In this document: piece after piece, positions 1 to 64,000 of the stretch
Layout: each line of letters starts with the position of its first letter
Numbering within the stretch: position 1 is the first letter of the stretch
NCBI GenBank assembly: GCA_009780025.1
Contig: WRAV01000005.1
Location: 1-64,000 of the forward strand
DNA: 64,000 bases
Reading direction: 5' to 3'
From: Oscillospiraceae bacterium
GTDB taxonomy: Bacteria > Bacillota > Clostridia > Oscillospirales > Ruminococcaceae
Notes under the pieces: generated by a model
Database searches by the model: none
What the model was told of the DNA's origin: nothing
Seen by the model: the letters and a program-made list of their open reading frames with translations, nothing else
Program-made: the position numbers and the translations under genes

Positions 1-203
1 AAAATTAAGGTAAGTTTGTTAACTTTCAACTATTCGCTCTCTCGCAGGGTTTGTTTGACATGCGCTTTTTTGTAAGATGCATTTCTTAGAAAAATGGCTT
101 GACATCTAATAGTTGGTCACCTCTTTGGATGTGTAACTGCAGATAATGCTTATTTGGCACAGGCTTTTGTATATTGGCTGTACTTTGTGTCGCGCCACTG
201 AAA

Positions 204-902
204 TCATGCGGTGATAGTTGTAGTCGTGGTAAGGCTAGGTACACAATTTATAGTCATAGCTAATATCTGAGCTGTTTGATCTTCTGTATTTCGCATATGT
301 CCGAAGCTAGGGGGTAACTGTGCAACAAGCCCATATTTTTCTCTGGCATATGCAGCAAGTGCATCACGCTCAGCTATAAATTCTACAACAACATCGTAGT
401 CGTCAAATAGCATTGATAAATATTCGTCTGAGAAGTATTCCAGACGCGTTGAAATTTCCAACCTGCCAAATTCCAGTTTATAAATAATTTCTACTACATG
501 GGTGTGCGCAGGATAGCGATACATCAATCGGTTGTATCTTCCCGCCACAAAAAGCCCGCCCGATACGTCAATCTGAAATAAATCACCATCCTGTATATAA
601 AACAGTGTTCCTGGATGTCCATAAACGTACTCTTCCCAATATTCATCAAATTCTAGGGTGGGGGTTCTTGAAGTTAGGACTCCCATTGTTCCATCATCAT
701 CTAAAGTCACTAAATATGCACGTACAACACTATCATAGCTTGCCATGTACTCCCTTAATGCCGTAGCGAATGGGTGGGGGGTAGTTGTCACATTCTCGTG
801 GGGGCCCGGTTCGTCAAAAAGTGTAGCAATCACGTTGGCAGCGGATAGAAGTATAAGTATCCCCAAAAGAACACATGCGGCTATAATTATTTTCCTTTTC
901 AT
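204..902 (-). CDS. secreted or membrane-anchored protein of unknown function
   Basis: A 232-residue protein that I do not recognise. Residues 4-25 form one hydrophobic segment after MKRK, so it is either a signal peptide or an N-terminal anchor with the rest outside the cell. The body is rich in Tyr, Asp and Glu and looks like a small folded extracytoplasmic domain. It ends in an unusual run of six Thr followed by Ile-Thr-Ala. The ATG is preceded by a purine-rich GGATGGAGAGAG. It is transcribed in the same direction as mscS but 68 bp downstream of it, so it may be a trailing member of that operon. No catalytic motif is visible. Confidence 0.7.
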   Translation of the reverse strand: MKRKIIIAACVLLGILILLSAANVIATLFDEPGPHENVTTTPHPFATALREYMASYDSVVRAYLVTLDDDGTMGVLTSRTPTLEFDEYWEEYVYGHPGTLFYIQDGDLFQIDVSGGLFVAGRYNRLMYRYPAHTHVVEIIYKLEFGRLEISTRLEYFSDEYLSMLFDDYDVVVEFIAERDALAAYAREKYGLVAQLPPSFGHMRNTEDQTAQILAMTINCVPSLTTTTTITA

Positions 903-970
903 CTCTCTCCATCCTACTTACGTTAAAAATATAAATTATTCGCGTTACAAAACGCCGAGGACAGCGCCCT

Positions 971-1795
971 CTAGCCACCCTGCGGCGGCGCCACGAATCC
1001 GGTGGCGAACTTTATCCCCGCGCTGTCCAGGGCTATTTTGAGCTTGTGGCGAACCTCACTGCAGGTTACAAAGTTGTTGGAGATAGAGGCTGTCCAGACA
1101 AATGCGCGCAGCTCCGCGCCGTAGATGCTAAGCCCGCGAACATAGATGGGCACCAGAGGTTCTGCCATATCGTCCGGCCCGCGGGTATCGACATAGTTGG
1201 GGTGGCTGCCCACCACCTCGGCCATGATTTCCATTGCCTTTTCCATGTCGGAGTCGTAGGTTATGGTCACGTCCAGGAAATTGGACGCCCGCTCCTCCAC
1301 TATATTGGAGTTCTCAATCATATCTGTGTTCATTGCCGAGTTAGGGATGATTATCCGGCTATTCATGAAGGTGCGCACCACCGTGTGCCGCAGGGTGATG
1401 TCCTCCACGTTGCCGGTGATATTGCCGTTTACCAGCCGTATCCGGTCGCCGACCTCAAATGGTTTGGAGGCAGAAATCGCCACCCCGCTGATGATATTGC
1501 TCAGCGACTGCTGGGCGGCCAGAGATACACCCAGCGCCGCGATGCCTGAGCCGGTGAGTATAGTGGCAAAGACATTGTCGAAATCTGGTATCTGGTCGAG
1601 GGCAAAGACTGTACCCACAATGTAAATCATTACGAGAACCAGCTTGCGAATAATTAAAAAATGGAGCCTGCCCCCACTTTTCTTGATGACGATGGAGCTG
1701 GCCACCTTGGCAACCGCAATGGTGACCATGAAGATAAACAGCACCCGCACAAGGACAAACTGTGTCTGCGGGGATGTGAAGATTGTCTCAAACAT
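971..1795 (-). CDS. mscS: small-conductance mechanosensitive channel, MscS family
   Basis: A 274-residue MscS-type channel that opens under membrane tension to release solutes in hypo-osmotic shock. Two or three hydrophobic segments fill residues 10-100. The third is the Gly/Ala-rich pore helix (residues about 80-110, GSGIAALGVSLAAQQ), followed by the beta domain (SKPFEVGDRIRL) and an alpha/beta C-terminal domain. Length and order match the short MscS class. Its ATG overlaps the rarA stop codon (TAATG), which implies translational coupling to rarA. A second channel of the other class, mscL, lies at 11.5 kb, so osmotic release is covered twice in the window. Confidence 0.93.
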   Translation of the reverse strand: MFETIFTSPQTQFVLVRVLFIFMVTIAVAKVASSIVIKKSGGRLHFLIIRKLVLVMIYIVGTVFALDQIPDFDNVFATILTGSGIAALGVSLAAQQSLSNIISGVAISASKPFEVGDRIRLVNGNITGNVEDITLRHTVVRTFMNSRIIIPNSAMNTDMIENSNIVEERASNFLDVTITYDSDMEKAMEIMAEVVGSHPNYVDTRGPDDMAEPLVPIYVRGLSIYGAELRAFVWTASISNNFVTCSEVRHKLKIALDSAGIKFATGFVAPPQGG

Positions 1796-3129
1796 TACGG
1801 CTCGTCCTTTCCTATGTGGCTCTGTCTCCAGGTTTGAATTTCCCGCATTCGCTCGATTATGCGGGCCTCTCGCCCCTGGGCGGTGGGGGTATAGTATTCC
1901 CGGCCTTTCAGCTCATCTGGCAGGCAGTTCATATCGGTGATAGCGTCCGCGTGGTCGTGTGCGTATTTGTATCCCTTGCCGTAGTCTAGCTCCTTCATAA
2001 GACCTGTGACTGCATTGCGCAGGTGTAATGGCACAGGCTGAGCAAGCATATCCTGTGCGTCTGCCTTGGCTGCTGCGTAAGCGTTGTCGGCGGCGTTTGA
2101 CTTGGGCGCGAGGGCGAGGTAAATTACCGCATGGCTAAGATGGACATTGCACTCGGGCATACCGAGAAAGTGGCAGGCTTGGTAGGCTGCTATGCTGATC
2201 GCAAGGGCCTGGCTATCGGCAAGCCCCACATCCTCGCTGGCGAAGCGCACCGCCCGGCGGGCTACATAGAGCGGGTTTTCGCCCGCCTCGAGCATTCGGG
2301 CCAGCCAGTAGACCGAGGCTTGCACGTCGCTGTTGCGCATACTTTTGTGCAGCGCTGAGATGAGGTTGTAGTGCTCTTCGCCGGTTTTATCATAGAGTAG
2401 CGACTTCTTGCCGGTACACTGCTCGATTATCCCGTCGGTGACCACTGTGGTTTCGCCCTCCAGCGGCGAGTTTAGCACTATCATCTCAAGGGTCGAGAGG
2501 GCTACACGGGCGTCACCGTTGGCGAATGCGGCTATCATGTTCAGCTGGGAGTCCTCGACGCGGATGTCCTGGTTTCCCAGTCCCTTCTCGCTGGTGACCG
2601 CACTGCGGAGCAGGCCGGCCAGTTGCTGTGTGCCCAGCGCCTGTAGAACGAATACCTTGCACCGAGAGAGCAGCGCCGAGTTGACCTCGAAGGACGGGTT
2701 CTCGGTCGTCGCGCCAATCAGGGTTAGGCTGCCCTTTTCCACGTATGGCAGGAAGGCGTCCTGCTGGGCTTTGTTGAAGCGGTGAATCTCGTCCACAAAC
2801 AGGATAGTGCGCTCGCCCATTAATCGGCTTTTTTCGGCCTGAGCCATCACTTCTTTGATTTCCTTTATTCCGCTGGTGACGGCTGAAAAGTCGACGAACC
2901 GTGCACGGGTCTTGCCCGCTATTATGCGCGCCAGCGTGGTTTTGCCTACGCCTGGCGGGCCCCAAAAAATCATAGAGCTAACCTTGTCCTGCTCAATCAG
3001 CTTGCGCAGAACTTTGCCCTCGCCCAGCAGGTGTTCTTGGCCGACGTAACCTTCCAGGGTGTCGGGGCGCAGGCGGCTGGCAAGGGGACCGTGGGTGGGG
3101 CGGTTATCGAAGAGGGATTGCTGGCTCAT
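1795..3129 (-). CDS. rarA: replication-associated recombination protein A (MgsA/RarA AAA+ ATPase)
   Basis: A 444-residue AAA+ ATPase of the clamp-loader clade that acts at stalled replication forks. Visible elements are Walker A (GPPGVGKTTLARIIAG, about residues 57-72), Walker B (ILFVDEIHRF, about 108-117), sensor 1 (IGATTENPSF) and the C-terminal tetramerisation region with LARMLEAGENPLYVARRAVRFASEDVG. Full length for the family. It is first in a coupled pair with mscS. The repeat-rich gap to polA lies upstream, so its promoter must sit in or beside the repeats at 3130-3340. Confidence 0.96.
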   Translation of the reverse strand: MSQQSLFDNRPTHGPLASRLRPDTLEGYVGQEHLLGEGKVLRKLIEQDKVSSMIFWGPPGVGKTTLARIIAGKTRARFVDFSAVTSGIKEIKEVMAQAEKSRLMGERTILFVDEIHRFNKAQQDAFLPYVEKGSLTLIGATTENPSFEVNSALLSRCKVFVLQALGTQQLAGLLRSAVTSEKGLGNQDIRVEDSQLNMIAAFANGDARVALSTLEMIVLNSPLEGETTVVTDGIIEQCTGKKSLLYDKTGEEHYNLISALHKSMRNSDVQASVYWLARMLEAGENPLYVARRAVRFASEDVGLADSQALAISIAAYQACHFLGMPECNVHLSHAVIYLALAPKSNAADNAYAAAKADAQDMLAQPVPLHLRNAVTGLMKELDYGKGYKYAHDHADAITDMNCLPDELKGREYYTPTAQGREARIIERMREIQTWRQSHIGKDEP

Positions 3130-3179
3130 GGGGTATCATCCTTGTTGGTTGTGTTGCCCCGCAGGCGGCAGGGTAATGC

Positions 3180-3344
3180 AGGTCCGTTTGTGGGGAACGA
3201 TGGCGATCGTCCCGGCTAATTCTATACGCGAATCGTTGTAGGGGACTATGACAATCGTTCCGCGGGCTTGGTGTTGTAGGGGCGGGGTTCCATCCCCGAC
3301 CGCCACCGCCAGGGTCAAGTTCAAGGTCAAGAGCTTTAGGCCAA
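3180..3344. repeat. GTAG-type palindromic repeat units, left flank of the large inverted-repeat element
   Basis: Two or three short hairpin units lie side by side. One contains GGGGAACGATGGCGATCGTCCC. A second begins GTAGGGGACT. A third, at about 3287-3316, begins GTAGGGGCGGGGTTCC and continues into ATCCCCGACC. The third unit reappears in inverted orientation at about 4084-4113 on the far side of the 643-bp element and again beside its half copy near 16046. No coding sequence is supportable here. Confidence 0.75.
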
Positions 3345-3987
3345 GGTCAAGACCAAATATAGAATCAGCCTGCGGGCTGGGATTATTGTACCGCTCCTGC
3401 CGCGGAGGCACTTACTTTTCTTTGCCTCGCCAAAGAGAAAGTAAGCAAAAGAAAGGCGACTGGGGGAGGACCGGGTCTGACTACTCACAAAGGACGTGCT
3501 CCGCAGACAACTCCCCCAGGCCCCCTCTGGTAGGTCAAGGGCAGGTTGGTGGGGACAGTAGGTTTGCGAACGGACGATACAGCTCCGCAGCCAACGTGTT
3601 CGTCAGTAACGGCGCAGTTTGCAGCAAACACCTCACCGCGAGAATTCCTTACCCCAAACCCGGGCTCGCATAGCGGCTGGGTTAGTTTGCGGGTAGCCAA
3701 GGGCTCGAAGTTCGAAGGCGTCTGCTGTCACTCCCGCCTCTGTTGACAAGATCGGGAGCTCGCGAGAATTACTCACAATCAAACGCTCCGGCTCTCGTTC
3801 ACCTGCCCGTGGAGAGGGGGTCTGGGGGAGTTGAGAGCGAGTGCCTTTCGAGCTCTCCCGGTTCTCCCCCAGTCGCCTTTCTTTTGCTTACTTTCTCTTT
3901 GGCGATACAAAGAAAAGTAAGTGCCTCCGCGGCATGAGCGGTACAATATGCCCAGCCCGCAGGCTGATTCTATATTTGGTCTTGACC
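3345..3987. repeat. 643-bp element with 131-bp inverted arms (copy 1)
   Basis: The left arm (3345-3475) and the reverse complement of the right arm (3857-3987) match at about 95% by eye, with roughly seven mismatches. The arms end in GGTCAAGACC and include the segment TACCGCTCC-TGCCGCGGAGG and the phrase GGCGACTGGGGGAG. The 381-bp loop holds smaller inverted repeats (CTGGGGGAG facing CTCCCCCAG). Another full copy lies at about 46965-47590, reverse-complemented relative to this one, and a half copy at 16076-16435. No transposase or convincing ORF is inside. Frames reading RQRESKQKKGDWGR are open only because the copies are nearly identical. Confidence 0.9.
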
Positions 3988-4040
3988 TGAAGACCTTGAA
4001 CTGGACTTGACCTGGAACTGGACCTTGACCAATCGGCGCG

Positions 4041-4293
4041 TCGAAGTCGCCGCGCCATACAAGGGGTGTCCGTGGAAACTGGGCGGTCGGGGATGGAACC
4101 CCGACCCTACACGGGTGACGTTCGTGGCAACCCGCGGGCGGGAAAATCCCGCCCCTACAACGATTGTTAGGCTTGTGGGGATTTGCGGGACGCACGGGAG
4201 TGCGTCCCCTACAACGACAGGCCTCATGGTAAACCTGTCGGGAACCTCGACCCTATAGCGACAGGTTCGTGGAAAAAGGCAGACCGGCCCCTA
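4041..4293. repeat. array of GTAG-type palindromic units between the large element and polA
   Basis: At least four hairpin units sit in tandem: GGGATGGAACCCCGACCCTAC, GGGCGGGAAAATCCCGCCCCTAC, GGGACGCACGGGAGTGCGTCCCCTAC and one ending GGCCCCTAC. They are linked by spacers such as AACGATTGTTAGG. The last unit supplies the TAG stop of polA. A similar array lies at 47640-47820 on the same relative side of the other full copy of the large element, and the linker GGCTTGTGGGGATT recurs there as AGCTTGTGGGGATT. Confidence 0.8.
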
Positions 4294-6867
4294 CTTCGCC
4301 TCCAACCAGTTGGGGCCGGCCCCAACATCAACCTTCAGCGGCACGCAGAGCTCCATAGCCCCCTCCATTTCTTCTTTGAGCAGAAGGGCAACCTTGTCCG
4401 CCTCGGCGGCAGGACACTCAACTATCAACTCATCGTGCACTTGGAGGATAAGCTTTGCGGCCAGGCCTTCTCTGCGCAGGCGCTCGAATACCTTTACCAT
4501 CGCAATCTTTATTATATCCGCCGAACTGCCCTGTATTGGGGTGTTCATGGCCACCCGCTTGCCGAACTCACGGGTAGGGCGCATAGAGGCGGTCAGCTCG
4601 GGCAGGTAGCGGCGGCGATTCATTAGGGTCTGGACAAAGCCGTGCTCGGTGCCCTGCTCTACGGTGTCTTCCATATACTGGCGCACCCCCGCAAAATTCT
4701 GAAGGTAACCCTTGATATACTGGTCGGCCTCGCTGACGCTAACACCTATATCTTGGGATAGCGAAAATGCCCCAATGCCATAGACAATCCCAAAGTTGAC
4801 CGCTTTGGCCCGCGAGCGCATCACGGGGGTGACCAGCTCGGGCGGCAGGTCAAAGACCTGGGAGGCGGTGCGAGTGTGTATGTCCTCATCATTTGCGAAG
4901 GCTTCAATCATTTGCTTGTCCTGGGCGATATGGGCCAGCACGCGCAGCTCAATCTGGGAGTAGTCGGCGTCCAGCAGGACATTGCCATCCCCGGCCCGGA
5001 AGAACCGACGGAGCTCACTGCCAAGCTCGGTGCGGATAGGGATGTTTTGCATGTTGGGCTCGGCGGAAGAAATCCGCCCGGTGCGGGTGAGTGTCTGCTG
5101 GAAGCTGGTGTGAATCCGACCATTGGGGCTTACGACTTTGAGCAGGCCGTCCACATAGGTAGACTTGAGCTTTGCCGCCTTGCGGTATTCGAGTATGTCG
5201 GCGATAATCGGGTGGATTCCCAGCAAGGACTGGAGCACATCCGCATCGGTAGAGTAGCCGGTCTTGGTTTTCTTCTTGGCGGGCAGCCCCAGTTTTTCAA
5301 AGAGAATTACCCCCAACTGCTTGGGCGAGCCTAAGTTGAACTCTTCCCCGGCGTGGGCGTAGGCACTGCGCTGGTGGCGTTCGATAGCCTCGTCCAGCCC
5401 GTGGCCAAATGCCTCCAGTCCCTGGGTGTCCAAGGCAAACCCAGTGCGCTCCATGTCGGCCAGCACCCGGCAGAGCGGCAGTTCGACCTCGTGGAGCAGC
5501 CGGTACTGCCCAGCCTCTGAGATGCGCTTTTCAAGCTCATCGGCCAGCGCGGGCAGCAGCGCGCAGTCTTCGAGCAGCTCGCCCCATGTGCCGAAAAAAC
5601 CCGCTATGCTCAGCCCTGGGGTATTGTAGGCCGCCGCCAGCCGCTTTATCGAGTAGTCGCTGGAGGTGGGGTTGAGAATATAGCCGGCAATCTCGGCATC
5701 GAGCGCGATGTTTTTTATCTCAAAGCCGTGGGCCAGTGCGAAGTGGTGAAGCTCCTTCAGCCCGCTTGTCCGCTTGGGGGCTGGACTTTCGAGCAGCTGG
5801 CGGGCAGTCTCGGTTGCGCCGGCGTCCCAAAGGCAGACACTGTCGCCAAAAGCAGCGCAGACCGCAGCCACTTCACCTTTGTGTAGGCCAAATAGGACGT
5901 CTATCGGCTTTGTGGACGCAAGCAATTCATCCAGCAGCGGGTTGAATTTGATCTCAAATGGCCGGGCAATCTCGGTCTCTGGGGCGGGGGCGTCCACCTT
6001 CTTGACCCCAAACCGCTCAGTCAGGCTAAACAGCTCGAGGCCACTCATAAGCTCCCAAGCACGGGCGGCGGCGACATTCCCTGGCTTTAGCTGTTCGAGG
6101 GTGAGCTCGAGAGGAGCACGGCAGTCTATAATAGCCAGCTCCCGGCTGAGGTAGGCGAGCTCTTTGCCGGTGCGCAGTTTTTCCCGCAGGCTGTCGCGGA
6201 TAGCCAGCTCGTCCAGGTTTTCATAGATGTTGTCAAGGCTGCCGTGTGCCTGCATCAGGCTCAGAGCGGTCTTCTCGCCCACACCGGCCACACCGGGGAT
6301 GTTGTCCGAGGAGTCTCCCATCAGCGCCTTCAGGTCGATTAATTGCGCCGGTATAAGGCCATATTTTTCGTTTACGGCAGCGATGTCTATGATGTCGGCT
6401 TGCGGGCGCCCACCTTTTGTATAGGCCAACCGCACAGTTGTAGTCTCGCTGACCAGCTGGAAGGAGTCCCTATCCCCGGTGGCAATCACGCACTCGGCGC
6501 CTTCAGATCCCGCCATGCAAGAAAGGCACCCAAGCAGGTCGTCGGCCTCGTAGCCCTCCCGCTCGACAATCATAAACCCTAGCGCTGTCAGCAAGTCTTT
6601 TAGCGGTTGCAGCTGCCGGGCAAGGTCGTCAGGCATACCTTTGCGGGTGGCCTTGTAGCCCTCATACAGCTTGTGCCGAAATGTTGGAGCGCGCAAGTCA
6701 AATGCCATAGCCACGCAGTCGGGCTTAGTTTCCTGCAACAGGCTATGCAGAATTGAAAGGAAACCGTATATGCCGTTTGTCGGCATACCGTCCCGGGTGG
6801 ACAGCGCCCGGATACCGTAATAGGCCCGGTTGAGGATGCTGTTTGCGTCTATTGCGAGTAGCTTCAT
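4291..6867 (-). CDS. polA: DNA polymerase I
   Basis: An 858-residue family A polymerase used for gap filling and Okazaki-fragment processing. The N-terminal 5'-3' exonuclease domain (residues 1-290) shows AIDANSILNRAYYG, GYEADDLLG and GDSSDNIPGVAGVGEKTA. The middle domain (about 300-470) lacks the acidic residues of a 3'-5' proofreading site, as in Bacillus-type Pol I. The polymerase domain has motif A (LLDADYSQIELRVLAH), motif B (RSRAKAVNFGIVYG) and motif C (LQVHDELIVE). The C-terminus (GPNWLEAK) is typical, so the TAG stop is genuine although it is part of a GTAGGGGCC repeat unit. Confidence 0.98.
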   Translation of the reverse strand: MKLLAIDANSILNRAYYGIRALSTRDGMPTNGIYGFLSILHSLLQETKPDCVAMAFDLRAPTFRHKLYEGYKATRKGMPDDLARQLQPLKDLLTALGFMIVEREGYEADDLLGCLSCMAGSEGAECVIATGDRDSFQLVSETTTVRLAYTKGGRPQADIIDIAAVNEKYGLIPAQLIDLKALMGDSSDNIPGVAGVGEKTALSLMQAHGSLDNIYENLDELAIRDSLREKLRTGKELAYLSRELAIIDCRAPLELTLEQLKPGNVAAARAWELMSGLELFSLTERFGVKKVDAPAPETEIARPFEIKFNPLLDELLASTKPIDVLFGLHKGEVAAVCAAFGDSVCLWDAGATETARQLLESPAPKRTSGLKELHHFALAHGFEIKNIALDAEIAGYILNPTSSDYSIKRLAAAYNTPGLSIAGFFGTWGELLEDCALLPALADELEKRISEAGQYRLLHEVELPLCRVLADMERTGFALDTQGLEAFGHGLDEAIERHQRSAYAHAGEEFNLGSPKQLGVILFEKLGLPAKKKTKTGYSTDADVLQSLLGIHPIIADILEYRKAAKLKSTYVDGLLKVVSPNGRIHTSFQQTLTRTGRISSAEPNMQNIPIRTELGSELRRFFRAGDGNVLLDADYSQIELRVLAHIAQDKQMIEAFANDEDIHTRTASQVFDLPPELVTPVMRSRAKAVNFGIVYGIGAFSLSQDIGVSVSEADQYIKGYLQNFAGVRQYMEDTVEQGTEHGFVQTLMNRRRYLPELTASMRPTREFGKRVAMNTPIQGSSADIIKIAMVKVFERLRREGLAAKLILQVHDELIVECPAAEADKVALLLKEEMEGAMELCVPLKVDVGAGPNWLEAK

Positions 6868-6954
6868 GGGTTTTCTCCCGACTCTTGATGTTCTCTAATT
6901 TCTGAGACTTTTGATCGGATGTTGCTGTCGAAAATGCTTATACTGTTTGCCAAC

Positions 6955-7584
6955 CTATTTTTCTTCAGGTATCTGCCACCAGTCATCGTAGAACACAGCA
7001 TTGCGCGGCAGTTTAAACATAAAGGGTGTTAGAAATAAATCTCCAATGGACCCTCCTAAGTTTATAGCCGCTATAAATCTTAAGAAGCTTCCGAAATACC
7101 CGCCCAACCATAGGCCAACAAGCCAAAATCCGCCGCTAATCACCATAACGGGCAGTAGCTTGTATATAACAGACCGCCAAAAACCTATCTTACAATCAGC
7201 AAACGGAGATATTCCGTTAAGCTCAGGATTACGGTATATATAAATGTCGCCCTTGCCAATCATTGGAGCCAAGTGCAGAATCTCATGAGTAAGCAACATC
7301 ACAGCTATGATAGGTATTATTATCACTGCGCTTAACGCAATTCTAATAACTGTGTTATCAATGCCACCAACCAAAGGATGCATCCACGCAGTAAGTTCGC
7401 CGTTAGTATTCAAGAACATAAATTGAAAAACAATTGCAATCACAGCTACGATTGAAAGCATCGGAGTAACAACTTTGAGATTACTCCGAATCTTATCCGG
7501 CAACCAATGTTCCCACTTTCCCGGTGGAGGCGATTCCAGCTCGGGCTTCTTAAAATACAACTTATATTGACCCATGCCACCCAT
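6955..7584 (-). CDS. DUF3267-type membrane zincin-like protein
   Basis: About 209 residues with four hydrophobic segments and an HEILH (HExxH) motif at the end of the second, the layout of the DUF3267 family of putative membrane metalloproteases. The ATG at 7584 is chosen because GAGGG lies nine bases upstream. An ORF from 7623 is open but has no ribosome site. The N-terminal stretch (YKLYFKKPELESPPPGKWEHW) is cytosolic. The substrate is unknown. It lies downstream of ogt on the same strand with a short gap. Confidence 0.72.
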   Translation of the reverse strand: MGGMGQYKLYFKKPELESPPPGKWEHWLPDKIRSNLKVVTPMLSIVAVIAIVFQFMFLNTNGELTAWMHPLVGGIDNTVIRIALSAVIIIPIIAVMLLTHEILHLAPMIGKGDIYIYRNPELNGISPFADCKIGFWRSVIYKLLPVMVISGGFWLVGLWLGGYFGSFLRFIAAINLGGSIGDLFLTPFMFKLPRNAVFYDDWWQIPEEK

Positions 7585-7648
7585 CCATACACACCCTCGT
7601 GATACAAAAAATATACTGTCCAAAATATAAATACTGTTCGCTTGTAGG

Positions 7649-8128
7649 TCAAATTAACTGCTTAGCACCAGTCTCAATATCCAACAACCGCCGCTTAAGC
7701 TCCAGCCCATAAGCAAACCCGGTCAGCGAACCGTCAGCGCCGATCACCCGGTGGCAGGGAATGATAACGAAGATTGGGTTTTTGCCGTTGGCAGCGCCCA
7801 CCGCACGCACGGCCTTGGGGTTGTCAATTGCCTCGGCCAGCTGCTTGTAGCTAGTCGTCTGGCCGTAGGGAATCTCCAGCAGCGCCTGCCAGACCTGTTT
7901 TTGGAATGGGGTACCTTTGGGGTTTAGTGGCAGCGCAGCGAAAGCGTCTCGCTCCCCGGCAAGATAAGCTTGCAAGGCTGCCAGCGATTTTTGCAGTAGA
8001 GGAGTTTCCCCACGCTTGGCACCGGCGGTGTCAACACTGCCCTCTATACAGAGGTTGGTGATGGCCTGACCATCCTCTGCGATGAGAATTTTTCCTATAT
8101 CGGTATCATAAATTTCGTAATGTAGCAC
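7649..8128 (-). CDS. ogt: methylated-DNA--[protein]-cysteine S-methyltransferase
   Basis: A 159-residue suicide DNA-repair protein that transfers the alkyl group of O6-alkylguanine to its own cysteine. The active-site motif IPCHRVIGADG lies near residue 123, after the helix-turn-helix segment (PFQKQVWQALLEIPYGQTTSYKQLAEAI). The N-terminal half is the short RNase H-like domain of Ogt proteins, with no AdaA regulatory domain. Length is normal. It may be co-transcribed with the DUF3267 gene downstream. Confidence 0.96.
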   Translation of the reverse strand: MLHYEIYDTDIGKILIAEDGQAITNLCIEGSVDTAGAKRGETPLLQKSLAALQAYLAGERDAFAALPLNPKGTPFQKQVWQALLEIPYGQTTSYKQLAEAIDNPKAVRAVGAANGKNPIFVIIPCHRVIGADGSLTGFAYGLELKRRLLDIETGAKQLI

Positions 8129-8327
8129 TAGACCGCCCCCTTATGGTATACTATATAAACGTAAAACGATTGTACCTTGTCCGGTATGCATTGTCAATCG
8201 CCGTGGGGCGGCGGCGTGTTCACATTTTCCATACATTTTCTTAAAATGGTGATTACATCTTCTTCAAACGAACTTCACACTGCCCGGCTATACTTTGGGT
8301 AGAAAAAGACGCCAAGGAGGCCACACG

Positions 8328-9749
8328 ATGTATAACTTAAACGAAAAACCAGGCCCACAGCCGGGCCACGACGGTTGGTACGCCTCGGGGCCTGTACATA
8401 GCTCCGTGGAGAATAATAAGCCGGGCCCGCAACCAAACAGTGATGGCTGGTACGCCTCAGGGCCTGTGCGCGAGCAGGGACAAAGCAGCGGTGAATCGGC
8501 ACCGCGCACATACTCATACCGCAGCACCCCACAGGCAGCCTTGCCCGGCAGACCGGTTCAGAGGCAACTGCCACCACCGCCTACAGTCTTTCCACCCACG
8601 CAGGGCAGCCGCAAAGAGCCCAAACCCAAGCGGACCCTGGGCAGAGGGCTGGTCGCCGCGCTGCTGGCGGTTTCCCTTCTGGGAGGCGTTGCGGGTGGTG
8701 GAGCGGTCACCTGGCTTTTAAACAACCAGGAAGAGCCCCCCGTCGCACAAGTGCAGCAGAACACCTTCATACCTACCATAGCCCAACCCGACACCAGAAC
8801 GAACGAGCCCGCGGCGGTTCCCGCTATGGACGTGACTTACGCTGTAGATCGCGCGGCAGCAAGTGTGGTTGAGATTTCGCTGAGCACGCAGGTGCAGACC
8901 TTCTTTTGGGGGTCGCGGGAGTCTCAGAGTGCGGGCAGTGGGGTTATTCTCAGCCCGGACGGCTACATTGTCACCAATCACCACGTTATCGAGAACGCAA
9001 TTGAGATATATGTGCGCACATACGACGGCAGGGAGTTCCCCGCCACCTTGATTGGGAGCGACCCGCAGACCGACCTCGCGGTGATAAAAATTGATGCCCA
9101 GGGTCTACGGCCCGCCCGTTTTGCTGACTCTGACGCCGTGCGTGTAGGTCAAACTTCTGTGGCTATCGGCAACCCGTTGGGCACTTTGGGCGGCACGGTC
9201 ACCCAGGGCATTGTAAGCGCTCTTGACCGCCAGATAACCATAGACGGCCAAGAGATGACGCTTATGCAGACCTCGGCGGCGGTCAATCCCGGCAACTCCG
9301 GAGGCGGACTGTTCAACGCCAGCGGCGAACTTATCGGCGTGGTAAACGCCAAGAGCGGCGGCATGGATATTGAAGGCTTGGGCTTTGCGATTCCCTCGAA
9401 CATAGTGACTAAAATTGTCGACGATCTTATGAACCACGGCTATATAACCGGGCGCCCCGAGCTGGGCATCCAGGTAGTGCAGATCGACGACCTCGACGCG
9501 GCGGAGTACCATGGTGTGAACGGCCTTGGCATATTCGTTATCAATGTTACCCGAGAGAACGGCCTTGCGCCCGGCGACCAGATATTATCCATCGATGGTG
9601 TGGAAATTGAGGAAATATTCCAGGTTTCCGACGCGGTCCAGTCCGCTGGGGTAGGCGGACGGATGCGAATAACCGTTATTCGGAATGGCGAGACCATAAT
9701 CGTCAACGCGATTGTCGGCGAGCGAGCGCCCGAACTTGTAAGCAGCTAA
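8328..9749 (+). CDS. htrA: HtrA/DegP-type membrane serine protease with PDZ domain and duplicated N-terminal motif
   Basis: A 473-residue surface quality-control protease. The ATG at 8328 is chosen for AAGGAGG seven bases upstream. Layout: a 107-residue Pro/Gly-rich cytosolic region, one membrane span (about 108-130), a trypsin-like domain with His219 (TNHHVI), Asp249 (PQTDLAVIKI) and Ser324 (NPGNSGGGLF), and one PDZ domain (about 375-470). Unusual is a near-perfect 17-residue repeat at residues 7-23 and 31-47, KPGPQPxxDGWYASGPV, which is not part of the HtrA fold. The gene is single, followed by its own terminator. Confidence 0.95.
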   Translation: MYNLNEKPGPQPGHDGWYASGPVHSSVENNKPGPQPNSDGWYASGPVREQGQSSGESAPRTYSYRSTPQAALPGRPVQRQLPPPPTVFPPTQGSRKEPKPKRTLGRGLVAALLAVSLLGGVAGGGAVTWLLNNQEEPPVAQVQQNTFIPTIAQPDTRTNEPAAVPAMDVTYAVDRAAASVVEISLSTQVQTFFWGSRESQSAGSGVILSPDGYIVTNHHVIENAIEIYVRTYDGREFPATLIGSDPQTDLAVIKIDAQGLRPARFADSDAVRVGQTSVAIGNPLGTLGGTVTQGIVSALDRQITIDGQEMTLMQTSAAVNPGNSGGGLFNASGELIGVVNAKSGGMDIEGLGFAIPSNIVTKIVDDLMNHGYITGRPELGIQVVQIDDLDAAEYHGVNGLGIFVINVTRENGLAPGDQILSIDGVEIEEIFQVSDAVQSAGVGGRMRITVIRNGETIIVNAIVGERAPELVSS

Positions 9750-9780
9750 TAGTTCTCATAGGCCGGACACTTAGACATAT

Positions 9781-9815
9781 CGCAGGGGCGGAATTAAATT
9801 CCGCCCCTGCGTTTT
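9781..9815 (+). terminator. rho-independent terminator after htrA
   Basis: A perfect 14-bp stem, CGCAGGGGCGGAAT facing ATTCCGCCCCTGCG around TAA, is followed by TTTT. Its stem resembles the GTAG-type repeat units but ends in CGCAG instead of GTAG. Confidence 0.88.
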
Positions 9816-9892
9816 GAAAAAATCCCCCTGCGTAACCTATTGCTCGTAACGCTGCGTAATGATGTAAAGTCAGGGCAAGGAGGTGATATTCT

Positions 9893-10630
9893 ATGTCAAA
9901 GTACACGACCGGAGAAATGGCAAAGCTGTGTAACGTGTCGGTGCGAACAGTGCAGTTTTACGATACCAGAGGACTGCTGCATCCGTCTGAGCTCACAGAG
10001 GGCGGCCGGCGGCTGTACACCGACGACGACCTGACTAAGCTTAGGCTTATCTGTACCCTTAAGATCATTGGCCTTTCGCTCGATTCCATCAAAGGGATTT
10101 TAGAGAGCAAGTCGTCTGGAAAGGTTTTGTCGCTGCTGCTTGACGAACAAATGAAGCTGCTCAGCGACGAGATTGAAGAGCGACGCAACCAGCTTGAAAC
10201 GATTAAGACCATCAGGGATTATGTCAGCAACAGCGCCACTATCCCGGTCAATACTATCGGTGACATAGAGCACATGATGGAAAACAACAAGAAGGTGCGC
10301 AGCAGGTTCAGAAGGCTAGTCGTCAATGCGTGTATAATTTCCATACCGCAGTATTCGTTTTTGGCGTGGTGGATTTTTGGAGGGCCTTGGCTGCCGTTTG
10401 TGATTTGCTTTTTGGTCAACATTCCAATTGGCATACTGCTGGCAAAGCATTACTTTAAAGACGCGGCGTTCATATGTGCCGAGTGTAACAGTGTGTTCAA
10501 GCCGGCCTTCAAAGATGTTCTGCGCACCAGCGGCACGATAAAGGCCAGGTGGCTTACCTGCACCGAGTGCGGTCACGCCGGGTACTGCGTTGAAGTCTAC
10601 GCCAAGAACGAGGCCGCCGACCCCATATAA
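9893..10630 (+). CDS. MerR-family regulator with membrane segment and C-terminal zinc ribbon
   Basis: A 245-residue protein starting nine bases after AAGGAGGTGA. Residues 1-70 are a MerR winged-helix domain (YTTGEMAKLCNVSVRTVQFYD, GGRRLYTDDDL), followed by a coiled coil (about 80-115). Residues about 140-185 form two membrane helices. The C-terminus holds CAEC and CTEC pairs about 33 residues apart, a likely zinc ribbon. Most MerR proteins end in a soluble effector domain, so a membrane-tethered form with a metal-binding tail is unusual. It could sense an envelope or metal signal. The target is not evident, and the htrA gene just upstream is only a possible partner. Confidence 0.85.
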   Translation: MSKYTTGEMAKLCNVSVRTVQFYDTRGLLHPSELTEGGRRLYTDDDLTKLRLICTLKIIGLSLDSIKGILESKSSGKVLSLLLDEQMKLLSDEIEERRNQLETIKTIRDYVSNSATIPVNTIGDIEHMMENNKKVRSRFRRLVVNACIISIPQYSFLAWWIFGGPWLPFVICFLVNIPIGILLAKHYFKDAAFICAECNSVFKPAFKDVLRTSGTIKARWLTCTECGHAGYCVEVYAKNEAADPI

Positions 10631-10650
10631 AGCGCGCGCTTGGAGCACAA

Positions 10651-10685
10651 AGAGCTGCCACTCAACCCGAGTGGCAGCTCTTTAC
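10651..10685 (+). terminator. rho-independent terminator after the MerR gene
   Basis: AGAGCTGCCACTC pairs with GAGTGGCAGCTCT around AACCC, followed by a short T-rich tract. Confidence 0.88.
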
Positions 10686-10726
10686 TATTTCTTTACGACT
10701 TGTAGTTCGGCTTTTAGTGCCTGTGA

Positions 10727-11008
10727 CTACCCCTGTGATTCTTTTTCTTTAGCAAAGCAGTCGCTGCAGTAAACCGGCCTGTCCTCGCGGGGACGGAAAG
10801 GCACTTTGGCCTCGGCACCGCAGGCGGCACACTGCGCGGTGAACATCTCGCGCTCGGCCCTTGCATTGCTCTTGCGTTGATCGCGACAGGTCTTACAGCG
10901 CTGGGGCTCGTTTACAAAGCCTCTTTCGGCGTAAAACTCTTGCTCCCCGGCGGTGAATACGAACCCGGCACCGCATTCCTTACAGTTTAGCTCTTTGTCT
11001 GAGTACAT
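10727..11008 (-). CDS. small zinc-ribbon protein (zf-trcl/CxxC type)
   Basis: A 93-residue protein with four CxxC pairs (CKEC, CKTC, CAAC and CSDC), which suggests two zinc ribbons. The first half (CKECGAGFVFTAGEQEFYAERGF) matches the probable zinc-ribbon family widespread in Firmicutes. Start ATG after GAGAGGTAGCAA. Function is unknown. Such proteins are usually assigned nucleic-acid or protein contacts without proof. It is the first ORF downstream of the candidate ncRNA at 11045-11428, so the RNA could be its leader. Confidence 0.8.
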   Translation of the reverse strand: MYSDKELNCKECGAGFVFTAGEQEFYAERGFVNEPQRCKTCRDQRKSNARAEREMFTAQCAACGAEAKVPFRPREDRPVYCSDCFAKEKESQG

Positions 11009-11044
11009 TTGCTACCTCTCCTACTGCATAGTTTTACCCGAGGA

Positions 11045-11428
11045 TCGAAAAACGCCAAGACCCCACTCTTTTGGGGGACACCCGCCTTCTGTGCCAAGGG
11101 CATTATTTACAGCCAGCTCGGCTGAAAACCTGGATTAAGAACCTGCATTCATGGGCGGCGGACCCAAGGCCCCCACCGGACTAAGCGCCTTCTCGCGGTA
11201 AGGCCGCCACAAAAACCACGAAGAAACGCAGCGGTCAAACCCGCAGAACTTTATAAAATATGAACACAGGGTGCTTGCATCGTATCTCCTATAGGCAGGA
11301 GACCGCAAACTTGACCCAAGTTGCAATAGAATACCGCCAAAGCGGCTTGTACTCAGGGTAGGCAACACTTCGGCCCGCCTCGACGGTGAGTCCGAAAAAT
11401 GGAAGGTTTTTGAAGTCAAATATGTATA
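11045..11428 (-). ncRNA. candidate structured non-coding RNA (about 380 nt)
   Basis: This gap lacks a believable ORF but has a sigma-A promoter at its upstream edge and many strong local hairpins in the minus-strand transcript. Examples are CCGC-UUU-GCGG, AACUUG-GGU-CAAGUU, UCUCCU-GCCUAU-AGGAGA, GCGG-GUUUGA-CCGC, GCCUU-ACCGCGAG-AAGGC and a CCCC/GGGG hairpin near the 3' end before UUUUU. I could not match it to RNase P, tmRNA or SRP RNA signature sequences. A divergent 6S-like RNA or a long leader for the zinc-ribbon gene remain possible. Ends are inferred. Confidence 0.5.
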
Positions 11429-11434
11429 TTCGAC

Positions 11435-11463
11435 AGTCTACCCTAAAACCTTGGAAATGTCAA
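11435..11463 (-). promoter_or_regulatory. sigma-A promoter of the candidate ncRNA
   Basis: On the minus strand, TTGACA, a 17-bp spacer and TAGACT. The sequence right after the -10 reads TGTCGAA, the core of a Spo0A box, overlapping the expected start site. Confidence 0.65.
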
Positions 11464-11543
11464 GAGATTTTTGTATAACTGATGAGCAATTGTTCGTGTT
11501 TTGTCAAACGCCGGTCTTTGCTTGCTTTGGCGGCGTCTTACGG

Positions 11544-11957
11544 TCAATTAATCGTGTTCAGGGCCGAGGTGCACGCGGGGCAGCGGGTCGCGCTTTTGTG
11601 CAGCGTGGTCATGCAGAAAGGGCATGTGTGCTCGGGTTCGGGTTCCTCTTGCTTTTGCTCGTTTGCGGAGAGTAGTTTGTTCATTGCCCTAACGATTAGG
11701 AAGACCACCAGCGCCAAGATGAAAAAATTCAGCACGGAAGTGATGAACGCGCCGTACCTCAAAGTGACTCCGAAGATGCTCCATTCCAGGGCGTCAAAGT
11801 TTTGCCTGACGAACAGGCCGATGATTGGGGATAGAATATTCTCTGACAGCGAAGAGATTACGTCTTGGAAGACAAGACCAATCATCATGCCTACGGCAAG
11901 GCTGACTACATTTCCTCGCAAGGCGAATTCTTTGAACTCTTGCAAAAATCTTTTCAT
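11544..11957 (-). CDS. mscL: large-conductance mechanosensitive channel
   Basis: A 137-residue MscL, the high-threshold emergency valve for hypo-osmotic shock. The cytosolic N-terminal helix (MKRFLQEFKEFALRGN) leads into TM1 (VVSLAVGMMIGLVFQDVISSL) and TM2 (about 70-95). The C-terminal bundle contains two CxxC pairs (CPFC, CPAC), an extra zinc-ribbon-like tail absent from E. coli MscL but seen in some Firmicutes. It is a single gene between the RNA methyltransferase and the ncRNA. Confidence 0.96.
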   Translation of the reverse strand: MKRFLQEFKEFALRGNVVSLAVGMMIGLVFQDVISSLSENILSPIIGLFVRQNFDALEWSIFGVTLRYGAFITSVLNFFILALVVFLIVRAMNKLLSANEQKQEEPEPEHTCPFCMTTLHKSATRCPACTSALNTIN

Positions 11958-11987
11958 GGCTTAATCTCTCCCAAGATAAGTTTTACG

Positions 11988-13346
11988 CTATGCCTCAACG
12001 CCTTTGACAAGCTGCACCACACACTCGACATGTGCTGTCCGCGGAAACATATCTACTGCTCTGCCCTTCACCGCGCGGTAGCTTTTTTCGGCCAGGATGG
12101 CGCAGTCCCTTGCCAGGGTGGCGCTGTTGCAACTCAGGTAGACGATTTTTGCGGGGGCTATATCCGCCAGCTGCTCGATGGTCTCGTTGTCAAGGCCCCC
12201 CCGCGGTGGGTCGACTATGATGGTATCCGGGCGGATGCCCTGCTCGCTGAGCTCCCGGGCGGCCTGGGCGGCGGTCGCGCAGATAAACTGTGCGTTTGTG
12301 ATACTCCCAAGCTCTGCGTTGCGGGTCGCGTCCTCCACAGCCTGGGACACGCTCTCCACACCGATTAAGCTGCCTACCTGCCCAGCCATCGAAAGACCGA
12401 TTACGCCGGCACCGCAGTAAAGGTCGAGCAAGATGTGCCCTGGGCTTGGCTCCGCGTACTCGAGGGCGATTTTGTAGAGCAGCTCAGCGGCAGCGCGGTT
12501 GACCTGGTAAAAGCTTTGTGGAGAAAGCCGAACCCGCACGCCGGCTAAAACGTCCTCGATTGCCGGGGGGCCGGATACATGCCTGGTGTGGCGCCCCATG
12601 ATGACGTTTGTCTTCTCCCGGTTGCGGTTGACGTGGAAGGAGAGCGGGCCGGGGCAGAGCAATTCCAAGCGCTGAGCAAGCTCTTCGGCGAATGGCAGGG
12701 CTTTGCCGTTGATTACCAGGCATACAAGGGTTTGGCCGCTCATTTCACCGTGACGGATGCAGATCTGGCGCAGAAGGCCGGTGTGTGCCGTCTCGTCGTA
12801 GGGTGGTATACCCTTCTCCTGGCAGAAAGCGCAAACCGTCCGGCAGATGCCGGCAAAGAACTCGGGGTGCAAAAGGCAGTCGTCCACCGGAATTAGGGTG
12901 TGGGAGCGCGGGGCAAAGAAGCCGGTGCGCACCCGGCCCTCGACCAGCCGGACAGGGTACTGGGCCTTGTTGCGGTAGCGCAGCTCCCTTGGTGATGGGA
13001 TTATTGGCTCCCACTCGGGGTGCAACTTACCGATGCGGGCAAGGTTTTCGCTCACCCAGTTTTGCTTTATTTCCAGCTCGGTGGAGTAATCAATGTGGCG
13101 CAGGGCGCAGCCGCCGCACCGGCCAAAGGCTGGGCAGTCGTTCTCCACCCGCTGGGTCGAGGAGGTGAGCAGCTTCTCTAGCCGCGCGTGAGCATACCCT
13201 GGGTGTACCTTGAGGATTTTAGCCTCAATCTCGTCTCCCGGGGCGGTGCGCGGCACGAAGACTGCGCGGCCATCGACTCGGCCTACTCCGTGGCCTTCGT
13301 GTGTCAGGCCGGTTATTGTAAGGTTTGTAATGTCGTTTTTTTGCAT
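11988..13346 (-). CDS. rlmD: 23S rRNA (uracil-5-)-methyltransferase, RlmD/RumA type
   Basis: A 452-residue SAM-dependent RNA methyltransferase. An N-terminal TRAM domain (about 1-60) is followed by a 4Fe-4S cluster site (CPAFGRCGGCALRH, about 78-91), a central domain, the SAM site (LLDLYCGAGVIGLSMA), DPPRGGLD and the catalytic cysteine in VYLSCNSATLARD near residue 405. The position of the methylated uridine (U1939-type or other) cannot be read from sequence. Full length. It lies just upstream of mscL on the same strand. Confidence 0.93.
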   Translation of the reverse strand: MQKNDITNLTITGLTHEGHGVGRVDGRAVFVPRTAPGDEIEAKILKVHPGYAHARLEKLLTSSTQRVENDCPAFGRCGGCALRHIDYSTELEIKQNWVSENLARIGKLHPEWEPIIPSPRELRYRNKAQYPVRLVEGRVRTGFFAPRSHTLIPVDDCLLHPEFFAGICRTVCAFCQEKGIPPYDETAHTGLLRQICIRHGEMSGQTLVCLVINGKALPFAEELAQRLELLCPGPLSFHVNRNREKTNVIMGRHTRHVSGPPAIEDVLAGVRVRLSPQSFYQVNRAAAELLYKIALEYAEPSPGHILLDLYCGAGVIGLSMAGQVGSLIGVESVSQAVEDATRNAELGSITNAQFICATAAQAARELSEQGIRPDTIIVDPPRGGLDNETIEQLADIAPAKIVYLSCNSATLARDCAILAEKSYRAVKGRAVDMFPRTAHVECVVQLVKGVEA

Positions 13347-13485
13347 ATCTTTTCCTCTTCAATTAGTAGATATCGATAAACTGCGTTAGGACACAGGCCT
13401 GGCTTGCCATACAATCGTTGCCATTATACCCCATCCCGTCGCGTTTGTAAAACTATTCTCTAAGTGCAATTTTGCCAATTACGCC

Positions 13486-13514
13486 TTGTGTTCATGCGGG
13501 TTTTGTACTATAAT
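13486..13514 (+). promoter_or_regulatory. sigma-A promoter with long untranslated leader for the aminotransferase gene
   Basis: TTGTGT, a 17-bp spacer and TATAAT. The transcript would have a leader of about 255 nt that includes a G-rich segment (about 13540-13605) and the GTAG hairpin at 13621. I recognise no known riboswitch in it. Confidence 0.7.
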
Positions 13515-13620
13515 GTTTGCAGAATGATGTAGCTATAGAAGGGTGGGGCCGAGCAGAGCAGCAAGGAAAAGTTGGGGGAGAGTGTTTGGCGGTGTACCTA
13601 GTTTATATTAGATGAATCCT

Positions 13621-13703
13621 GTAGGGACGACCGCCCTCTGTCGTCTGCGCTTCCAATTTGCGCTATAATAAAAAAGCAGACGATCGAGGGCGGTCGTCCC
13701 TAC
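13621..13703. repeat. GTAG-type hairpin element, paired units
   Basis: Arms of 28 bp, from GTAGGGACGACCGCCCTC to the mirrored GAGGGCGGTCGTCCCTAC, enclose a 27-bp loop. It lies in the leader of the aminotransferase gene, 72 bp before the ATG. Confidence 0.88.
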
Positions 13704-13774
13704 TGTGCTACATCCATAAGCGTTACCCACAGCTCGGCGCAAAAAAGACACTGAAGGAAAGGAGCACTACTATA

Positions 13775-15055
13775 ATGGCAACTTACCGCGAAATGAGCAA
13801 ACAAGAACTTGAGGCTCTGCTCTGCGATCTGCAAAAAGAATACGAGGGCTACAAGGCTAAGGGGCTGAAACTTGACCTAAGCCGCGGCAAGCCTGACAAA
13901 GCTCAGCTTGAGCTGAGTATGCCTATGTTGGATGTGCTGAGCGCCGCCGACGTCCTGGCCGGCGAGGACGGCACCGACGCCCGCAACTACGGCGTCCTCG
14001 ATGGGCTGCCCGAGGCTAAAAAGCTGATGGCGCAAATTCTTGAGCTCGCGCCTGAGCAGGTGTTTGTGGGGGGCGCTTCCAGCCTCAACCTGATGCATGA
14101 CTGCATGGGGCTGGGTTTTCTCCACGGATACCCCGGCGGGAATGGCGGATGGTACAAAGAGGGCAAAGTAAAGTTCCTCTGCCCAGCGCCCGGTTATGAC
14201 CGGCATTTTTCGGTCACCGAGCACTTCGGCATTGAACTTGTCAGCGTGCCCATGACCGGCGAAGGGCCCGACATGGCCGAGGTCGAGCGTCTGGTGGCCG
14301 ACCCCGCGGTAAAGGGTATCTGGTGCGTGCCCAAGTACCAAAACCCACTGGGGCTCACTTTCTCGGATGAAGTCGTGCGGGCATTTGCCCGGCTCTCCCC
14401 CGCTGCCGGTGACTTCCGCATATTCTGGGATAACGCTTACAATGTTCACGACCTTTACCCCGGCGAGGGCGACCAGCTGCTAAACCTAATGGACGAGCTG
14501 AAGGCCACCGGCAAAGAAGACATGGTGCTGATGTTCTCTTCCACTTCAAAGATAACCTTTGCAGGGTCGGGTATCTCGGCTATTGGGTGTTCGGCCGCCA
14601 ATATGGCGTGGGTTAAGAAGCACTTCGGCTTCCAGATTATTGGCTACGATAAAGTAAACATGCTGCGACATGTCAAGTTTCTGCCGGATATAGCGGCGGT
14701 TAAGTCGCATATGGTCAAGCATGCCCAGCTACTGAGGCCTAAGTTTGAGGCCGTGCGCAACACACTTGAAGACAACCTCGGCGAGACCGGAGTTGCCAGC
14801 TGGACAAATCCCAGGGGCGGGTACTTTGTCTCCCTGGATATTTTGGAGGGCTGCGCTGTCCGCACGATTGCTCTATGCAAAGAGGCCGGCGTTGTGATGA
14901 CCGGCGCGGGGGCACCTTTCCCCTACGGCAAGGACCCGGAGGACAAGAACATTCGCATTGCGCCGTCGTTTGCCCCGCTGGGCGAAGTCAAACAAGCAGC
15001 CGCGCTGCTTTGCCTGTGTGCAAAGATTGCCTGCGTGGAGAAGCTGCTGGGGTAG
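13775..15055 (+). CDS. PLP-dependent aminotransferase (Aminotran_MocR / aspartate-type)
   Basis: A 426-residue fold-type I aminotransferase. The ATG at 13775 follows GGAAAGGAG. Recognisable parts are LDLSRGKPDKAQLELS near the N-terminus, the cofactor-ring segment DNAYNVHDL, the PLP lysine in FSSTSKITFAGSGIS, and the C-terminal RIAPSFAPLGE. This places it in the Aminotran_MocR group, members of which include aspartate aminotransferases. The exact amino donor is not decidable here. It is monocistronic, with its own promoter and a bidirectional terminator. Confidence 0.9.
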   Translation: MATYREMSKQELEALLCDLQKEYEGYKAKGLKLDLSRGKPDKAQLELSMPMLDVLSAADVLAGEDGTDARNYGVLDGLPEAKKLMAQILELAPEQVFVGGASSLNLMHDCMGLGFLHGYPGGNGGWYKEGKVKFLCPAPGYDRHFSVTEHFGIELVSVPMTGEGPDMAEVERLVADPAVKGIWCVPKYQNPLGLTFSDEVVRAFARLSPAAGDFRIFWDNAYNVHDLYPGEGDQLLNLMDELKATGKEDMVLMFSSTSKITFAGSGISAIGCSAANMAWVKKHFGFQIIGYDKVNMLRHVKFLPDIAAVKSHMVKHAQLLRPKFEAVRNTLEDNLGETGVASWTNPRGGYFVSLDILEGCAVRTIALCKEAGVVMTGAGAPFPYGKDPEDKNIRIAPSFAPLGEVKQAAALLCLCAKIACVEKLLG

Positions 15056-15099
15056 AAACCAACTAAAAATTAATGGCCTGATAGCAAACTGCGAGAGGT

Positions 15100-15124
15100 G
15101 CGGGCGAACACAGTTCGCCCCTAC
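15100..15124. repeat. single GTAG-type palindromic unit
   Basis: The unit GGGCGAACACAGTTCGCCC followed by CTAC lies between the aminotransferase stop and its terminator. The same core (GGCGAAC/GTTCGCC) occurs at 37826-37916. Confidence 0.8.
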
Positions 15125-15138
15125 AACGCAATTAGTTT

Positions 15139-15188
15139 AAGGGACTGTGCCTGCTGCGCGATTTTTGCGCAACTGGCACAGTCCCTTT
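15139..15188. terminator. bidirectional terminator between aminotransferase and sigma-like gene
   Basis: AAGGGACTGTGCC pairs with GGCACAGTCCCTT around a loop that itself contains GCGCGA/TTGCGC. It serves the plus-strand aminotransferase and the convergent minus-strand sigma-like gene. Confidence 0.85.
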
Positions 15189-15213
15189 GGTCTTTGGGCC
15201 GAGAGCTTGTCCC

Positions 15214-15552
15214 CTAGCCGCTGCCTTTATTGCCCATTTCCTTTTGCACTAGCACGCAGAGCTCTATCATTGCTTTGAGGCTCTCCTGGGAGCGCTTGAG
15301 TCGTTTTTCGACCGCCGAGCGGGAGATACCCAGCTCTGCTGAAAGTTTGCGAAAGCTCAGTCCCAGGTTGTACCGCATATGTAGCGCCTCCCGCTGCTTC
15401 TCGCTGAGCCGGGTCATTGCAACCCTGAGCGCCACTCGCCGACAGAGTTCTTCGCGGCCGTTGTCGTCCCGGCGCAGGTGGCGGGGCAACAGGTACTCCG
15501 GGGTGCTGGGGTCGGGGTAGAAGTCGAGCTCGCCAAAACTCGTATTTGACAT
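15214..15552 (-). CDS. sigma-70 region 4-like regulatory protein
   Basis: A 112-residue protein whose second half (about 45-100) is a sigma-70 region 4 helix-turn-helix (LSEKQREALHMRYNLGLSFRKLSAELGISRSAVEKRLKRS). There is no region 2, so it cannot be a complete sigma factor. Stand-alone region 4 proteins are typical regulators of Gram-positive mobile elements. The ATG at 15552 follows GAGGTGGCGAGC. It lies 10 bp downstream of an XRE gene, and the pair looks like one operon. No integrase or relaxase is nearby, so it may be the remnant of an element. Confidence 0.8.
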   Translation of the reverse strand: MSNTSFGELDFYPDPSTPEYLLPRHLRRDDNGREELCRRVALRVAMTRLSEKQREALHMRYNLGLSFRKLSAELGISRSAVEKRLKRSQESLKAMIELCVLVQKEMGNKGSG

Positions 15553-15562
15553 GCTCGCCACC

Positions 15563-15778
15563 TCATCTCGACTGGGGGCCGGCGTCGCGGAAGTGCTGCA
15601 TACCTATCCCGTACAGCGCTTCCATTCGGCTGAGCAAATCCATCCGGGGTTGGCGCTTGCCGCTCTCGTACCCATGCAGCGTTGACGTCCCAATGAGCAG
15701 CTTGTCCGCAGCTTGTGCTTGCGTAAGCCCCGTGTTCACCCGCGCAGCACGCAATGATATTTTTGCATTTATTATCAT
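15563..15778 (-). CDS. XRE-family helix-turn-helix regulator
   Basis: A 71-residue protein made almost entirely of a lambda-repressor-like domain: LRAARVNTGLTQAQAADKLLIGTSTLHGYESGKRQPRMDLLSRMEALYGI. An excellent AGGAGGTGA lies upstream of the ATG. It is first in a two-gene unit with the sigma-region-4 protein, which suggests joint autoregulation. Confidence 0.88.
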   Translation of the reverse strand: MIINAKISLRAARVNTGLTQAQAADKLLIGTSTLHGYESGKRQPRMDLLSRMEALYGIGMQHFRDAGPQSR

Positions 15779-15993
15779 TTACGTCACCTCCTGATTGCAT
15801 TATAGCAAGATCAGGTGGCTTAGTCAAGTATGTTTGCAATTTACCATTGCTTTCATGTTGTTATTTGTATAAAATATTGCAGGTTGTACGCATTGATTTG
15901 TTATTGCTATTATGGCACAATGTACGCATATAGTTAACGGACTTGAAAATTGCCGCAAGGGTTGGGTGGCTTTTGAGTTCAAGGTCTAACGTC

Positions 15994-16072
15994 GTAGGGG
16001 CCGCTTCCCTGCGCGTCCTGCCTTTGACCACAAACCTATCGCCGTAGGGGCGGAGTTCCATCCCCGACCGTC
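15994..16072. repeat. GTAG-type units flanking the half copy of the large element
   Basis: Two units start GTAGGGGCCG and GTAGGGGCGGAGTTCC. The second is the same unit that flanks copy 1 of the large element at about 3287. Confidence 0.75.
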
Positions 16073-16075
16073 TGG

Positions 16076-16435
16076 GTCAAGTTCAAGGTCTTGATTTTGA
16101 TTCGCCTACGGACGAGGATAATGTACCGCTCCTGCCGCGGAGGCACTTACTTTTCTTTGTCTCGCCAAAGAGAAAGTAAGCAAAAGAAAGGCGACTGGGG
16201 GAGTTGTTTGCTCCAAGTTCAGTCGCAAACAACTCCCCCAGACCCCCACTAGTAGATCAAAAACAGGTGGGTGTGGGCGGCAGGTTGGTTCTATAGATGA
16301 TACAGCTCCGCAGCCAACATGTTCGTCAGTAACTGCACAGCCAGCAGTGAGTACCTCACCGCAAGAATTCCTTACTCTAAACCCGAGCTCGCATAGCGGC
16401 TGGGAAAATTCGCGGGCCGCCAACGGCTTAAATTC
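16076..16435. repeat. half copy of the large inverted-repeat element (copy 2)
   Basis: Contains the left arm (TACCGCTCCTGCCGCGGAGG through GGCGACTGGGGGAG) and about half of the loop, including CTCACCGCAAGAATTCC and CTCGCATAGCGGCTGGG, but no right arm. A private hairpin, GTTGTTTGC facing GCAAACAAC, follows the arm. Homology stops at about 16435, where a stretch resembling the 3' end of a gene begins. Confidence 0.85.
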
Positions 16436-16443
16436 AACCTAGC

Positions 16444-16557
16444 GGTGAGGTATATTTTTCTGATGATGTTATGGAACGGCTGGAATGTATCGTCGACCGA
16501 TTGGAAAGCGTCATCAAAGAGGTTGCTATTGTTGATCATACTGACGATGTCGCATAA
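16444..16557 (+). pseudogene. possible 3' remnant of a gene cut off at the half repeat
   Basis: Directly after the repeat an open frame reads GEVYFSDDVMERLECIVDRL and continues to DHTDDVA and a TAA, 37 residues in all, with an amphipathic helical look. It has no start or ribosome site of its own and is followed by a strong terminator. This fits the tail of a gene whose 5' part was lost at the repeat edge. I do not recognise the family, and chance cannot be excluded. Confidence 0.3.
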
Positions 16558-16588
16558 TGGTACCATTAACTTAGAACGCTAATGCCTA

Positions 16589-16627
16589 AATAGAGCAAGA
16601 GGCTATCTATCCAATAGCCTCTTGCTC
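16589..16627. terminator. bidirectional terminator
   Basis: AGAGCAAGAGGCTAT pairs with ATAGCCTCTTGCTCT around CTATCC, with T-rich sequence on the right and A-rich sequence on the left. Confidence 0.85.
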
Positions 16628-16659
16628 TATTTTGCTTTCGTAATATCTGGGTATAATAT

Positions 16660-16893
16660 TTATTTTTTCTTGTCTTTTGGATACGGTTCTTTTATGTGTG
16701 TTCTACCTAAAAGATAATCAACACTTGTCCCATAAAAATCCGCAAGCTTTGTTAGCGAGTCTGCTGTGATTGGGATAACGCCATTTTAGTATTGAGAGTA
16801 TGTATTTTGCGCAACATTTAATACCGCGGCTAACTCCCGCTGCTTTGTATCTGTATCCTCTCGCAAAGCCTTTATATTGTGATAAATAATCAT
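16660..16893 (-). pseudogene. XRE-family regulator broken by an in-frame TAA
   Basis: The minus-strand frame starts MIIYHNIKALREDTDTKQRE, continues as a standard XRE domain to YSQY, hits TAA at codon 36 (16786-16788), and then resumes in the same frame as NGVIPITADSLTKLADFYGT, ending SVDYLLGRTHIKEPYPKDKKK. The interrupted position is normally Glu (QYENG), and GAA to TAA is a single change. The 77-codon frame is otherwise intact, so the event is recent or a sequencing error. Confidence 0.8.
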
Positions 16894-16986
16894 ACCGTCA
16901 CGCTTTAACGTATTTCAAATAACTTGCCGACTTCAACGCCAATCACCTCATACCAATCTTACGGTTTGCCATTCGGGCCGTTTGCT

Positions 16987-17298
16987 CTAAATATACTTCG
17001 CGGTGTTAGTAATCAATGAGTGTATATTGTCTTTCAAATCGTCAGGCAACTTCCTATATCCAGCTATAATTTCCGTTTCCCTGTCACTCACTTGTATCGG
17101 GCCTGAATAATCGATTTTTCCAATCAGGTAGTCAATAGAAGTGTCAAAATATTGAGCAATCTTTATAAGCGTTGCAATATCAGGCTCATAGTTTTCATTT
17201 TCATAGTTATGAATAGCAGTTTGCAATACATCGAGCGCATCGGCTAATTTTTGTTGGCTAAGCCCCTTTTCTTGACGTAGTTCTTTCAACCTAATCAC
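16987..17298 (-). CDS. XRE-family transcriptional regulator
   Basis: A 103-residue protein with an N-terminal helix-turn-helix domain (RLKELRQEKGLSQQKLADALDVLQTAIHNYENENYEPDIATLIKIAQYFDTSIDYLIGK) and a short C-terminal helical tail that may dimerise. It is transcribed divergently from a small membrane protein gene at 17430. The shared spacer holds an 8-bp perfect inverted repeat at 17388-17410, a likely operator. Confidence 0.88.
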   Translation of the reverse strand: MIRLKELRQEKGLSQQKLADALDVLQTAIHNYENENYEPDIATLIKIAQYFDTSIDYLIGKIDYSGPIQVSDRETEIIAGYRKLPDDLKDNIHSLITNTAKYI

Positions 17299-17383
17299 TA
17301 TATCACTACTTTCTACAATAGCTATGGCTTAATTGTAGATTATATTTGACAACATGGATAATGCTCATTTCTAATTGATATGC

Positions 17384-17410
17384 TATAATTAATGATGTCA
17401 ACTCATTAAT
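17384..17410 (+). promoter_or_regulatory. -10 element overlapping a candidate XRE operator
   Basis: TATAAT (17384-17389) overlaps the inverted repeat ATTAATGA-TGTCAAC-TCATTAAT (17388-17410), 20 bp before the plus-strand ATG. A repressor bound here would block transcription of the membrane protein gene. Confidence 0.55.
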
Positions 17411-17429
17411 TAAGGATGGTACGATAGTT

Positions 17430-17807
17430 ATGTTTGATATAAAAAAGCACCGTTTATCAAAGCAAGATGCGATAATCATCATTGACTGTATTATTCTGAT
17501 TATCGTATTGCTGATTGTAAGCCCACATCTGCCCGATACGAGGGCGGGGGCAATCAGGAGAGAATTGGCTAGACAGAGGCACGATGTCGAGCATGTGGAT
17601 TTTGAGTTTGTTAGAAATAGAGAGGGGGCCAGAGGCTGGATTTTCCAGTCGTCTGTTCCGCTATATTTTGATGGCCGTTATGTGAGCCAATGGTCGGTTG
17701 TCAGCTATAGCATGGGCGTTGGTTTGCGGCATATCCGATATTTTGTGGAGCCTTATCCGCTGCCGGCCGTAAGTAAAAACCCCCTGGATGCGTGTCCAAG
17801 GGGGTAA
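17430..17807 (+). CDS. small single-span membrane protein of unknown function
   Basis: A 125-residue protein with a cytosolic KKHRLSKQD start, one strong membrane helix (about 14-32, IIIIDCIILIIVLLIV) and an extracytoplasmic domain rich in Arg and aromatic residues. I do not recognise the family. The last nine codons and the TAA lie inside the terminator hairpin of the convergent ger operon, so the natural end may have been altered. Divergent from the XRE gene at 16987, which probably controls it. Confidence 0.55.
   Translation: MFDIKKHRLSKQDAIIIIDCIILIIVLLIVSPHLPDTRAGAIRRELARQRHDVEHVDFEFVRNREGARGWIFQSSVPLYFDGRYVSQWSVVSYSMGVGLRHIRYFVEPYPLPAVSKNPLDACPRG
17775..17805 (-). terminator. rho-independent terminator of the ger operon
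   Basis: On the minus strand, CCCCCTTGGA pairs with TCCAGGGGG around CACGCA and is followed by TTTTT, a few bases after the gerC stop. Confidence 0.88.
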
Positions 17808-17810
17808 TGG

Positions 17811-19064
17811 CTAGAGGCCGGTGTTTTCCATCCTCAAGGTTAGGTTAATGCGGATGTCCGCGTCAGGGTAGCGCTCGCGCCAACCATAGGCTTCCCATTC
17901 CTGCACGGTTCTGAAGTTTCGAGCCAGCCTGTTGCCCAGGCCCAGAAGGTCGGCGCGGTACTGGTTTTGCAGGGCGTCCACAAGAACTTCCATGTTGCGA
18001 AGGCACTCGCGGCGGACGTACTCGGTCAGAGCGTCCTGGTTGTAGCCGGCCCCCGCGCGGATGTGTTCAATGTTGCCCCGCAGATGTACGTCTATCTCAA
18101 ATGTCGGGGTGTCGCCCACCAGGTAAGCGCGGGTTCTTCCTCGCTTTGTGGGCATGATGGAGACGGTTATGGTGTCGTCCGGGGAATTCGGATCGGGCAA
18201 GTTTAGGATTTTTTTGGTCTTGCTTTTGGTCAGCATGGCCAGGGTCTGGGTCTCGAAGGAATCCAGCGCGCCGACCATCTTTTGCCCGCTGAAAATCGCG
18301 AGACCGGATACCTGGGTGTGGTTCTGTCCTGTAAGCGGCGCGCGCCCGGGCAGGTAACCTCTGCTCACCGGCTCCTGCGATTGAGCCTGGCCGGCAGGGT
18401 CTTGCTCGCTGCCGCCTTGGTTGCCGCCGCCTTCCCCGCTGTTTTGGCCGGCTTCTTCTTTGGCTTTTATGGCCACACCGCCGTACATGGCCGCTGCGTC
18501 CATATCCTTTGCCTGTAGGCTCATCATGAAGTCAAGTAGCTGCATGGGGCGGTAATAGGCGCTAAAGTTTGCCTGCTCGAGCAGCAAGTCCTCTTGTCTC
18601 AGCGGGTCGATGGCCGGGTTCTCTACCCGCGCTGCGATGAACTCGGCGGCGCCGGTCTTGGAAATTAGCACGTTTGTGTTGTTGCGCATCTGCTCGTAGC
18701 GGCCGGATGAGAATATATGCCGCAGGGCGTCGTCGCGGGCAAGTTCCTCTGAAATAACCAGGGTTTTGGTCGAAAAGAGTGAGAGCGGGCCAGCTAACGT
18801 TATGCCAAATAGACTCATGGCCCCGGCTACAGTGGACGCCTTGGCCGAGACCACCGCGTAGTCCCCCTGGCTCTCTGCGCCGCCGATGTTGGTCTGGGTG
18901 ACCGGGTATGCCACGCTTACCAGGATTTGGTCTCCCTCGGCTTTGTCTAGGCCCAGCATTATAACAAATGTGTGGTCTTCGAGCTCCTGTTTGTCCCAGC
19001 AGCCGCCGAAAAGGCAGAGGCAGAGCACCAGTGCAAGCAGCTTGGCCCTTATCTTACTTTTCAT
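17811..19064 (-). CDS. gerC: Ger(x)C family spore germination lipoprotein
   Basis: A 417-residue lipoprotein subunit of a germinant receptor in the inner spore membrane. The signal peptide ends in the lipobox LFGGC (Cys22), and the mature protein begins with WDKQELEDHTFVIMLGLDKAEGD, characteristic of GerC. A Gly/Gln/Ser-rich insert (about residues 205-235) interrupts the fold between two conserved domains. The C-terminal domain has YRADLLGLGNRLARN and ends in LTLRMENTGL. Its start overlaps gerB by 11 bases. It is the last gene of the operon. Confidence 0.93.
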   Translation of the reverse strand: MKSKIRAKLLALVLCLCLFGGCWDKQELEDHTFVIMLGLDKAEGDQILVSVAYPVTQTNIGGAESQGDYAVVSAKASTVAGAMSLFGITLAGPLSLFSTKTLVISEELARDDALRHIFSSGRYEQMRNNTNVLISKTGAAEFIAARVENPAIDPLRQEDLLLEQANFSAYYRPMQLLDFMMSLQAKDMDAAAMYGGVAIKAKEEAGQNSGEGGGNQGGSEQDPAGQAQSQEPVSRGYLPGRAPLTGQNHTQVSGLAIFSGQKMVGALDSFETQTLAMLTKSKTKKILNLPDPNSPDDTITVSIMPTKRGRTRAYLVGDTPTFEIDVHLRGNIEHIRAGAGYNQDALTEYVRRECLRNMEVLVDALQNQYRADLLGLGNRLARNFRTVQEWEAYGWRERYPDADIRINLTLRMENTGL

Positions 19065-20145
19065 GTTTAGGCGACCCCCTCAACAAACTTATCGCGAGCA
19101 ACAAGAGCGGCACCCCAAGCACGAAGACTATACTGTACCGCCGTGTTATTGCAAAGTAGCGACTGGTGAGGTCGAACAGGTTGGCAGGTATAAGCGCCAC
19201 CACGAAGACAATACCGGTGCAGGCGACTGTGAGTATTTTAGGTTGCACCCGACCGAACGCGACGCCTGCACTTTTGCGGGCGGCGTACAGCCCAATGCAG
19301 GCAGTCAATGCCAGCGAAAATATCAGGAAGAAGAGCAAGAACGACTCGAAGCGGTAGAAGAATCGGTTGTAGTAAATCGACTTCCCCATTTCCATAAACC
19401 CGCTGACCATACCGGAGGCGATGGTGGAGGAGAACATCATAACCAGGCAGAGGAAGAACAGCACCCAAAGAATCCCGGAAATCCCTATGGCCAACGCCCC
19501 TGATTTGCGCAGCTTGGCGGTGCTCTCAAAGTTGGGAGCAAACAGCGCGAGGACGAGCACACCCTCGACCATGCCGGCGGAAATCAGTGCGCTCCGGCCA
19601 ATACTGCTGGCCCCGTTGCCGTACAGGGGGAAGATGTAGTCTGGGTTGTAGCGGTTGAGCCCTAGGATAAGGATGAACGCAATCCCTGCCAGGATGAGGA
19701 CAAAGAACGTCCCGGCGCTCTTGGCAATGGCCTTGCCTCCGAAAAAATTCATAGTGAAGGCGCTGAGCGCGATCAGCCCGACTACGACATATAAAGGCGT
19801 AAGGCTCATTCCGTAGGTTTTAAGGATTTCGGCCCCCTCCCGAACCCAGAGGCCGGTGTAGATACAGAAGTAAACGGCCAACAGCAGGCTGTAGAATATC
19901 CCCACGCCCCTGCCCAAAACGGCCCCGGCAGCCGCTAAAATATCTTTGCCCGGGTACCTGCCCAGTAGTACCGTTACCAGTAAAAACACGCAGAGAACGG
20001 CCAGATGCCCCAACAAAACCGACATCCAGGAAGCGCCTGCGCTGTGCTCTATAATCATGGCGGGGGCGGTAAAAAACAGCCCCGGCAGGGTCAAAAAGGC
20101 GGCGAGGGCAATGCCGTCGTAGGGGCGGAGCTTGAGGTTGTCCAT
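19054..20145 (-). CDS. gerB: GerB-type spore germination permease (endospore permease family)
   Basis: A 363-residue membrane protein of the APC superfamily with about ten predicted helices. It is thought to bind the germinant in GerA-type receptors. It opens with LRPYDGIALAAFLTLPGLFF and has the family's ILKTYGMSLTPLYV segment. Length is normal. It overlaps gerC at its 3' end. The 140-bp gap to gerA contains a GTAG-type repeat, which may alter the ratio of subunits made from the operon. Confidence 0.93.
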   Translation of the reverse strand: MDNLKLRPYDGIALAAFLTLPGLFFTAPAMIIEHSAGASWMSVLLGHLAVLCVFLLVTVLLGRYPGKDILAAAGAVLGRGVGIFYSLLLAVYFCIYTGLWVREGAEILKTYGMSLTPLYVVVGLIALSAFTMNFFGGKAIAKSAGTFFVLILAGIAFILILGLNRYNPDYIFPLYGNGASSIGRSALISAGMVEGVLVLALFAPNFESTAKLRKSGALAIGISGILWVLFFLCLVMMFSSTIASGMVSGFMEMGKSIYYNRFFYRFESFLLFFLIFSLALTACIGLYAARKSAGVAFGRVQPKILTVACTGIVFVVALIPANLFDLTSRYFAITRRYSIVFVLGVPLLLLAISLLRGSPKHEK

Positions 20146-20181
20146 TTATGTGACCATTCCTTTCGCGGGTGGGCGCAGAAT

Positions 20182-20289
20182 GTAGGGGCGCGCATTGCGC
20201 GTCCGAAAAAATTTTACCCACACATGAAATTTTTATGGGACGCCCTGGCCTTGCAGGAAATACTACGGACGGCCAATGGCCGCCCCTAC
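20182..20289. repeat. GTAG-type hairpin element between gerA and gerB
   Basis: The left unit is GTAGGGGCGCGCATTGCGCG and the right unit is CGGCCAATGGCCGCCCCTAC. The ends are mirrored but the two palindromic cores differ (GCGC-ATT-GCGC against GGCC-AAT-GGCC). Read on the minus strand, the right end supplies the gerA stop codon TAG. Confidence 0.88.
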
Positions 20290-21734
20290 TTCCACTTGCG
20301 CGAAATATTCGGCTGGTACTCGGGGCGCTGGGTGTTCAGCTCGGGTGGGCGGCTCTCAAAATTCCAGACCGGTTTGCGCGGGAAGAAAGACGTGCCTCCC
20401 GAGAACGGCGGGTTGACAAAATCCCTGCCCAGCGAGGTCAGGCTGCTCAGGTAACCCACCAGCAGCACAAAGGCAATGCCGACCCCAAAGAACCCGAAGA
20501 ACCCCGCGCTGATGAGAAATACAACCCGCAGCAACCTCACAGCAAACGAGCTCTGGTACTGCGGTATCGCGAAGTTGCCAAGTGCGGTGAAGGCAATTAC
20601 CACCACACAGATTCGGCTGACAAGACCGGCCGAGACCGCAGCCTCGCCCAGGATAAGGCCGCCGACAATTCCGATAGTGCTGCCAAGCGGGCCGGGTATG
20701 CGCTCGCCGGCCTCGCGAATCATTTCGAAGGCAATTTCCATCAGTAACAGCTCAAGCATGGCGGGGTAAGGTATGCTAAGCCGGGACTTGGCTATGGAGA
20801 CCAGCAACCCGGCAGGAATCATTTCGGGGTGGAAGGTGGTGGCCGCCAGGTAGAGCGCGGGCAACAAAAGCGCGGTCAGTACTGCCAAAATACGAGTAAA
20901 TCTGATTGCAGAAGCATAAGGGGTGCGCAGAGCGCTCTCCTCGCTGGTCTTGAGTATCGAGAACATGTTGACCGGGGCTACGATAACCCGGGGGCTGCCG
21001 TCAACGATTATCACAACGCGGCCCTGCATGAGCAACGCGGCGGCGTTGTCCGGTCGCTCAGTGGTCACCAGTGTCTGGAAGAGCGACGAGCCGTTGTCCT
21101 CGATGAACTGCTCGACCATCCCCCCGCTCTGGACAAAGTCGGTATCCAGGCCGTTTAGCCGGCGCTTGACTTCGTCCACCAGGGCCATGTCCACGATGCC
21201 GTTTAGGTACATGACACCGCAGGTCAGGTTGTTTATTTTGCCGACTTTCAGCATTTCGGTGGTCAGCCCCTGGTGCTTGATTATCCTACGCAGCAAGGTG
21301 GTGTTGGTGCGCAAGTTCTCGTTGAAAGCCTCTTGGGAGCCTACAATCGAGTTTTCCACCTGAGGCTTGTCCACTCCGCGGGCAGCAAAGCCTTTGGTGT
21401 CGCAGACATAGCAGGTGCTCTCGCCATCCAGGCAGACCACGCTGTCCCCGGTTAAAACCGCTCCAATGGCTTTGTCTAAGTCAGTTTCCGACTGTGTGGT
21501 ACCCACCTGGAGTATGTTTTGCAGGTTATACCCGGCACTGCTCATATTGAGCAATGGACGCAAGATAAAGTCAGCGATTTTGTCGCTGCTGGCCATGCCG
21601 TCTATGAAGACCACAAAGGCCTCTTTGCCCGCGAACTGGAAGTCCCGGAAGACGATGTCCTTGTTTGCAGGGAAGTTGAACGCCTGTTCAAAAGCCTGCC
21701 TGTTTACCGCAATATTGGTCGCTATGATTTGCAT
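20286..21734 (-). CDS. gerA: GerA-family spore germination protein
   Basis: A 482-residue GerA subunit of a nutrient germinant receptor. The soluble N-terminal half (about 1-255) is followed by about five membrane helices (280-430). Typical motifs are LLMQGRVVIIVDGSP and ERIPGPLGSTIGIVGGLILGEAAV. The ATG at 21734 follows AAAGGA; an upstream in-frame GTG has no ribosome site. The stop TAG belongs to a GTAG repeat unit and the last residues (ISRKWK) may have been altered by it. First gene of gerA-gerB-gerC. Confidence 0.94.
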   Translation of the reverse strand: MQIIATNIAVNRQAFEQAFNFPANKDIVFRDFQFAGKEAFVVFIDGMASSDKIADFILRPLLNMSSAGYNLQNILQVGTTQSETDLDKAIGAVLTGDSVVCLDGESTCYVCDTKGFAARGVDKPQVENSIVGSQEAFNENLRTNTTLLRRIIKHQGLTTEMLKVGKINNLTCGVMYLNGIVDMALVDEVKRRLNGLDTDFVQSGGMVEQFIEDNGSSLFQTLVTTERPDNAAALLMQGRVVIIVDGSPRVIVAPVNMFSILKTSEESALRTPYASAIRFTRILAVLTALLLPALYLAATTFHPEMIPAGLLVSIAKSRLSIPYPAMLELLLMEIAFEMIREAGERIPGPLGSTIGIVGGLILGEAAVSAGLVSRICVVVIAFTALGNFAIPQYQSSFAVRLLRVVFLISAGFFGFFGVGIAFVLLVGYLSSLTSLGRDFVNPPFSGGTSFFPRKPVWNFESRPPELNTQRPEYQPNISRKWK

Positions 21735-21821
21735 AAGATTTTTTCCTTTGCGCCGCACCTAAAGCTGTGATTAGGGTACCAAAATCCGACGCGGGTATGT
21801 CTGGGAGAATTTAGAGACGAC

Positions 21822-21850
21822 AAAAAAGCCGGAACATCGTGTTCCGGCTT
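21822..21850 (-). terminator. rho-independent terminator of the toxin-antitoxin operon
   Basis: On the minus strand, AAGCCGGAAC pairs with GTTCCGGCTT and is followed by TTTT. It lies 20 bp after the toxin reading frame. Confidence 0.85.
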
Positions 21851-21869
21851 GCGTCTCTTGCTCTTGCTA

Positions 21870-22186
21870 TTATTTGGATAGAAACTTCAGCAACTTTAGC
21901 TCGTCTTGTGTTGAGAGTTTGCCTATCGGCTCTTTGCCATTAAGCACAGACAGTGGAAAGCTTATAGGAGTCCCGGTGTCCACATATGATAGCTTATCTA
22001 GCCCTGCCTTCGACCAGTCGGTTATCTTAAAGTATACTGTTTTTATCTGTTCATTTTTGTTTTCATATTGTGTTGTGATTTTGTAGGCTCTAACATTACC
22101 ATAGCTTAGCGCATAGACCAGTATAGGGCGCTTTTTTCCTCCACTTCACCACGAAAGATAAGTGACGAAATTTCAAAAGGCTCCAT
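21870..22186 (-). pseudogene. PemK/MazF-like toxin gene with a one-base deletion
   Basis: The minus-strand ATG overlaps the antitoxin stop (TAATG). The frame reads MEPFEISSLIFRGEVEEK and then goes off frame at GAGGAAAAAAG. A -1 shift restores GKKRPILVYALSYGNVRAYKI and on to ELKLLKFLSK and a TAA. The region is 317 bases, one short of 106 codons, so one missing base (probably a G giving GEVEGKKRPI) explains it. The toxin is probably dead, unless the A6 run allows slippage or the base is a sequencing error. Confidence 0.75.
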
Positions 22187-22500
22187 TACCCATTTACCGC
22201 CCAGTCGTAAATATCTGGGTGCAAAGCTTTGTCAATGACAATATTCCCTTTTTCGTCCGCTTCAAGTTCGATCACTGGAGCGTTCTTGCGCTGTATCGCC
22301 TGCAAAATCTGTTCGTGAATCGTAGGCTTTACAGCCGGCTGAAACGGCAGGCGGCGCTCAGCTATAATCTGCCTGAAAAACATATCTATCGCCGTTGTTT
22401 GGTCAAGGCCCATCCGCCCTAAAAGCTGCGTGGCTTGATCTTTTACGTCGGTGTCTATTTTTACGTTTACGTTTGATTTAGCGCCTGCTATAACTATCAC
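22186..22500 (-). CDS. relB: RelB/DinJ-family antitoxin
   Basis: A 104-residue antitoxin with the ribbon-helix-helix start typical of RelB/DinJ (KSNVNVKIDTDVKDQATQLLGRMGLDQTTAIDMFFRQII) and a C-terminal toxin-binding tail. It overlaps the broken PemK-like toxin by one base. The start is odd: the only usual start codon is GTG at 22500, which lies inside the ribosome site GAGGTGAT, while at the normal distance from that site stands ATA, one change from ATG. The antitoxin may be translated poorly. Confidence 0.82.
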   Translation of the reverse strand: MIVIAGAKSNVNVKIDTDVKDQATQLLGRMGLDQTTAIDMFFRQIIAERRLPFQPAVKPTIHEQILQAIQRKNAPVIELEADEKGNIVIDKALHPDIYDWAVNG

Positions 22501-22571
22501 CTCGTAAAAATCATATCATACTATAACGCCGACGTCAACAATCTAGCGTTACAATATATTATATTTTGCAC

Positions 22572-22982
22572 TCAAAACCGCAGCGACATCCCGCTGCCTG
22601 TACGCTCGTCCGGACGGCGCTCGAAGCCGTACTGCTCGTAAAAGTCCTCTATCCCCGGCATCGCAAGCAGGCTGGCTATCGCACCGGGGACTGCGTTGCG
22701 CCGCAAGTACGCCATAATCCGCTCCATAATTTGGCGGCCAACACCCGAGCCCTGGTACTCCGGCGTGACCATTACGTTGCCCACGTAGAAGGTTATAACC
22801 TGGTCGCCAAGCACACGCCCCATACCCACCAGCTGCTCCCCCGCAAATGCGCAGACGCAAAATGGGGTTTGCTCGAGGCTGCGCTGGGCCGCCTCCAGGG
22901 GGAATGTTGCCCAACCCACACTTTGGCGCAGAGCCATCCACTGCTGGGCGGTGGGTATTTTTTCTTCGATGGTATATTGCAT
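22572..22982 (-). CDS. GNAT-family N-acetyltransferase
   Basis: A 136-residue acetyltransferase with the acetyl-CoA binding motif VTPEYQGSGVGRQIM (about residues 73-87) and the C-terminal IEDFYEQYGFERRPDERTGSGM. The substrate is unknown. It begins 6 bp after the stop of an XRE gene and is surely co-transcribed with it. XRE-GNAT pairs may be simple regulated enzymes or toxin-antitoxin-like units, and sequence alone does not decide. Confidence 0.9.
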   Translation of the reverse strand: MQYTIEEKIPTAQQWMALRQSVGWATFPLEAAQRSLEQTPFCVCAFAGEQLVGMGRVLGDQVITFYVGNVMVTPEYQGSGVGRQIMERIMAYLRRNAVPGAIASLLAMPGIEDFYEQYGFERRPDERTGSGMSLRF

Positions 22983-22988
22983 GTGTGT

Positions 22989-23207
22989 TTAACCCTTTCG
23001 TGGGTACGGTTTTTCTTGGGAAGTCCTATCCATCAAGTAATCCAAGCTAGTATCAAAGTAGTCGGCCAATACAGTCAGATTTTCGACAGTTGGAACTCGC
23101 TCACCGTTTTCGTATTTCGAAAGCAGCGCCTGGTCTATGCCAGTGCGCATCTGTAAGGTAAGTTGAGTTATACCATGTTTCGTCCTAAGATTTTTCAAAC
23201 TTTCCAC
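22989..23207 (-). CDS. XRE-family regulator upstream of the GNAT gene
   Basis: A 72-residue XRE domain (LKNLRTKHGITQLTLQMRTGIDQALLSKYENGERVPTVENLTVLADYFDTSLDYLMDRT). The GTG at 23207 is preferred because AGGGTGA lies upstream; a longer frame from 23249 would run through the operator region. Upstream lie repeated TGACA motifs and a near-palindrome at 23252. Confidence 0.85.
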   Translation of the reverse strand: MESLKNLRTKHGITQLTLQMRTGIDQALLSKYENGERVPTVENLTVLADYFDTSLDYLMDRTSQEKPYPRKG

Positions 23208-23251
23208 ATTATCACCCTGCAATATTATGACAGGATGACATATTGACATTC

Positions 23252-23266
23252 ATGACAATTTGTCAT
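23252..23266. promoter_or_regulatory. candidate operator of the XRE-GNAT operon
   Basis: ATGACA-ATT-TGTCAT, with further ATGACA/TTGACA half-sites at 23227-23250, lies just upstream of the XRE start. This fits autorepression. Confidence 0.5.
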
Positions 23267-23315
23267 ATTATATGTTTATACAAAGTTTTAGAAGGTATTC
23301 TTTTTGTGAGTACAA

Positions 23316-23528
23316 TCATTTCTGGTTGGTTAGGCCAAGTATATAGTCAGTCGTCGTATTGTAGTACCCTGCCAGCTTTATTACTACCCACACAGGTACC
23401 TCACGATCACCGTTTTCGTACCTTCTATAAACCACACGGTTCATGTGCAAGTATTCGGCAATTTCAGCTTGCGTTTTGTCCGCATCCTCACGCAAATCGC
23501 GTATTCTTTGAAAGTGCATGTTGGTCAC
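23316..23528 (-). CDS. XRE-family regulator
   Basis: A 70-residue XRE domain (IRDLREDADKTQAEIAEYLHMNRVVYRRYENGDREVPVWVVIKLAGYYNTTTDYILGLT). Transcribed away from the small gene at 23611, whose promoter and an inverted repeat fill the spacer. A separate unit from the XRE-GNAT pair. Confidence 0.88.
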   Translation of the reverse strand: MTNMHFQRIRDLREDADKTQAEIAEYLHMNRVVYRRYENGDREVPVWVVIKLAGYYNTTTDYILGLTNQK

Positions 23529-23531
23529 CTC

Positions 23532-23588
23532 TTGACAAGGATACCAAATGGAGTCATAATGTAGTACAAAATGAAACCATATAGTTTC
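23532..23588 (+). promoter_or_regulatory. sigma-A promoter and candidate operator for the 50-residue gene
   Basis: TTGACA (23532), a 17-bp spacer, CATAAT (23555), then the inverted repeat GAAAC-CATATA-GTTTC (23573-23588), just before AAGGTGATATT and the ATG at 23611. Confidence 0.65.
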
Positions 23589-23610
23589 TACAAATCAATA
23601 AGGTGATATT

Positions 23611-23763
23611 ATGTCCGATTATAAGCAGATGTATTTTGCAATGTTCAATGCCGTGAGCAACGCCATTGAGATTCTACAGAAAGCCCAGCAAGCAGGGGAG
23701 GACGCGTACATCGAAGATGCTTGCAAAGAGCTGATGCCACCAGATGCTGAACATGCGGATTAG
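23611..23763 (+). CDS. 50-residue acidic protein of unknown function
   Basis: An AAGGTGATATT ribosome site precedes an ATG opening a 50-residue frame: MSDYKQMYFAMFNAVSNAIE, followed by a helical ILQKAQQAGEDAYIEDACKE and an acidic tail. Proteins of this size and style often stand divergent to XRE genes in clostridia and may be partners or targets of them. It has its own promoter and operator-like palindrome. Confidence 0.65.
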   Translation: MSDYKQMYFAMFNAVSNAIEILQKAQQAGEDAYIEDACKELMPPDAEHAD

Positions 23764-23815
23764 TAAGGCCAAGTATAGCATTTAGCCGCGCAGTCGGTCA
23801 AGTGGCGAGTGTACG

Positions 23816-23849
23816 GAAAAGGCCAGCCCCAATGCGGGGCCGGCCTGGC
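23816..23849 (-). terminator. rho-independent terminator of the amidase gene
   Basis: On the minus strand, GGCCGGCCCC pairs with GGGGCTGGCC around GCATT, followed by TTTT. Confidence 0.85.
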
Positions 23850-23874
23850 GCTTTCATATGCGTGCATCAGCCTT

Positions 23875-26800
23875 CTATGGTTGGAATACCTCCACGGTGG
23901 TGGTGGCTCTGGCCCCGCCCAGAGTGATTGTGATAACGGCGGTACCTTCGGAGTGGCCCTCTACCCTGCCGTTTTGGTCAACAGTTGCCACCGCTGTGTT
24001 GCTGCTGCTAAAGGTTGCCCCTGCAGGGTTGGGCTCAGCAACGAACTCGAGGTCAAGGCTCTCCCCCTCTAAGAGGAAGTGGAAATCCTCTAAGAAGTAC
24101 AGGGTTATCGAGTCATCGAGCTGTTCGTCATCCTCTGGGTCATCATCTTCGGTTTCGTTGTCTGGCTCATTGTCTTGGGTGCTGTTGTCTTCGTCCTGTG
24201 TGTCATTGTCATTACTGTCACTGGGCGGCGGTGTTCCTCCACCTGCCGGGCCGCCTGGACCGTTGCCCACTGTCTGGCTACCTGTGGCTGAGCGCCCGGT
24301 ATGAGCGGCCGCTATTCCGTCGGCGAGGCCGTTTGCAATGCCCACCGCTATCGCCCGCTGGTAGTGGGGTTGAATAAGCTTTTCGTACTCGCTGGGGTTG
24401 GTCATAAACCCGCCCTCGACCAGCACACTTTGGAACTGAGCCGACAGGGTAATGTGGTAAAAGCTCTGTCTCGCGCCCCGGTTTGTTGTACCCAGCGCTG
24501 CGCTGACATGCCGAGAAATCGCGCTCGCCGTAGTCGCGCCGTAGCTGTAGAAGTAGAAGGTCTCGGTGCCTCTGGAGGCCGAATTCGTGCTGGCGTTGTG
24601 GTGGACAGAGACAAAGATATCCGCCTCAAAGTTTTCGGCTTGAGCCACTCGGTTTTGGAGGCTTGGGTTGCTGGAGTTGTCGATAAGCAACACGCTTGCG
24701 CCGCGCGCGCGCAGCTCTTGGGCCAGGTTGTCTGCAACGCGCCTGTTGATTACGGCTTCGGGGTAGGCGGTCAAGAATCCTAGTGCGCCAGGATCGTTGC
24801 CGCCGTGGCCGATGTCTATGGCTATCCGCGCCCCGCTCAGGGAGGCCGGGGGCGTGTTGAACCTAAACGCCAGGTTTCCGTTTGCGTCATAGTAGGCACG
24901 GTAGCCCATAAAGCCGCCGTTGCGCACCAGGGTCAAGGTCATGGTGTCGCCACCCGACCAGCTTACAGAGCTGAACATCGGGTTGGAGTCGAGCTGGGTG
25001 GTGCCGCTCGGGACGCTCGCCGTGTGGGCAAACTGCACGACAAACTGGCTGCCGGTGTACCGTACACTGTAAGTGACCTGCTGGGCGGTGTTGACCGTAA
25101 CGTATGTAAATCTGCCCTGGGTTGAGACAGTCAGGCCGTGTATCGTGTTCTCCGCGACAAAGTTGTCGGTGGCTTGGATGTCACCGCTTGCCACCCGCAA
25201 CCCGGATGCCAGTACCCGGTAGCGGTAGGTGTTTCCGCGGCGGCTGGTGTAGGTTATCTCGTCGCCCACCGCGTAGTCCATAGCCCCGCGCGGAAGCGGG
25301 AAGAAGTTGGCACTTGGGATGTTGTTCAGTGTGTTTGGCGGATATGTACGTGCCTGGGCGGCTGTGACAACCACCGGTACCCCGTCGGAGACCGGCACCC
25401 TGCGGTTGACCCGCACGGTGGCTCCGGTGCGGCTTTCGCTGTGGCCGTGCGCGGCGGCGGTCACGGTTATCGCGCCAAGGTTTTGCTCGCTCGCGGTGCC
25501 TGCCGGCGTGGTGAAGGTACCGGTAAACCGCCTGAAGTGGGAGACACGCATAGCCTCGTCCTGGGCGGCTTCGTCGACTGTCATGGAGACGTTGACACCG
25601 TTAATGCGGGCAGAAACGGTCGCGTTCTGATAGGCGACAGCCGAGATTGTCAGCTGCATGTTGCCGTCGATGGCTATGTTTCCGGTGGGGGAAGCTTCCC
25701 GCAGAATCTCGATATTGCGGGTTATGTTGTAGGTGATTGTTCTGGCCTTGTGCTCGAATGTGAAAGTGTTCAGTCCGGCGCTCAGCTCCATGTTAATTGT
25801 GAAATAGCCGTTGGCGTCGGTGGTGGTTATCGCGTTGCCGTTGACAGTCAGCGGGAAGTTGGGGTCGGAAGCGCCGCTGAACCTTACCATCGGCTCGTTG
25901 GTAGTAAAGGTTGTCTGCGCCGGTGAGACCATGGTAAGTTCGGTGAGGATGTGCTGGGTCTCCACTTCGCCCTGGTAGTAGCCGACTAATACGGCACCTG
26001 CGCCGTCCTGATTTTCAACCAGGCTGCCCAGGCTGTTGAAGATGCTGCCCGAGAACCCGCTGATTTCCGAGGCACGGATAACTTGCTGGGCAAGCTGGTC
26101 GGGGGAGGCCCAACCCGCGCTCTGAGACTGTATATTGCTGGAGGCGTGCACCACGTACAGGGGCATTCCCTGACTGCGGGCAAGCTCGCCCCACCAGCGG
26201 ACAACTTCTTCAAACGGAGCGTTGCTGTCGGTTAAGGAGGCGAAGGCCTCCACAGCGATGAAGTCCACCGCACCCTGTTGCACAAATGCCTTGGTGTCGG
26301 CGTTGCCGGTGCTAAGGGCGGTAAATGCGGCGCTGGTGGCGGAACCATACGGGTTTTCACTGTCGTTCTCCCAGACAGGGTCGGCCAGTAAGCCGATTTT
26401 TACGCCCGGCGCGTAGCTGCGCACAACCTGCGATACGGTGCTAACCACAGCCGCCGGAGACCCGCGCAGATAGTTTTCAAAACCAATGGCCCCACCGGAC
26501 ACGAGGTAGGAGTTGAGCTCGGCCCCGGTATCGGTAACCGCACGGGTGTAGCCGTCTAGCAGAATACCGTCCAGATCGTATCTTTCGGTGAACTCCCGCA
26601 GATTCTCGGCTAGTCGGCCTATACTGCCCGGGTTAATTGAAAGTGTGTCCAGCTCGGTGGTATCGGCAAAGTGCGAGGCATCGAATATGGCGTAAGTGTA
26701 TAGCCCCAACTGCCGTGCCCTTATGGTTATGTAGGTCATCAGGTCGAAGCCCAGCCCGACCCCTGTGGCATCCGCAGTGTTGAATATGACCTCGCCCTCG

Positions 26801-27231
26801 TGTGCCGTGCCTATTATAACCGTGTTCATGGTGAGTTCCAGGGCGGAGCTGAGTGCGTCATCCACCTCGGCTTTTATCTCTTCCGGGGTGGCGTCCAGGT
26901 TGGTCAGAAAGTCATGGCCAGGTACAAGGTAGACCCCGCGCATATTCTGTGGAAAGTGGAGCGTCGGCCTGGGCGCCAGCTGCTCCGGGACCTGGGCAAT
27001 AAGCGGAAACTCCGGCAAATCGGGAAGCTCGTCCACTTCGAGCTCGGGGTAGGCGTAATCGTCATCCTGGCCCAACTGTGAGGCCATTGCCCCAATAGCG
27101 GCGAACCTGTCGGCAAAGTCGCCTTCGCCCATAAACACCCAGGCAACGCTTGCACAGACCAAGGTAACCGCAAGAAAAACAGCGCCAATTGCCAGGGCTG
27201 CTCTCCGTTTGCTTTTGAATAAGCCGCTCAC
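23875..27231 (-). CDS. large multidomain cell-wall amidase with glycosidase-like N-terminal barrel
   Basis: An 1118-residue surface protein starting at GTG after GAGGAGG. Order: membrane anchor or signal (11-31), a TIM-barrel-like region (about 95-430, MRGVYLVPGHDFL, LDGILLDGYTRAV) resembling putative glycoside hydrolases, Ig-like and SH3-like parts (430-790), then an N-acetylmuramoyl-L-alanine amidase_3 domain (about 800-975). The amidase has zinc ligands in DIGHGG, AYPEA and SVHHNAS and catalytic Glu in VEGGFM. A low-complexity Asp/Glu/Asn linker (about 980-1045) leads to a Big_2 Ig-like domain. Both glycan and stem-peptide bonds might be cut by one protein. It follows a GHL10 lipoprotein gene. 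Confidence 0.88.
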   Translation of the reverse strand: MSGLFKSKRRAALAIGAVFLAVTLVCASVAWVFMGEGDFADRFAAIGAMASQLGQDDDYAYPELEVDELPDLPEFPLIAQVPEQLAPRPTLHFPQNMRGVYLVPGHDFLTNLDATPEEIKAEVDDALSSALELTMNTVIIGTAHEGEVIFNTADATGVGLGFDLMTYITIRARQLGLYTYAIFDASHFADTTELDTLSINPGSIGRLAENLREFTERYDLDGILLDGYTRAVTDTGAELNSYLVSGGAIGFENYLRGSPAAVVSTVSQVVRSYAPGVKIGLLADPVWENDSENPYGSATSAAFTALSTGNADTKAFVQQGAVDFIAVEAFASLTDSNAPFEEVVRWWGELARSQGMPLYVVHASSNIQSQSAGWASPDQLAQQVIRASEISGFSGSIFNSLGSLVENQDGAGAVLVGYYQGEVETQHILTELTMVSPAQTTFTTNEPMVRFSGASDPNFPLTVNGNAITTTDANGYFTINMELSAGLNTFTFEHKARTITYNITRNIEILREASPTGNIAIDGNMQLTISAVAYQNATVSARINGVNVSMTVDEAAQDEAMRVSHFRRFTGTFTTPAGTASEQNLGAITVTAAAHGHSESRTGATVRVNRRVPVSDGVPVVVTAAQARTYPPNTLNNIPSANFFPLPRGAMDYAVGDEITYTSRRGNTYRYRVLASGLRVASGDIQATDNFVAENTIHGLTVSTQGRFTYVTVNTAQQVTYSVRYTGSQFVVQFAHTASVPSGTTQLDSNPMFSSVSWSGGDTMTLTLVRNGGFMGYRAYYDANGNLAFRFNTPPASLSGARIAIDIGHGGNDPGALGFLTAYPEAVINRRVADNLAQELRARGASVLLIDNSSNPSLQNRVAQAENFEADIFVSVHHNASTNSASRGTETFYFYSYGATTASAISRHVSAALGTTNRGARQSFYHITLSAQFQSVLVEGGFMTNPSEYEKLIQPHYQRAIAVGIANGLADGIAAAHTGRSATGSQTVGNGPGGPAGGGTPPPSDSNDNDTQDEDNSTQDNEPDNETEDDDPEDDEQLDDSITLYFLEDFHFLLEGESLDLEFVAEPNPAGATFSSSNTAVATVDQNGRVEGHSEGTAVITITLGGARATTTVEVFQP

Positions 27232-27300
27232 AGCTTGTCCTCCTCGAGGAAATGTTTAGAATCGATATTCAATACCCGGCAACCTGCCGGAACGCTATTG

Positions 27301-28668
27301 TCATGCAGAGGGGTTGTCGGTGGCCCAGAGCAGCGCGAGCAAATTTTGGTGTTCCCGCTCTACGTGGTCGGCCACGCTTGCGCCGGGCGTAAACAACGAG
27401 TCGTACCGGAAGATAACAAAGCCGGCGTAACCCTCTGCCCCGCGGGAGGCCTCGACCTTCCTGGCAAGCAGGTTTGTATTGTCTATCCACTCGCTGCGCC
27501 CGGCGCCTGCCCACTGATCATCCAGGCCGGACTTATACGCCGCAAGGCCGATGTACAGCCTCACATAGTCGGAGTTGACAATCTCCGCCCAGTCGTCCAA
27601 AGAGCGCTGGAAGGGCTGGGTGGCGTGCTCAAATCCGAAGTATATCTGGGGCATGATGTAGTCGGTGTAGCCAGGGTTCTGAGTTATCCTGGCGATGTCT
27701 AGGTAGAGATTTTCAAAGTTGTAGTCAATGCGGCTTTGGGGGCTTATCCCAAAGAGCACGTTCGGGTCAATGGCCTTGATAGCGGCGTGCATCTCGCGCA
27801 TCAGTGTCTCCACGTTGTTCCTGCGCCAGTCGTCCAGGGTACGCGTGCCGCCACCGTCACGATAAGCCCCAAAGCTGGCAGCGTCAAACCCCGGAGAGGT
27901 CGTGGGGTAGAAGTAGTCGTCTATGTGTATGGCGTCCACCGAGTAATTGCGGACAATCTCTCGCACACCGTTCACGATGAGGGCGCGGGCCTGTGGGTCA
28001 GCCGGGTTGTAAGAGATAAGCCCGTTGTACCTGATGACGCCGGGGTGGCCTTCGTTTATCCAGCGCAGGGCCGGGTTGTCGGCGCTCAGCGGTATAGTAC
28101 TGCCGGAGTTGCGAATGCGGTAGGGGTTTATCCAGGCCTCAAAGCGGAAACCGCGGGCATGGGCCTCGTCAACCATGATGGCCAGCGGGTCAAAGCCGGG
28201 GTTTATGCCCTCGGTGCCCGACGCGAACTGTGACCACGGAAAGTAGGCCGAAGGGTAGAGTGCGTCGCCAAACGGGCGCACCTGAACTATTACTGTGTTC
28301 AGCCCGTAAGCGGCTATGTTGTCGTACACCTCGCGGATATTCGCGGTGAACTCGGCTTCGGTTTTACCGCGCAGCATATGGTCGAACTCCAGGAAGGATA
28401 GCCAAACCCCGCGCACTTCGCCGCTTACCCGTTGCATGCGTGGAGTGTTATTTCTAAAATTATCGGCGGCCTGCCCCCCCCGCTGGAAGGCGGTCTGCTG
28501 CAGAGAGCCTATCCCCGCAAGGGCTCCGTCATTGTCCGCGGGCGGGTATTCGCTCCTGCCCGGCAGGTTTCCTTCGCCTTGCCCCACAGCTCGAGCCGCG
28601 CACCCCGCAAGCAAAATCACAGCCAAAAGAACCAGGACCACGACGCGGACAAAGTATCGGTTTTTCAT
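27301..28668 (-). CDS. GHL10-family glycosyl hydrolase-like lipoprotein
   Basis: A 455-residue lipoprotein. The ATG at 28668 follows AAGGAGAAACCG. The signal peptide ends in LLAGC (Cys23). The mature domain (about 80-440) is a GHL10/DUF187 barrel: VRGVWLSFLEFDHML, LNTVIVQVRPFGDALYPS, FRFEAWINPYRI, DAIHIDDYFYPTTSPGFD and LFGISPQSRI. Related proteins act on peptidoglycan or other surface glycans. It is 69 bp upstream of the large amidase gene, which has a distantly similar barrel, so both probably remodel the cell wall together. Confidence 0.92.
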   Translation of the reverse strand: MKNRYFVRVVVLVLLAVILLAGCAARAVGQGEGNLPGRSEYPPADNDGALAGIGSLQQTAFQRGGQAADNFRNNTPRMQRVSGEVRGVWLSFLEFDHMLRGKTEAEFTANIREVYDNIAAYGLNTVIVQVRPFGDALYPSAYFPWSQFASGTEGINPGFDPLAIMVDEAHARGFRFEAWINPYRIRNSGSTIPLSADNPALRWINEGHPGVIRYNGLISYNPADPQARALIVNGVREIVRNYSVDAIHIDDYFYPTTSPGFDAASFGAYRDGGGTRTLDDWRRNNVETLMREMHAAIKAIDPNVLFGISPQSRIDYNFENLYLDIARITQNPGYTDYIMPQIYFGFEHATQPFQRSLDDWAEIVNSDYVRLYIGLAAYKSGLDDQWAGAGRSEWIDNTNLLARKVEASRGAEGYAGFVIFRYDSLFTPGASVADHVEREHQNLLALLWATDNPSA

Positions 28669-28911
28669 TCGGTTTCTCCTTTTTGTCCGGGTCTCCGGTC
28701 GAGCTAACAATTAGTTGCCATACTTAGCCACAAAAACTAAGTGCACGTTTTTGGGTATTTTGCTGCGAGTAAATGTCATTTTTTCCGGAAGAATATCGAA
28801 AAAACACTTAGTACCCGCTTTTGTTTGTTTGCGGGCGGAACAAGGGTGTGCTATACTTCTGTATATGTTGCCCGCGCGGGTATTATACAGCCGCCAAAAC
28901 GGAGGTTCAAA

Positions 28912-29271
28912 ATGATTTTTATCGCCGGTATAAGTCCCCGCCTCAAGCAGCTGGGCTTTGCGGGGGGCATCTGCTCAACCTGCAAGGCAAGTGGGCGGCT
29001 ACACATAGTAAAGCAGAGCCAATGCGTCAGCTTGTTTTTTATCCCGCTCATACCTTTTGGCGGGGAGTACATAGCCACTTGTGGCAGCTGCGCGAGTGTC
29101 TTTGCCTTGCGTAAAGAAGCCGGCAAGCGCTTCGAGCGCGAGCCTGAGCGACCCCTAAGCTCCCACGACTTTGAGGTTATAAAGAATAACCATTGTATGC
29201 GCTGTTCCCGATGCGGCCACCGCGCGGAGCCCGGTTTCGTCTACTGCCCCGGTTGCGGGAGCCGGCTTTAG
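28912..29271 (+). CDS. small zinc-ribbon protein with hydrophobic centre
   Basis: A 119-residue protein starting six bases after GGAGG. It has CxxC pairs near the N-terminus (CSTC), in the middle (CGSC) and at the C-terminus (CSRC, CPGC), and a short hydrophobic stretch (VSLFFIPLIPFGGEY). The C-terminal CSRCGHRAEPGFVYCPGCGSRL is a typical zinc-ribbon. Function unknown. It is convergent with gap and shares its terminator. Confidence 0.75.
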   Translation: MIFIAGISPRLKQLGFAGGICSTCKASGRLHIVKQSQCVSLFFIPLIPFGGEYIATCGSCASVFALRKEAGKRFEREPERPLSSHDFEVIKNNHCMRCSRCGHRAEPGFVYCPGCGSRL

Positions 29272-29285
29272 CGCAACCTGAAACA

Positions 29286-29339
29286 AGAAAGAACGTTGAC
29301 AGCGGCAGAATTCCTCTCGCCGTTGTCAACGTTCTTTCT
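29286..29339. terminator. long bidirectional terminator between the zinc-ribbon gene and gap
   Basis: A 21-bp stem, AGAAAGAACGTTGACAGCGG facing CCGTTGTCAACGTTCTTTCT, with T-rich flanks on both strands. It serves both convergent genes. Confidence 0.92.
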
Positions 29340-29347
29340 GTTTGCTT

Positions 29348-30382
<1,035 letters not shown>

Positions 30383-30517
30383 CTATTTCTTTGTGCATTT
30401 TTTCACACCGCTACTATTTTATACCAAAAGTGTCAAAACTACAACAGGAACACCATTTCATCCTGCTATTTTCTTAATATATCCCAAATTTATGTTTTTT
30501 TATATATTTTTTTGTGC

Positions 30518-30554
30518 TATAATTGTATTCGACAAAATTCGACAAATTTAGACA
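30518..30554 (+). promoter_or_regulatory. -10 element followed by tandem candidate Spo0A boxes
   Basis: TATAAT (30518-30523) is followed by TTCGACA at 30528 and again at 30538, 10 bp apart, with a degraded third copy (TTTAGACA) at 30547. TGTCGAA on the other strand is the Spo0A box core. Their position downstream of the -10 fits repression by phosphorylated Spo0A. Nearly the same array stands before comM at 45296. Confidence 0.55.
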
Positions 30555-30600
30555 GTGGGCTTGCATACAGTGCGCCCATAAGCTGCGAAAGGGAATAGCT

Positions 30601-31761
30601 ATGTACGACTTTGACTTTCTTAAAAAACACCGGGAGCGAATACTCGTATACAAGGATATTCCTCTGCCCGTCATCATTGCCTCCAAAGATCTGGAAGTCC
30701 TTTGGAGCAACGATCACGCCGAGCTTTATTACCCCAACCTGGCCCATACTCAGGGGCTTGTGCGGGCGTTTATGGAGTACAACTTCACCGAGCTGTTGGG
30801 TGCCGCGCAGGCAGAGGGCAGCTGTATTGTCAACGAGTTTGTGCCCATGGGCAATGTGGGACTAAAAATCATCCCACTTAGGGAAGGCAGCGCCTTAGTC
30901 GGGGCCGTGCTTGTTTTGCTGCGCACCGACAGCGTTATAGACGCCGGGACTTTTTACCAAAGCTCCCGTATGCCCGGAATCATCTCGGACAACATACGTG
31001 ATGTAGTGAGCGAGATGTTCGCTGTACTGGACAAAACCTCTCTCAGGTCTGACCTCATGCAGATGGGCTGGATCAAACCCGGGCTAAACGAGCTCGCAAA
31101 TAACGGCTATCGCATTTTGCGCATAGCCACAAATATAACCGAGTACGCCCGCTACCAAAGCGAACTTTTGGACTTTGCCCCGCGCCTTGTCTGCCTGAGC
31201 TCTTTTCTGTGGGAGGCCGCCGGGGAAATATCCCGGCTTGCGGAGCTGGTGGGCACTCCTATCAGCTTTAGGGTGCCGCGCAAAGATTTTTTTGCGCAGA
31301 TAGACATCACCCGTTTTGAGCACGCATTCTTCAATATTTTACACAACGCAATGTACTACACAAAGCCTGGCAATAGCATCGTAGTCAGTCTACGAGCAAA
31401 TAAAACCAGGGACTTCGCGACCCTCTCGGTGGCGGACAAGGGGCTGGGCATCCCCAAGGACGTGCTCTCCAAAGTTACCCGGCCCTACTACGCTCACGCC
31501 CCCGGCAGAGCTAGGCGCGGGGTCGGCCTGGGGCTCACCATCGCTAGCCTGGCTGCCGAAACACACGAAGGCCGGCTAAAAGTTGGGTCCAGGGAGGACC
31601 AAGGCACAACTGTGCGCCTCATCCTGCCCTTGGATAAAGGCGGCTCGTCCACTGCTACCCTTGCCCAAGAGTCGAGCGACTTCCGGTTTAGGGACAGGTT
31701 TTCGTCAGCTTTTATCGGGCTTTCAGACGTGGCGCTCAGCCCGTTTAACACCTGGGAGTGA
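30601..31761 (+). CDS. orphan sensor histidine kinase-like protein
   Basis: A 386-residue soluble protein; the ATG at 30601 is preferred over an upstream in-frame start lying in the promoter. The first 110 residues look like a PAS-type sensor (IPLPVIIASKDLEVLWSND). Residues about 230-365 form a HATPase_c domain with N box (HNAMYY), G1 (VADKGLGIP) and G2 (RRGVGLGLTIA). A clear HxxxP phosphoacceptor helix is not visible between them, and no response regulator is adjacent. Orphan soluble kinases in spore formers often feed Spo0A, which would match the tandem Spo0A-like boxes in its promoter. Confidence 0.82.
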   Translation: MYDFDFLKKHRERILVYKDIPLPVIIASKDLEVLWSNDHAELYYPNLAHTQGLVRAFMEYNFTELLGAAQAEGSCIVNEFVPMGNVGLKIIPLREGSALVGAVLVLLRTDSVIDAGTFYQSSRMPGIISDNIRDVVSEMFAVLDKTSLRSDLMQMGWIKPGLNELANNGYRILRIATNITEYARYQSELLDFAPRLVCLSSFLWEAAGEISRLAELVGTPISFRVPRKDFFAQIDITRFEHAFFNILHNAMYYTKPGNSIVVSLRANKTRDFATLSVADKGLGIPKDVLSKVTRPYYAHAPGRARRGVGLGLTIASLAAETHEGRLKVGSREDQGTTVRLILPLDKGGSSTATLAQESSDFRFRDRFSSAFIGLSDVALSPFNTWE

Positions 31762-31850
31762 TGTAAAAATATCGCCGTGTGCCTTCGGTTGTTTTAAATA
31801 TGCCATGCAGCTGTCGCATTATTGTGGTACAATACATTTGGTGATTAAAA

Positions 31851-32753
31851 GTGCAGACAAGCAGGTTATTTGAAATTCTCTATATTTTGCTGAACAAGCA
31901 GCGCGTTACCGCCGGGGAACTGGCCAATCAGCTCGGCGTCTCGAGGCGAACTATCTGTAGAGATATAGACGCCTTGAGCGTAGCCGGGATTCCTATATAC
32001 ACCGAGAAGGGCAAAGGCGGGGGAATCAGCCTTTTGCCCAATTTTGTGTTGAACAAATCTATACTAAGCGAGCAGGAACAAAACGAGATTTTGTCGGCGC
32101 TGCACGGGCTCTCAAATATTAAGACCGACGACACAACCCAGGTATTGCGGAAGCTGTCTACAGTATTCAACAAAACCACAACCAACTGGCTGGAGGTGGA
32201 CTTCGCCGATTGGAGCCACGAAAACGACTTTTGGGGCCAGTTCAAGACCGCCATAATAGAACGACGCATTGCCCAGTTCGATTACTACAATAGCTACGGC
32301 GACAAAACCTCTCGGCGCGTTGAGCCGATACAGCTCTGGTTTAAATCTAAGGCATGGTATCTGAAAGGCTTCTGCCTAACTAAGCAGGGCATGAGGTTGT
32401 ATAAGGTGTCACGGATTAAGAATCTTGTGGTGAGCGACGAGCACTTTCCCGAGCGGGAATGTCTCGAGGCAGCGGATAATTCTGCCGGAAGCCATTATAG
32501 TGAGAAGCAGATTGTCACGCTCAAGCTTCGCATCGCGCCGGAAAGGGCCTACCGAGTGTTTGACGACTTCCATGAAAGCATGGCAGAAAAACAGCCGGAC
32601 GGAAGCTTTATAGTAACCGTGACATGGCCGGAGGATAGTTGGGTATACGGCTTTATCCTGTCGTTTGGGAAGCATATAGAAGTTATTGAGCCCGAACATA
32701 TCCGGAACATAATAAAGGACGAGGCCGAAAAAATTGCGCAAAAACACTTATAA
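31851..32753 (+). CDS. WYL-domain transcriptional regulator (YafY/DeoR-like)
   Basis: A 300-residue regulator starting at GTG. The N-terminal winged helix (RLFEILYILLNKQRVTAGELANQLGVSRRTICRDIDALSVAGIPI) is followed by a WYL domain (about 140-215, IQLWFKSKAWYLKGFCL) and a C-terminal WCX region. WYL domains sense ligands, sometimes nucleic acids. It lies upstream of a small monooxygenase-like gene in the same direction, which may be its target. Confidence 0.92.
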   Translation: MQTSRLFEILYILLNKQRVTAGELANQLGVSRRTICRDIDALSVAGIPIYTEKGKGGGISLLPNFVLNKSILSEQEQNEILSALHGLSNIKTDDTTQVLRKLSTVFNKTTTNWLEVDFADWSHENDFWGQFKTAIIERRIAQFDYYNSYGDKTSRRVEPIQLWFKSKAWYLKGFCLTKQGMRLYKVSRIKNLVVSDEHFPERECLEAADNSAGSHYSEKQIVTLKLRIAPERAYRVFDDFHESMAEKQPDGSFIVTVTWPEDSWVYGFILSFGKHIEVIEPEHIRNIIKDEAEKIAQKHL

Positions 32754-32835
32754 TGTGCCGCGCTGTTGGCACATTAACTTTGGTATGCTTGCAATGGAAC
32801 AGCACGAAGCAGATCTTTGAAGGAGGGCGTTTGTT

Positions 32836-33144
32836 ATGTCAAAGGCAATTTACTACGTTTCGTACAAGCTTAAAAAGGGAGCGTCTGTGCCGAATTTCTT
32901 GCTTGCGGCAGAAACGCTGAATAATGAATTTATATCCAAGCAAAGGGGTTATATTTCGTGGGAGCAGCTTGTAGATGGCGATATATGGGCAGACGCTTTA
33001 ACTTTTGAAACAATGGACGACCTTGAAAATTTCAAGGTCGTGTCGCGCAACCCCAGCGAGCTTGCGGAAAAGTTTTATTCGTTTATAAACCTAAGCGCAA
33101 GCGGTTGCAAACATCATATTTTTTCCGTCAAGAGAAGCTACTAG
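32836..33144 (+). CDS. small protein resembling the dimeric alpha-beta barrel (ABM) family
   Basis: A 102-residue protein after AAGGAGGGCG. The pattern IYYVSYKLKKGASVPNFL, RGYISWEQLVDGDIWADALTFETMDDLENF resembles small dimeric alpha-beta barrel proteins such as YdhR or antibiotic-biosynthesis monooxygenase-like domains. The enzymatic role is not established. It probably belongs with the WYL regulator upstream. Confidence 0.6.
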   Translation: MSKAIYYVSYKLKKGASVPNFLLAAETLNNEFISKQRGYISWEQLVDGDIWADALTFETMDDLENFKVVSRNPSELAEKFYSFINLSASGCKHHIFSVKRSY

Positions 33145-33241
33145 GGATATATTGTCGCGGCACCCCGCAGTTTTCGCCGCAGGGTGTCGTTGCTGTATTC
33201 CGAAAGAGGCGCGCGGAAAGACTACCGGAGGAGAAAGTCTT

Positions 33242-33817
33242 ATGAGTGAAAAAATCAGGTGCTCGTGGGCGGGGGAGACTGCCATATACCAAGACTACCA
33301 CGACAACGAATGGGGGCGCCCTGTCCACGATGACGGCAAGCTGTTTGAGATGCTGATCTTAGAGGGTATGCAGGCGGGGCTCACCTGGATAACCGTACTT
33401 AAAAAGCGAGAGGCATTCCGGGAGGCCTTTGACAGGTTTGACTCGCATAAGATTATCCTTTACGATGACGCTAAGGTTGCAGAGCTCATGGCAAACGAGG
33501 GAATAATCCGCAACCGCCTAAAGATCAACGCCGCCATAACTAATGCCAAACTATTCCTCGAGGTTGTCCAAAAGTACGGCAGCTTTGATAAATTTATATG
33601 GGGGTACGTGGACAACAAGCCCATCGTGGGCCACAGGGAGAAGCTTGCGGACATCCCCGCGACCACCCCGATCTCCGACAAGATCAGCAAGGACTTGAAG
33701 AAGATGGGCTTTAAGTTTGTCGGCTCGACTATTATCTATGCGTACATGCAGGCGACAGGAATGGTTAACGACCATTTTACCGACTGTTTCGTTTATAAAG
33801 AAATGGGGAGCGCTTGA
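33242..33817 (+). CDS. tag: DNA-3-methyladenine glycosylase I
   Basis: A 191-residue base-excision repair enzyme that removes 3-methyladenine. The ATG at 33242 follows GGAGGAG. It has the Tag signature RCSWAG near the N-terminus, DYHDNEWGRPVHDDGKLFEMLILEGMQAGLTW, and the zinc-binding C-terminus MVNDHFTDCF. Full length. With ogt at 7.6 kb the window carries two alkylation-repair genes, though unlinked. Confidence 0.97.
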   Translation: MSEKIRCSWAGETAIYQDYHDNEWGRPVHDDGKLFEMLILEGMQAGLTWITVLKKREAFREAFDRFDSHKIILYDDAKVAELMANEGIIRNRLKINAAITNAKLFLEVVQKYGSFDKFIWGYVDNKPIVGHREKLADIPATTPISDKISKDLKKMGFKFVGSTIIYAYMQATGMVNDHFTDCFVYKEMGSA

Positions 33818-33939
33818 GGCGGATGATATATATGCCGCGTGCCGCGTCGCCTACAAATGACAATTCGGTGACAAAATCACCTTGCCGTTAGCTCTTTGTA
33901 GTCAATTCGCTCAAAATTAACCACTCTAAACTGTAGATA

Positions 33940-33968
33940 TTGACAGCTTTCAGCTAATGTGGTATCAT
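33940..33968 (+). promoter_or_regulatory. sigma-A promoter of the trpB2 gene
   Basis: TTGACA, a 17-bp spacer and TATCAT, 32 bp before the ATG. Confidence 0.75.
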
Positions 33969-34000
33969 GTCATCTAATTATCTGAAAGGGAGTGGTCGTA

Positions 34001-35371
34001 ATGGCAAAAAGCGTACCGTACAAAATCTACCTCACTGAAAACGAGCTCCCTAGGCGATGGTACAATATCCGCGCCGATATGAAGGAACAGCCCGACCCCA
34101 TCATCAACCCCGGCACCGGGAAGCCTCTCACACAGGAAGAGCTTAGCGGGCTGTTCTGCACCGAGCTGGCCGCCCAGGAGATGAACCACACCGATGCGTT
34201 TATCGACATCCCGAAGGAAGTGCAGGCCTTCTACAAGATGTTCCGCCCCTCACCGGTGGTGCGCGCCTACTGTCTGGAAAAGGCTCTGGGCACACCCGCA
34301 CACATCTACTATAAGTTCGAGGGGTCGAACACATCGGGGTCGCACAAGCTAAACTCGGCGGCAGCCCAGGTCTACTACGCCAAAAAGCAGGGGATAACTC
34401 ACTTAGCCACCGAGACCGGAGCCGGCCAATGGGGCACCGCCCTCTCGATGGCCTGCGGGTTCTTCGATGTTGACCTAAAGGTGTACATGGTCAAAGTGAG
34501 CGCCGAGCAGAAGCCCTATCGCAAAGCCGTTATGGAGACTTTTGGGGCCAATGTGATTCCCTCGCCCTCCGACACAACTGAAGTGGGGCGAAAGATTCTA
34601 CAGGCTAACCCCGGCACCGGCGGAAGCCTTGGCTGCGCAATTTCCGAGGCGATAGAGACCGCAATGACCACTGAGAACTGCCGGTACGTGCTGGGCAGTG
34701 TACTCGATCATGTTGTCCTACACCAGAGCGTGATTGGTCTGGAAGCCAAAGCCGCCCTGGAAAAATACGATATTTATCCGGATATAATTATCGGGTGCGC
34801 GGGGGGCGGCTCCAATCTTGGTGGGCTGATTGTCCCATTTGTCCGCGACAAGCTGACCGGCAAGGCAAACCCGCACATTATCGCAGTGGAGCCGGCGTCC
34901 TGCCCAACTATGACCCGGGGGCGCTATGCCTACGACTTCGGCGACCTGGGCGGCACTACGCCTCTGCTCAAGATGTATACTCTGGGGGCGGGCTTTATCC
35001 CCGCTGCCAACCACGCAGGAGGCCTGCGCTACCACGGAATGAGCCCAATTGTTTCGAAGCTTTACCACGACGGCCTGCTGGACGAGGCCCGCGCTGTCGA
35101 GCAGACCAAGGTGTTCGACGCCGCCACGCTTTTTGCCAAGCACGAGGGCACACTGATAGCGCCCGAGTCCGCCCATGCCGTGCGAGTGGCGATTGACGAG
35201 GCAATTAAGTGTCGCGAGACCGGCGAGGCCAAGACTATTCTATTTGGGCTGAGCGGCACCGGCTACTTCGACATGGCCGCGTATATGGATTACCGCAGCG
35301 GCGAGATGGTGGACTTTGTGCCGAGCGATGAAGATTTGGAGCGTGGGTTTGCCTCGCTACCGACTGTTTAG
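34001..35371 (+). CDS. trpB2: TrpB-like PLP enzyme (tryptophan synthase beta 2 type)
   Basis: A 456-residue beta-type PLP enzyme; the ATG at 34001 follows GAAAGGGAG. The PLP lysine is in NTSGSHKLNSAAAQ, the glycine loop in GCAGGGSNLGG, and the length with N-terminal extension (ELPRRWYNI) marks the TrpB2 class rather than TrpB1. No trpA or other trp gene is near. TrpB2 enzymes condense indole and serine; an orphan copy suggests indole salvage. Its TAG stop overlaps the stop of convergent yigZ (TTAG). Confidence 0.93.
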   Translation: MAKSVPYKIYLTENELPRRWYNIRADMKEQPDPIINPGTGKPLTQEELSGLFCTELAAQEMNHTDAFIDIPKEVQAFYKMFRPSPVVRAYCLEKALGTPAHIYYKFEGSNTSGSHKLNSAAAQVYYAKKQGITHLATETGAGQWGTALSMACGFFDVDLKVYMVKVSAEQKPYRKAVMETFGANVIPSPSDTTEVGRKILQANPGTGGSLGCAISEAIETAMTTENCRYVLGSVLDHVVLHQSVIGLEAKAALEKYDIYPDIIIGCAGGGSNLGGLIVPFVRDKLTGKANPHIIAVEPASCPTMTRGRYAYDFGDLGGTTPLLKMYTLGAGFIPAANHAGGLRYHGMSPIVSKLYHDGLLDEARAVEQTKVFDAATLFAKHEGTLIAPESAHAVRVAIDEAIKCRETGEAKTILFGLSGTGYFDMAAYMDYRSGEMVDFVPSDEDLERGFASLPTV

Positions 35372-35988
35372 ATCGCCGCAAACTCCTCCCCCAACACAAC
35401 AGGCCGAGATGAGCCCGCGCTCATCTCGGCTATTTCTTTTTCGAGGGCGAGAAACCTATCCGCCGCTATGCGAAAGCGCAGGCTGACGTTTTCGGCAAAG
35501 CTCTCTTCCAGCACTACCACTCCGAATGCCGCGAACAAGTTTTGCAGCTTGCCGTAGCCGCTGTAGTGCAGCTCGATAGCGGCCACTGTGCAAAGGCACA
35601 TATTCAGGACGATGGCGGCGTCAAGAGCCAGAGCCGCACCTTGAGAATAGGCCCGTATCAACCCACCGGCCCCTAGCAGTGTACCGCCGAAATACCGCGT
35701 GACCACCGCAATGACATCCTGCATTCCCCGGTGGCGGAGCACCTCAAGGATGGGCAGTCCGGCCGTGCCCTGGGGCTCGCCGTCGTCGCTGCATCGCTGG
35801 GTATTCCCCATGCGCAGTATGTACGCGTAGCAGTTGTGGTTCGCGTCCGGGTGGCGCACCCGGACTTCTTCGAGCATAGCAAGAGCCTCGGCCTCATCAC
35901 GTGCCGGGGTGGTCAGGCAGATGAAACGAGAGCGCTTTTCGATATGCTCGGCGCTCGCGGCGCCGGCAATAGTTTTGTACGCAGTCAC
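35368..35988 (-). CDS. yigZ: IMPACT/YigZ family protein
   Basis: A 206-residue protein with the UPF0029 start (EKRSRFICLTTPARDEAEALAMLEEVRVRHPDANHNCYAYIL) followed by DDGEPQGTAGLPILEVLRH and GAGGLIRAYSQGAALAL, then a C-terminal ferredoxin-like domain. Its cellular role is poorly defined; it is linked to translation in eukaryotic IMPACT. It converges on trpB2 with overlapping stop codons and no terminator between them. Confidence 0.93.
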   Translation of the reverse strand: MTAYKTIAGAASAEHIEKRSRFICLTTPARDEAEALAMLEEVRVRHPDANHNCYAYILRMGNTQRCSDDGEPQGTAGLPILEVLRHRGMQDVIAVVTRYFGGTLLGAGGLIRAYSQGAALALDAAIVLNMCLCTVAAIELHYSGYGKLQNLFAAFGVVVLEESFAENVSLRFRIAADRFLALEKEIAEMSAGSSRPVVLGEEFAAI

Positions 35989-36038
35989 AGGCGTCTCCCT
36001 CTCGCAAGATGATTGCCGGGTCAGTAAGTGGCAAAATA

Positions 36039-36068
36039 AAACGGCGTAGTCACTGCGCTGCGCCGTTT
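36039..36068 (-). terminator. rho-independent terminator after the DUF4190-like gene
   Basis: On the minus strand, AAACGGCG pairs with CGCCGTTT and is followed by TATTTT. Confidence 0.75.
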
Positions 36069-36089
36069 AGACATTATGTGTGCACCGCA

Positions 36090-36443
36090 CTACCGGATAA
36101 GTGATTGCAGCGTTAAGACCCATTCTCCCTGTGCCTGGCCAAGGCGACCGGCGGTAAAAAAGATAGCTTCGTACGTGCCCATAATCGACAACACCATACC
36201 CGCTACTGCCAGCGCCTTAACCCCGCTGCGCAGAGCAAGAGAGGCCAAAACAATACCGGCCACACCCAGAACTACGTCCAGGACGGCCACGGGCACAAAC
36301 AGCGCGAATAAACCAAAGGCCACAGAGATTGCCGCCGGCGCGGCACTCGGCTTTTTGGGCGGCTGCGGAGCCGTGGGTGGCGGGACCCCGTACAGACCTC
36401 CAAATTGCGGCGGCTGCGATCCCCCGTAAGGGTACTGCTGCAT
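36090..36443 (-). CDS. proline-rich small membrane protein (DUF4190-like)
   Basis: A 117-residue protein. The N-terminal 35 residues are rich in Pro, Gly and Tyr (YPYGGSQPPQFGGLYGVPPP), followed by two membrane helices (about 38-65 and 70-100). This layout matches DUF4190-type proteins of Gram-positive bacteria. Function unknown. A sigma-A promoter lies at 36493-36522 (minus strand), with a TGTCGAA sequence just upstream of its -35. Confidence 0.68.
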   Translation of the reverse strand: MQQYPYGGSQPPQFGGLYGVPPPTAPQPPKKPSAAPAAISVAFGLFALFVPVAVLDVVLGVAGIVLASLALRSGVKALAVAGMVLSIMGTYEAIFFTAGRLGQAQGEWVLTLQSLIR

Positions 36444-36492
36444 AAGTGAACTCCTCCAGGAGCGTTTGGTTTAAGCGTGCTAATCTATCTTA

Positions 36493-36534
36493 ATTATACA
36501 TTGCCTCGTCTTGCGCTGTCAACATTCTTCGACA
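36493..36534 (-). promoter_or_regulatory. sigma-A promoter with a single Spo0A-box-like sequence upstream
   Basis: On the minus strand, TTGACA (36522-36517), an 18-bp spacer and TATAAT (36498-36493). TGTCGAA (36534-36528) ends five bases before the -35. Single copies of this 7-mer are expected by chance, so the regulatory reading is weak. Confidence 0.55.
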
Positions 36535-36591
36535 GTTTGCGCGGGGGCAAAAGTATCCGGCAACCGTCCCTTATTTTTCCTAGGTACGGTC

Positions 36592-37707
36592 TCAGACAAT
36601 CGTGTGCTTAGTCTGTGAGATGAATTCCACAAGCTCCGGCAGAGTGGCGCTGCGGGCATTCCTAACATAGTAGCCGGAACTGGCATTGCCCACAAGCAGC
36701 GCCTCATTCACGCTGAGCCCGCTGAGCAACCCCAGGCAGAACCCCGCGTTGAAGTTGTCCCCCGCCCCGGTGGTGAGTACCGGGCGCGGTGTAAAATAAC
36801 CGGGAGCGTAGTAGTACTGCCCCGCGCAGTAAGCGCCGGCGTCGGTAACGGTGTGAATTACAAAGCTGTATACCCCGAGGGCACGCCCGGTCTTTACTGC
36901 AATTTCTTCTAGGTTTGCCCCGGCAGTTTCCACCCCCAGCACACGCGCGACCTGTAACGCCTCCTTGAGGTTGACCCCCAGCACCACCCTATAGCGCGCC
37001 GAGAAGTCTCTAATAAACGCAGTGACGCGGGCAAGGTCTTGGTCGGTGCGCTTTTCAGGGTCGGCCAGGTCGAAGAATGCGATGCAATCCCCTGCCGGCA
37101 CCAACGGGAAGACGTCGACTATCATGCCCTCGAATATTCCACTCATATGCGGGAGCATCGTCCAATTAGTCAGCCCCAGCAAATCGAGGCTCTGTGGGTT
37201 TAGCATCTGCGCAAGTGTATCCAGGCCCAGCTTTTCGATCAACGCGGACCAAGTAACCTCCCCGAGCGACTCGTGTTTGCCCATTATAAGCTTGCCGTCA
37301 TCGAACTCGAGGTTGAACGAGAGGCCCGGGTCTGCTACCGAAACGAGCTTGCAGCGTTCCTTCATCCCGGTAAACACTGGGTGTATCTCGATTTTGCCCA
37401 GCGCGCCTATGCAAGTGACATCCATACCTTGCTCAGCCAGCGCATTTGCGAAGATAGGCCCATTGCCGCCAAGCTTTTGGGTCAGGCCGGCCAGCTCTAT
37501 GTTTGTGCTAAGCCCCGCCGCCCGGGAAATCCGCCCGCCCAAGTCGGCTAAGGTATTCACCTTGGTAAAGCTGTGGGCACTATGGCGCTTGTCTACCACG
37601 TGCATAAGCTCATCCACAAAGCCGTCGAATCCTATGAGCGCGGTAAAGCTCGCTCCGTTAGCCGAAAGGGTCTGGGCTATATCCCGCGCATCGAGGGAAC
37701 TTTGCAT
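36592..37707 (-). CDS. PfkB-family carbohydrate kinase
   Basis: A 371-residue ribokinase-superfamily enzyme; the ATG at 37707 fits the AAAGGTGA ribosome site. Elements are GFDGFVDELMHVVDKR near the N-terminus, KLGGNGPIFANALAEQGMDVTCIGALG, and signature 2 TTGAGDNFNAGFCLGLL with the catalytic Asp (about residue 315). The phosphorylated sugar cannot be told. Single gene with no sugar transporter nearby. Confidence 0.9.
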   Translation of the reverse strand: MQSSLDARDIAQTLSANGASFTALIGFDGFVDELMHVVDKRHSAHSFTKVNTLADLGGRISRAAGLSTNIELAGLTQKLGGNGPIFANALAEQGMDVTCIGALGKIEIHPVFTGMKERCKLVSVADPGLSFNLEFDDGKLIMGKHESLGEVTWSALIEKLGLDTLAQMLNPQSLDLLGLTNWTMLPHMSGIFEGMIVDVFPLVPAGDCIAFFDLADPEKRTDQDLARVTAFIRDFSARYRVVLGVNLKEALQVARVLGVETAGANLEEIAVKTGRALGVYSFVIHTVTDAGAYCAGQYYYAPGYFTPRPVLTTGAGDNFNAGFCLGLLSGLSVNEALLVGNASSGYYVRNARSATLPELVEFISQTKHTIV

Positions 37708-37825
37708 AACTTCCACTCACCTTTCGGTTATTCATACAGTGAATCCTACCACACAACCGGCTCTATTTCAACGGGGAAGCGTCCGCAATGCGTTGGGGAG
37801 TGAATAAACAGCGTTATTTATGCGC

Positions 37826-37916
37826 GTAGGGGCGAACTGTGTAACTAAAGTTGCAAAGACCGGCGTCGCCCGCCGGAGCGCGATGGCAATCGCAGGCGAA
37901 CACAGTTCGCCCCTAC
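37826..37916. repeat. GTAG-type hairpin element upstream of glyS
   Basis: Left GTAGGGGCGAACTGTGT and right ACACAGTTCGCCCCTAC enclose an inner palindrome-rich loop (GGCGTCGCCCGCC). It lies about 100 bp before glyS. Confidence 0.88.
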
Positions 37917-38018
37917 GGTTATCAACGCGTTTGTCCACTCCCATGCGTTTACAACGCTTGACTTTATCCCGTCAAAGGGGTAGACTATTCCCTAACTTAT
38001 TACACGCGGAGGTCGATT

Positions 38019-39404
38019 ATGGAAAACGCCCAGAAGTCGATGGAGAAAATTGTAGCTCTTTGCAAAGGCCGGGGCTATGTTTACGCGGGCTCCGAGATTT
38101 ATGGCGGACTTGCGAATACCTGGGATTACGGCCCACTGGGGGTCGAGCTTAAGAACAATGTAAAGCAGCTCTGGTGGAAGAGCTTTGTCCAGCGCAACCC
38201 TTACAACGTGGGACTGGACAGCGCAATATTTATGAACCCGCAGGCCTGGGTGGCCTCTGGGCATGTAGGCGGATTTTCCGATCCGCTGATGGACTGCAAG
38301 AGCTGCAAAACCCGCCATCGGGCGGACACGCTTATCGAAGAGCAGACCGGCGAGAACCCCTCCAGCTGGACAAACGAGAAGATGCGGGAGTTCATCACCG
38401 AGAAGGGGATAAAATGTCCGGGCTGCGGCAGCACCGACTTTACCGATATTCGCAAGTTTAACCTGATGTTCAAGACCTTCCAGGGCGTAACCGAGGGCCA
38501 GGGGAATGAAATTTTTCTGCGGCCGGAGACCGCCCAGGGCATCTTCGTAAACTTTGCCAACGTACAGCGGACCACCCGGCGCAAGCTACCGTTTGGGGTG
38601 GCGCAAATCGGCAAGAGCTTCCGCAACGAGATAACACCTGGCAACTTCATCTTCCGCACCCGAGAGTTCGAGCAGATGGAGATCGAATTCTTCTGCGCAC
38701 CTGGCACAAACCAAGAGTGGTTCGACTACTGGAAGAAGTACATGAGCTGCTGGCTGCGCAAAATGGGTATGAAGGAAGAAAACCTGCGTATCCGCGACCA
38801 CGACCCAGAAGAGCTCTCCCACTACTCTAACGCCACCAGCGACTTCGAGTTTCTCTTCCCTTTCGGTTGGGGCGAGCTCTGGGGGCTGGCCGACCGCGGT
38901 GGCTTCGACTTGGGCGCGCACCAGGAGCACTCGGGCAAAAGCCTTGAGTACTTCGACCAAGAGAAGAATGAGAAGTTTATCCCACACGTAATCGAGCCCT
39001 CGCTGGGCGTTGACCGGATGACTTTGGCCCTGCTCTGCGATGCTTACGATGAGGAAGAGGTCGGCGAGGGCGAAAAATCCGATATCCGTGTTGTGCTCCG
39101 ACTGCACCCGGCGGTCGCGCCATACAAAGCGTGTGTGCTGCCGCTCTCCAAAAAGTTGAGCGAGAAAGCAACCGAGGTCTACCACGCCCTGCAGCGGCAG
39201 TTCACCGTGGACTTTGATGACACCGGCTCGATTGGCAAGCGGTACCGCAGACAGGATGAAATCGGGACTCCTCTTTGCGTCACATACGACTTTGAGTCGG
39301 AGAGCGACGGCTGCGTAACTGTGCGGGATCGTGATAGCATGACACAAGAGCGACTGCCTATCAGCGAGCTTGCGGCTTATATCGCTGAAAAGATTGCTTA
39401 TTAG
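38019..39404 (+). CDS. glyS: glycyl-tRNA synthetase, single-chain type
   Basis: A 461-residue class II synthetase (alpha2 type, sometimes glyQS). It has the start [32 protein letters not shown], a Cys-pair zinc region ([20 protein letters not shown]), motif 2 ([25 protein letters not shown]), and motif 3 with [14 protein letters not shown]. The C-terminal anticodon domain ends in the usual region. GGAGG precedes the ATG. No T-box is visible in the short leader. Confidence 0.98.
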
Positions 39405-39416
39405 GAAACGCACCTT

Positions 39417-39487
39417 GTAAGGGCGATCTGTGGTCGCCCGGCCAACACCATAAGCAAATACTACGGGCGATCACAGATCGCCCGTAC
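39417..39487. repeat. GTAA/GTAC-type hairpin element after glyS
   Basis: Left GTAAGGGCGATCTGTGGTCG and right GATCACAGATCGCCCGTAC. It may also end the glyS transcript, and it lies 17 bp before the next small gene. Confidence 0.85.
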
Positions 39488-39503
39488 ATCCGAGAGGTAA
39501 ACT

Positions 39504-39683
39504 ATGGACAACAATATCGTAAGTTTGCACGATTCTCCTGTGGAACAGCAATGCGCCAAATGCAAGGGGTATGAAGAAGACGTTGAGGCATATGAAATAC
39601 TTTTGCTTGGGATCGCTTTCATCGGCCCGATAATTGGTATTTTGATTGGGTTATTTGCGGGGAAAAAGTTGTTGAGCAAATAA
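39504..39683 (+). CDS. 59-residue single-span membrane protein with CxxC
   Basis: GAGAGGTAA precedes an ATG opening a 59-residue frame. The soluble N-terminus has a CAKC pair, and residues about 33-52 form a membrane helix (ILLLGIAFIGPIIGILIGLF) followed by GKKLLSK. Function unknown. It could be expressed from glyS through the hairpin repeat. Confidence 0.6.
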   Translation: MDNNIVSLHDSPVEQQCAKCKGYEEDVEAYEILLLGIAFIGPIIGILIGLFAGKKLLSK

Positions 39684-39786
39684 TCTGCCTTGGCCCGAAA
39701 CAGTAGCATCTTGAGAAAACGGTGTGACTTCGTGCTTTCTCAGGCTGCTATTATAATTGGGGGGAAACAGACTTTAGGGGAAAGCG

Positions 39787-40026
39787 TTACTTTACTTTAT
39801 GGGCTGTTATTATTGTAAAGCTGCTGGCATTGACTGTTATTATGGCATCTTCTGTATGCACATACCAGTTCTTCCCTTGTTTGGCAATGTTGCTTGCATT
39901 TCTGATTTTGACTTTGCACCACTCAACAACATCAACATCACACAAACCTAAATTTTTCTTGATTCGCTGGACACCTAGTTCTGTTGTGTGTATTTTATCT
40001 AGATTGGATAGTAAGTCCGCATTCAT
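39787..40026 (-). CDS. DUF3781 family protein
   Basis: A 79-residue protein matching DUF3781 in its pattern: LDKIHTTELGVQRIKKNLGL, then GKNWYVHTEDAIITVNASSFTIITAHK. The role is unknown. It belongs to a small island between glyS and aspS. Confidence 0.72.
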   Translation of the reverse strand: MNADLLSNLDKIHTTELGVQRIKKNLGLCDVDVVEWCKVKIRNASNIAKQGKNWYVHTEDAIITVNASSFTIITAHKVK

Positions 40027-40065
40027 TTATTTCACCCGCTAATATAGATTTGCACACCAGCGCCA

Positions 40066-40599
40066 TTAACAATTCCACTTGAGCTTTGCCGGGTTGGGTT
40101 CATTCTCCACAACAACGGCGCGCAATGCATTCGCGTAGTCAAGGCAGACTTCCTCTGCGATGGCGGCGTATTCTTCGACAGCCGCTTCCAACCCCAGCCG
40201 GTCGTAGGCCACTGCAGCCGCCGCGTAAAAATACAGCCCCAGCGAGTGAGTCAGTGTATGCACAACCGCCGTGCCCTGCCCAACACCCCTTGCCGCCGCC
40301 TGAGCAACCGGGTTGTAATCAAGCTCGCGGGCGGCTCCGTGGCACTCGTTCAGAATGATATTCTTGACTACTGGAAACTTCACCTTGCCGGCTATATAAT
40401 CGTGAGCTGCTCTTACGGCCATGCGGGGGCGCTCGTCACCGGGGCAGTGCTTTTTGAAAATCGGCAGCAGCTTATCTTCGGCGTAGGCAAGGCACCAGGC
40501 GCGGATAGTCTCCTTGCTCTGTGTATCGATGAGTTCGCGCAGGGCAACGCAGCAGGGGGCGTTTACGTCCCCAAGCATCTTGCGCAACTTTTTTGGCAT
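40066..40599 (-). CDS. Imm-5-like putative immunity protein
   Basis: A 177-residue helical protein; the ATG at 40599 follows AAGGAG. The pattern LRELIDTQSKETIRAWCLAYAEDKLLP, CHGAARELDYNPVAQAAARGVGQGTAVVHTLTHSLGLYFYAAAAVAYDR and the final VENEPNPAKLKWNC match the family annotated as Imm-5-like putative immunity protein. No polymorphic toxin gene is near, so it would be an orphan immunity gene or have another role. Confidence 0.78.
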   Translation of the reverse strand: MPKKLRKMLGDVNAPCCVALRELIDTQSKETIRAWCLAYAEDKLLPIFKKHCPGDERPRMAVRAAHDYIAGKVKFPVVKNIILNECHGAARELDYNPVAQAAARGVGQGTAVVHTLTHSLGLYFYAAAAVAYDRLGLEAAVEEYAAIAEEVCLDYANALRAVVVENEPNPAKLKWNC

Positions 40600-40624
40600 A
40601 GTCAGCTCTCCTTGGATCAAAGTT

Positions 40625-40650
40625 GGCCGCCCTCTCTTGGAGGGCGGCCC
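40625..40650 (-). terminator. terminator-like hairpin after aspS
   Basis: GGCCGCCCTC pairs with GAGGGCGGCC around TCTTG, between the aspS 3' end and the Imm-5-like gene. The T tract is weak. Confidence 0.6.
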
Positions 40651-40664
40651 TTGCCATCTGTAAA

Positions 40665-42419
40665 TTATTGTGGGTTTTGCTGCCTAACTTTGATATGCAC
40701 TTCCCGCAGCTGTTGCTCAGAGACAGTACTCGGCGCACCCAGCAGCAGGTCTTGGGCGTTGCCGTTCATTGGGAAGGCCACAACCTCGCGGATATTCTCT
40801 TCCCCGGTGATGAGCATAACGATTCTGTCGAGACCGGGGGCCATACCGGCGTGCGGGGGCGCGCCATAGTGGAAGGCGTTAAACAGCGCCGAAAACTTGC
40901 TCTCGATAACCTCCTGGGAGTATCCGGCAATCTCGAAGGCTTTTATCATGACGTCCGGGCGGTGGTTGCGCACCGCACCGGATGAGAGCTCGACACCGTT
41001 GCATACGATGTCGTACTAGTAGGCCTTGATTCCCAGCGGATCCATGGTCTCGAGGGCCTCCATCTCGCCCTGTGGCATCGAGAATGGGTTATGGGTGAAC
41101 TGGACTGTCTTGTTGTCATCCCCCAGCTCGAACATGGGGAAGTCGATGATATAACAAAACTCAAATGAATCTTTGGCGATGATATCCAGCCGTTTGCCAA
41201 GCTCGGCGCGAATCTGCCCGGCCAACTTGTCCACGACCTTGGCGCCGTCGCTGATGAAGAACAGGGTATCTAAGCCCTTGAGAGAAAGCATATCGATCAG
41301 CTTCGCCCGCTGTTCGTCCGAAAGGAACTTGACTATCGGGCCTTTGAGCTCCATATTCTCGGCAATTGAGATGTAGCCCAGCCCCTTCATGCCAATCTCA
41401 GTGGCGAAGGCAAGCATCTTCTCGAAAAAGGATTTAGATTGGCCAGCGCAGCCAGGCGCGACAATTCCGCGAATCGGCTTGCCCTTAAATGGCGCAAAGT
41501 CAACGCCCTGGAAGAAATCGGTCAAATCCTCAATGATTAGAGGGTTGCGCAGGTCGGGTTTGTCGGTGCCGTATTTGAGCATAGCCTCGGCGTAGGGGAT
41601 TCTCCTGAATGGCGCCGAGCTTATTTTTTTATCGGAGAAATGGGTGAAGGTGTCGACCATAACTTTCTCCGCCACTGCGAAGACGTCTTCTTGGGTGGCA
41701 AAGGACATCTCGAAGTCGAGCTGGTAGAACTCGCCAGGCGAGCGGTCGGCACGGGCGTCCTCGTCCCGGAAGCAGGGGGCTATCTGGAAATACCTGTCGA
41801 ACCCGGAGACCATCAGCAGCTGCTTGAACTGCTGGGGTGCTTGGGGCAGGGCGTAGAACATCCCGTGGTGCTTGCGGCTGGGGACAAGATAATCCCGCGC
41901 ACCCTCGGGGGATGATGAAGTTAATATCGGCGTGTGGAACTCAAGGAAGCCGAGCTCAATCATTTTTTCGCGGATGTAGTTTGTGATTTGCGAACGCATG
42001 ACAATATTCTGGTGGAGGGCCGGATTACGCAAATCCAGGAATCGGTACTTCAGCCGCACGTCCTCGCGGGTTTTGGTGGACTCGCTCACCTCGAAAGGCA
42101 GCTGCTTGGTGGCTGCACTCAGCGTCTCAACTTCGTCCGCCAGCAGCTCTACCGCACCGGTGGAGATTTTGGGGTTGACTGTCTCGGCTGCCCGCTCGCG
42201 CAGGGTGCCCTGCGCCGAAATTACGTACTCGCGGCCAATCCCCTTTATCGCGTCGCCGTCCTTTAGCACGACCTGAGTTACCCCGTAGTGGTCGCGCAGG
42301 TCGATGAATACCACCCCGCCGTGGTCGCGGATTGTGTCCACCCAGCCGGATAGTTTTACGCTTTGGCCCACTTCGGCTTTGGTTAGCTGGCCGCAGTTGT
42401 GTGTCCTGTATTTGTTCAT
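40665..42419 (-). CDS. aspS: aspartyl-tRNA synthetase interrupted by an in-frame TAG
   Basis: A 585-codon frame for a class II AspRS that charges tRNA-Asp. The ATG at 42419 follows GGAGGG. The OB-fold anticodon domain ([23 protein letters not shown]), motif 1, motif 2 ([23 protein letters not shown]) and the GAD-type insert are present. At codon 468 (41018-41016) a TAG falls between IKAY and [14 protein letters not shown]. The same frame then continues to motif 3 ([18 protein letters not shown]) and a normal C-terminus. The position is Gln in related enzymes as I recall, and CAG to TAG is one transition. Without readthrough the product lacks motif 3 and should be inactive. Start codons after the stop (GTG 40973) could give a second fragment. 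Confidence 0.9.
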
Positions 42420-42446
42420 CTTGAAGCCCTCCATTGTTTGTATCGG

Positions 42447-43307
42447 TTAAGTGTAATCAGTGGGCAAAATTTGCACCGCCGCTTTGTCTTTTATCAGATG
42501 CCAAGTCGGCATTCCGCTTATATACCAGAAAGTCAGTCCGTCCGCGCTTATCTCAGCACCGTCGAAAACAAAATCACGCTCCCCAACATAGATGTGAATC
42601 CGGTAGTAGGCACGGCCCAAATGAATATATCGCCCCGCCGGTTGAAAAAACAGGTCTTGAGCGCTTGCGACAGATAGCACCTCGTAAGTGAACACCTCGG
42701 CGGCAAGGCGGAGGGCCTCCTCTTCAGAAATTTGCATCTGCGCCAACCAGCGCTCATCATCTTCGTCTATTTCGCTGCGCCGCGACATGCTGATCTTAAA
42801 TATAGTCAATGGCATCCATTCTTCGTTTAAATCTTCGCCAAAAGTAAAATAGTTCGCGCCCTGCATGATGATTTGAGAGTATCCGACAGCCAGGACAGAC
42901 GTGTGCCCCGGGTCATTTCTTTCGACCAAATACGCGCTGGTGCCGGTTGTGGTTAATCTCCACATTATGGGTACATTTGGGTCGCTAATATATATTTGCG
43001 CGTACTCGCCGTCCCGGTATGCCTGAATCCACCGCAGCAGTATGGTACAAGGCTCATCCCATGGACATTGTCCCAACCCCATAAAGGAGTTTTCTGCCGT
43101 GGGGTTCCAGGCATTTGGGTCATAATCAATCGCTTCTTCGTACTCCTCTGTTTCTACTACTGCTTCTTCCTGCATAGGCGGCAGGTCAGGCACAGCGGCA
43201 ACGTAGTCGTAGTCATGCGGCTCCACATCACTCGGCTGCGCACCACCGCAACCCGCCAACCCAACCACCAAAACCAAAGCAATAAACACAATGCCCGATC
43301 TTTTCAT
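42447..43307 (-). CDS. lipoprotein of unknown function
   Basis: A 286-residue lipoprotein. The ATG at 43307 follows GGGTAGGG and lies 8 bp after the mutase stop, so the two are co-transcribed. The signal peptide ends in GLAGC (Cys21). An acidic, Tyr-rich linker follows, then a mixed alpha/beta region. I do not recognise the domain. Between the phosphohexomutase and aspS, it has no evident functional partner. Confidence 0.72.
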   Translation of the reverse strand: MKRSGIVFIALVLVVGLAGCGGAQPSDVEPHDYDYVAAVPDLPPMQEEAVVETEEYEEAIDYDPNAWNPTAENSFMGLGQCPWDEPCTILLRWIQAYRDGEYAQIYISDPNVPIMWRLTTTGTSAYLVERNDPGHTSVLAVGYSQIIMQGANYFTFGEDLNEEWMPLTIFKISMSRRSEIDEDDERWLAQMQISEEEALRLAAEVFTYEVLSVASAQDLFFQPAGRYIHLGRAYYRIHIYVGERDFVFDGAEISADGLTFWYISGMPTWHLIKDKAAVQILPTDYT

Positions 43308-43314
43308 CACAGCC

Positions 43315-45030
43315 CTACCCCTTAACCAGCGTGGCACACGCAGCCCTATACGCGGCGGTCTTAGCCTCCACGCTCCCGGCATCTTTACCCGTTATGGCGT
43401 AGTATATTTTCAGCTTAGGCTCGGTGCCGGATGGGCGGATTATCACGCTGTTGCCACTGCCTGTGCACAACTCAATCATATCGGTGGGGGGTAGCTCGGC
43501 CTTCTCGCGCTTGCCGCCGGAAATCCGCTCGCCCCTGCCGTAGTCCAGCACCTCGCTGACCTCGTCCCCGGCGATCTCTGCCGGGGGCGTGGCGCGCAGG
43601 CTCTCCATAATCGCGGCCATCGCCTTCATGCCCGCGGCTCCCTCAAAGGTGAAGTTGTCCACATGGCTATGCCAGACCCCAAAGCGTGCGTACAACTCTT
43701 CAAGCGCGTCAATCAGTGTTTTGCCCTGGGTCTTTTGGGCGCAGGCCAGTTCAGTCAGCAGCAGTGCCGCGTTGACGGCGTCTTTGTCCCGGACATAGCC
43801 GCCGCTCAGGTAGCCGCAGCTCTCCTCAAATCCGAAGATGAAGTCCTCCGCACGGCCGGCGGTTTCCAGCTCGGCAATGACCCCGCCGATAAACCTAAAC
43901 CCAGTGAGCACCGCGCGCATCTCTACCCCGTAGTGCTCAGCCACGAGGTCGGCCATCCGAGTGGAGACCAGCGAGCGCACGGCGACCGGCTTACCCGGCA
44001 TCTTGCCCAACTTCTGCCTAGTTCTGCAGATGTAATCAAACAACAGCAGCCCGACCTCGTTGCCGCTTAGTATACGGTACTCCCCGTCGTGTAGAACGGC
44101 GGCACCCACCCGGTCGCAGTCTGGGTCGGTGCCGATTAGCAGGTCGGCCTTCTTCTCTTTGCAGAGAGCCAGTCCAAGTTCCAGGGCCGCGCGGGTCTCC
44201 GGGTTGGGGGACGGACAGGTGGGGAAGTTGCCGTCAGGCGCTTCCTGTTCGCGGACTATGTGAACGTCCGTCAGGCCCAGCCGGTCGAACATCGCACGTA
44301 CACACTTATTCCCCGCACCGTTTAGTGGGGTGAAAACAAGAGAGATTCCGGCCCCGGCGCAGATTTCGGGCTGAAGCGCTTCCTTGAATACGCGGTCGAG
44401 ATAGCGCTCCACGAGGCTATCCGGAATGAATTCGACCAGCCCCTTGGCCAGCGCCTCCTCGAACCCCAGGCAGCGCACGCCCTCAAAGATATCGGTCTCG
44501 AGTATGGCATCCTGGACAATATCCGCAATCTCCGGGCCAATCTGGCAGCCAGAGGCATCGTAGACTTTGTAGCCGTTGTAAGCAGCCGGGTTGTGGCTGG
44601 CCGTTATATTTATCCCCACATCGCAGCCCAATTCACGCACCGCGTAGGAAAGCGCGGGGGTAGGCATCAGCTCAGCGAAGATGTAAGCCTTGATCCCGTT
44701 CGCGGTCAGCACCCCGGCGGCGTGGCGGGCAAACTCCTTCGAGCATAGGCGGCTGTCGTAGGCGATCGCGGCGGTTGGACTGCTTACCCCAGCCTTATTC
44801 AGGTAGCAGGCAATTCCCTGGGTGGCTCGCCCGACAACGTAAGTGTTCATCCGGCCTAAGCCTATACCCATAATGCCCCGCAGCCCGGCTGTGCCAAAGT
44901 TCAGCTCCCGGTAAAAGCGGTCGAATATTTCTTCATCCTGCCCGGCAATACTGCGCAAGTCCGCCTGTGCCGCGGCGTTTCCTGCCGTCTTCTCCAGCCA
45001 GAGGTTGTAAAGTTCGCGCTCTCTGGTCAT
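43315..45030 (-). CDS. pgcA: phospho-sugar mutase (phosphoglucomutase/phosphomannomutase family)
   Basis: A 571-residue alpha-D-phosphohexomutase, likely interconverting glucose 1-phosphate and 6-phosphate. Catalytic serine loop ITASHNPAAYNGYKVYD (about residue 145), metal loop GTDPDCDRVGAAV, sugar loop GFEESCGYLSGGYVRDKDAV and phosphate loop RPSGTEPKLKIYY are all present. The length fits the PgcA group. First gene of a pair with the lipoprotein. Confidence 0.95.
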   Translation of the reverse strand: MTRERELYNLWLEKTAGNAAAQADLRSIAGQDEEIFDRFYRELNFGTAGLRGIMGIGLGRMNTYVVGRATQGIACYLNKAGVSSPTAAIAYDSRLCSKEFARHAAGVLTANGIKAYIFAELMPTPALSYAVRELGCDVGINITASHNPAAYNGYKVYDASGCQIGPEIADIVQDAILETDIFEGVRCLGFEEALAKGLVEFIPDSLVERYLDRVFKEALQPEICAGAGISLVFTPLNGAGNKCVRAMFDRLGLTDVHIVREQEAPDGNFPTCPSPNPETRAALELGLALCKEKKADLLIGTDPDCDRVGAAVLHDGEYRILSGNEVGLLLFDYICRTRQKLGKMPGKPVAVRSLVSTRMADLVAEHYGVEMRAVLTGFRFIGGVIAELETAGRAEDFIFGFEESCGYLSGGYVRDKDAVNAALLLTELACAQKTQGKTLIDALEELYARFGVWHSHVDNFTFEGAAGMKAMAAIMESLRATPPAEIAGDEVSEVLDYGRGERISGGKREKAELPPTDMIELCTGSGNSVIIRPSGTEPKLKIYYAITGKDAGSVEAKTAAYRAACATLVKG

Positions 45031-45147
45031 CTATGAGGTATCTCCCTTCGTTATCATCTGTCAGCTATTATATCACATCTTTACCATATTACGCCACCCA
45101 TCACCTCGTAGTTTTTGGGAGCGGATAAATAGCGCTGGCTTTAAATT

Positions 45148-45226
45148 GTAGGGGCAGACGGCAATCCGCCCATGTTTCGGTGCAGTGTGTGGCCAAAGCA
45201 GCGGGACGATTGCCATCGTCCCCTAC
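45148..45226. repeat. GTAG-type hairpin element upstream of comM
   Basis: Left unit GTAGGGGCAGACGGCAATCC and right unit GGGACGATTGCCATCGTCCCCTAC. The two cores differ though the ends mirror each other. Confidence 0.85.
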
Positions 45227-45265
45227 GACATCAACGCACTTGGCCGCTACCCAGTTTTTTGCCAC

Positions 45266-45312
45266 TTGGCAAAATTCGCCTTTTGGGCTATAATTGACGA
45301 CATAATTCGACA
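45266..45312 (+). promoter_or_regulatory. comM promoter with tandem candidate Spo0A boxes
   Basis: TTGGCA (45266-45271), a 17-bp spacer and TATAAT (45289-45294) are followed by CGACATAATTCGACAAATT (45298-45316). The box pair GACGACA/TTCGACA is 10 bp apart and differs by one base from the same stretch before the sensor kinase gene. Confidence 0.6.
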
Positions 45313-45333
45313 AATTGGAGGGGGGAGAGCGCG

Positions 45334-46869
45334 GTGTACTGCTCACTTGGAAGCTTTGGCCTTAATGGAATCGAGCCGCACGTTGTCTCGGTTGAAGTGG
45401 ACTGCCGCAGGGCAATGCCCGGTTTTGACATTGTCGGCCTGCCCGATGCCGCCGTAAAGGAGTCCCGGGAGCGGGTGCGCTCTGCCGTGCAAAACATGGG
45501 CTACCCCACAATTATCTCAAAAGTGGTGGCCAATTTGGCACCCGCCGATACTAAAAAACAGGGTTCGGTTTACGACCTGCCCATCCTGCTCGCGCTGCTC
45601 TGCGCCTGCGGGTACGAGAATCTTAACTTTGAGGGCACGGCTGTAGTCGGGGAGATCGGCCTTTCGGGTGAGGTGCGTGGGGTGGCCGGCGTGCTGCCAA
45701 TGGTGCTGGATGCCGGCAAGCTGGGCTTTCGGCGGGTGATTATACCCACCCAGAACGCCGCCGAGGCGTCGGTGGCAGATGAAGTAGAGGTTCTCTGCGC
45801 CGCCCATGCCCGGGAGGTCCTCGACTTCTTTCGCGGCAAAGCCGCCCTGCCCCACGCCAGGGACATCAAAAACGATCGGACGCCGGCCCCGCCGGTTCAG
45901 CTTGATCTCGCCGACATCAAGGGCCAGCGGGAAGCCAAGCGCGCCCTTGAGGTCGCTGCCGCCGGTGGGCACAACATCCTGTTTATAGGGCCCCCGGGCA
46001 CCGGCAAAAGTATGCTAGCCGGGCGGCTGCCGTCTATCCTGCCTCCGATGACCAGACAAGAATCCATCGAAGTGACCAAGATTCACTCGGTAGCCGGGCT
46101 GCTTCCACCTGAGGTTTCGCTGCTCGAGCAGCGCCCGTTCCGCTCGCCACACCACACGGTATCGGCCGCCTCGCTGATTGGAGGCGGCCCCGTCCCCAAA
46201 CCGGGAGACATCTCGCTGGCCCACGGGGGCGTGCTCTTCCTAGACGAGCTGCCACAGTTCCAGAAGAATGTGCTCGAAGTCCTCCGCCAGCCCCTGGAGG
46301 ACGGTATGGTTAGCATTTCCCGGGTGCGCCAGCGGCTTACATACCCAAGCCGTACCATGCTGGTCGCCGCCATGAACCCCTGCCCCTGCGGCCTGTTCGG
46401 CCACCCAACCCAGCAGTGCAGCTGCTCCCCGCTCGCAATCAGCCGGTACTTAGGGCGCATTTCAGGCCCGCTGCTCGACCGGATAGACATCCAAATGGAG
46501 GTGTTGCCGGTAGAGTACAGCCAGCTCACCGCCACTAATAAGGAAGAAAGTTCGGCTGTAGTGCGCGACCGGGTAAACGCCGCCCGGCAACTGCAAGTAC
46601 AGCGCTTTGCCTCTCTTGGTCAGGAGATTCCCTGCAACGCCCAGATACCAGCCGGTCTACTGGCCGAAGTCTGCGCGATGGAACCTGCCGCCGAAAAACT
46701 GCTAAAATCCGCCTACGACCGTATGGGCCTGAGTGCCCGTGGCTACAGCCGGATACTTAAAGTGGCACGCACTGTGGCCGACCTAGAGGCCGCACAGTTG
46801 ATTGGCCCCGAGCATATCGCTGGGGCGATACAGATGCGCAGCCTTGACCGGAAGTACTGGGGCGGGTAG
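45334..46869 (+). CDS. comM: YifB/ComM-family Mg chelatase-like AAA+ ATPase
   Basis: A 511-residue protein starting at GTG after GGAGG. An N-terminal ChlI-like Lon-fold domain (about 1-170), the AAA+ core with Walker A (IGPPGTGKSMLAGRLPSILPP) and Walker B (GGVLFLDELPQF), and a C-terminal Mg_chelatase_C domain (ARGYSRILKVARTVADLE). In naturally competent bacteria ComM is a branch-migration helicase. Its promoter carries candidate Spo0A boxes. No dprA follows, unlike many genomes. Confidence 0.96.
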   Translation: MYCSLGSFGLNGIEPHVVSVEVDCRRAMPGFDIVGLPDAAVKESRERVRSAVQNMGYPTIISKVVANLAPADTKKQGSVYDLPILLALLCACGYENLNFEGTAVVGEIGLSGEVRGVAGVLPMVLDAGKLGFRRVIIPTQNAAEASVADEVEVLCAAHAREVLDFFRGKAALPHARDIKNDRTPAPPVQLDLADIKGQREAKRALEVAAAGGHNILFIGPPGTGKSMLAGRLPSILPPMTRQESIEVTKIHSVAGLLPPEVSLLEQRPFRSPHHTVSAASLIGGGPVPKPGDISLAHGGVLFLDELPQFQKNVLEVLRQPLEDGMVSISRVRQRLTYPSRTMLVAAMNPCPCGLFGHPTQQCSCSPLAISRYLGRISGPLLDRIDIQMEVLPVEYSQLTATNKEESSAVVRDRVNAARQLQVQRFASLGQEIPCNAQIPAGLLAEVCAMEPAAEKLLKSAYDRMGLSARGYSRILKVARTVADLEAAQLIGPEHIAGAIQMRSLDRKYWGG

Positions 46870-46964
46870 CGCCAGCTCTTCTGCGTGTTATAGCTAGCTG
46901 ATGAGCTTTGAAATCGCCCCAAGGGGTAGGTGGTTTTTGAGGATAAGAGTTTTGAGGTTTAAGG

Positions 46965-47590
46965 TCGAGGGCTGAATTTTGATTCGCCTTCGGGCGGATA
47001 TAATGTGCCGCTTATACCGCAGTTACACCTACTTTTCTTTGTCTCGCCAAAGAGAAGGTAAGCAAAAGAAAGGCGACTGGGGGAGAACCCTCGCAAGCAA
47101 GCTTGCTAACTCCCCCAGGCCCCCTCTCCAAGAGCAGGTGAGCGAGAGCCAGGGCGTCTGCCCGTGTGTAATTCTCGCGAGCTCCCGACTTGCCAACAGC
47201 GGCAGGAGTAACAATAGACGCCTTCTAATTTCAGCCCTTGGCCACCGGCGAACCTACCCAGCCGCTATGCGAGCCCAGGTTTAGAGTAAGGAATTCTCGC
47301 AGTGAGGTGCTTACTGCTGACTGTGCCATTGTTGACGAACACTGTCAGATTCGGAGTGGTATCGCCCATGAACCTGACTACCGGCCCCGGTTACCTGCCC
47401 TTGACCTACCAGTGGGGGCCTGGGGGAGTTGTCTGCGAAGCACGTCCTTTGTGCGTAGTCAGACCCGGTCCTCCCCCAGTCGCCTTTCTTTTGCTTACTT
47501 TTCTTGGCGAGACAAGAAAAGTAAGTGCCTCCGCGGCATGAGCGGCACATTATCCTCGCCCGTAGGCGAATTAAAATTCAGACCTTGAAC
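46965..47590. repeat. large inverted-repeat element (copy 3, opposite orientation)
   Basis: Reverse-complement homologue of the element at 3345-3987 over its whole length, including both arms (TACTTTTCTTTGTCTCGCC and its mirror ending GGAGGCACTTAC) and the loop motif CAGCCGCTATGCGAGCCC. The outermost arm parts (GATTCGCCT with mirror AGGCGAAT) differ from copy 1 yet remain complementary to each other and are shared with copy 2. Arms diverge more here (about 85-90% by eye). Confidence 0.88.
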
Positions 47591-47636
47591 TGGAACTTGA
47601 CCTTAAAAGCCCTTGACCTCAGCGTAAGTCACGGAC

Positions 47637-47820
47637 CGCCCGGTGGTCGCTCCCTACAACGCAGGGTTCGCGGGGAAAGGCGGGCCGCACAGGGGTGCGG
47701 CCCCTACACAGGAGGTGCTCTCGTGGAATTCGAGCGGGACGACACCGCCCCTACAGCGGTTAAGCTTGTGGGGATTGGCAGAACGCACGAAAGATGCGGC
47801 CCCTATAGCGTTAGACCTTA
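47637..47820. repeat. array of GTAG-type palindromic units downstream of copy 3
   Basis: Units ending CTAC follow each other: a CGGACCGCCCGGTGG unit ending CCCTAC, GGGCCGCACAGGGGTGCGGCCCCTAC, CGGGACGACACCGCCCCTAC and one ending GCGGCCCCTA. The linker AGCTTGTGGGGATTGGC matches the array at 4041-4293. The rest of the gap to argC (about 47821-48003) holds no other feature I can name. Confidence 0.75.
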
Positions 47821-48003
47821 ACCTCAAATACTACCACCCCCCAGAACAGTTTAGAAGTCCGTCGACTATAGCTATACAGAGGTCGGCCAAAATGCCGCAA
47901 TCGCGCATGTTTAAAACTTCTGCCCAAAGCCCACCGCTCCGCGGGCCCCTTTTTGTAAGAGCGCACAAAAATCCAAAATATAGAATAAATATACATTTGG
48001 GTC

Positions 48004-48032
48004 TTGAAATCCAGCGACCACTCGTGTATAAT
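48004..48032 (+). promoter_or_regulatory. sigma-A promoter of the arg operon
   Basis: TTGAAA, a 17-bp spacer and TATAAT, about 60 bp before argC. An AT-rich stretch follows, but I cannot point to a clear ArgR box. Confidence 0.82.
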
Positions 48033-48091
48033 GTTCACTACAAACAGTATAAATATAACTTCAAGCTATACATGCAAAGAAGGTAATCATC

Positions 48092-49048
48092 ATGCCAACC
48101 AAGGTATTCATAGACGGCGGCGAGGGCACTACCGGCCTTCGGCTGCACGAGCGCTTGAGTGCGCGGAACGACATACAACTGCTCACCATCGACCCTGCCC
48201 TGCGCAAGGACGAGAGCGCAAAGGCAGAGATTTCGAACGCAGCGGACATAGTCTTCCTCTGCTTGCCAGATGACGCTGCACGAGCGTCTGTGGCCGGGAT
48301 AACAAACCCCAATACAAAAGTCATCGACGCCTCAACCGCACACCGGGTTCTGGATAGCTGGGCCTACGGCCTGCCCGAGCTCTCCGCCGGCCACCGGGAA
48401 AAAGTCGCGACGTCCACATGGATTTGCGTGCCGGGCTGCCACGCCTCCGGCTTTAATCTGTTGGTCTATCCGCTGGTGGCAAGCGGATTAGTGGCAGCTA
48501 ATTACCCCTTTGCTTCCCACTCGGTCACCGGGTATAGCGGGGCGGGCAAAAAAGTCATCGCCGCCTATGCCGAGGACGATCGCCCCGGGTATTATGGCAC
48601 TCCCCGCCAGTACGCTCTGGGGCAAGCCCACAAACACCTGCCCGAGATGCAAAAGATCTCCGGGTTGGCGCACCCACCAGTTTTTAACCCCATCATCGCG
48701 GATTTTTACTGCGGTATGGTGGTTACAATTCCGCTGCATCTGCGGCTGCTGAAGGGCAGCCCGGACGCTCAGCAGCTGCACAGCTTCTTCTCAGACTTTT
48801 ACGCCGGGCAAAAACTGGTGACAGTCGCGCCATGGCAAGCCGAAGCCTCTCTACCCGAGGGTATGCTTGAGCCCGCTCACTTTTCCGGCCGGGACGACCT
48901 CGAGATTTTCGTCTGCGGGAACAGCGAGCACGCTATCCTAGCGGCCCGCTTCGACAACCTGGGCAAAGGTGCCTCCGGGGCGGCCATACAGTGCATGAAC
49001 ATATCCCTTGGTCTGTCCGAGGAAACCGGGCTAGTCACAGGCAGCTGA
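48092..49048 (+). CDS. argC: N-acetyl-gamma-glutamyl-phosphate reductase, type 2
   Basis: A 318-residue NADPH-dependent reductase, third step of ornithine synthesis. The start VFIDGGEGTTGLRLHERL, IDASTAHRV, the active cysteine in CVPGCHASGFNLLVYPL and SVTGYSGAGKK are typical of the shorter type 2 ArgC. First gene of argC-J-B-D-F. Its TGA stop is the first part of the inverted repeat that fills the gap to argJ. Confidence 0.95.
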   Translation: MPTKVFIDGGEGTTGLRLHERLSARNDIQLLTIDPALRKDESAKAEISNAADIVFLCLPDDAARASVAGITNPNTKVIDASTAHRVLDSWAYGLPELSAGHREKVATSTWICVPGCHASGFNLLVYPLVASGLVAANYPFASHSVTGYSGAGKKVIAAYAEDDRPGYYGTPRQYALGQAHKHLPEMQKISGLAHPPVFNPIIADFYCGMVVTIPLHLRLLKGSPDAQQLHSFFSDFYAGQKLVTVAPWQAEASLPEGMLEPAHFSGRDDLEIFVCGNSEHAILAARFDNLGKGASGAAIQCMNISLGLSEETGLVTGS

Positions 49049-49160
49049 CAGTTGACAATTATAGAATCGCCTGAAGCGATTGAATTGAAAGATGCAGCTC
49101 AAACTGCTATAATCAAAATTGTCCGCGCGGCGGACTCGTTTGCTGTCAACTGTCAACTGA
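49045..49160. repeat. TGACAGTTGACA-type inverted repeat between argC and argJ
   Basis: CTGACAGTTGACAATT at the left and TGTCAACTGTCAACTGA at the right, with inner arms (ATTATAG/CTATAAT) and a hairpin AATCGC-CTGAA-GCGATT. It is a different family from the GTAG units. It provides the argC stop and ends about 10 bp before the argJ ribosome site. Confidence 0.82.
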
Positions 49161-49179
49161 GAAAAAGGAGAACATAAGT

Positions 49180-50406
49180 ATGTCTATTAAACTCATCCAA
49201 GGCGGCGTTTGCGCCCCTGCAGGATTCACTGCCGGGGGAGTTCGCTGTGGGCTGGCGAAGAAACCGGGCAAGAAGGATTTGGCCCTTATCTACAGCGAGA
49301 CACTCTGCACCGCGGCGGCCAGCTACACCACCAACAAAGTCAAGGCCGCGCCCGTCCTGCTCACCCAAGCCCACCTGCGGGACGGCAAAGCCCAGGCGAT
49401 TTTCTGCAACAGCGGTAACGCAAACGCCTGCGTTCCCGGCGGGGAAGAAGCTGCCAGCCGGATGTGCTTTATGGCCGGCAAGCTGCTGGACTTAAACCCC
49501 GAGGACATCATCGTGGCCTCTACCGGGGTTATCGGCCAGCCGCTTAACATACCTCTTATCGAGAGCGCTATGCCAAAGCTGGGCCAGGCGCTCACCGGGG
49601 AAGCCGAAGGTAGTAAAGCTGCCAGCTCGGCTATCATGACCACCGACCTCATGGAGAAGGAAATCGCCGTCTCATTTGAGCTGGACGGCAAAACCTGCTC
49701 TCTGGGCGGCATAGCCAAAGGCTCGGGGATGATACACCCCAACATGGCCACCATGCTCGCCTTTTTGACCACCGACGCCGCTATCTCTTCCCCCATGCTG
49801 AAGGCAGCGCTGGACTTCGTTATCCCCAGCACCTTTAACATGGTCAGCGTGGACGGCGACACTTCTACCAACGACATGTGCGCCATTATGGCCAACGGCC
49901 TTGCCGGCAACTCTCAGATTATCACACACGGCCCCGACTTTGACGCCTTCGCGGCGGCGCTGGCCCGAGTGCTTATCTACCTTGCCCGCCTGATGGCCCG
50001 GGACGGCGAGGGTGCCACCAAGCTGCTCGAGTGTACGGTTACCGGTGCCAGCAGCGACGCCACCGCCAGGATTCTTGCAAAGGCGGTTATAGGCTCTAAC
50101 TTGGTCAAGTGTGCTATGTTCGGCAAGGACGCCAACTGGGGCCGGATAATCTGCGCCCTGGGTTACTCGGGTGCGGACTTTGACCCGGGGCAGGTCAAAA
50201 TCTCCCTTGCCTCGGAGGCTGGAACAGTTGTTGTCTGCCAGAACGGCACAGGGCTTAACTTTTCGGAAGAGCTAGCCCTTAAAGTCCTTGAGCCCGAAGA
50301 GATCGGCATTCAGATAGAAGTTGGCCAGGGCGAGGGCGGCGCCGTTGCCTGGGGCTGTGACTTTAGCTACGATTACGTTAAGATAAACGGAGATTACCGC
50401 TCATGA
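49180..50406 (+). CDS. argJ: bifunctional glutamate N-acetyltransferase/ornithine acetyltransferase
   Basis: A 408-residue Ntn-type enzyme that recycles the acetyl group from acetylornithine to glutamate. It is self-cleaved before the nucleophile Thr in NMATMLAFLTTDA (about residue 190). The start of the alpha chain and the C-terminal KINGDYRS match the family. No argA is needed if the enzyme is bifunctional; that cannot be settled by sequence alone. Overlaps argB by four bases. Confidence 0.97.
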   Translation: MSIKLIQGGVCAPAGFTAGGVRCGLAKKPGKKDLALIYSETLCTAAASYTTNKVKAAPVLLTQAHLRDGKAQAIFCNSGNANACVPGGEEAASRMCFMAGKLLDLNPEDIIVASTGVIGQPLNIPLIESAMPKLGQALTGEAEGSKAASSAIMTTDLMEKEIAVSFELDGKTCSLGGIAKGSGMIHPNMATMLAFLTTDAAISSPMLKAALDFVIPSTFNMVSVDGDTSTNDMCAIMANGLAGNSQIITHGPDFDAFAAALARVLIYLARLMARDGEGATKLLECTVTGASSDATARILAKAVIGSNLVKCAMFGKDANWGRIICALGYSGADFDPGQVKISLASEAGTVVVCQNGTGLNFSEELALKVLEPEEIGIQIEVGQGEGGAVAWGCDFSYDYVKINGDYRS

Positions 50407-51266
50407 TGAATAAAGACAACTCGACAGTCGCGGACGTTCTCATACAGGCGCTACCCTATATCCAGAAATACTTTGGCAAAATAGTGGTGATAAAATACGG
50501 TGGCCACGCCATGCAGAGCGAAGAGCTCAAAAACGCGGTGATGAAGGACATAGTCTTGCTTTCTCTGATCGGCATCAAAGTGGTGCTGGTACATGGCGGC
50601 GGGCCTGAGATTAACGCCACACTAAACGCGATGAATATACCCACCCGGTTTGTGGACGGCCTGCGCTATACCGACCTTGAAACCGTGGATGTTGTCCAGA
50701 TGGTCATGTCCGGCAAGATAAACAAGGGGCTGGTGGGGCTGCTCACCCGCAGCGGAGGCAAAGCTATCGGTCTTTGCGGGCTGGACGGCGGGCTTATCCA
50801 GGCCAAAAAGCTGGACGTCGATGTGGATTTAGGATACGTAGGCGAAGTCACAGCGGTGAATACCGACGTAATATTCGACCAACTTGACAAAGGCTACATT
50901 CCGGTCATCTCTTCGGTTGGCGGTGATAGCTCAGGCAATCCGTACAACATAAACGCCGACAGCGCAGCCGCCGCTATTGCCGGTGCGCTCAAGGCTGAGA
51001 ATCTGATCCTAATGACCGATGTCGTGGGTCTGCTGCGGGACAAGAACGACGAGAGCACCCTTATCCCCCAGGTGAATATCAGCCAGGTACCTGCCCTTGT
51101 CAACGACGGTATAATCTCCGGCGGGATGATTCCCAAAGTCGAGAGTTGCGTGCTGGCCGTTCGCCAGGAGGTTAAGCGAGCGTTCATCATAGACGGGCGG
51201 ATTCCACACTCGATCCTAATTGAGTTGATGACCAATGAAGGTATCGGCACGATGTTTAAGGTGTAG
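50403..51266 (+). CDS. argB: acetylglutamate kinase
   Basis: A 287-residue amino acid kinase, second step of the pathway. VIKYGGHAMQ, LVHGGGPEIN, NINADSAAAAIAGALKAENLILMTDV and the arginine-sensitive-type N-terminal helix (VLIQALPYIQKYFGK) are visible, so feedback inhibition by arginine is likely. The final TMFKV is the normal end, and its TAG stop is the first part of a GTAG repeat. Confidence 0.97.
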   Translation: MMNKDNSTVADVLIQALPYIQKYFGKIVVIKYGGHAMQSEELKNAVMKDIVLLSLIGIKVVLVHGGGPEINATLNAMNIPTRFVDGLRYTDLETVDVVQMVMSGKINKGLVGLLTRSGGKAIGLCGLDGGLIQAKKLDVDVDLGYVGEVTAVNTDVIFDQLDKGYIPVISSVGGDSSGNPYNINADSAAAAIAGALKAENLILMTDVVGLLRDKNDESTLIPQVNISQVPALVNDGIISGGMIPKVESCVLAVRQEVKRAFIIDGRIPHSILIELMTNEGIGTMFKV

Positions 51267-51346
51267 GGTACGCGCCCCCGCGCGTACCGGCCGATTATGG
51301 CGGCATCCCAATAATACGACGGTACGCGCAGGGGCGCGTACCCTAC
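51263..51346. repeat. GTAG-type hairpin element between argB and argD
   Basis: Left GTAGGGTACGCGCCCCCGCG and right GGTACGCGCAGGGGCGCG followed by TACCCTAC. The left end includes the argB stop codon, and the right end is directly followed by the argD ribosome site AAGGAGGT. Confidence 0.9.
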
Positions 51347-51360
51347 AAGGAGGTCACCCC

Positions 51361-52542
51361 ATGACAAGCAATGAACTGCGACAAAAAGACGCCGATTATA
51401 TCGCCGGCACATATGCGAGAAATCCTATTGTCATCAGTGAGGGGCAAGGAGTCAAGCTCACCGACGGCGAGGGGCGTGCCATAATTGACTTTTCCTCTGG
51501 AATAGGGGTTTTGTCGGTGGGGCATTCGCACCCTGCCTGGCTGAGCGCCGTCACCGAACAAGCGGGCAAACTCGCGCACATCTCCAACCTATACCACACC
51601 CAGCCAATGGCCGAGCTGGCACAGAAGCTCTGCGAGCGCACCGGCATGAGCCGGGTCTTCTTCGGGAACTCCGGGGCCGAGGCAAACGAGGGCGCGATAA
51701 AAACCGCCCGCAAGTACATGAGCGACAACTACCCCGGCGTCCGCGACACTATTCTCTGCCTGCAAAACTCCTTCCACGGGCGAACTATTACTACCCTGAG
51801 TGCCACCGGCCAGCCTGATTACCACAAACACTTTGGCCCATGGCCGGCAGGCTTTGCCTTCACCCCGGCCAACGACATCCCCGCGCTAACCGAGAACTGC
51901 ACTAAAAACGTGGGTGCAATCATGATAGAGTGCATACAGGGGGAAGGCGGCGTCGTACCGCTTGAGGGTTCCTTTATATCTAAGATAGCCAAGATCTGCG
52001 CCCGCGAGGATGTTCTGCTGATTGTGGACGAAATCCAGACTGGGGTTGGGCGCACCGGTAAGTTTCTGTGCTGCGAACACTACGACCTAAAGCCGGATAT
52101 CGTCACCCTGGCCAAGGGGCTGGGCGGCGGGCTGCCCATTGGGGCCATTCTCTTCGGTGAGAAAACCATGGGCACACTGGGCAAAGGGGAGCACGGCTCC
52201 ACCTTTGGGGGTAACCCCATCTGTTGCGCCGGGGCAAACGCAGTGCTGGATATCATCGACGGGCCGTTCATGGCGCAGGTTGAGAGTAACGGCGCATACT
52301 TGAGAGCACAGCTCGAGGCGCTGCCAGGCGTCACCAAGGTCACCGGCGGAGGCCTAATGCTGGGCGCATCCCTGGAAGACGGACTTAAAAATACCGACGT
52401 TGTGGCCGCTTGCCTGAAAAAGGGCCTGGTCGTACTGACCGCCAAAGAGAAACTGCGATTTTTGCCCCCGCTGACAGTAACACAGGCGGAAATCGATGCC
52501 GGTCTTGAAATACTTAAAGAGGCTATTAGCTCGCTGAGGTAG
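51361..52542 (+). CDS. argD: acetylornithine aminotransferase
   Basis: A 393-residue class III aminotransferase; the ATG at 51361 follows AAGGAGGTCACCCC. Conserved parts are NSGAEANEGAIKTARKY, FHGRTITTLSATGQ, VDEIQTGVGRTGKF and the PLP lysine in TLAKGLGGGLPIGA. It makes N-acetylornithine and may also serve lysine synthesis. Fourth gene of the operon. Confidence 0.97.
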   Translation: MTSNELRQKDADYIAGTYARNPIVISEGQGVKLTDGEGRAIIDFSSGIGVLSVGHSHPAWLSAVTEQAGKLAHISNLYHTQPMAELAQKLCERTGMSRVFFGNSGAEANEGAIKTARKYMSDNYPGVRDTILCLQNSFHGRTITTLSATGQPDYHKHFGPWPAGFAFTPANDIPALTENCTKNVGAIMIECIQGEGGVVPLEGSFISKIAKICAREDVLLIVDEIQTGVGRTGKFLCCEHYDLKPDIVTLAKGLGGGLPIGAILFGEKTMGTLGKGEHGSTFGGNPICCAGANAVLDIIDGPFMAQVESNGAYLRAQLEALPGVTKVTGGGLMLGASLEDGLKNTDVVAACLKKGLVVLTAKEKLRFLPPLTVTQAEIDAGLEILKEAISSLR

Positions 52543-52566
52543 ATAAATAAACAGGAGGGTAACACT

Positions 52567-53478
52567 ATGAAACACTTTCTCAAACTGCTCGACCTTACCG
52601 GGGATGAGATCGTAAACCTGCTCAACATCGCCGACCAGCTCAAGTACGAGACTAAAAACGGCATTGCCCACCACCACCTGGCCGGCAAGACTCTGGGGAT
52701 GATCTTTACCAAGTCATCCACCCGTACCCGTGTGAGCTTTGAGGTGGGCATGTACCAGCTGGGCGGGTACCCCCTGTTCCTCTCTGCTAACGACCTCCAA
52801 CTGGGCCGCGGCGAGCCGATTGAAGATACCGCTAAGTGCATGTCCCGCTATGTGGACGGTATCATGATACGCACATTCAAGCAAAGCGATGTCGAGGACC
52901 TGGCCAAGTACGGCAGCATCCCGGTAATAAACGGCCTGACCGACGACTTCCACCCCTGCCAGGTGCTGGCCGACTTGATGACAATCCGTGAGCACAGAGG
53001 CGCACTCGCCGGGCTGAAGATGGCGTTCATAGGCGATGGGCACAACATGGCAAACTCCCTGACAGTCGGCGGGCTCAAAGTCGGCATGGAAGTTTGCATG
53101 TGTATGCCTAAGGGCTACGACAAGCTCCACCCGGATGTAATAGCCTTTGCTAAAACACAGCCTGACTTCACCATCATAGATGATCCTGTGGCCGCTGTAA
53201 AAGGCGCCGACGTGGTTATCACCGACGTATGGTCCTCGATGGGCCAGGAAGATGAAGCCGAAGCCAGGAAGAAGGCTTTCGCCGGCTACCAAGTAAACGA
53301 CGAGCTGATGGCACATGCAAAACCCGGCGCCAACGTACTCCACTGCCTGCCCGCCAAGCGTGGACAAGAAATCACCGCCGAAATGATCGACAAACACCAG
53401 GAGATTTTCGACGAGGCCGAAAACCGCCTGCACGCACAGAAGGCTGTACTGCTGACGCTTATGGGCGATAAAAAATAA
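52567..53478 (+). CDS. argF: ornithine carbamoyltransferase
   Basis: A 303-residue transcarbamylase that joins ornithine and carbamoyl phosphate to citrulline. Carbamoyl phosphate site KSSTRTRVSFEVGMYQLGG, DDFHPCQVLADLMTIREH and ornithine site HCLPAKRGQE are complete. GGAGGG precedes the ATG, 24 bp after argD. Last gene of the operon; argG, argH and carAB are not in the window. Confidence 0.98.
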   Translation: MKHFLKLLDLTGDEIVNLLNIADQLKYETKNGIAHHHLAGKTLGMIFTKSSTRTRVSFEVGMYQLGGYPLFLSANDLQLGRGEPIEDTAKCMSRYVDGIMIRTFKQSDVEDLAKYGSIPVINGLTDDFHPCQVLADLMTIREHRGALAGLKMAFIGDGHNMANSLTVGGLKVGMEVCMCMPKGYDKLHPDVIAFAKTQPDFTIIDDPVAAVKGADVVITDVWSSMGQEDEAEARKKAFAGYQVNDELMAHAKPGANVLHCLPAKRGQEITAEMIDKHQEIFDEAENRLHAQKAVLLTLMGDKK

Positions 53479-53493
53479 GATGCACCGACATAA

Positions 53494-53540
53494 AAAGGAT
53501 TGGTCTGCCGGAATGTTACCGGTGGCCAATCCTTTGTTTT
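53494..53540 (+). terminator. rho-independent terminator of the arg operon
   Basis: AAAGGATTGG pairs with CCAATCCTTT, with a second inner pairing CCGG/CCGG, followed by GTTTTGTT. Confidence 0.85.
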
Positions 53541-53554
53541 GTTCTTCGGCATTA

Positions 53555-54172
53555 TTACTCAGCAGTTTTTTGGTACAGGTAGCAAAATGCCGCCCCGCCA
53601 GGAATTGGCACAGTGTTTACCTTAAACCCAGCGTTTGTGCCGGCAGTGGTCAACTGCTCCTGTGTGAAGCACTTATACCCATACTTTGTGTGGGGCAGTT
53701 TGCTGAGCGCGTCGTTTGAATACAATGTGTTGGCAAACAGACCGTTCGGCTCCAATACCCGGCTGATTTCCGCCATGACATTTTCGAGGTCGTCCCAAAA
53801 GTACACCGTGTTGATTGTGTATACCTTGCTAAAAGAGCCGCTCGCGAAAGACATGGCGCTCAGATCTTGGCAAGCGAACCTCATCCTTCCGCTCTCTACA
53901 AATTGGCGGTTGCGTTGATTTGCCGCATCTACCATACTAGCAGAAAGGTCTATGCCCGTGAATGCACCGCTGTGTCGCCGCGCTATCATGTTCAGCACAT
54001 AGCCGTTTCCGCAGCCGATGTCTAGCACGCTGTCAGAATCGGCAAGGGAGAGCAGTCGTATGGTCTCTTCGTACATTGGACAGTTTATGCGGTTCATGAA
54101 GAAGCTGACCACTTTACCGCCAGCGCCCTCCGGAGAGCTGAGTTGCCTCGAAAGGTATTTGTTCAGGCTCAT
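53555..54172 (-). CDS. class I SAM-dependent methyltransferase
   Basis: A 205-residue methyltransferase; the ATG at 54172 follows AAGGGTGA. SAM motif I is VLDIGCGNGYVLNMIA, with later RFACQDLSAMSFASGSF and a conserved LEPNGLFANTLY. Similar to UbiE/small-molecule methyltransferases; substrate unknown. It follows a small membrane protein gene on the same strand. Confidence 0.9.
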   Translation of the reverse strand: MSLNKYLSRQLSSPEGAGGKVVSFFMNRINCPMYEETIRLLSLADSDSVLDIGCGNGYVLNMIARRHSGAFTGIDLSASMVDAANQRNRQFVESGRMRFACQDLSAMSFASGSFSKVYTINTVYFWDDLENVMAEISRVLEPNGLFANTLYSNDALSKLPHTKYGYKCFTQEQLTTAGTNAGFKVNTVPIPGGAAFCYLYQKTAE

Positions 54173-54179
54173 GAGGTTG

Positions 54180-54428
54180 TCACCCTTGAATATATGAAGC
54201 AAAAATATATGGAAGCATCACGGCAACGGCCATAACCACACCGGCCACAGCAATGAGAATGCCGCTTTTTCGGGCTTTTTTTATGGCCAGCGCAAACTCT
54301 TCCTCGCTCATGGGTGCCTGACCCTTGGCGATTTGTTTTTTGTTTTGCGGCTCAACTGACATTTTGGCTGGGGAGGCAGCAATAAGAATTCCCCCGATGA
54401 TGAGTATAATTCCGATAATTTGAATCAC
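54180..54428 (-). CDS. small two-span membrane protein
   Basis: An 82-residue protein with membrane helices at about 2-18 and 55-77 and a charged cytosolic loop (EPQNKKQIAKGQAPMSEEEFALAIKKARKSG). Not recognised. It ends 7 bp before the methyltransferase start, so the two are probably one operon. Confidence 0.6.
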   Translation of the reverse strand: MIQIIGIILIIGGILIAASPAKMSVEPQNKKQIAKGQAPMSEEEFALAIKKARKSGILIAVAGVVMAVAVMLPYIFASYIQG

Positions 54429-54496
54429 GCAATCACTCCGTTTATTGCTTTTGTATCCCAGGTAGCCTTGGGCACAGTTACTTATGAGGGTAATGC

Positions 54497-55168
54497 CTAT
54501 GCCCTATTCTTGCTGAGCGCTTGCATAAATCCAAAAGCAATAACCGCTACAACTACGTACAATAATAACGTTAGGGTAAAGCCTATTGCCGGGCTTATCC
54601 AATATGTGACATTCACAAATGGATTATCATGTGTAGCTCTAAGAGGTCTAAATATCACGGCTCTAACAATAAATGGCATTATAAAACCAAAAGCTGACAA
54701 AGCAATAATTGCTGTGAACCGCAGGTTTGCATCTATCCGAATTTTATCTTTGAAGTGGTACAAGCAAAACAATGCGATGGGGGTAAGCAGTACAAATATC
54801 GAAAGAATGGTGCTAGTCGACCCAAATATATGCTGAAAAAAATTACGGCTAACCTGGTTTGAATAATCTCGAATAGTAAACCCATGCACAAGGAACGGCA
54901 GAAGCACAAGCACTGCTACCAAAGCAGCCGCAAGCCCTTTAAAGATAATGTCTTCGCGCAGTATTCTTCCGCCTATTTCAAGTTTCGCAGGGCCACTGGC
55001 CGGCGCAGAAAAGTGAGCGATGTTGCCTATGCTAAAATCAGCTTTTAGTTTTTCGTTAGTAGCAGTTCCCGGCATCCTCGGCGTAGCGGGCGATTCAATT
55101 GTCGCACCACAGTCACCACAAAACTTTGTACCTACCTCATTTTTAGCTCCGCAATCGCCACAAAACAT
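54497..55168 (-). CDS. zinc-ribbon membrane protein
   Basis: A 223-residue protein with a double CGDCG zinc ribbon at the N-terminus (CGDCGAKNEVGTKFCGDCGA), a linker and four membrane helices (about 75-215). Common layout in Firmicutes with no assigned role. Same direction as the neighbouring small membrane protein genes. Confidence 0.8.
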   Translation of the reverse strand: MFCGDCGAKNEVGTKFCGDCGATIESPATPRMPGTATNEKLKADFSIGNIAHFSAPASGPAKLEIGGRILREDIIFKGLAAALVAVLVLLPFLVHGFTIRDYSNQVSRNFFQHIFGSTSTILSIFVLLTPIALFCLYHFKDKIRIDANLRFTAIIALSAFGFIMPFIVRAVIFRPLRATHDNPFVNVTYWISPAIGFTLTLLLYVVVAVIAFGFMQALSKNRA

Positions 55169-55291
55169 TATAATGTCTCCTTATTTTTTTATATTATCAT
55201 TATACCAATTGCCTGCCACTTGTCAACGTGGTAATGCTAGAGGACGGCTCTGGAGAGATGGACTGAACTCACTGCCCGGCTAATTAATAGA

Positions 55292-55996
55292 TTAGCGCAA
55301 GTTGGCATTGTGCGCTACAATGCAATCATAAATTTTTTTCGCTATATCCCTATCATCTACGTGGACATCAATCTTATCGAGCTCGGAGAGAGGAAAGCTA
55401 TAGGTAAACCTAGGCCGAAGCCCCCCGACTACTCCGCCAGCTCCGGGGCTGTCGTATGTGCTGCTCCCCCTCAGCCTTAGTTCTCCGCCAAGGCTGTGTG
55501 GGTCGAGCGTGTCGGTCAGCTCTATGTCTATTTTGGAGGCGTCGGACAGAGGGATTATTCTCCAAGGCTGATGTACCGCAGAAAAGAGGTCGCGTTGTGA
55601 TGGGACGCGTACGTTATGCGAAATCGTGAGCGTCTTGGTTTCCAGGCAAAGGGCCCATTCTTTACTCCTGCGACTTGGAAATAAAGGCGAGCGCAGGAAG
55701 ATGTCCCCGGTGTCTTTGTCTATGTACGACTTGTGTTCTTCCTGCCTTCCGTGTGCGAAGATTTCTAGCGCCGTGGGAGCCCACGTGAACTGCCCTTTTT
55801 CAGGCGATCTAAACTTTGCAAAGATAAATATCGCCGCACCGTACCCAGCCGCAATACCAAACACAGTAAACAGTATCATCAGCAGCGGTGCAGTAACGCC
55901 TGCGATCAGACTAAGCACCACCGCCAAAACGCCGCCAATTGCAGCAATCTCGATGTTAAAAATGTTGGTCTTCTTTATTTTACCATCGCTTTTCAT
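55292..55996 (-). CDS. membrane protein of unknown function downstream of folC
   Basis: A 234-residue protein with two membrane helices near the N-terminus (about 14-58) and a soluble C-terminal domain. The domain holds basic and acidic patches and a Gly/Ala segment, SPGAGGVVGGLRPR. GAGGTAAAG precedes the ATG, 6 bp after the folC stop, so it is co-transcribed with folC. Not recognised. Confidence 0.68.
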   Translation of the reverse strand: MKSDGKIKKTNIFNIEIAAIGGVLAVVLSLIAGVTAPLLMILFTVFGIAAGYGAAIFIFAKFRSPEKGQFTWAPTALEIFAHGRQEEHKSYIDKDTGDIFLRSPLFPSRRSKEWALCLETKTLTISHNVRVPSQRDLFSAVHQPWRIIPLSDASKIDIELTDTLDPHSLGGELRLRGSSTYDSPGAGGVVGGLRPRFTYSFPLSELDKIDVHVDDRDIAKKIYDCIVAHNANLR

Positions 55997-56002
55997 CTAG
56001 CT

Positions 56003-57292
56003 TTACCTCAGCTTAAATAGCTTTGGCCGCAAATGGCTAGCCAAATAGAGTGATCCACAGACCAGCAGCACGTCATCCCCGCTGCGGCGGGTGAAGGCTG
56101 CGGCAAGGCCTGCATCCGGATCTTCGAAAACGCTCACGTCACCGCAGTGCGAGCGAGCCAGCTCGGCTAGCTTTTCTGGCGTGGTCGCATCTTGAACGCC
56201 GGGCACCCCGACCGCAGTCAGACTGGCGCACCGAGGCAAAATCTCCTCGAGTGCTCCGGCTACGTCTTTGGCGGCGAGCATACCCATTATCGCGTGGATT
56301 TTGCGGCCCTTCAACATATCCAGCGCGCTGCCGAGCACTCTGGCACCGTCCCGGTTGTGGGCGCCGTCCAGGACGATGAGCGGATCACGGCTGATAACTT
56401 CCAGCCGGGCGGGGAAGGATGTGCGCGCGATTCCCTGCGCAACGTCCTCGTCACTCGCGGGGAAGCCTCGCTGCTCAAGGGCTTTCAGCGCCTCCAAGGC
56501 CACGGTGGCGTTGAGCACTTGGTGCGCCCCGATAAGGGGCAGGTGCAACTCCCTGCCGCCATAAACCATCCGCGTGCCTAAAAAGCTTTCTTCCAGCACC
56601 TGCGCTCGCTGAGGTACTATCAGCTCGTTGCCCTCTTCCTCGCACCGGCGGTGAATAACCTCCATGGCCGCGGGCTCCTGTACCGGGTAACAGACAGTTG
56701 CCCCACCCGGTTTTATTATCCCGCACTTCTCAAATGCGATCTTGTCTATTGTGTTGCCCAGGTACTCCATGTGATCCATACCAAGGCTGGTAATTACCGA
56801 GCAGAGAGGCGGATCGATTATATTGGTGGCATCAAGCCGGCCACCCATGCCAACCTCGAGCACAACGATGTCAACCTGTTGGCGCAAAAAATAGTCAAAG
56901 GCACAGACCACTAGAGTCTCGAACTCGGAGGGCGGCTCACCCTGCACGTCCAAAAAATCCCAGTGCTGTTTGACCAGAGTAGCGCTGAGGGCAAAATCCT
57001 CCGGCTCAATCATCTCACCGTTTACCTGGATGCGCTCTCTAAAGTCCAGCACAAACGGTGAAATATACAGCCCGGTCTTATACCCCGCTTGGGTTAACAC
57101 ATGGCTGATCATGGCGCAGGTTGACCCCTTGCCGTTAGTACCGGCCACGTGAATGAATTTTAGCTGCTTTTGCGGGTTGCCCATCAAATCGAGCAGCAGC
57201 TGAACCCGGCGCAGTCCGGGCTTTGGTCCAAAGCGCGCTATACCGTGAATAAACTCGACTGCCTGGTTATATTCCAAAGTAGAGACCTCCAA
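56003..57292 (-). CDS. folC: bifunctional folylpolyglutamate synthase/dihydrofolate synthase
   Basis: A 429-residue Mur-ligase-type enzyme that adds glutamate to folates. ATP loop HVAGTNGKGSTCAMISHVL, VLEVGMGGRLDATNII, DHMEYLG and DGAHNRDGARVL are in place. Length is normal. Followed by a membrane protein gene in the same operon. Confidence 0.96.
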   Translation of the reverse strand: MEVSTLEYNQAVEFIHGIARFGPKPGLRRVQLLLDLMGNPQKQLKFIHVAGTNGKGSTCAMISHVLTQAGYKTGLYISPFVLDFRERIQVNGEMIEPEDFALSATLVKQHWDFLDVQGEPPSEFETLVVCAFDYFLRQQVDIVVLEVGMGGRLDATNIIDPPLCSVITSLGMDHMEYLGNTIDKIAFEKCGIIKPGGATVCYPVQEPAAMEVIHRRCEEEGNELIVPQRAQVLEESFLGTRMVYGGRELHLPLIGAHQVLNATVALEALKALEQRGFPASDEDVAQGIARTSFPARLEVISRDPLIVLDGAHNRDGARVLGSALDMLKGRKIHAIMGMLAAKDVAGALEEILPRCASLTAVGVPGVQDATTPEKLAELARSHCGDVSVFEDPDAGLAAAFTRRSGDDVLLVCGSLYLASHLRPKLFKLR

Positions 57293-57339
57293 GAGTTGTG
57301 TTTGTTATTTTGTTGTGTGCAAGGCTATACATTATGCGA

Positions 57340-57363
57340 GCGGGAATGGAACCCCGCCCCTAC
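57340..57363. repeat. single GTAG-type palindromic unit upstream of folC
   Basis: GCGGGAATGGAACCCCGC followed by CCCTAC. Its GGAATGGAACCCC core resembles the units that flank the large element at 3287 and 4084. Confidence 0.72.
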
Positions 57364-57398
57364 ATTTTGCTCTTTTATAGACAACCGAGAGCGTTTAC

Positions 57399-58067
57399 TC
57401 ACTTCTTGTCCCGGTCGGAGCCCTCAAAGAGCTGCCCGAGCGCTATGACTTCCTGGGTTAAGTTTTCTATTGCACCGCCGGTGTCTATGCTTTCAAAAAG
57501 CTGCTTTAGAGCCAGGACTTCCTCCCTGACCGCATCTATCTCGCCTTTGAGAGCCAGCACCTGCTCTTCGGGTGACGGCCCCTCCACTTCTTGGGCGACG
57601 GGCGGTGGAGCTTGCAGGGCCGGGCTCTTTTCCGCAGGCTTGTCCTGTGGATTTGCCGGCGCTGACTCTTTGGGCGGTTCCGGTTGTACCCGCTTTATTT
57701 TACGGCCGGTCACATGCTCTATCGCCTGTATTACCCGCTCCGGCTGGGGCGGCTTTTTTATATAGCCGCGAGCACCTGCATCGGCGCACTCAACCATCTC
57801 GGCCTTTCTGCCGACAAGGGCACACATTATAATTTTAGCGTTGGGGTCGATTTTCATCAGCTCTTCGACCAGTTGTGGGCCGCTCTGGCCGGGCATCTGC
57901 ACGTCTAGGAAGACAATTTCCGGCTTTGTTTGGCGGTAGAGTTTCAGTGCCCCGTCACCGTTGTTGGCCTCGTAGATATCGGCTTTGTCAATGCCACAGT
58001 CTTTAAGCAGGATATTCTTTAGCGCCATTCGCATAAAAACGGCGTCATCTACAATTAATGCAACCAT
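57399..58067 (-). CDS. CheY-like response regulator with coiled-coil tail
   Basis: A 222-residue protein; the ATG at 58067 follows GAGGAG. Residues 1-120 are a receiver domain (LIVDDAVFMRMALKN, phospho-Asp in PEIVFLDVQMPGQSGP, Lys in YIKKPPQPERV). A Pro/Ala-rich linker (about 130-170) leads to a short coiled coil (EEQVLALKGEIDAVREEVLALKQLF). No output DNA-binding domain. It may act by protein contact. The neighbouring genes are a MATE exporter and a diguanylate cyclase. Confidence 0.88.
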   Translation of the reverse strand: MVALIVDDAVFMRMALKNILLKDCGIDKADIYEANNGDGALKLYRQTKPEIVFLDVQMPGQSGPQLVEELMKIDPNAKIIMCALVGRKAEMVECADAGARGYIKKPPQPERVIQAIEHVTGRKIKRVQPEPPKESAPANPQDKPAEKSPALQAPPPVAQEVEGPSPEEQVLALKGEIDAVREEVLALKQLFESIDTGGAIENLTQEVIALGQLFEGSDRDKK

Positions 58068-58160
58068 TTTGGCTCCTCGCTTTTCAAAATTGCTTGCGGA
58101 ATATTGTTTAATTGTACCAATTAAGCGTAAAAAAGGCAAGCTGCCCCGCCGCTAGCAGCT

Positions 58161-59543
58161 TTATCCGCCGCCGGCGTCCGCCTCTTGTTTCACGATTCCT
58201 TTGGTTCTCCACCTGCCTATCCGGTAGGCTATGAGGGCTAGCATTGTGTTAAAGACCCACGCGATCAGCAGGGAATACATCAGCGCAACCGGCCGGCCCA
58301 TAATGTACACAAGCAAATACGCCACCGGTACCCGGATAACAATGGTGTTGATAAGGGATGCCCACATAGGCGTCATAGCATCACCCGCCCCGCGCATAGC
58401 CCCCCACAGCACCATGTTTACCGAAAAGGTGAGGTAGCCAACAGCAAGAATACGCAGGAACTGAATGCTCATATCCAACACTTCTTCGGTCTGGGTGAAC
58501 AGCCCGGCTATCTGCCGACCGAAAAGTAAGATGATAATCATCAGCACAAATGCAGTCCCAAAAGCAAGCAGGGTACACTGCTTTGTGCCTTTGCTGATTC
58601 TCTCCACCTTGCCCGCCCCCATGTTTTGGCCGGCGTAGACGCTCATAGCGTTGCCAAAGGAAAAGTTGGGCATCATAACAAAGCCGTCTACCCGCATAAC
58701 GATCACGTTGGCGGCCAAAAACAGCGGACCAAAGCTGTTGGCCAGGGGCTGCACCGCCATCATCGCTACGGCAAAAGCGCCCTGAGAAACACCGGTGGGC
58801 ACGCCCAATTTCAGCAACTGGTAGACGTACTTCTTTTGTGGGCGCAGGTAGCTTAGCCCAATATCAAAGCGGTCGCGCATCTGCCGCAACCGGCGCAGAC
58901 AGAGCAAGCTGGTCAACGCTTGAGAGATCACAGTGCCCAGCGCTGCCCCCATAACACCCCAGTCCAGTCCAGCGATGAGAATAAAGTTGAGTATTATGTT
59001 CAGCACCGAGGCAATGGCAAGGTAGAGCAAGGGAGAAAAAGCGTCCCCAACTCCGCGCAAAATCCCGGAGAAAATGTTGAAGTACGCCAGGCCCAAAATC
59101 CCCCAGAGTAGGACGTTCATATAGACTACAGCGTCGTCCAAAATCTCGGGCGGAACACCAAGAAACACCAGCAGTGTACGCGAAAACAGCAACCCAATAA
59201 CCATTATTAGCACACCCGCTATAGCCGTGAGGGTGATGCAGTTGCCGATAGTGCGGGAAAGCTCCTCCCGCCGCCCCGCACCAAAGTACTGGGAGACCAT
59301 CACTCCCGCGCCCAGGGCAATGCCCATCATCAGCACCATAATGAGAAAATGCGCCGGGATTGTTACGCCCACCGCCGCCAGTGCGTAGTCCCCCACAAAG
59401 TTGCCCAGCATGATTGCGTCCACAGTGCTGTACAGCTGCTGAAAGAGATTGCCGACAAGCAAGGGCAGAGCAAATAAACCCAGCTTTTTCCAAGGAGTAC
59501 CTTCTGTCATATCTATCGCGGTAAACTGTTGTTTTAATCCCAT
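58161..59543 (-). CDS. MATE-family efflux transporter
   Basis: A 460-residue Na+- or H+-coupled exporter with about 12 membrane helices in two repeats. The ATG at 59543 follows AAAGGTG. LFALPLLVGNLFQQLYSTVDAIMLGNFVGDYALAAVG is a classic MATE start, and the second half repeats the pattern (LKLGVPTGVSQGAFAVAMMAVQP). Substrate unknown. It lies 36 bp downstream of the diguanylate cyclase. Confidence 0.94.
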   Translation of the reverse strand: MGLKQQFTAIDMTEGTPWKKLGLFALPLLVGNLFQQLYSTVDAIMLGNFVGDYALAAVGVTIPAHFLIMVLMMGIALGAGVMVSQYFGAGRREELSRTIGNCITLTAIAGVLIMVIGLLFSRTLLVFLGVPPEILDDAVVYMNVLLWGILGLAYFNIFSGILRGVGDAFSPLLYLAIASVLNIILNFILIAGLDWGVMGAALGTVISQALTSLLCLRRLRQMRDRFDIGLSYLRPQKKYVYQLLKLGVPTGVSQGAFAVAMMAVQPLANSFGPLFLAANVIVMRVDGFVMMPNFSFGNAMSVYAGQNMGAGKVERISKGTKQCTLLAFGTAFVLMIIILLFGRQIAGLFTQTEEVLDMSIQFLRILAVGYLTFSVNMVLWGAMRGAGDAMTPMWASLINTIVIRVPVAYLLVYIMGRPVALMYSLLIAWVFNTMLALIAYRIGRWRTKGIVKQEADAGGG

Positions 59544-59578
59544 CAATACACCTTTGCGGCGTGAGGCCGGCTCTGTAT

Positions 59579-60505
59579 TCAAATCGCTGTGCTAACTTTA
59601 TTCCTGCCGGCCTGCTTTGCGCGGTAAAGGGCTTTATCCGCCTCTGAGATAAACGCCTCCCAACTGCTGCCCGGCCGAGGCACTGTGCAGTTGACGCCAA
59701 TACTAGCTGTCAGACGGGCTTTGCTGTCGTCCTGGCGGTAGAACACACTCTCCGCAACCGCTGCGCGTATACCCTCAGCTACGATGCAAGCGCCCTCTAT
59801 TGCCGTACCTGGCAACACTATTAGGAATTCCTCGCCGCCCCAGCGGGCCACTAAGTCCACCGAGCGCTTCGCCTTCTTTTTGAGTATGTCGGCAACCTCT
59901 CTGAGGGCATGGTCACCCTGCAGATGTCCATGAGCGTCGTTGTATCCCTTAAAGTTATCTACATCCAGCATAAGGACGCTTATTGGAGTTTGGTCGCGGG
60001 CAGCCCTTTTCCACTCTTGGTTTAGGTAGGTGTTCAGGTGGCGGCGGTTGGCCGTGTGGGTCAGCACATCGGTCTCGCTTAGCAGGTGGATCGTACGCAT
60101 TTGGTTTACTATTTGCAGTTGCTTTTGTACCCGCAGCTTGACTATCGCCGGTGTGAATGGTTTGCTTATATAGTCGGCGGCACCCAGGGTTAGCCCATTC
60201 TCTTCGCTGGCTGGGTCGCTCAGACCGGTTATGAAGACAACGGGTATTTCGCCGGTTTCCGGCGCTCGTTTAAGGGCGGCTATGACCTCAAATCCATCGA
60301 CCCCTGGCAGAACAGCATCCAGCAGTATAAGGTCGGGCCTCTTTTGTTTTGCAAGTTCAATGGCACGCTTGCCGTTATTTACAGTAAAGAGCGTATGCTC
60401 ACCACCCAGCATCTCGGTCAGCGCTGTTAAATCCCGCTCGTCTGCGTCAACGATGAGTATGCTGTTCCGCCATTCTTGGCCTTGGGTGCTTGCCCCTGGA
60501 GTCAC
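59579..60505 (-). CDS. REC-GGDEF diguanylate cyclase
   Basis: About 308 residues; the GTG at 60505 fits AGGTGGGG at six bases, and an upstream GTG at 60517 is the alternative. An N-terminal receiver domain (ILIVDADERDLTALTEML, phospho-Asp in PDLILLDAVLPGVDGFEV, Lys in YISKPFTP) is followed by a GGDEF domain with active site RWGGEEF and the product-inhibition site RSVD five residues before it. It makes cyclic-di-GMP when phosphorylated and is feedback controlled. The kinase is not adjacent. Confidence 0.95.
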   Translation of the reverse strand: MTPGASTQGQEWRNSILIVDADERDLTALTEMLGGEHTLFTVNNGKRAIELAKQKRPDLILLDAVLPGVDGFEVIAALKRAPETGEIPVVFITGLSDPASEENGLTLGAADYISKPFTPAIVKLRVQKQLQIVNQMRTIHLLSETDVLTHTANRRHLNTYLNQEWKRAARDQTPISVLMLDVDNFKGYNDAHGHLQGDHALREVADILKKKAKRSVDLVARWGGEEFLIVLPGTAIEGACIVAEGIRAAVAESVFYRQDDSKARLTASIGVNCTVPRPGSSWEAFISEADKALYRAKQAGRNKVSTAI

Positions 60506-60529
60506 TGCGTTCCCCACCTATTCTTTGGC

Positions 60530-60978
60530 GTATATGGTACAATCCAGCTCTGTTGTTACCTTTACTGTTTAATTATATTGTACATCAATGTGCGCTTTCT
60601 CTCAAGCCCTATATAGCAATTCAACTTGAAAGGCGCCCTTTGCTTTGCCGCTGAGCGCATACACAGCGTTCTCACTGCGCAAGCCGCGTACTTAAAAATA
60701 GTTGGTCTACACTATATTTACATGGAGCGGTATATTTCCTACTTGCATTAATAGTGACAACACCGCACGGCAGCGCCGCTTTTTGTGTTTGCTCGCCCGC
60801 GAAATCCGTTATAAAGCGGCACCTGCGGCAACTAAACCAAACGCGCGAACTCCTGACGGGGAAGTAGAGCTCTCAGATGCATATCTATGCACGCTGCCTT
60901 TTTTGACAAAACTACATCGTGTGTACCTATCAAAAGACCGCAATATGCCTAAAGCGCACTAATTATTAGCCTTCTCCC
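60530..60978. other. intergenic stretch with no recognised gene
   Basis: About 450 bp between the divergent cyclase and TRAP operons. Only a weak 86-codon frame (60702-60962) without a good ribosome site is open. I see no repeat unit, tRNA or known RNA motif here. Confidence 0.6.
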
Positions 60979-61007
60979 TTGACAAAGTGGCTTGAATGGA
61001 GCATAAT
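60979..61007 (+). promoter_or_regulatory. sigma-A promoter of the TRAP transporter operon
   Basis: TTGACA, a 17-bp spacer and CATAAT, about 100 bp before the ATG. Confidence 0.8.
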
Positions 61008-61108
61008 GGGGCCTAATACCTGTATCTATAACCCGCTAGATATTTGCATATATATACAGGTCATGCAGGCAAAAATATGCTCTCAACAGTATAAGGAGGT
61101 TTATATTC

Positions 61109-62074
61109 ATGAAGAGAAGAAATGTAGCGCGCCTTGCTCTGTTGCTTTGTGTTATGTTGGTGCTGGCGGCCTGTGGCGGTGGCGGCGGTGGGGAGACTCG
61201 CCTTATAATGGCTACCGGCGGCGTAGCAGGTACTTATTACCCGTTTGGCGGCGTAATGGCCGGCGTAATTAATGCTAACACTAATATGCAAGTTACCGTG
61301 AACGCTTCGGGCGCGTCTGCTGACAATATTCAGCAAATCGGCGCCGGTGACGCGCATTTGGCCCTTGCCCAAAACGATGTTATGTACTACGCTTTCAACG
61401 GTGTCAGCATTTGGGCAGACCGCGATCCTATCACTAACATAGCCACTCTGATGACTCTTTACCCGGAAACTGTTCAAATCGTTGTGGATGCCGGATCGGG
61501 CATCTATGCGGTTGAAGACCTCGCCGGCATGAGAGTTTCAGTTGGAGATGTAGGTTCCGGAGTTGAGGCAAATGCTACCCAGGTGCTTGCCGTACACAAT
61601 CTCACCATGAATGACATCAACGTTCTCAACCTTGGGTTCGCCGCTTCTGCCGATGCCATGCGCGACGGTATGCTGGACGCTTTCTTTGTAACTTCAGCAG
61701 CACCCAATACCGCAGTTATGGAACTGGCCACCAACCGTGATCTGCGCATTCTCCCAATTGCGGAAGACCGCGCAGCAGCCCTGATTGCCGACTACCCCTT
61801 CTATGCGCGGGTGACCCTGGATTCCAGCGACTACTACTGGCTCACCACCCCTGTTAACACTTTGGCAGTCCAGGCAACCTTGATAACATCTACCGACTTG
61901 GATGAGCAACTGGCCTTCGACATCGTAAGAGCGCTCATCGAAAACCAGCCTGACATCCTGGAGGGTCACGCCCGTGGTGCGGATATAAGCGCCCATAATG
62001 CCGTGCAGTCTATTAGTGTTCCCTTCCACCCGGGTGCTCAGCGGTTCTTTGAAGAATACGGCGTACTGGGATAA
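61109..62074 (+). CDS. TAXI-family TRAP transporter solute-binding lipoprotein
   Basis: A 321-residue binding protein; AAGGAGG precedes the ATG. The signal peptide ends in LAAC (Cys22) followed by a Gly run. The TAXI start RLIMATGGVAGTYYPFGGVMAGVIN and VNASGASADNIQQIGAGDAHLALAQND are clear. It captures a small organic acid or related ligand, not identifiable by sequence. First gene of a three-gene TRAP operon. Confidence 0.95.
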   Translation: MKRRNVARLALLLCVMLVLAACGGGGGGETRLIMATGGVAGTYYPFGGVMAGVINANTNMQVTVNASGASADNIQQIGAGDAHLALAQNDVMYYAFNGVSIWADRDPITNIATLMTLYPETVQIVVDAGSGIYAVEDLAGMRVSVGDVGSGVEANATQVLAVHNLTMNDINVLNLGFAASADAMRDGMLDAFFVTSAAPNTAVMELATNRDLRILPIAEDRAAALIADYPFYARVTLDSSDYYWLTTPVNTLAVQATLITSTDLDEQLAFDIVRALIENQPDILEGHARGADISAHNAVQSISVPFHPGAQRFFEEYGVLG

Positions 62075-62085
62075 CCGCACTCTCC

Positions 62086-62583
62086 ATGAATCACAAACGT
62101 CTAATGGTGGCGGGCGCGGCCCTGGCTGTTCTCGCCACCCTTCTTTTTAGCTTTGCCTTCAGCAGTGGGCCGTACCTGCTGCTCGCCAACGATGAGACCG
62201 ACGAGGTATTGCTGCGCCACCCAGTCTACCAGGGCCAGGAGTTCAGCGTGAGCTTTATCCACTCGGTCAACCAGAGTCCAGTTAGAGAGATATACATCAT
62301 TGTAGGCGGGAAGATTGTCTTAACCGCCGCCCAGTTCGAGACTTTTGGTGCCGGTATGCCCACCGAGCTTGAGTCAGGCCAAGTTCTTGTCCGCCTGCCA
62401 GATGGCGATATGCGCATAGATGGCTTTGACCGAAGCTTAACGGAACTGCGCTATATGGTTCCGCACGGCTCAGATATTATTCTAAACATTGGAGAGCGGC
62501 AAATCCCGCTGAGCTCTCTGGACGCACCGGGACAGACGGTGCGATTTTCTGTTTTTCAGCGCGGCCTTTGGCACATATTTTGA
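62086..62583 (+). CDS. DUF1850 protein of the TAXI-TRAP operon
   Basis: A 165-residue protein with one N-terminal membrane segment (about 6-26) and an extracytoplasmic DUF1850 domain (FSVSFIHSVNQSPVREIY, FETFGAGMPTE). DUF1850 genes regularly stand between TAXI binding proteins and fused TRAP permeases, so a structural or assembly role is likely but unproven. Confidence 0.9.
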   Translation: MNHKRLMVAGAALAVLATLLFSFAFSSGPYLLLANDETDEVLLRHPVYQGQEFSVSFIHSVNQSPVREIYIIVGGKIVLTAAQFETFGAGMPTELESGQVLVRLPDGDMRIDGFDRSLTELRYMVPHGSDIILNIGERQIPLSSLDAPGQTVRFSVFQRGLWHIF

Positions 62584-62640
62584 GCCAGCGCCGCAAGCCG
62601 ACCCACGGCAGCTTGGCCGTAACTTAGGAGGGTTTGTCAG

Positions 62641-64000
62641 GTGACGGACAAAGATAAAAAAGACATTGACACTCCGGCAGAAGGTTTTGACGCCACTGCC
62701 GAGGCGGACGTCAGCGAGGAAGAGCTGCAAGAGTTAATGGCAAAGGTCGATAAAGAGTCGAACAACCGCCATTTTTCCGGGGTGCCGCAAATTATTATGC
62801 GCTACCTTTGCGTGGCTTTCTCGCTCTATATGCTGGCCATAAACACCATTTTCCTCATGCCGCCTCAAGTTCACCGGGCATCGTTTGTGGGGCTTGTTAT
62901 CCTCTTCACTTTTTTGCTTTACCCGGCCAGCAAAAAGAACAACTTGAAAATAAACTGCCTCCCCTGGTACGACTTGGCTCTGGGGGTCATCGGGGTGACG
63001 TGTTTCCTTTACTACGCCTTCAACTTTAGAACTATTGTTGGCCAGATGGCTACTTTTACCACGCTTGACTTCATCATGGCGATTACCGGCATCTCTATCC
63101 TGTTTATCGCCTGTTACCGGGTTATGGGCCTGCCGCTAATGGTTGTCGTTGCGGTATTTGTCGGCTACGCTTACTTTGGCCGGTGGATACCCGGGCAGTT
63201 CGGCCACGCGGGTTACCGGGTCGAGCGGATCTTCAACTTCCTTTTCTACACCACCGAGGGCGTGCTAGGTACACCAACCGCTGTTGCGTCTACATTTATC
63301 TTTGTGTTTATGTTATTCGGTGCCTTTCTTGCCAAGACCGGTATCGGGCAGTTTTTCATCGACATTGCCAACGCCCTGGCCGGAAAAGCTGTGGGTGGGC
63401 CTGCCAAGGTCGCTGTTATCGCCTCAGCTCTGCAAGGAACGGTTACAGGCAGCTCGGTAGCCAATACGGTGGCCTCGGGTACATTTACTATTCCGCTAAT
63501 GAAGCGGCTGGGCTACAGCAAAAACTTCGCGGGAGCGGTTGAGGCTTCAGCGTCCACCGGCGGCCAGCTTATGCCGCCGATCCTGGGCGCTGCCGCATTT
63601 CTCATGGCGGAAATCACCGGAATACCTTACGCACAGATTGCCCTAGCGGCCACAATTCCGGCCATTCTATACTTCGCCTGTATCTTTGCCGCCGTCCACT
63701 TCGAGGCTAAGAAGCACGGGCTAAAAGGTCTGCCCGAAGATGAAGTACCCAAGGCTCTGCCTCTGCTGCTTGGCAAAGGTCACTTGATGCTAAGCATCGG
63801 CTCTATTATCTTCTTCCTCTTCATGGGCTTCACGCCTACGCGCTCGGCACTTTACGCTATTTTGGTAGTCATTGCACTCAGCATGATTCGCAGGGATACC
63901 CGGCTTACCCCGAGCAAGTTTATCGACGCGCTGGAGACCGGTGCGCGCAATACCATCAGCATAGGCGTGGCTTGCGCCATGGCCGGCATGGTAGTGGGCG
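62641..64000 (+). CDS. TRAP transporter fused permease, truncated by the window end
   Basis: Starts at GTG after AGGAGGG. At least 453 residues are present with no stop. A charged N-terminal extension (about 1-50) precedes four helices of the small subunit and the DctM-like large subunit (ALQGTVTGSSVANTVASGTF, ASTGGQLMPPILGAAAFLMAE). This is the 4TM/12TM fusion typical of TAXI systems, driven by an ion gradient. The end lies beyond 64000. Confidence 0.94.
   Translation, partial: MTDKDKKDIDTPAEGFDATAEADVSEEELQELMAKVDKESNNRHFSGVPQIIMRYLCVAFSLYMLAINTIFLMPPQVHRASFVGLVILFTFLLYPASKKNNLKINCLPWYDLALGVIGVTCFLYYAFNFRTIVGQMATFTTLDFIMAITGISILFIACYRVMGLPLMVVVAVFVGYAYFGRWIPGQFGHAGYRVERIFNFLFYTTEGVLGTPTAVASTFIFVFMLFGAFLAKTGIGQFFIDIANALAGKAVGGPAKVAVIASALQGTVTGSSVANTVASGTFTIPLMKRLGYSKNFAGAVEASASTGGQLMPPILGAAAFLMAEITGIPYAQIALAATIPAILYFACIFAAVHFEAKKHGLKGLPEDEVPKALPLLLGKGHLMLSIGSIIFFLFMGFTPTRSALYAILVVIALSMIRRDTRLTPSKFIDALETGARNTISIGVACAMAGMVVG

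Follow-up and report, generated by a model that had tools for sequence, protein, structure and literature searches.

A dispersed inverted-arm DNA repeat with candidate intrastrand-triplex modules in a bacterial genome and its relatives in other phyla

Intrastrand triplex motifs, which include the PIT elements, BoxC and TM_ECO, have been described from H. influenzae and other organisms (Holder et al., 2015, PMC4666352), and the earlier list of H. influenzae motifs by Hoyne et al. (2000; cited in PMC4666352) may already include the module described here. The repeat under study resembles these motifs in its Y-loop-R-loop-RH order with a mirror third strand (class II), as well as in its high copy number, patchy occurrence, inverted pairs, link to instability and lack of a nearby transposase (PMC4666352). 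It differs from TM_ECO, which is G/C-rich (CCCTCNCCC...), in being A/T-rich, in having a covarying loop-tail lock and in being embedded in giant hairpins of 430-720 bp. The TM_ECO/BoxC pattern CCCTCNCCC-N3-6-GGGNGAGGG-N3-GGGNGAGGG had no match in the window or in the stretches of the source genome that were examined. A TM_ECO-like sequence, CCCTCTCCCTCTGGGAGAGGGCTGGGGTGAGGG, lies in the giant-hairpin loop of an element in Variovorax (L246).

REPINs, BIMEs and GTAG-tagged REPs (PMC3116915, PMC3733652) are likewise extragenic palindromic units that form inverted doublets and occur many times per genome, and RAYT-like genes, scoring below the model cut-off, are present in the source genome. Unlike REPINs, the present units measure about 120 nt rather than 20-40, the whole element reaches 0.5-0.7 kb, the GTAG foot is missing, and a Y1 gene is not always found in the carrier genome. 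Bacterial MITEs are also non-coding and dispersed and have inverted ends. Here, in contrast, the arms are far longer, the stretches examined yielded neither a related transposase nor a target duplication, and sites are stable in the strains compared. The view of the initial annotation that the element is unlike an ordinary MITE is supported.

The window is a stretch of 64,000 nucleotides on contig 5 of the source genome (2.06 Mb, 72 contigs). Copy 1 of the element lies between genes for a RarA/MgsA-type ATPase and DNA polymerase I (Table 1). Its inverted arms, annotated as 131 bp at about 95%, are real: each is 132 nt long, they are 95% complementary, and they are spaced 381 nt apart. Folded as single-stranded DNA, the 643-nt unit reaches -243 kcal/mol, against -102 +/- 5.7 for shuffled sequences (z -24.5), and chance is therefore excluded. 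A second full copy, previously placed at 46965-47590, is indeed present in inverted orientation with 83% identity, and the half copy was recovered as well. The ORFs inside the copy 1 unit gave no credible Pfam match, in keeping with the earlier reading that the unit is without a coding ORF.

Table 1. Positions of the element copies and of the parts of copy 1 in the window.
Feature	Position	Strand	Remarks
Complete element, copy 1	3345..3987	.	Between polA (4291-6867, -) and rarA/mgsA (1795-3129, -)
Left arm, copy 1	3344..3475	+	132 nt, 95% complementary to 3857-3988
Right arm, copy 1	3857..3988	-	95% complementary to 3344-3475
Degenerate 6-nt tandem repeat (GGTCAA), left edge of copy 1	3313..3351	.	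Tandem Repeats Finder, low score 32
Degenerate 6-nt tandem repeat (GACCTG), right edge of copy 1, inverted relative to left	3992..4030	.	Tandem Repeats Finder
Hairpin A, left (TCAGCC-TGC-GGGCTGG)	3365..3380	+
Hairpin B, left	3411..3445	+	Y strand 3411-3424, loop 3425-3430, R strand 3431-3445
Third purine block AAAAGAAA, candidate reverse-Hoogsteen strand	3447..3454	+	Mirrors R strand in most units
Loop-tail lock S2	3427..3459	+	TCGCC 3427-3431 pairs with GGCGA 3455-3459
G/C-rich hairpin C	3462..3527	+	GGGGGAG 3462-3468, CTCCCCC 3511-3517, mirror block CCCCCTC 3521-3527; direct reading
Right-arm hairpin B, third block and lock, inverted	3873..3921	-
Complete element, copy 2	46983..47570	-	Inverted relative to copy 1
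Half copy	16101..16428	+	Left arm and part of loop; no right arm

A BLAST search of the unit against its own genome, the copy count called for by the initial annotation, returned 107 matches, and related elements occur in other phyla, so the copies of the window are not the only ones. Over the genome stretches examined, 91 arm ends and 21 complete pairs were counted, and the genome is estimated to carry roughly 55-70 elements. The element is thus a high-copy, dispersed, non-coding, intergenic repeat. It accounts for many assembly breaks in the source genome, where 31 of the 144 contig ends lie inside a copy. Short derivatives joined at CTCGCC microhomology (e.g., at C7:21481 and C52:9842) and a palindrome derivative (C31:19337) are also found. 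A pair of arms 2.4 kb apart on contig C23 was considered as an autonomous form and rejected, as the enclosed genes appear SpoVA-like by eye. Spore-germination domains encoded in the host DNA suggest a spore-forming, Clostridia-like host.

From the outside inwards, an arm is made up of hexamer repeats, hairpin A, TGTACCGCTCATGCCGCGGAGGCA, hairpin B together with the third purine block and the tail that belong to it, and a G/C-rich hairpin, the last of which is present in 31 of 76 arms. Degenerate hexamer repeats lie on both sides where the arms end, and repeats of the same kind are seen outside most arms. Hairpin A occurs in compensated versions (TCAGCC..GGGCTGG, TTCGCC..GGGCGAG and TCTGCC..GGGCAGG). 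Hairpin B, which was not found in the diverged left arm of copy 2, has a 14-bp pyrimidine:purine stem conserved across phyla, and the end of its loop is complementary to the 4-5 bases that follow the third block, forming the loop-tail lock. The small nested inverted repeats pointed out earlier do matter.

Most of the structural tests rest on author-selected sequences. In a set of 20 author-chosen units of equal stem length, whose rows are not independent, the 17 pairs of stem and lock are 98.5% paired, with changes on both sides at six pairs (33 doubly changed cells), and the covariation value is 0.257, compared to 0.056 when shuffled (0/500) and 0.053 or less when slid. A less selected check of the lock took all 42 distinct loop/tail pairs among the pattern matches; 24 of them have 4/4 pairs, while 5000 shuffles gave a mean of 7.5 and a maximum of 16. 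The third block mirrors the R strand with a mean run of 7.07 in 14 unit types, likewise author-chosen and not independent, against 6.03 when shuffled, and 0 of 5000 shuffles were as good. Mirror runs span 5-11 nt in 12 of these types (5 in the left-arm type of copy 1) and 3 nt in the two shortest (G005a and G005b). In addition, the purine strand and the third block change together, as in AAAGAAAA/AAAAGAAA, AAAAAGAAA/AAAGAAAAA, AAAAGAAA/AAAGAAAA and others. Pyrimidine, purine and mirror purine blocks thus follow one another on one strand, the arrangement of a class II intrastrand triplex motif. Judging from the sequence, a third strand that turned back alongside the hairpin would reach as far as the loop, which is where the tail pairs, so that both features would fit a single fold. 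Formation of the putative triplex would be in competition with the canonical 14-bp stem, whose five basal pairs would need to open to provide the turn, and hairpin B alone folds only slightly more stably than shuffled sequences (z about -1.7 to -2.2).

An exact 28-base pattern of hairpin B matched at least 119 stretches in named genomes, with carriers among the matches listed in Pseudomonas, Stutzerimonas, Ralstonia, Paraburkholderia, Xanthomonadales, Comamonadaceae, Haemophilus, Selenomonadaceae and a Thermodesulfobacteriota MAG. Many flanks keep the order of small hairpin, hairpin B, CAAAAGAAA and GGCGACC or a variant, and in about twenty matched stretches an inverted second arm follows within 380-720 bp, forming giant hairpins. 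Two inward-facing modules over 430-720 bp are found in Pasteurella, Haemophilus, Ralstonia, Paraburkholderia, Variovorax and Xanthomonadales; the module is also present in Negativicutes and the Thermodesulfobacteriota MAG. Within the family of the window, two genomes carry variant modules (G005, with 47 pattern matches, and G011, with 5). An 18-base pattern occurred patchily, in 9 of 249 Pseudomonadota genomes (one with 41 matches) and in 4 of 249 genomes of the window's own phylum, which is a lower bound, given that in the source genome itself only 2 sites matched. E. coli had no match. The hairpin A region of a Pseudoxanthomonas right arm (L157; GTGCCGCTC-GCCGCGGAGGCA) is almost the same as the corresponding region in the window, and an internal motif, AACTCGCTGCGCTCA(A/G)ACAG, is common to element interiors in Haemophilus, Ralstonia and Variovorax (L149, L137 and L246). 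This motif is a likely source of spurious ORFs of the LFERSEF type, and the element is probably behind some spurious small-ORF annotations. A literature search for the core sequence and for LFERSEF returned nothing relevant.

The data on site stability and on exchange come from Paraburkholderia, not from the source genome. Paraburkholderia caribensis and a relative carry 84-103 arms per large replicon, and a flank comparison of 61 complete copies revealed that nearly all compared sites are common to strains. At 15 shared sites the flanks are mostly 98-99% identical, whereas identity between the bodies lies at 0.889-0.988 (mean 0.937); at about two thirds of these sites a copy at another locus matches the body equally well or better, and one pair is inverted. 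One locus was followed in seven strains, in two of which the element is inverted. The Paraburkholderia copies are therefore undergoing concerted evolution rather than active transposition. Of the earlier suggestion that it could be a mobile element, active mobility is not supported in this one clade, whose strains were compared. The segment between two neighboring elements appears rearranged, and probably inverted, between Paraburkholderia strains (L298 compared to L266/L277).

The initial annotation also proposed that the two arms of a copy evolve together. This applies locally, as the outer hairpins of copy 2 are both TTCGCC and those of copy 1 both TCAGCC, and as the arms in strain MBA4 at the locus followed in seven strains are 95.9% alike, compared to 81-86% in the orthologs, which indicates arm conversion. 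It was rejected as a rule: arm likeness is 0.870 within copies and 0.872 between copies in the source genome (20-21 complete pairs), and 0.852 and 0.868, respectively, in the 61 Paraburkholderia copies. The two arms of a copy thus resemble each other no more closely than arms taken from different copies do, and so exchange is genome-wide.

The repeat is also a target of insertion sequences. In two Paraburkholderia replicons, six of the seven copies of an IS256-family element (L280, L283, L288, L289, L301 and L315) lie in or at these repeats, which make up ~1% of the sequence; one of them interrupts the loop of hairpin B and another the third block, with possible 8-bp duplications (AAAGAAAG and GGCAAGTA). 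A 1.98-kb Paraburkholderia unit that was considered as an autonomous form proved to be an element copy holding the IS256-family element. An IS66-like insertion (L291; identity by eye) lies exactly in the hairpin B loop.

In combination, the sequences give about an even chance that the element is a large foldback DNA repeat, built of intrastrand-triplex motifs and homogenized at the DNA level. With two inward-facing folding modules in its inverted arms, one strand could fold into a giant hairpin. Each module would fold by itself, as a pyrimidine:purine hairpin with a third purine strand lying back along it (a class II intrastrand triplex), and the tail would base-pair with the hairpin loop to close the fold. 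Such a fold may form as DNA once the strand is exposed, for example in replication, and the folded modules may make the copies prone to recombination and hence homogenized. A non-autonomous process presumably gave rise to the copies, the genome having no recognizable dedicated transposase. A broader and more tentative proposal is that selection maintains the pan-bacterial triplex-hairpin module with its covarying lock, as the core of a separate class of foldback repeats that are both spread and homogenized via folded single-stranded DNA, independent of any known transposase family.

Mobilization in trans has also been considered. A large REPIN/BIME-like non-autonomous element could be moved by a Y1 (RAYT-type) transposase that recognizes single-stranded end hairpins, and two inverted hairpin units do combine here into one hairpin, as in REPINs (PMC3116915). 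The source genome encodes two RAYT-like genes (L103:1336-1863 and L104:1348-1791; NF047646 65 and 59 bits, under the cut-off of 80), and GTAG-tagged hairpins adjoin many copies. However, the element flanks neither Y1 gene, sites are stable between strains, and 6 of 20 carrier genomes, some of them drafts, have no Y1 match, including Quinella (8 exact modules) and a Haemophilus genome. The module also has no GTAG foot (0 of 91 arms read), the GTAG hairpins occurring as separate neighbors, and this origin is considered fairly unlikely. REP-like hairpins with the GTAG tag (e.g., window 3276-3300) number 99 in 324 kb of the source-genome stretches examined, compared to 0-2 for control tetranucleotides. 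Derivation from a DDE transposon, as a MITE-like element with unusually long inverted ends that is now extinct in most hosts, would agree with those ends, with the intergenic dispersal and with the patchy distribution in which some genomes are high-copy. This origin is unlikely, as no transposase was found between the arm pairs read in the source-genome and Paraburkholderia stretches examined, clear secondary insertions aside, no shared target-site duplication was evident in the flanks of the 61 Paraburkholderia copies, no empty site was found, and the copy ends grade into degenerate hexamer repeats with no sharp stop.

The initial annotation had offered a mobile element, a structured RNA and a DNA device as alternatives, of which structured DNA is the best supported. 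A structured RNA, or a bidirectional terminator or mRNA-stability element working as a transcript, would be consistent with the intergenic position, with the strong RNA fold of copy 1 (-417 kcal/mol) and, by crude gene calls, with convergent gene pairs being common around Paraburkholderia copies (21/38) and divergent pairs rare in the source genome (1/16). On the other hand, the Rfam covariance-model search gave no match to the element, only weak small stems and no strong U-run terminator were seen, copy numbers are very uneven among genomes, and RNA does not form triplexes of the purine-motif type (PMC4666352). Stem S1 mismatches in two families comprise 7 G-T and 9 A-C, few in number and with no G-T excess, and nothing in this test therefore supports an RNA role. 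A 3'-UTR element was likewise rejected, as single modules have no orientation bias relative to genes, and action as a transcript appears quite improbable. Selectively neutral debris, kept solely through palindromic-DNA conversion with the folded state irrelevant, is the least probable of these explanations and very unlikely: concerted evolution alone accounts for the homogeneity within a genome, but neutral within-genome conversion does not predict a 14-bp stem, a third block and a covarying lock kept across phyla.

Intrastrand triplex motifs lack a clear biological role, even though thousands of genomes have been catalogued for them. A repeat whose stem, third strand and lock vary together from phylum to phylum would offer comparative evidence that the fold matters as DNA. 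With tens of copies per replicon that stay at stable sites, swap sequence, invert and attract an IS256-family insertion sequence, it also provides a natural test bed.

Follow-up and report, generated by a model that had tools for sequence, protein, structure and literature searches.

The question raised by positions 13621-13703 is what kind of element is built from two facing hairpins whose ends are constant and whose cores vary from site to site, and what keeps the cores palindromic as they vary. The window analyzed here, meaning the whole stretch of 64,000 nucleotides, comprises positions 1-64,000 of contig WRAV01000005.1 (forward strand) from Oscillospiraceae bacterium GCA_009780025.1. At 13621-13703 the 5' hairpin GTAGGGACGACCGCCCTCTGTCGTC faces GTAGGGACGACCGCCCTCGATCGTC on the minus strand, with GTAG directly at the foot of each, and the two form an opposed, REPIN/BIME-like pair with the core GACGACCGCCC..GTCGTC, about 70 bp upstream of an ATG at 13775. 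The sequence GTAGGGACGACCGCCC of this family occurs in seven exact copies genome-wide. A preliminary description had listed units at this and several other intergenic sites and had likened them to the REP/BIME sequences moved by RAYT transposases. The listed hairpin units are real, and at 13621, 20182, 45148 and 51263 they are opposed pairs. The ends are constant and the cores variable but palindromic, as had been described; the pair at 20182-20289, for example, has the cores GCGC-ATT-GCGC and GGCC-ATT-GGCC, with the same loop and a stem changed on both sides. At 45148-45226, GGCAATC is common to both cores and the stems differ. The pair at 51263-51346 has the core TACGCGCCCC(C/T)GCGCGTA, and L033, one of this genome's own RAYT genes, embeds a related core; the TAG of its first unit's GTAG (51263-51266) is also the stop codon of an ORF at 50403-51266. 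Two further listed pairs stood in part. At 37826-37916 the minus unit GTAGGGGCGAACTGTGTTCGCC is intact and its 22-mer has 15 exact copies in the genome, but the plus unit is truncated after its first arm and lacks the second. At 39416-39488 an opposed pair is present, with the core type GGGCGATC-TGTG-GATCGCCC and a terminator-like minus unit, but its heads are the variants GTAAGG and GTACGG (TGTAAGG and TGTACGG when extended by one base).

Units were also observed singly and in arrays. Single units of the TTCCAT family, whose core is that of the own RAYT gene L001, lie at 3276-3301 (plus strand, at the end of an array) and at 57338-57363 (minus strand, with imperfect pairing). Further minus-strand units are a single GTAGGGGCGAACTGTGTTCGCCC at 15102-15124 and GTAGGGGCCGCACCCCTGTGCGGCCC at 47682-47707, the latter within a degenerate array at 47652-47754. 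At 4085-4212 (minus strand) three units with three different cores are arranged head-to-tail with a period of about 50 bp. Arrays of two to four GTAG units of mixed families, likewise head-to-tail with a period near 50 bp, were noted in the window at 3180-3420, 3960-4340, 15930-16180 and 47540-47800, and similar arrays were seen in L149, L157, L164 and L039. A longer dispersed repeat has these arrays at one of its ends and continues via AAGGTCAAG-type words into CCGCGGAGGCACTTACTTTTCTTTGTCTCGCCAAAGAGAAAGTAAG.

Enrichment of the units depends on how they are counted. By itself, the hexamer GTAGGG shows no enrichment in the window (32 occurrences against 26.2 expected, with 17 of 100 shuffles as high), and the raw count was discarded as evidence. 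The window has 14 hairpins with a GTAGG foot and a stem of at least seven pairs, however, whereas 40 dinucleotide shuffles gave 0.475 on average and never more than three, an excess of the kind that the preliminary description had proposed looking for. A genome sample of 464 kb, made up of the window and 20 further stretches totaling 400 kb, contained 74 GTAGG units, 64 of them headed GTAGGG, with 70 distinct sequences. When 19 permuted heads were searched in the same sample, the highest count was 63 for TAGGG, which is high because this head overlaps GTAGGG shifted by one base, and the next was 30. Outside ORFs of at least 150 amino acids lay 56 of the 64 GTAGGG units, though such ORFs make up 81% of the sample; several of the eight units inside them were at over-extended ORF starts. 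Copies of three families numbered 30, 15 and 7 genome-wide, the largest being the TTCCAT-loop family, in which inspection of the sequences showed 25 of 30 copies fully paired at both variable pairs. The units thus have the features of REPs of the GTAG superfamily, with GTAG directly 5' of a hairpin of about 20-40 bp and many dispersed, mainly intergenic copies. Inverted pairs were also present: the 10 opposed pairs in the 464-kb sample had a mutual core identity of 0.75 against 0.49 when permuted (none of 5,000 permutations as high). Neighboring units on the same strand had core identities near background in this genome, but in other genomes neighbors matched in every orientation. Homogenization specific to orientation was therefore dropped as a general property, and the effect in this genome is no evidence for template switching.

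Two intact RAYT-like Y1/HUH genes were found in this genome, L001 (contig 17, 175 amino acids) and L033 (contig 47, 185 amino acids), together with copies on contigs 24, 36, 29 and 60 that are damaged or incomplete. These other pieces were 43-63% identical to L001 where they matched it with E under 1e-10. The best NCBIfam match of both intact genes was NF047646 (REP-associated tyrosine transposase), with scores of 58.6 and 65.2 bits that fall below its curated cut-off of 80 bits, and L033 had no Pfam match at E 0.1. Because most strong matches to Pfam Y1_Tnp over 61 genomes look like IS200 proper, a RAYT alignment was used instead. The first PDB sequence match of a profile of 49 relatives was 4ER8 (E 5.3e-12), and the same entry was the first structural match of the AlphaFold model of the relative L042 (mean pLDDT 83; Foldseek E 2.1e-9, TM 0.62). 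The entry 4ER8 is E. coli TnpA_REP in complex with a REP hairpin. The presence of RAYT-like genes, and this best match by both sequence and fold, support the proposed REP/RAYT reading in a clostridial lineage. The suggested search for a RAYT gene accompanied by the same units also gave a positive result, as L033 is followed, about 470 bp downstream, by an opposed pair with its own core. The RAYT gene L039/L037 (contig 29, at about 15.6-16.9 kb) is split by about 1 kb holding a GTAG array, with its central and C-terminal parts on the same strand on either side.

Hairpin units were also found inside the RAYT reading frames. In L001 a plus unit lies at the codons for RIVGAGFHPRPS and a minus unit at the codons for GHGSPTLQ, and in L033 units with a different core occupy the same two in-frame sites. 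A survey was made of 98 genes, comprising the best 80 of at least 526 relatives in a collection with one genome per species (84,980 species) together with the genome's own genes and those of its family. One frameshifted gene with two identical units (L002) was left out of this survey and of the within-gene core test and core-cluster tree described below. The match was open throughout in 94 of the genes; a 5' unit was present in 61 and a 3' unit in 83, with 56 genes having both and 10 having neither, so the units are not indispensable. The motif [ND]H-x-H was present in 96 of the 98, WQ in 87 and Y[IV]xx[NQ]P in 81, the tyrosine motif being mostly YIDTNP, YIDENP and similar, with an exact NNP (the subclass 2.4 motif is YIxNNP) in few. 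In the usual layout the units flank the HUH-coding segment and face each other with GTAG outside, the 5' unit lying near nucleotide 110 of the gene. Both units were present in 41 of 57 Bacillota loci vs 4 of 23 in other phyla, where a lone unit at the 3' site, often symmetrical, was commoner. GTAGG words headed a hairpin in 59 of 64 cases at the 5' site and 83 of 94 at the 3' site, compared with 152 of 828 elsewhere in the loci. The frame of the 5' unit was kept in 56 of 61 genes, and the 3' unit was read in three frames, in 56, 25 and 2 genes. Within a gene, the peptides encoded by the two units are unrelated and the units are read from opposite strands; this, with the 3' unit occurring in two main frames, indicates that the shared sequence is a matter of DNA. 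A third layout was seen in five genes (L052, L069, L123, L140 and L143), with a minus unit near nucleotide 270 and a plus unit near nucleotide 350; these genes have two different cores with the loop ATTTAT common to both, and L052 also carries a 5' unit of unrelated core (identity 0.42).

Agreement between the two embedded cores was assessed in the 54 open genes with both units. The 42 of 98 genes without one or both units fell outside this test, and the four genes with stops were excluded from it and from the core-cluster tree. Core identity within a gene was 0.89, compared with a maximum of 0.57 in 10,000 permutations over the same 54 genes, and the 5' and 3' units fell into the same core cluster in 50 of them. 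At the 5' site, 42 units were more similar to their partner in the gene than to the nearest relative's unit at that site, 7 were equally similar and 5 less similar; the corresponding numbers at the 3' site were 38, 7 and 9. A tree that left out the residues encoded by the units required at least 17 changes of core cluster at each site. Paralogues of one genome had a core identity of 0.90 within a gene (n = 7) vs 0.50 between genes (n = 10), so the agreement does not merely reflect one family per genome. Where the two units of a pair differed, 22 stem changes were two-sided and 17 one-sided, seven of the latter coming from L066, whose pair is out of register. Core similarity showed no useful correlation with similarity of the central or the outer protein segment (0.05 and 0.11), and the proposal that it follows the central rather than the outer segment was rejected. 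These results suggest a joint change of the enzyme, its gene and the repeat family.

Embedded and dispersed units were then compared. At an identity of at least 0.8, 25 of the 64 units in the genome's own sample matched the cores of its own RAYT genes, as against a mean of 5.3 and a maximum of 17 for random sets of five foreign genes; the other 39 had no match to an own core at this threshold. Near RAYT genes, 51 of 153 units matched the core of that gene, compared with a mean of 3.6 and a maximum of 15 when the cores were dealt out. Each embedded unit of L001 has several exact intergenic copies; two different subfamilies are involved. The genome therefore holds cognate RAYT genes for some families and, in this assembly, none for others. 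None of the RAYT pieces that the assembly yielded is cognate to abundant families such as GCGAACTGTGTTCGC (15 copies) or to the core of the 13621 pair, which is the core embedded in the RAYT genes L042, L043 and L122 and in that of a relative (G070). For the abundant GTAGGGGCGAACTGTGTTCGCC family, at 15 places in the genome and without a cognate among these pieces, the 22-mer is also abundant in three RAYT-positive genera; it is an orphan or transferred REP family.

RAYT genes are patchy in the family, occurring in 15 of 197 genomes, and the units follow them. Eighteen units were counted in 154 kb of seven RAYT-positive relatives and none in 161 kb of eight RAYT-negative ones, a total that includes one stretch of 1,277 bases without any G or C (L181, GC 0.00). 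One 22-mer unit was present in at least two copies in 4 of the 15 RAYT-positive genomes and in none of the 182 negative ones (Fisher 2e-5). No unit was found in the 15 and 11 kb sampled from two RAYT-positive genomes (G195 and G215), nor in the sampled stretches of G009, G018, G023 and G030, which have strong IS200-like Y1_Tnp matches and no RAYT.

Presence and absence of individual units, which had also been proposed as a check, gave a partial answer. The 13621 pair was absent upstream of the orthologous gene in all 10 congeners compared, but these upstream regions differ too much for the absence to define a precise empty site; three of the 10 have a GTAGGG word without a hairpin 260 bp upstream, and one has such a word at 679 bp. 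A search covering 64 sites, many of them RAYT-embedded or in overlapping loci, returned 129 occupied rows and one clean empty site. This lies between two other clostridial MAGs, where a 34-bp gap corresponds to one whole unit and the flanks are 83-86% identical. This one comparison, which could reflect gain or loss of the unit, is thin evidence that units move.

The gene, the units, their position in frame and the match of cores within the gene and between gene and genome were observed directly. The reading that we consider probable is that the units are REPs of the GTAG superfamily, belonging to several families, that are disseminated by RAYTs and have in-frame copies in the RAYT genes kept alike by copying. 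E. coli TnpA_REP handles REPs as single-stranded hairpins. By comparison with it, the clostridial enzyme, a TnpA_REP-like Y1 HUH protein, would most likely act on single-stranded DNA at GTAG and its hairpin, and we infer that the units are moved by this transposase. RAYTs would disseminate several REP families, mostly as singles and inverted pairs. An own REP lies in frame in most RAYT genes of the clade, usually twice in Bacillota, which gives the gene the layout of an enlarged REPIN with the HUH-coding segment as its spacer. The enzyme may recognize the embedded units and move copies from or between them. These units may be kept alike by template switching, by inverted-copy conversion or by exchange with dispersed copies, and they would be constrained insofar as the enzyme must still recognize the family. 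Copying from arm to arm within a hairpin, by template switching, could allow cores to drift yet remain palindromic. The exact intergenic copies of the L001 units and the shared cores of opposed intergenic pairs both fit exchange with dispersed copies. A more tentative extension, to which we give a good deal less weight, is that the RAYT gene is its own REPIN: the in-frame pair would serve as the master copy for the REP family of the genome, and duplicated RAYTs would found new families when both cores switch together, with the specificity of the enzyme following.

The placement of the embedded units in the protein bears on a different explanation, namely that they are chance insertions tolerated in surface loops, without a role of their own. 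The main text of PMC6006769 reads the insertions of subclass 2.4 in this way, 10 of the 98 genes lack units, and in the L042 AlphaFold model the 3' unit corresponds to a loop of low confidence ahead of helix 108-123 and the 5' unit to part of a beta-hairpin (37-52). Chance insertions of different families would, however, disagree in core, whereas identity within genes exceeds the permuted maximum by a wide interval (0.89 vs 0.57). The maintained frame of the 5' unit and the small number of units inside other genes in the own sample (8 of 64) also argue against chance, and we regard this explanation as unlikely. Still less probable is a purely mutational origin, in which template switching homogenizes quasi-palindromes that happen to be headed by GTAG and the link to the transposase is incidental. 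Passages in PMC8604942 and PMC8794818 describe such homogenization of inverted-repeat arms, coding DNA included, and the excess of two-sided over one-sided stem changes, larger when the misregistered L066 is set aside, is in its favor; left unexplained are the GTAG foot, the identical cores at tens of places and the dependence on RAYT presence.

The intergenic position of the units and the terminator-like unit at 39462-39486 could point to transcription terminators or other RNA elements. That unit was the only one listed as terminator-like among the pairs at 36-52 kb, Rfam gave no match in the window at gathering scores, and units also lie upstream of genes and inside RAYT frames. Both the terminator and the Rfam readings were rejected on the first two of these results, and we consider an RNA role very improbable. 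The near-identical inverted copies flanking the catalytic segment would also suit a module in which opposed units turn the HUH segment on or off by inversion. Among the loci with RAYT parts (113 to 122 per part) no gene had its central segment on the other strand; the invertible module was rejected, and hardly any probability remains for it.

If REPs disseminated by RAYTs and embedded in their genes are the correct reading, the system bears on the origin and diversification of REP families and on how these remain matched to their transposases, as the recognition element lies in the DNA that encodes the enzyme. With cores specific to each gene in many members of one clade, it would offer dozens of natural enzyme-hairpin pairs for tests of specificity, and with such a gene set it can be tested whether embedded units are master copies, autoregulatory sites or passengers. 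GTAG REPs would also be extended to Clostridia, where annotators of MAGs meet such hairpins unnamed.

Among known systems, IS200/IS605 elements have a Y1 HUH fold, act on single-stranded DNA hairpins and occur as multi-copy elements that are almost identical and have subterminal hairpins as boundaries. The fold is shared by the RAYT-like genes, and action on single-stranded hairpins is predicted for them. Unlike IS200/IS605, there are no identical multi-copy genes here, the own copies being as diverged from L001 as given above. Closer likenesses were found in the main text of Quentin 2018 (PMC6006769), where REPs in frame inside tnpA_REP genes, generally between HuH and Y, are a hallmark of subclass 2.4 (Bertels group 4). 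That text suggests that embedded REPs have little effect on the protein, and its Table 1 gives Cyanobacteria, Bacteroidetes and various phyla for this subclass. The embedded unit as such was therefore already known from that source. Judged by the features described there, the present genes resemble subclass 2.4 in their Y1 HUH, NH-x-H, WQ and Y-x3-NP signatures (in most members), in the in-frame REP between HuH and Y (the 3' unit of 83 of 98 genes), in having an own REP family per gene and in the GTAG foot. They differ from it in the second unit of the Bacillota genes, which lies before HuH near nucleotide 110 and faces the first, and in the identity of cores within a gene with joint change across genes. 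Neither a second site facing across HuH nor within-gene agreement was found in the passages of PMC6006769 that were compared, supplementary figure S10, which shows insertions, aside; nor, supplements aside, were paralogue-specific cores or the clostridial two-site layout found there or in the literature searched. Relative to that literature, the two-site layout, the concerted change within genes and the clostridial spread appear to be new.

The main text of Di Nocera 2013 (PMC3733652) describes GTAG superfamily REPs and REPtrons with the same GTAG foot, 20-40 bp hairpin, intergenic position and occurrence as singles and opposed dimers, and the words Firmicutes and Clostrid are absent from it. 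REPs in that account flank RAYTs and occur within other genes, whereas here units lie inside the RAYT genes. The use of a unit's TAG as the stop codon of a neighboring gene, seen here in the ORF at 50403-51266, was also described for its genomes. Opposed pairs with conserved ends and spacer are likewise set out for the REPINs of Pseudomonas in passages of Bertels and Rainey 2011 (PMC3116915), which gives three groups for that genome; in the present genome many core families occur together, and, unlike those REPINs, pairs are found inside the RAYT gene. One clostridial RAYT gene (L067, 3811-4314) embeds GGGGGCTTGCCCCC; for Pseudomonas fluorescens SBW25 the same passages give this as the core of the group I REPs. 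The two may share it by descent or may have converged on a stable hairpin.
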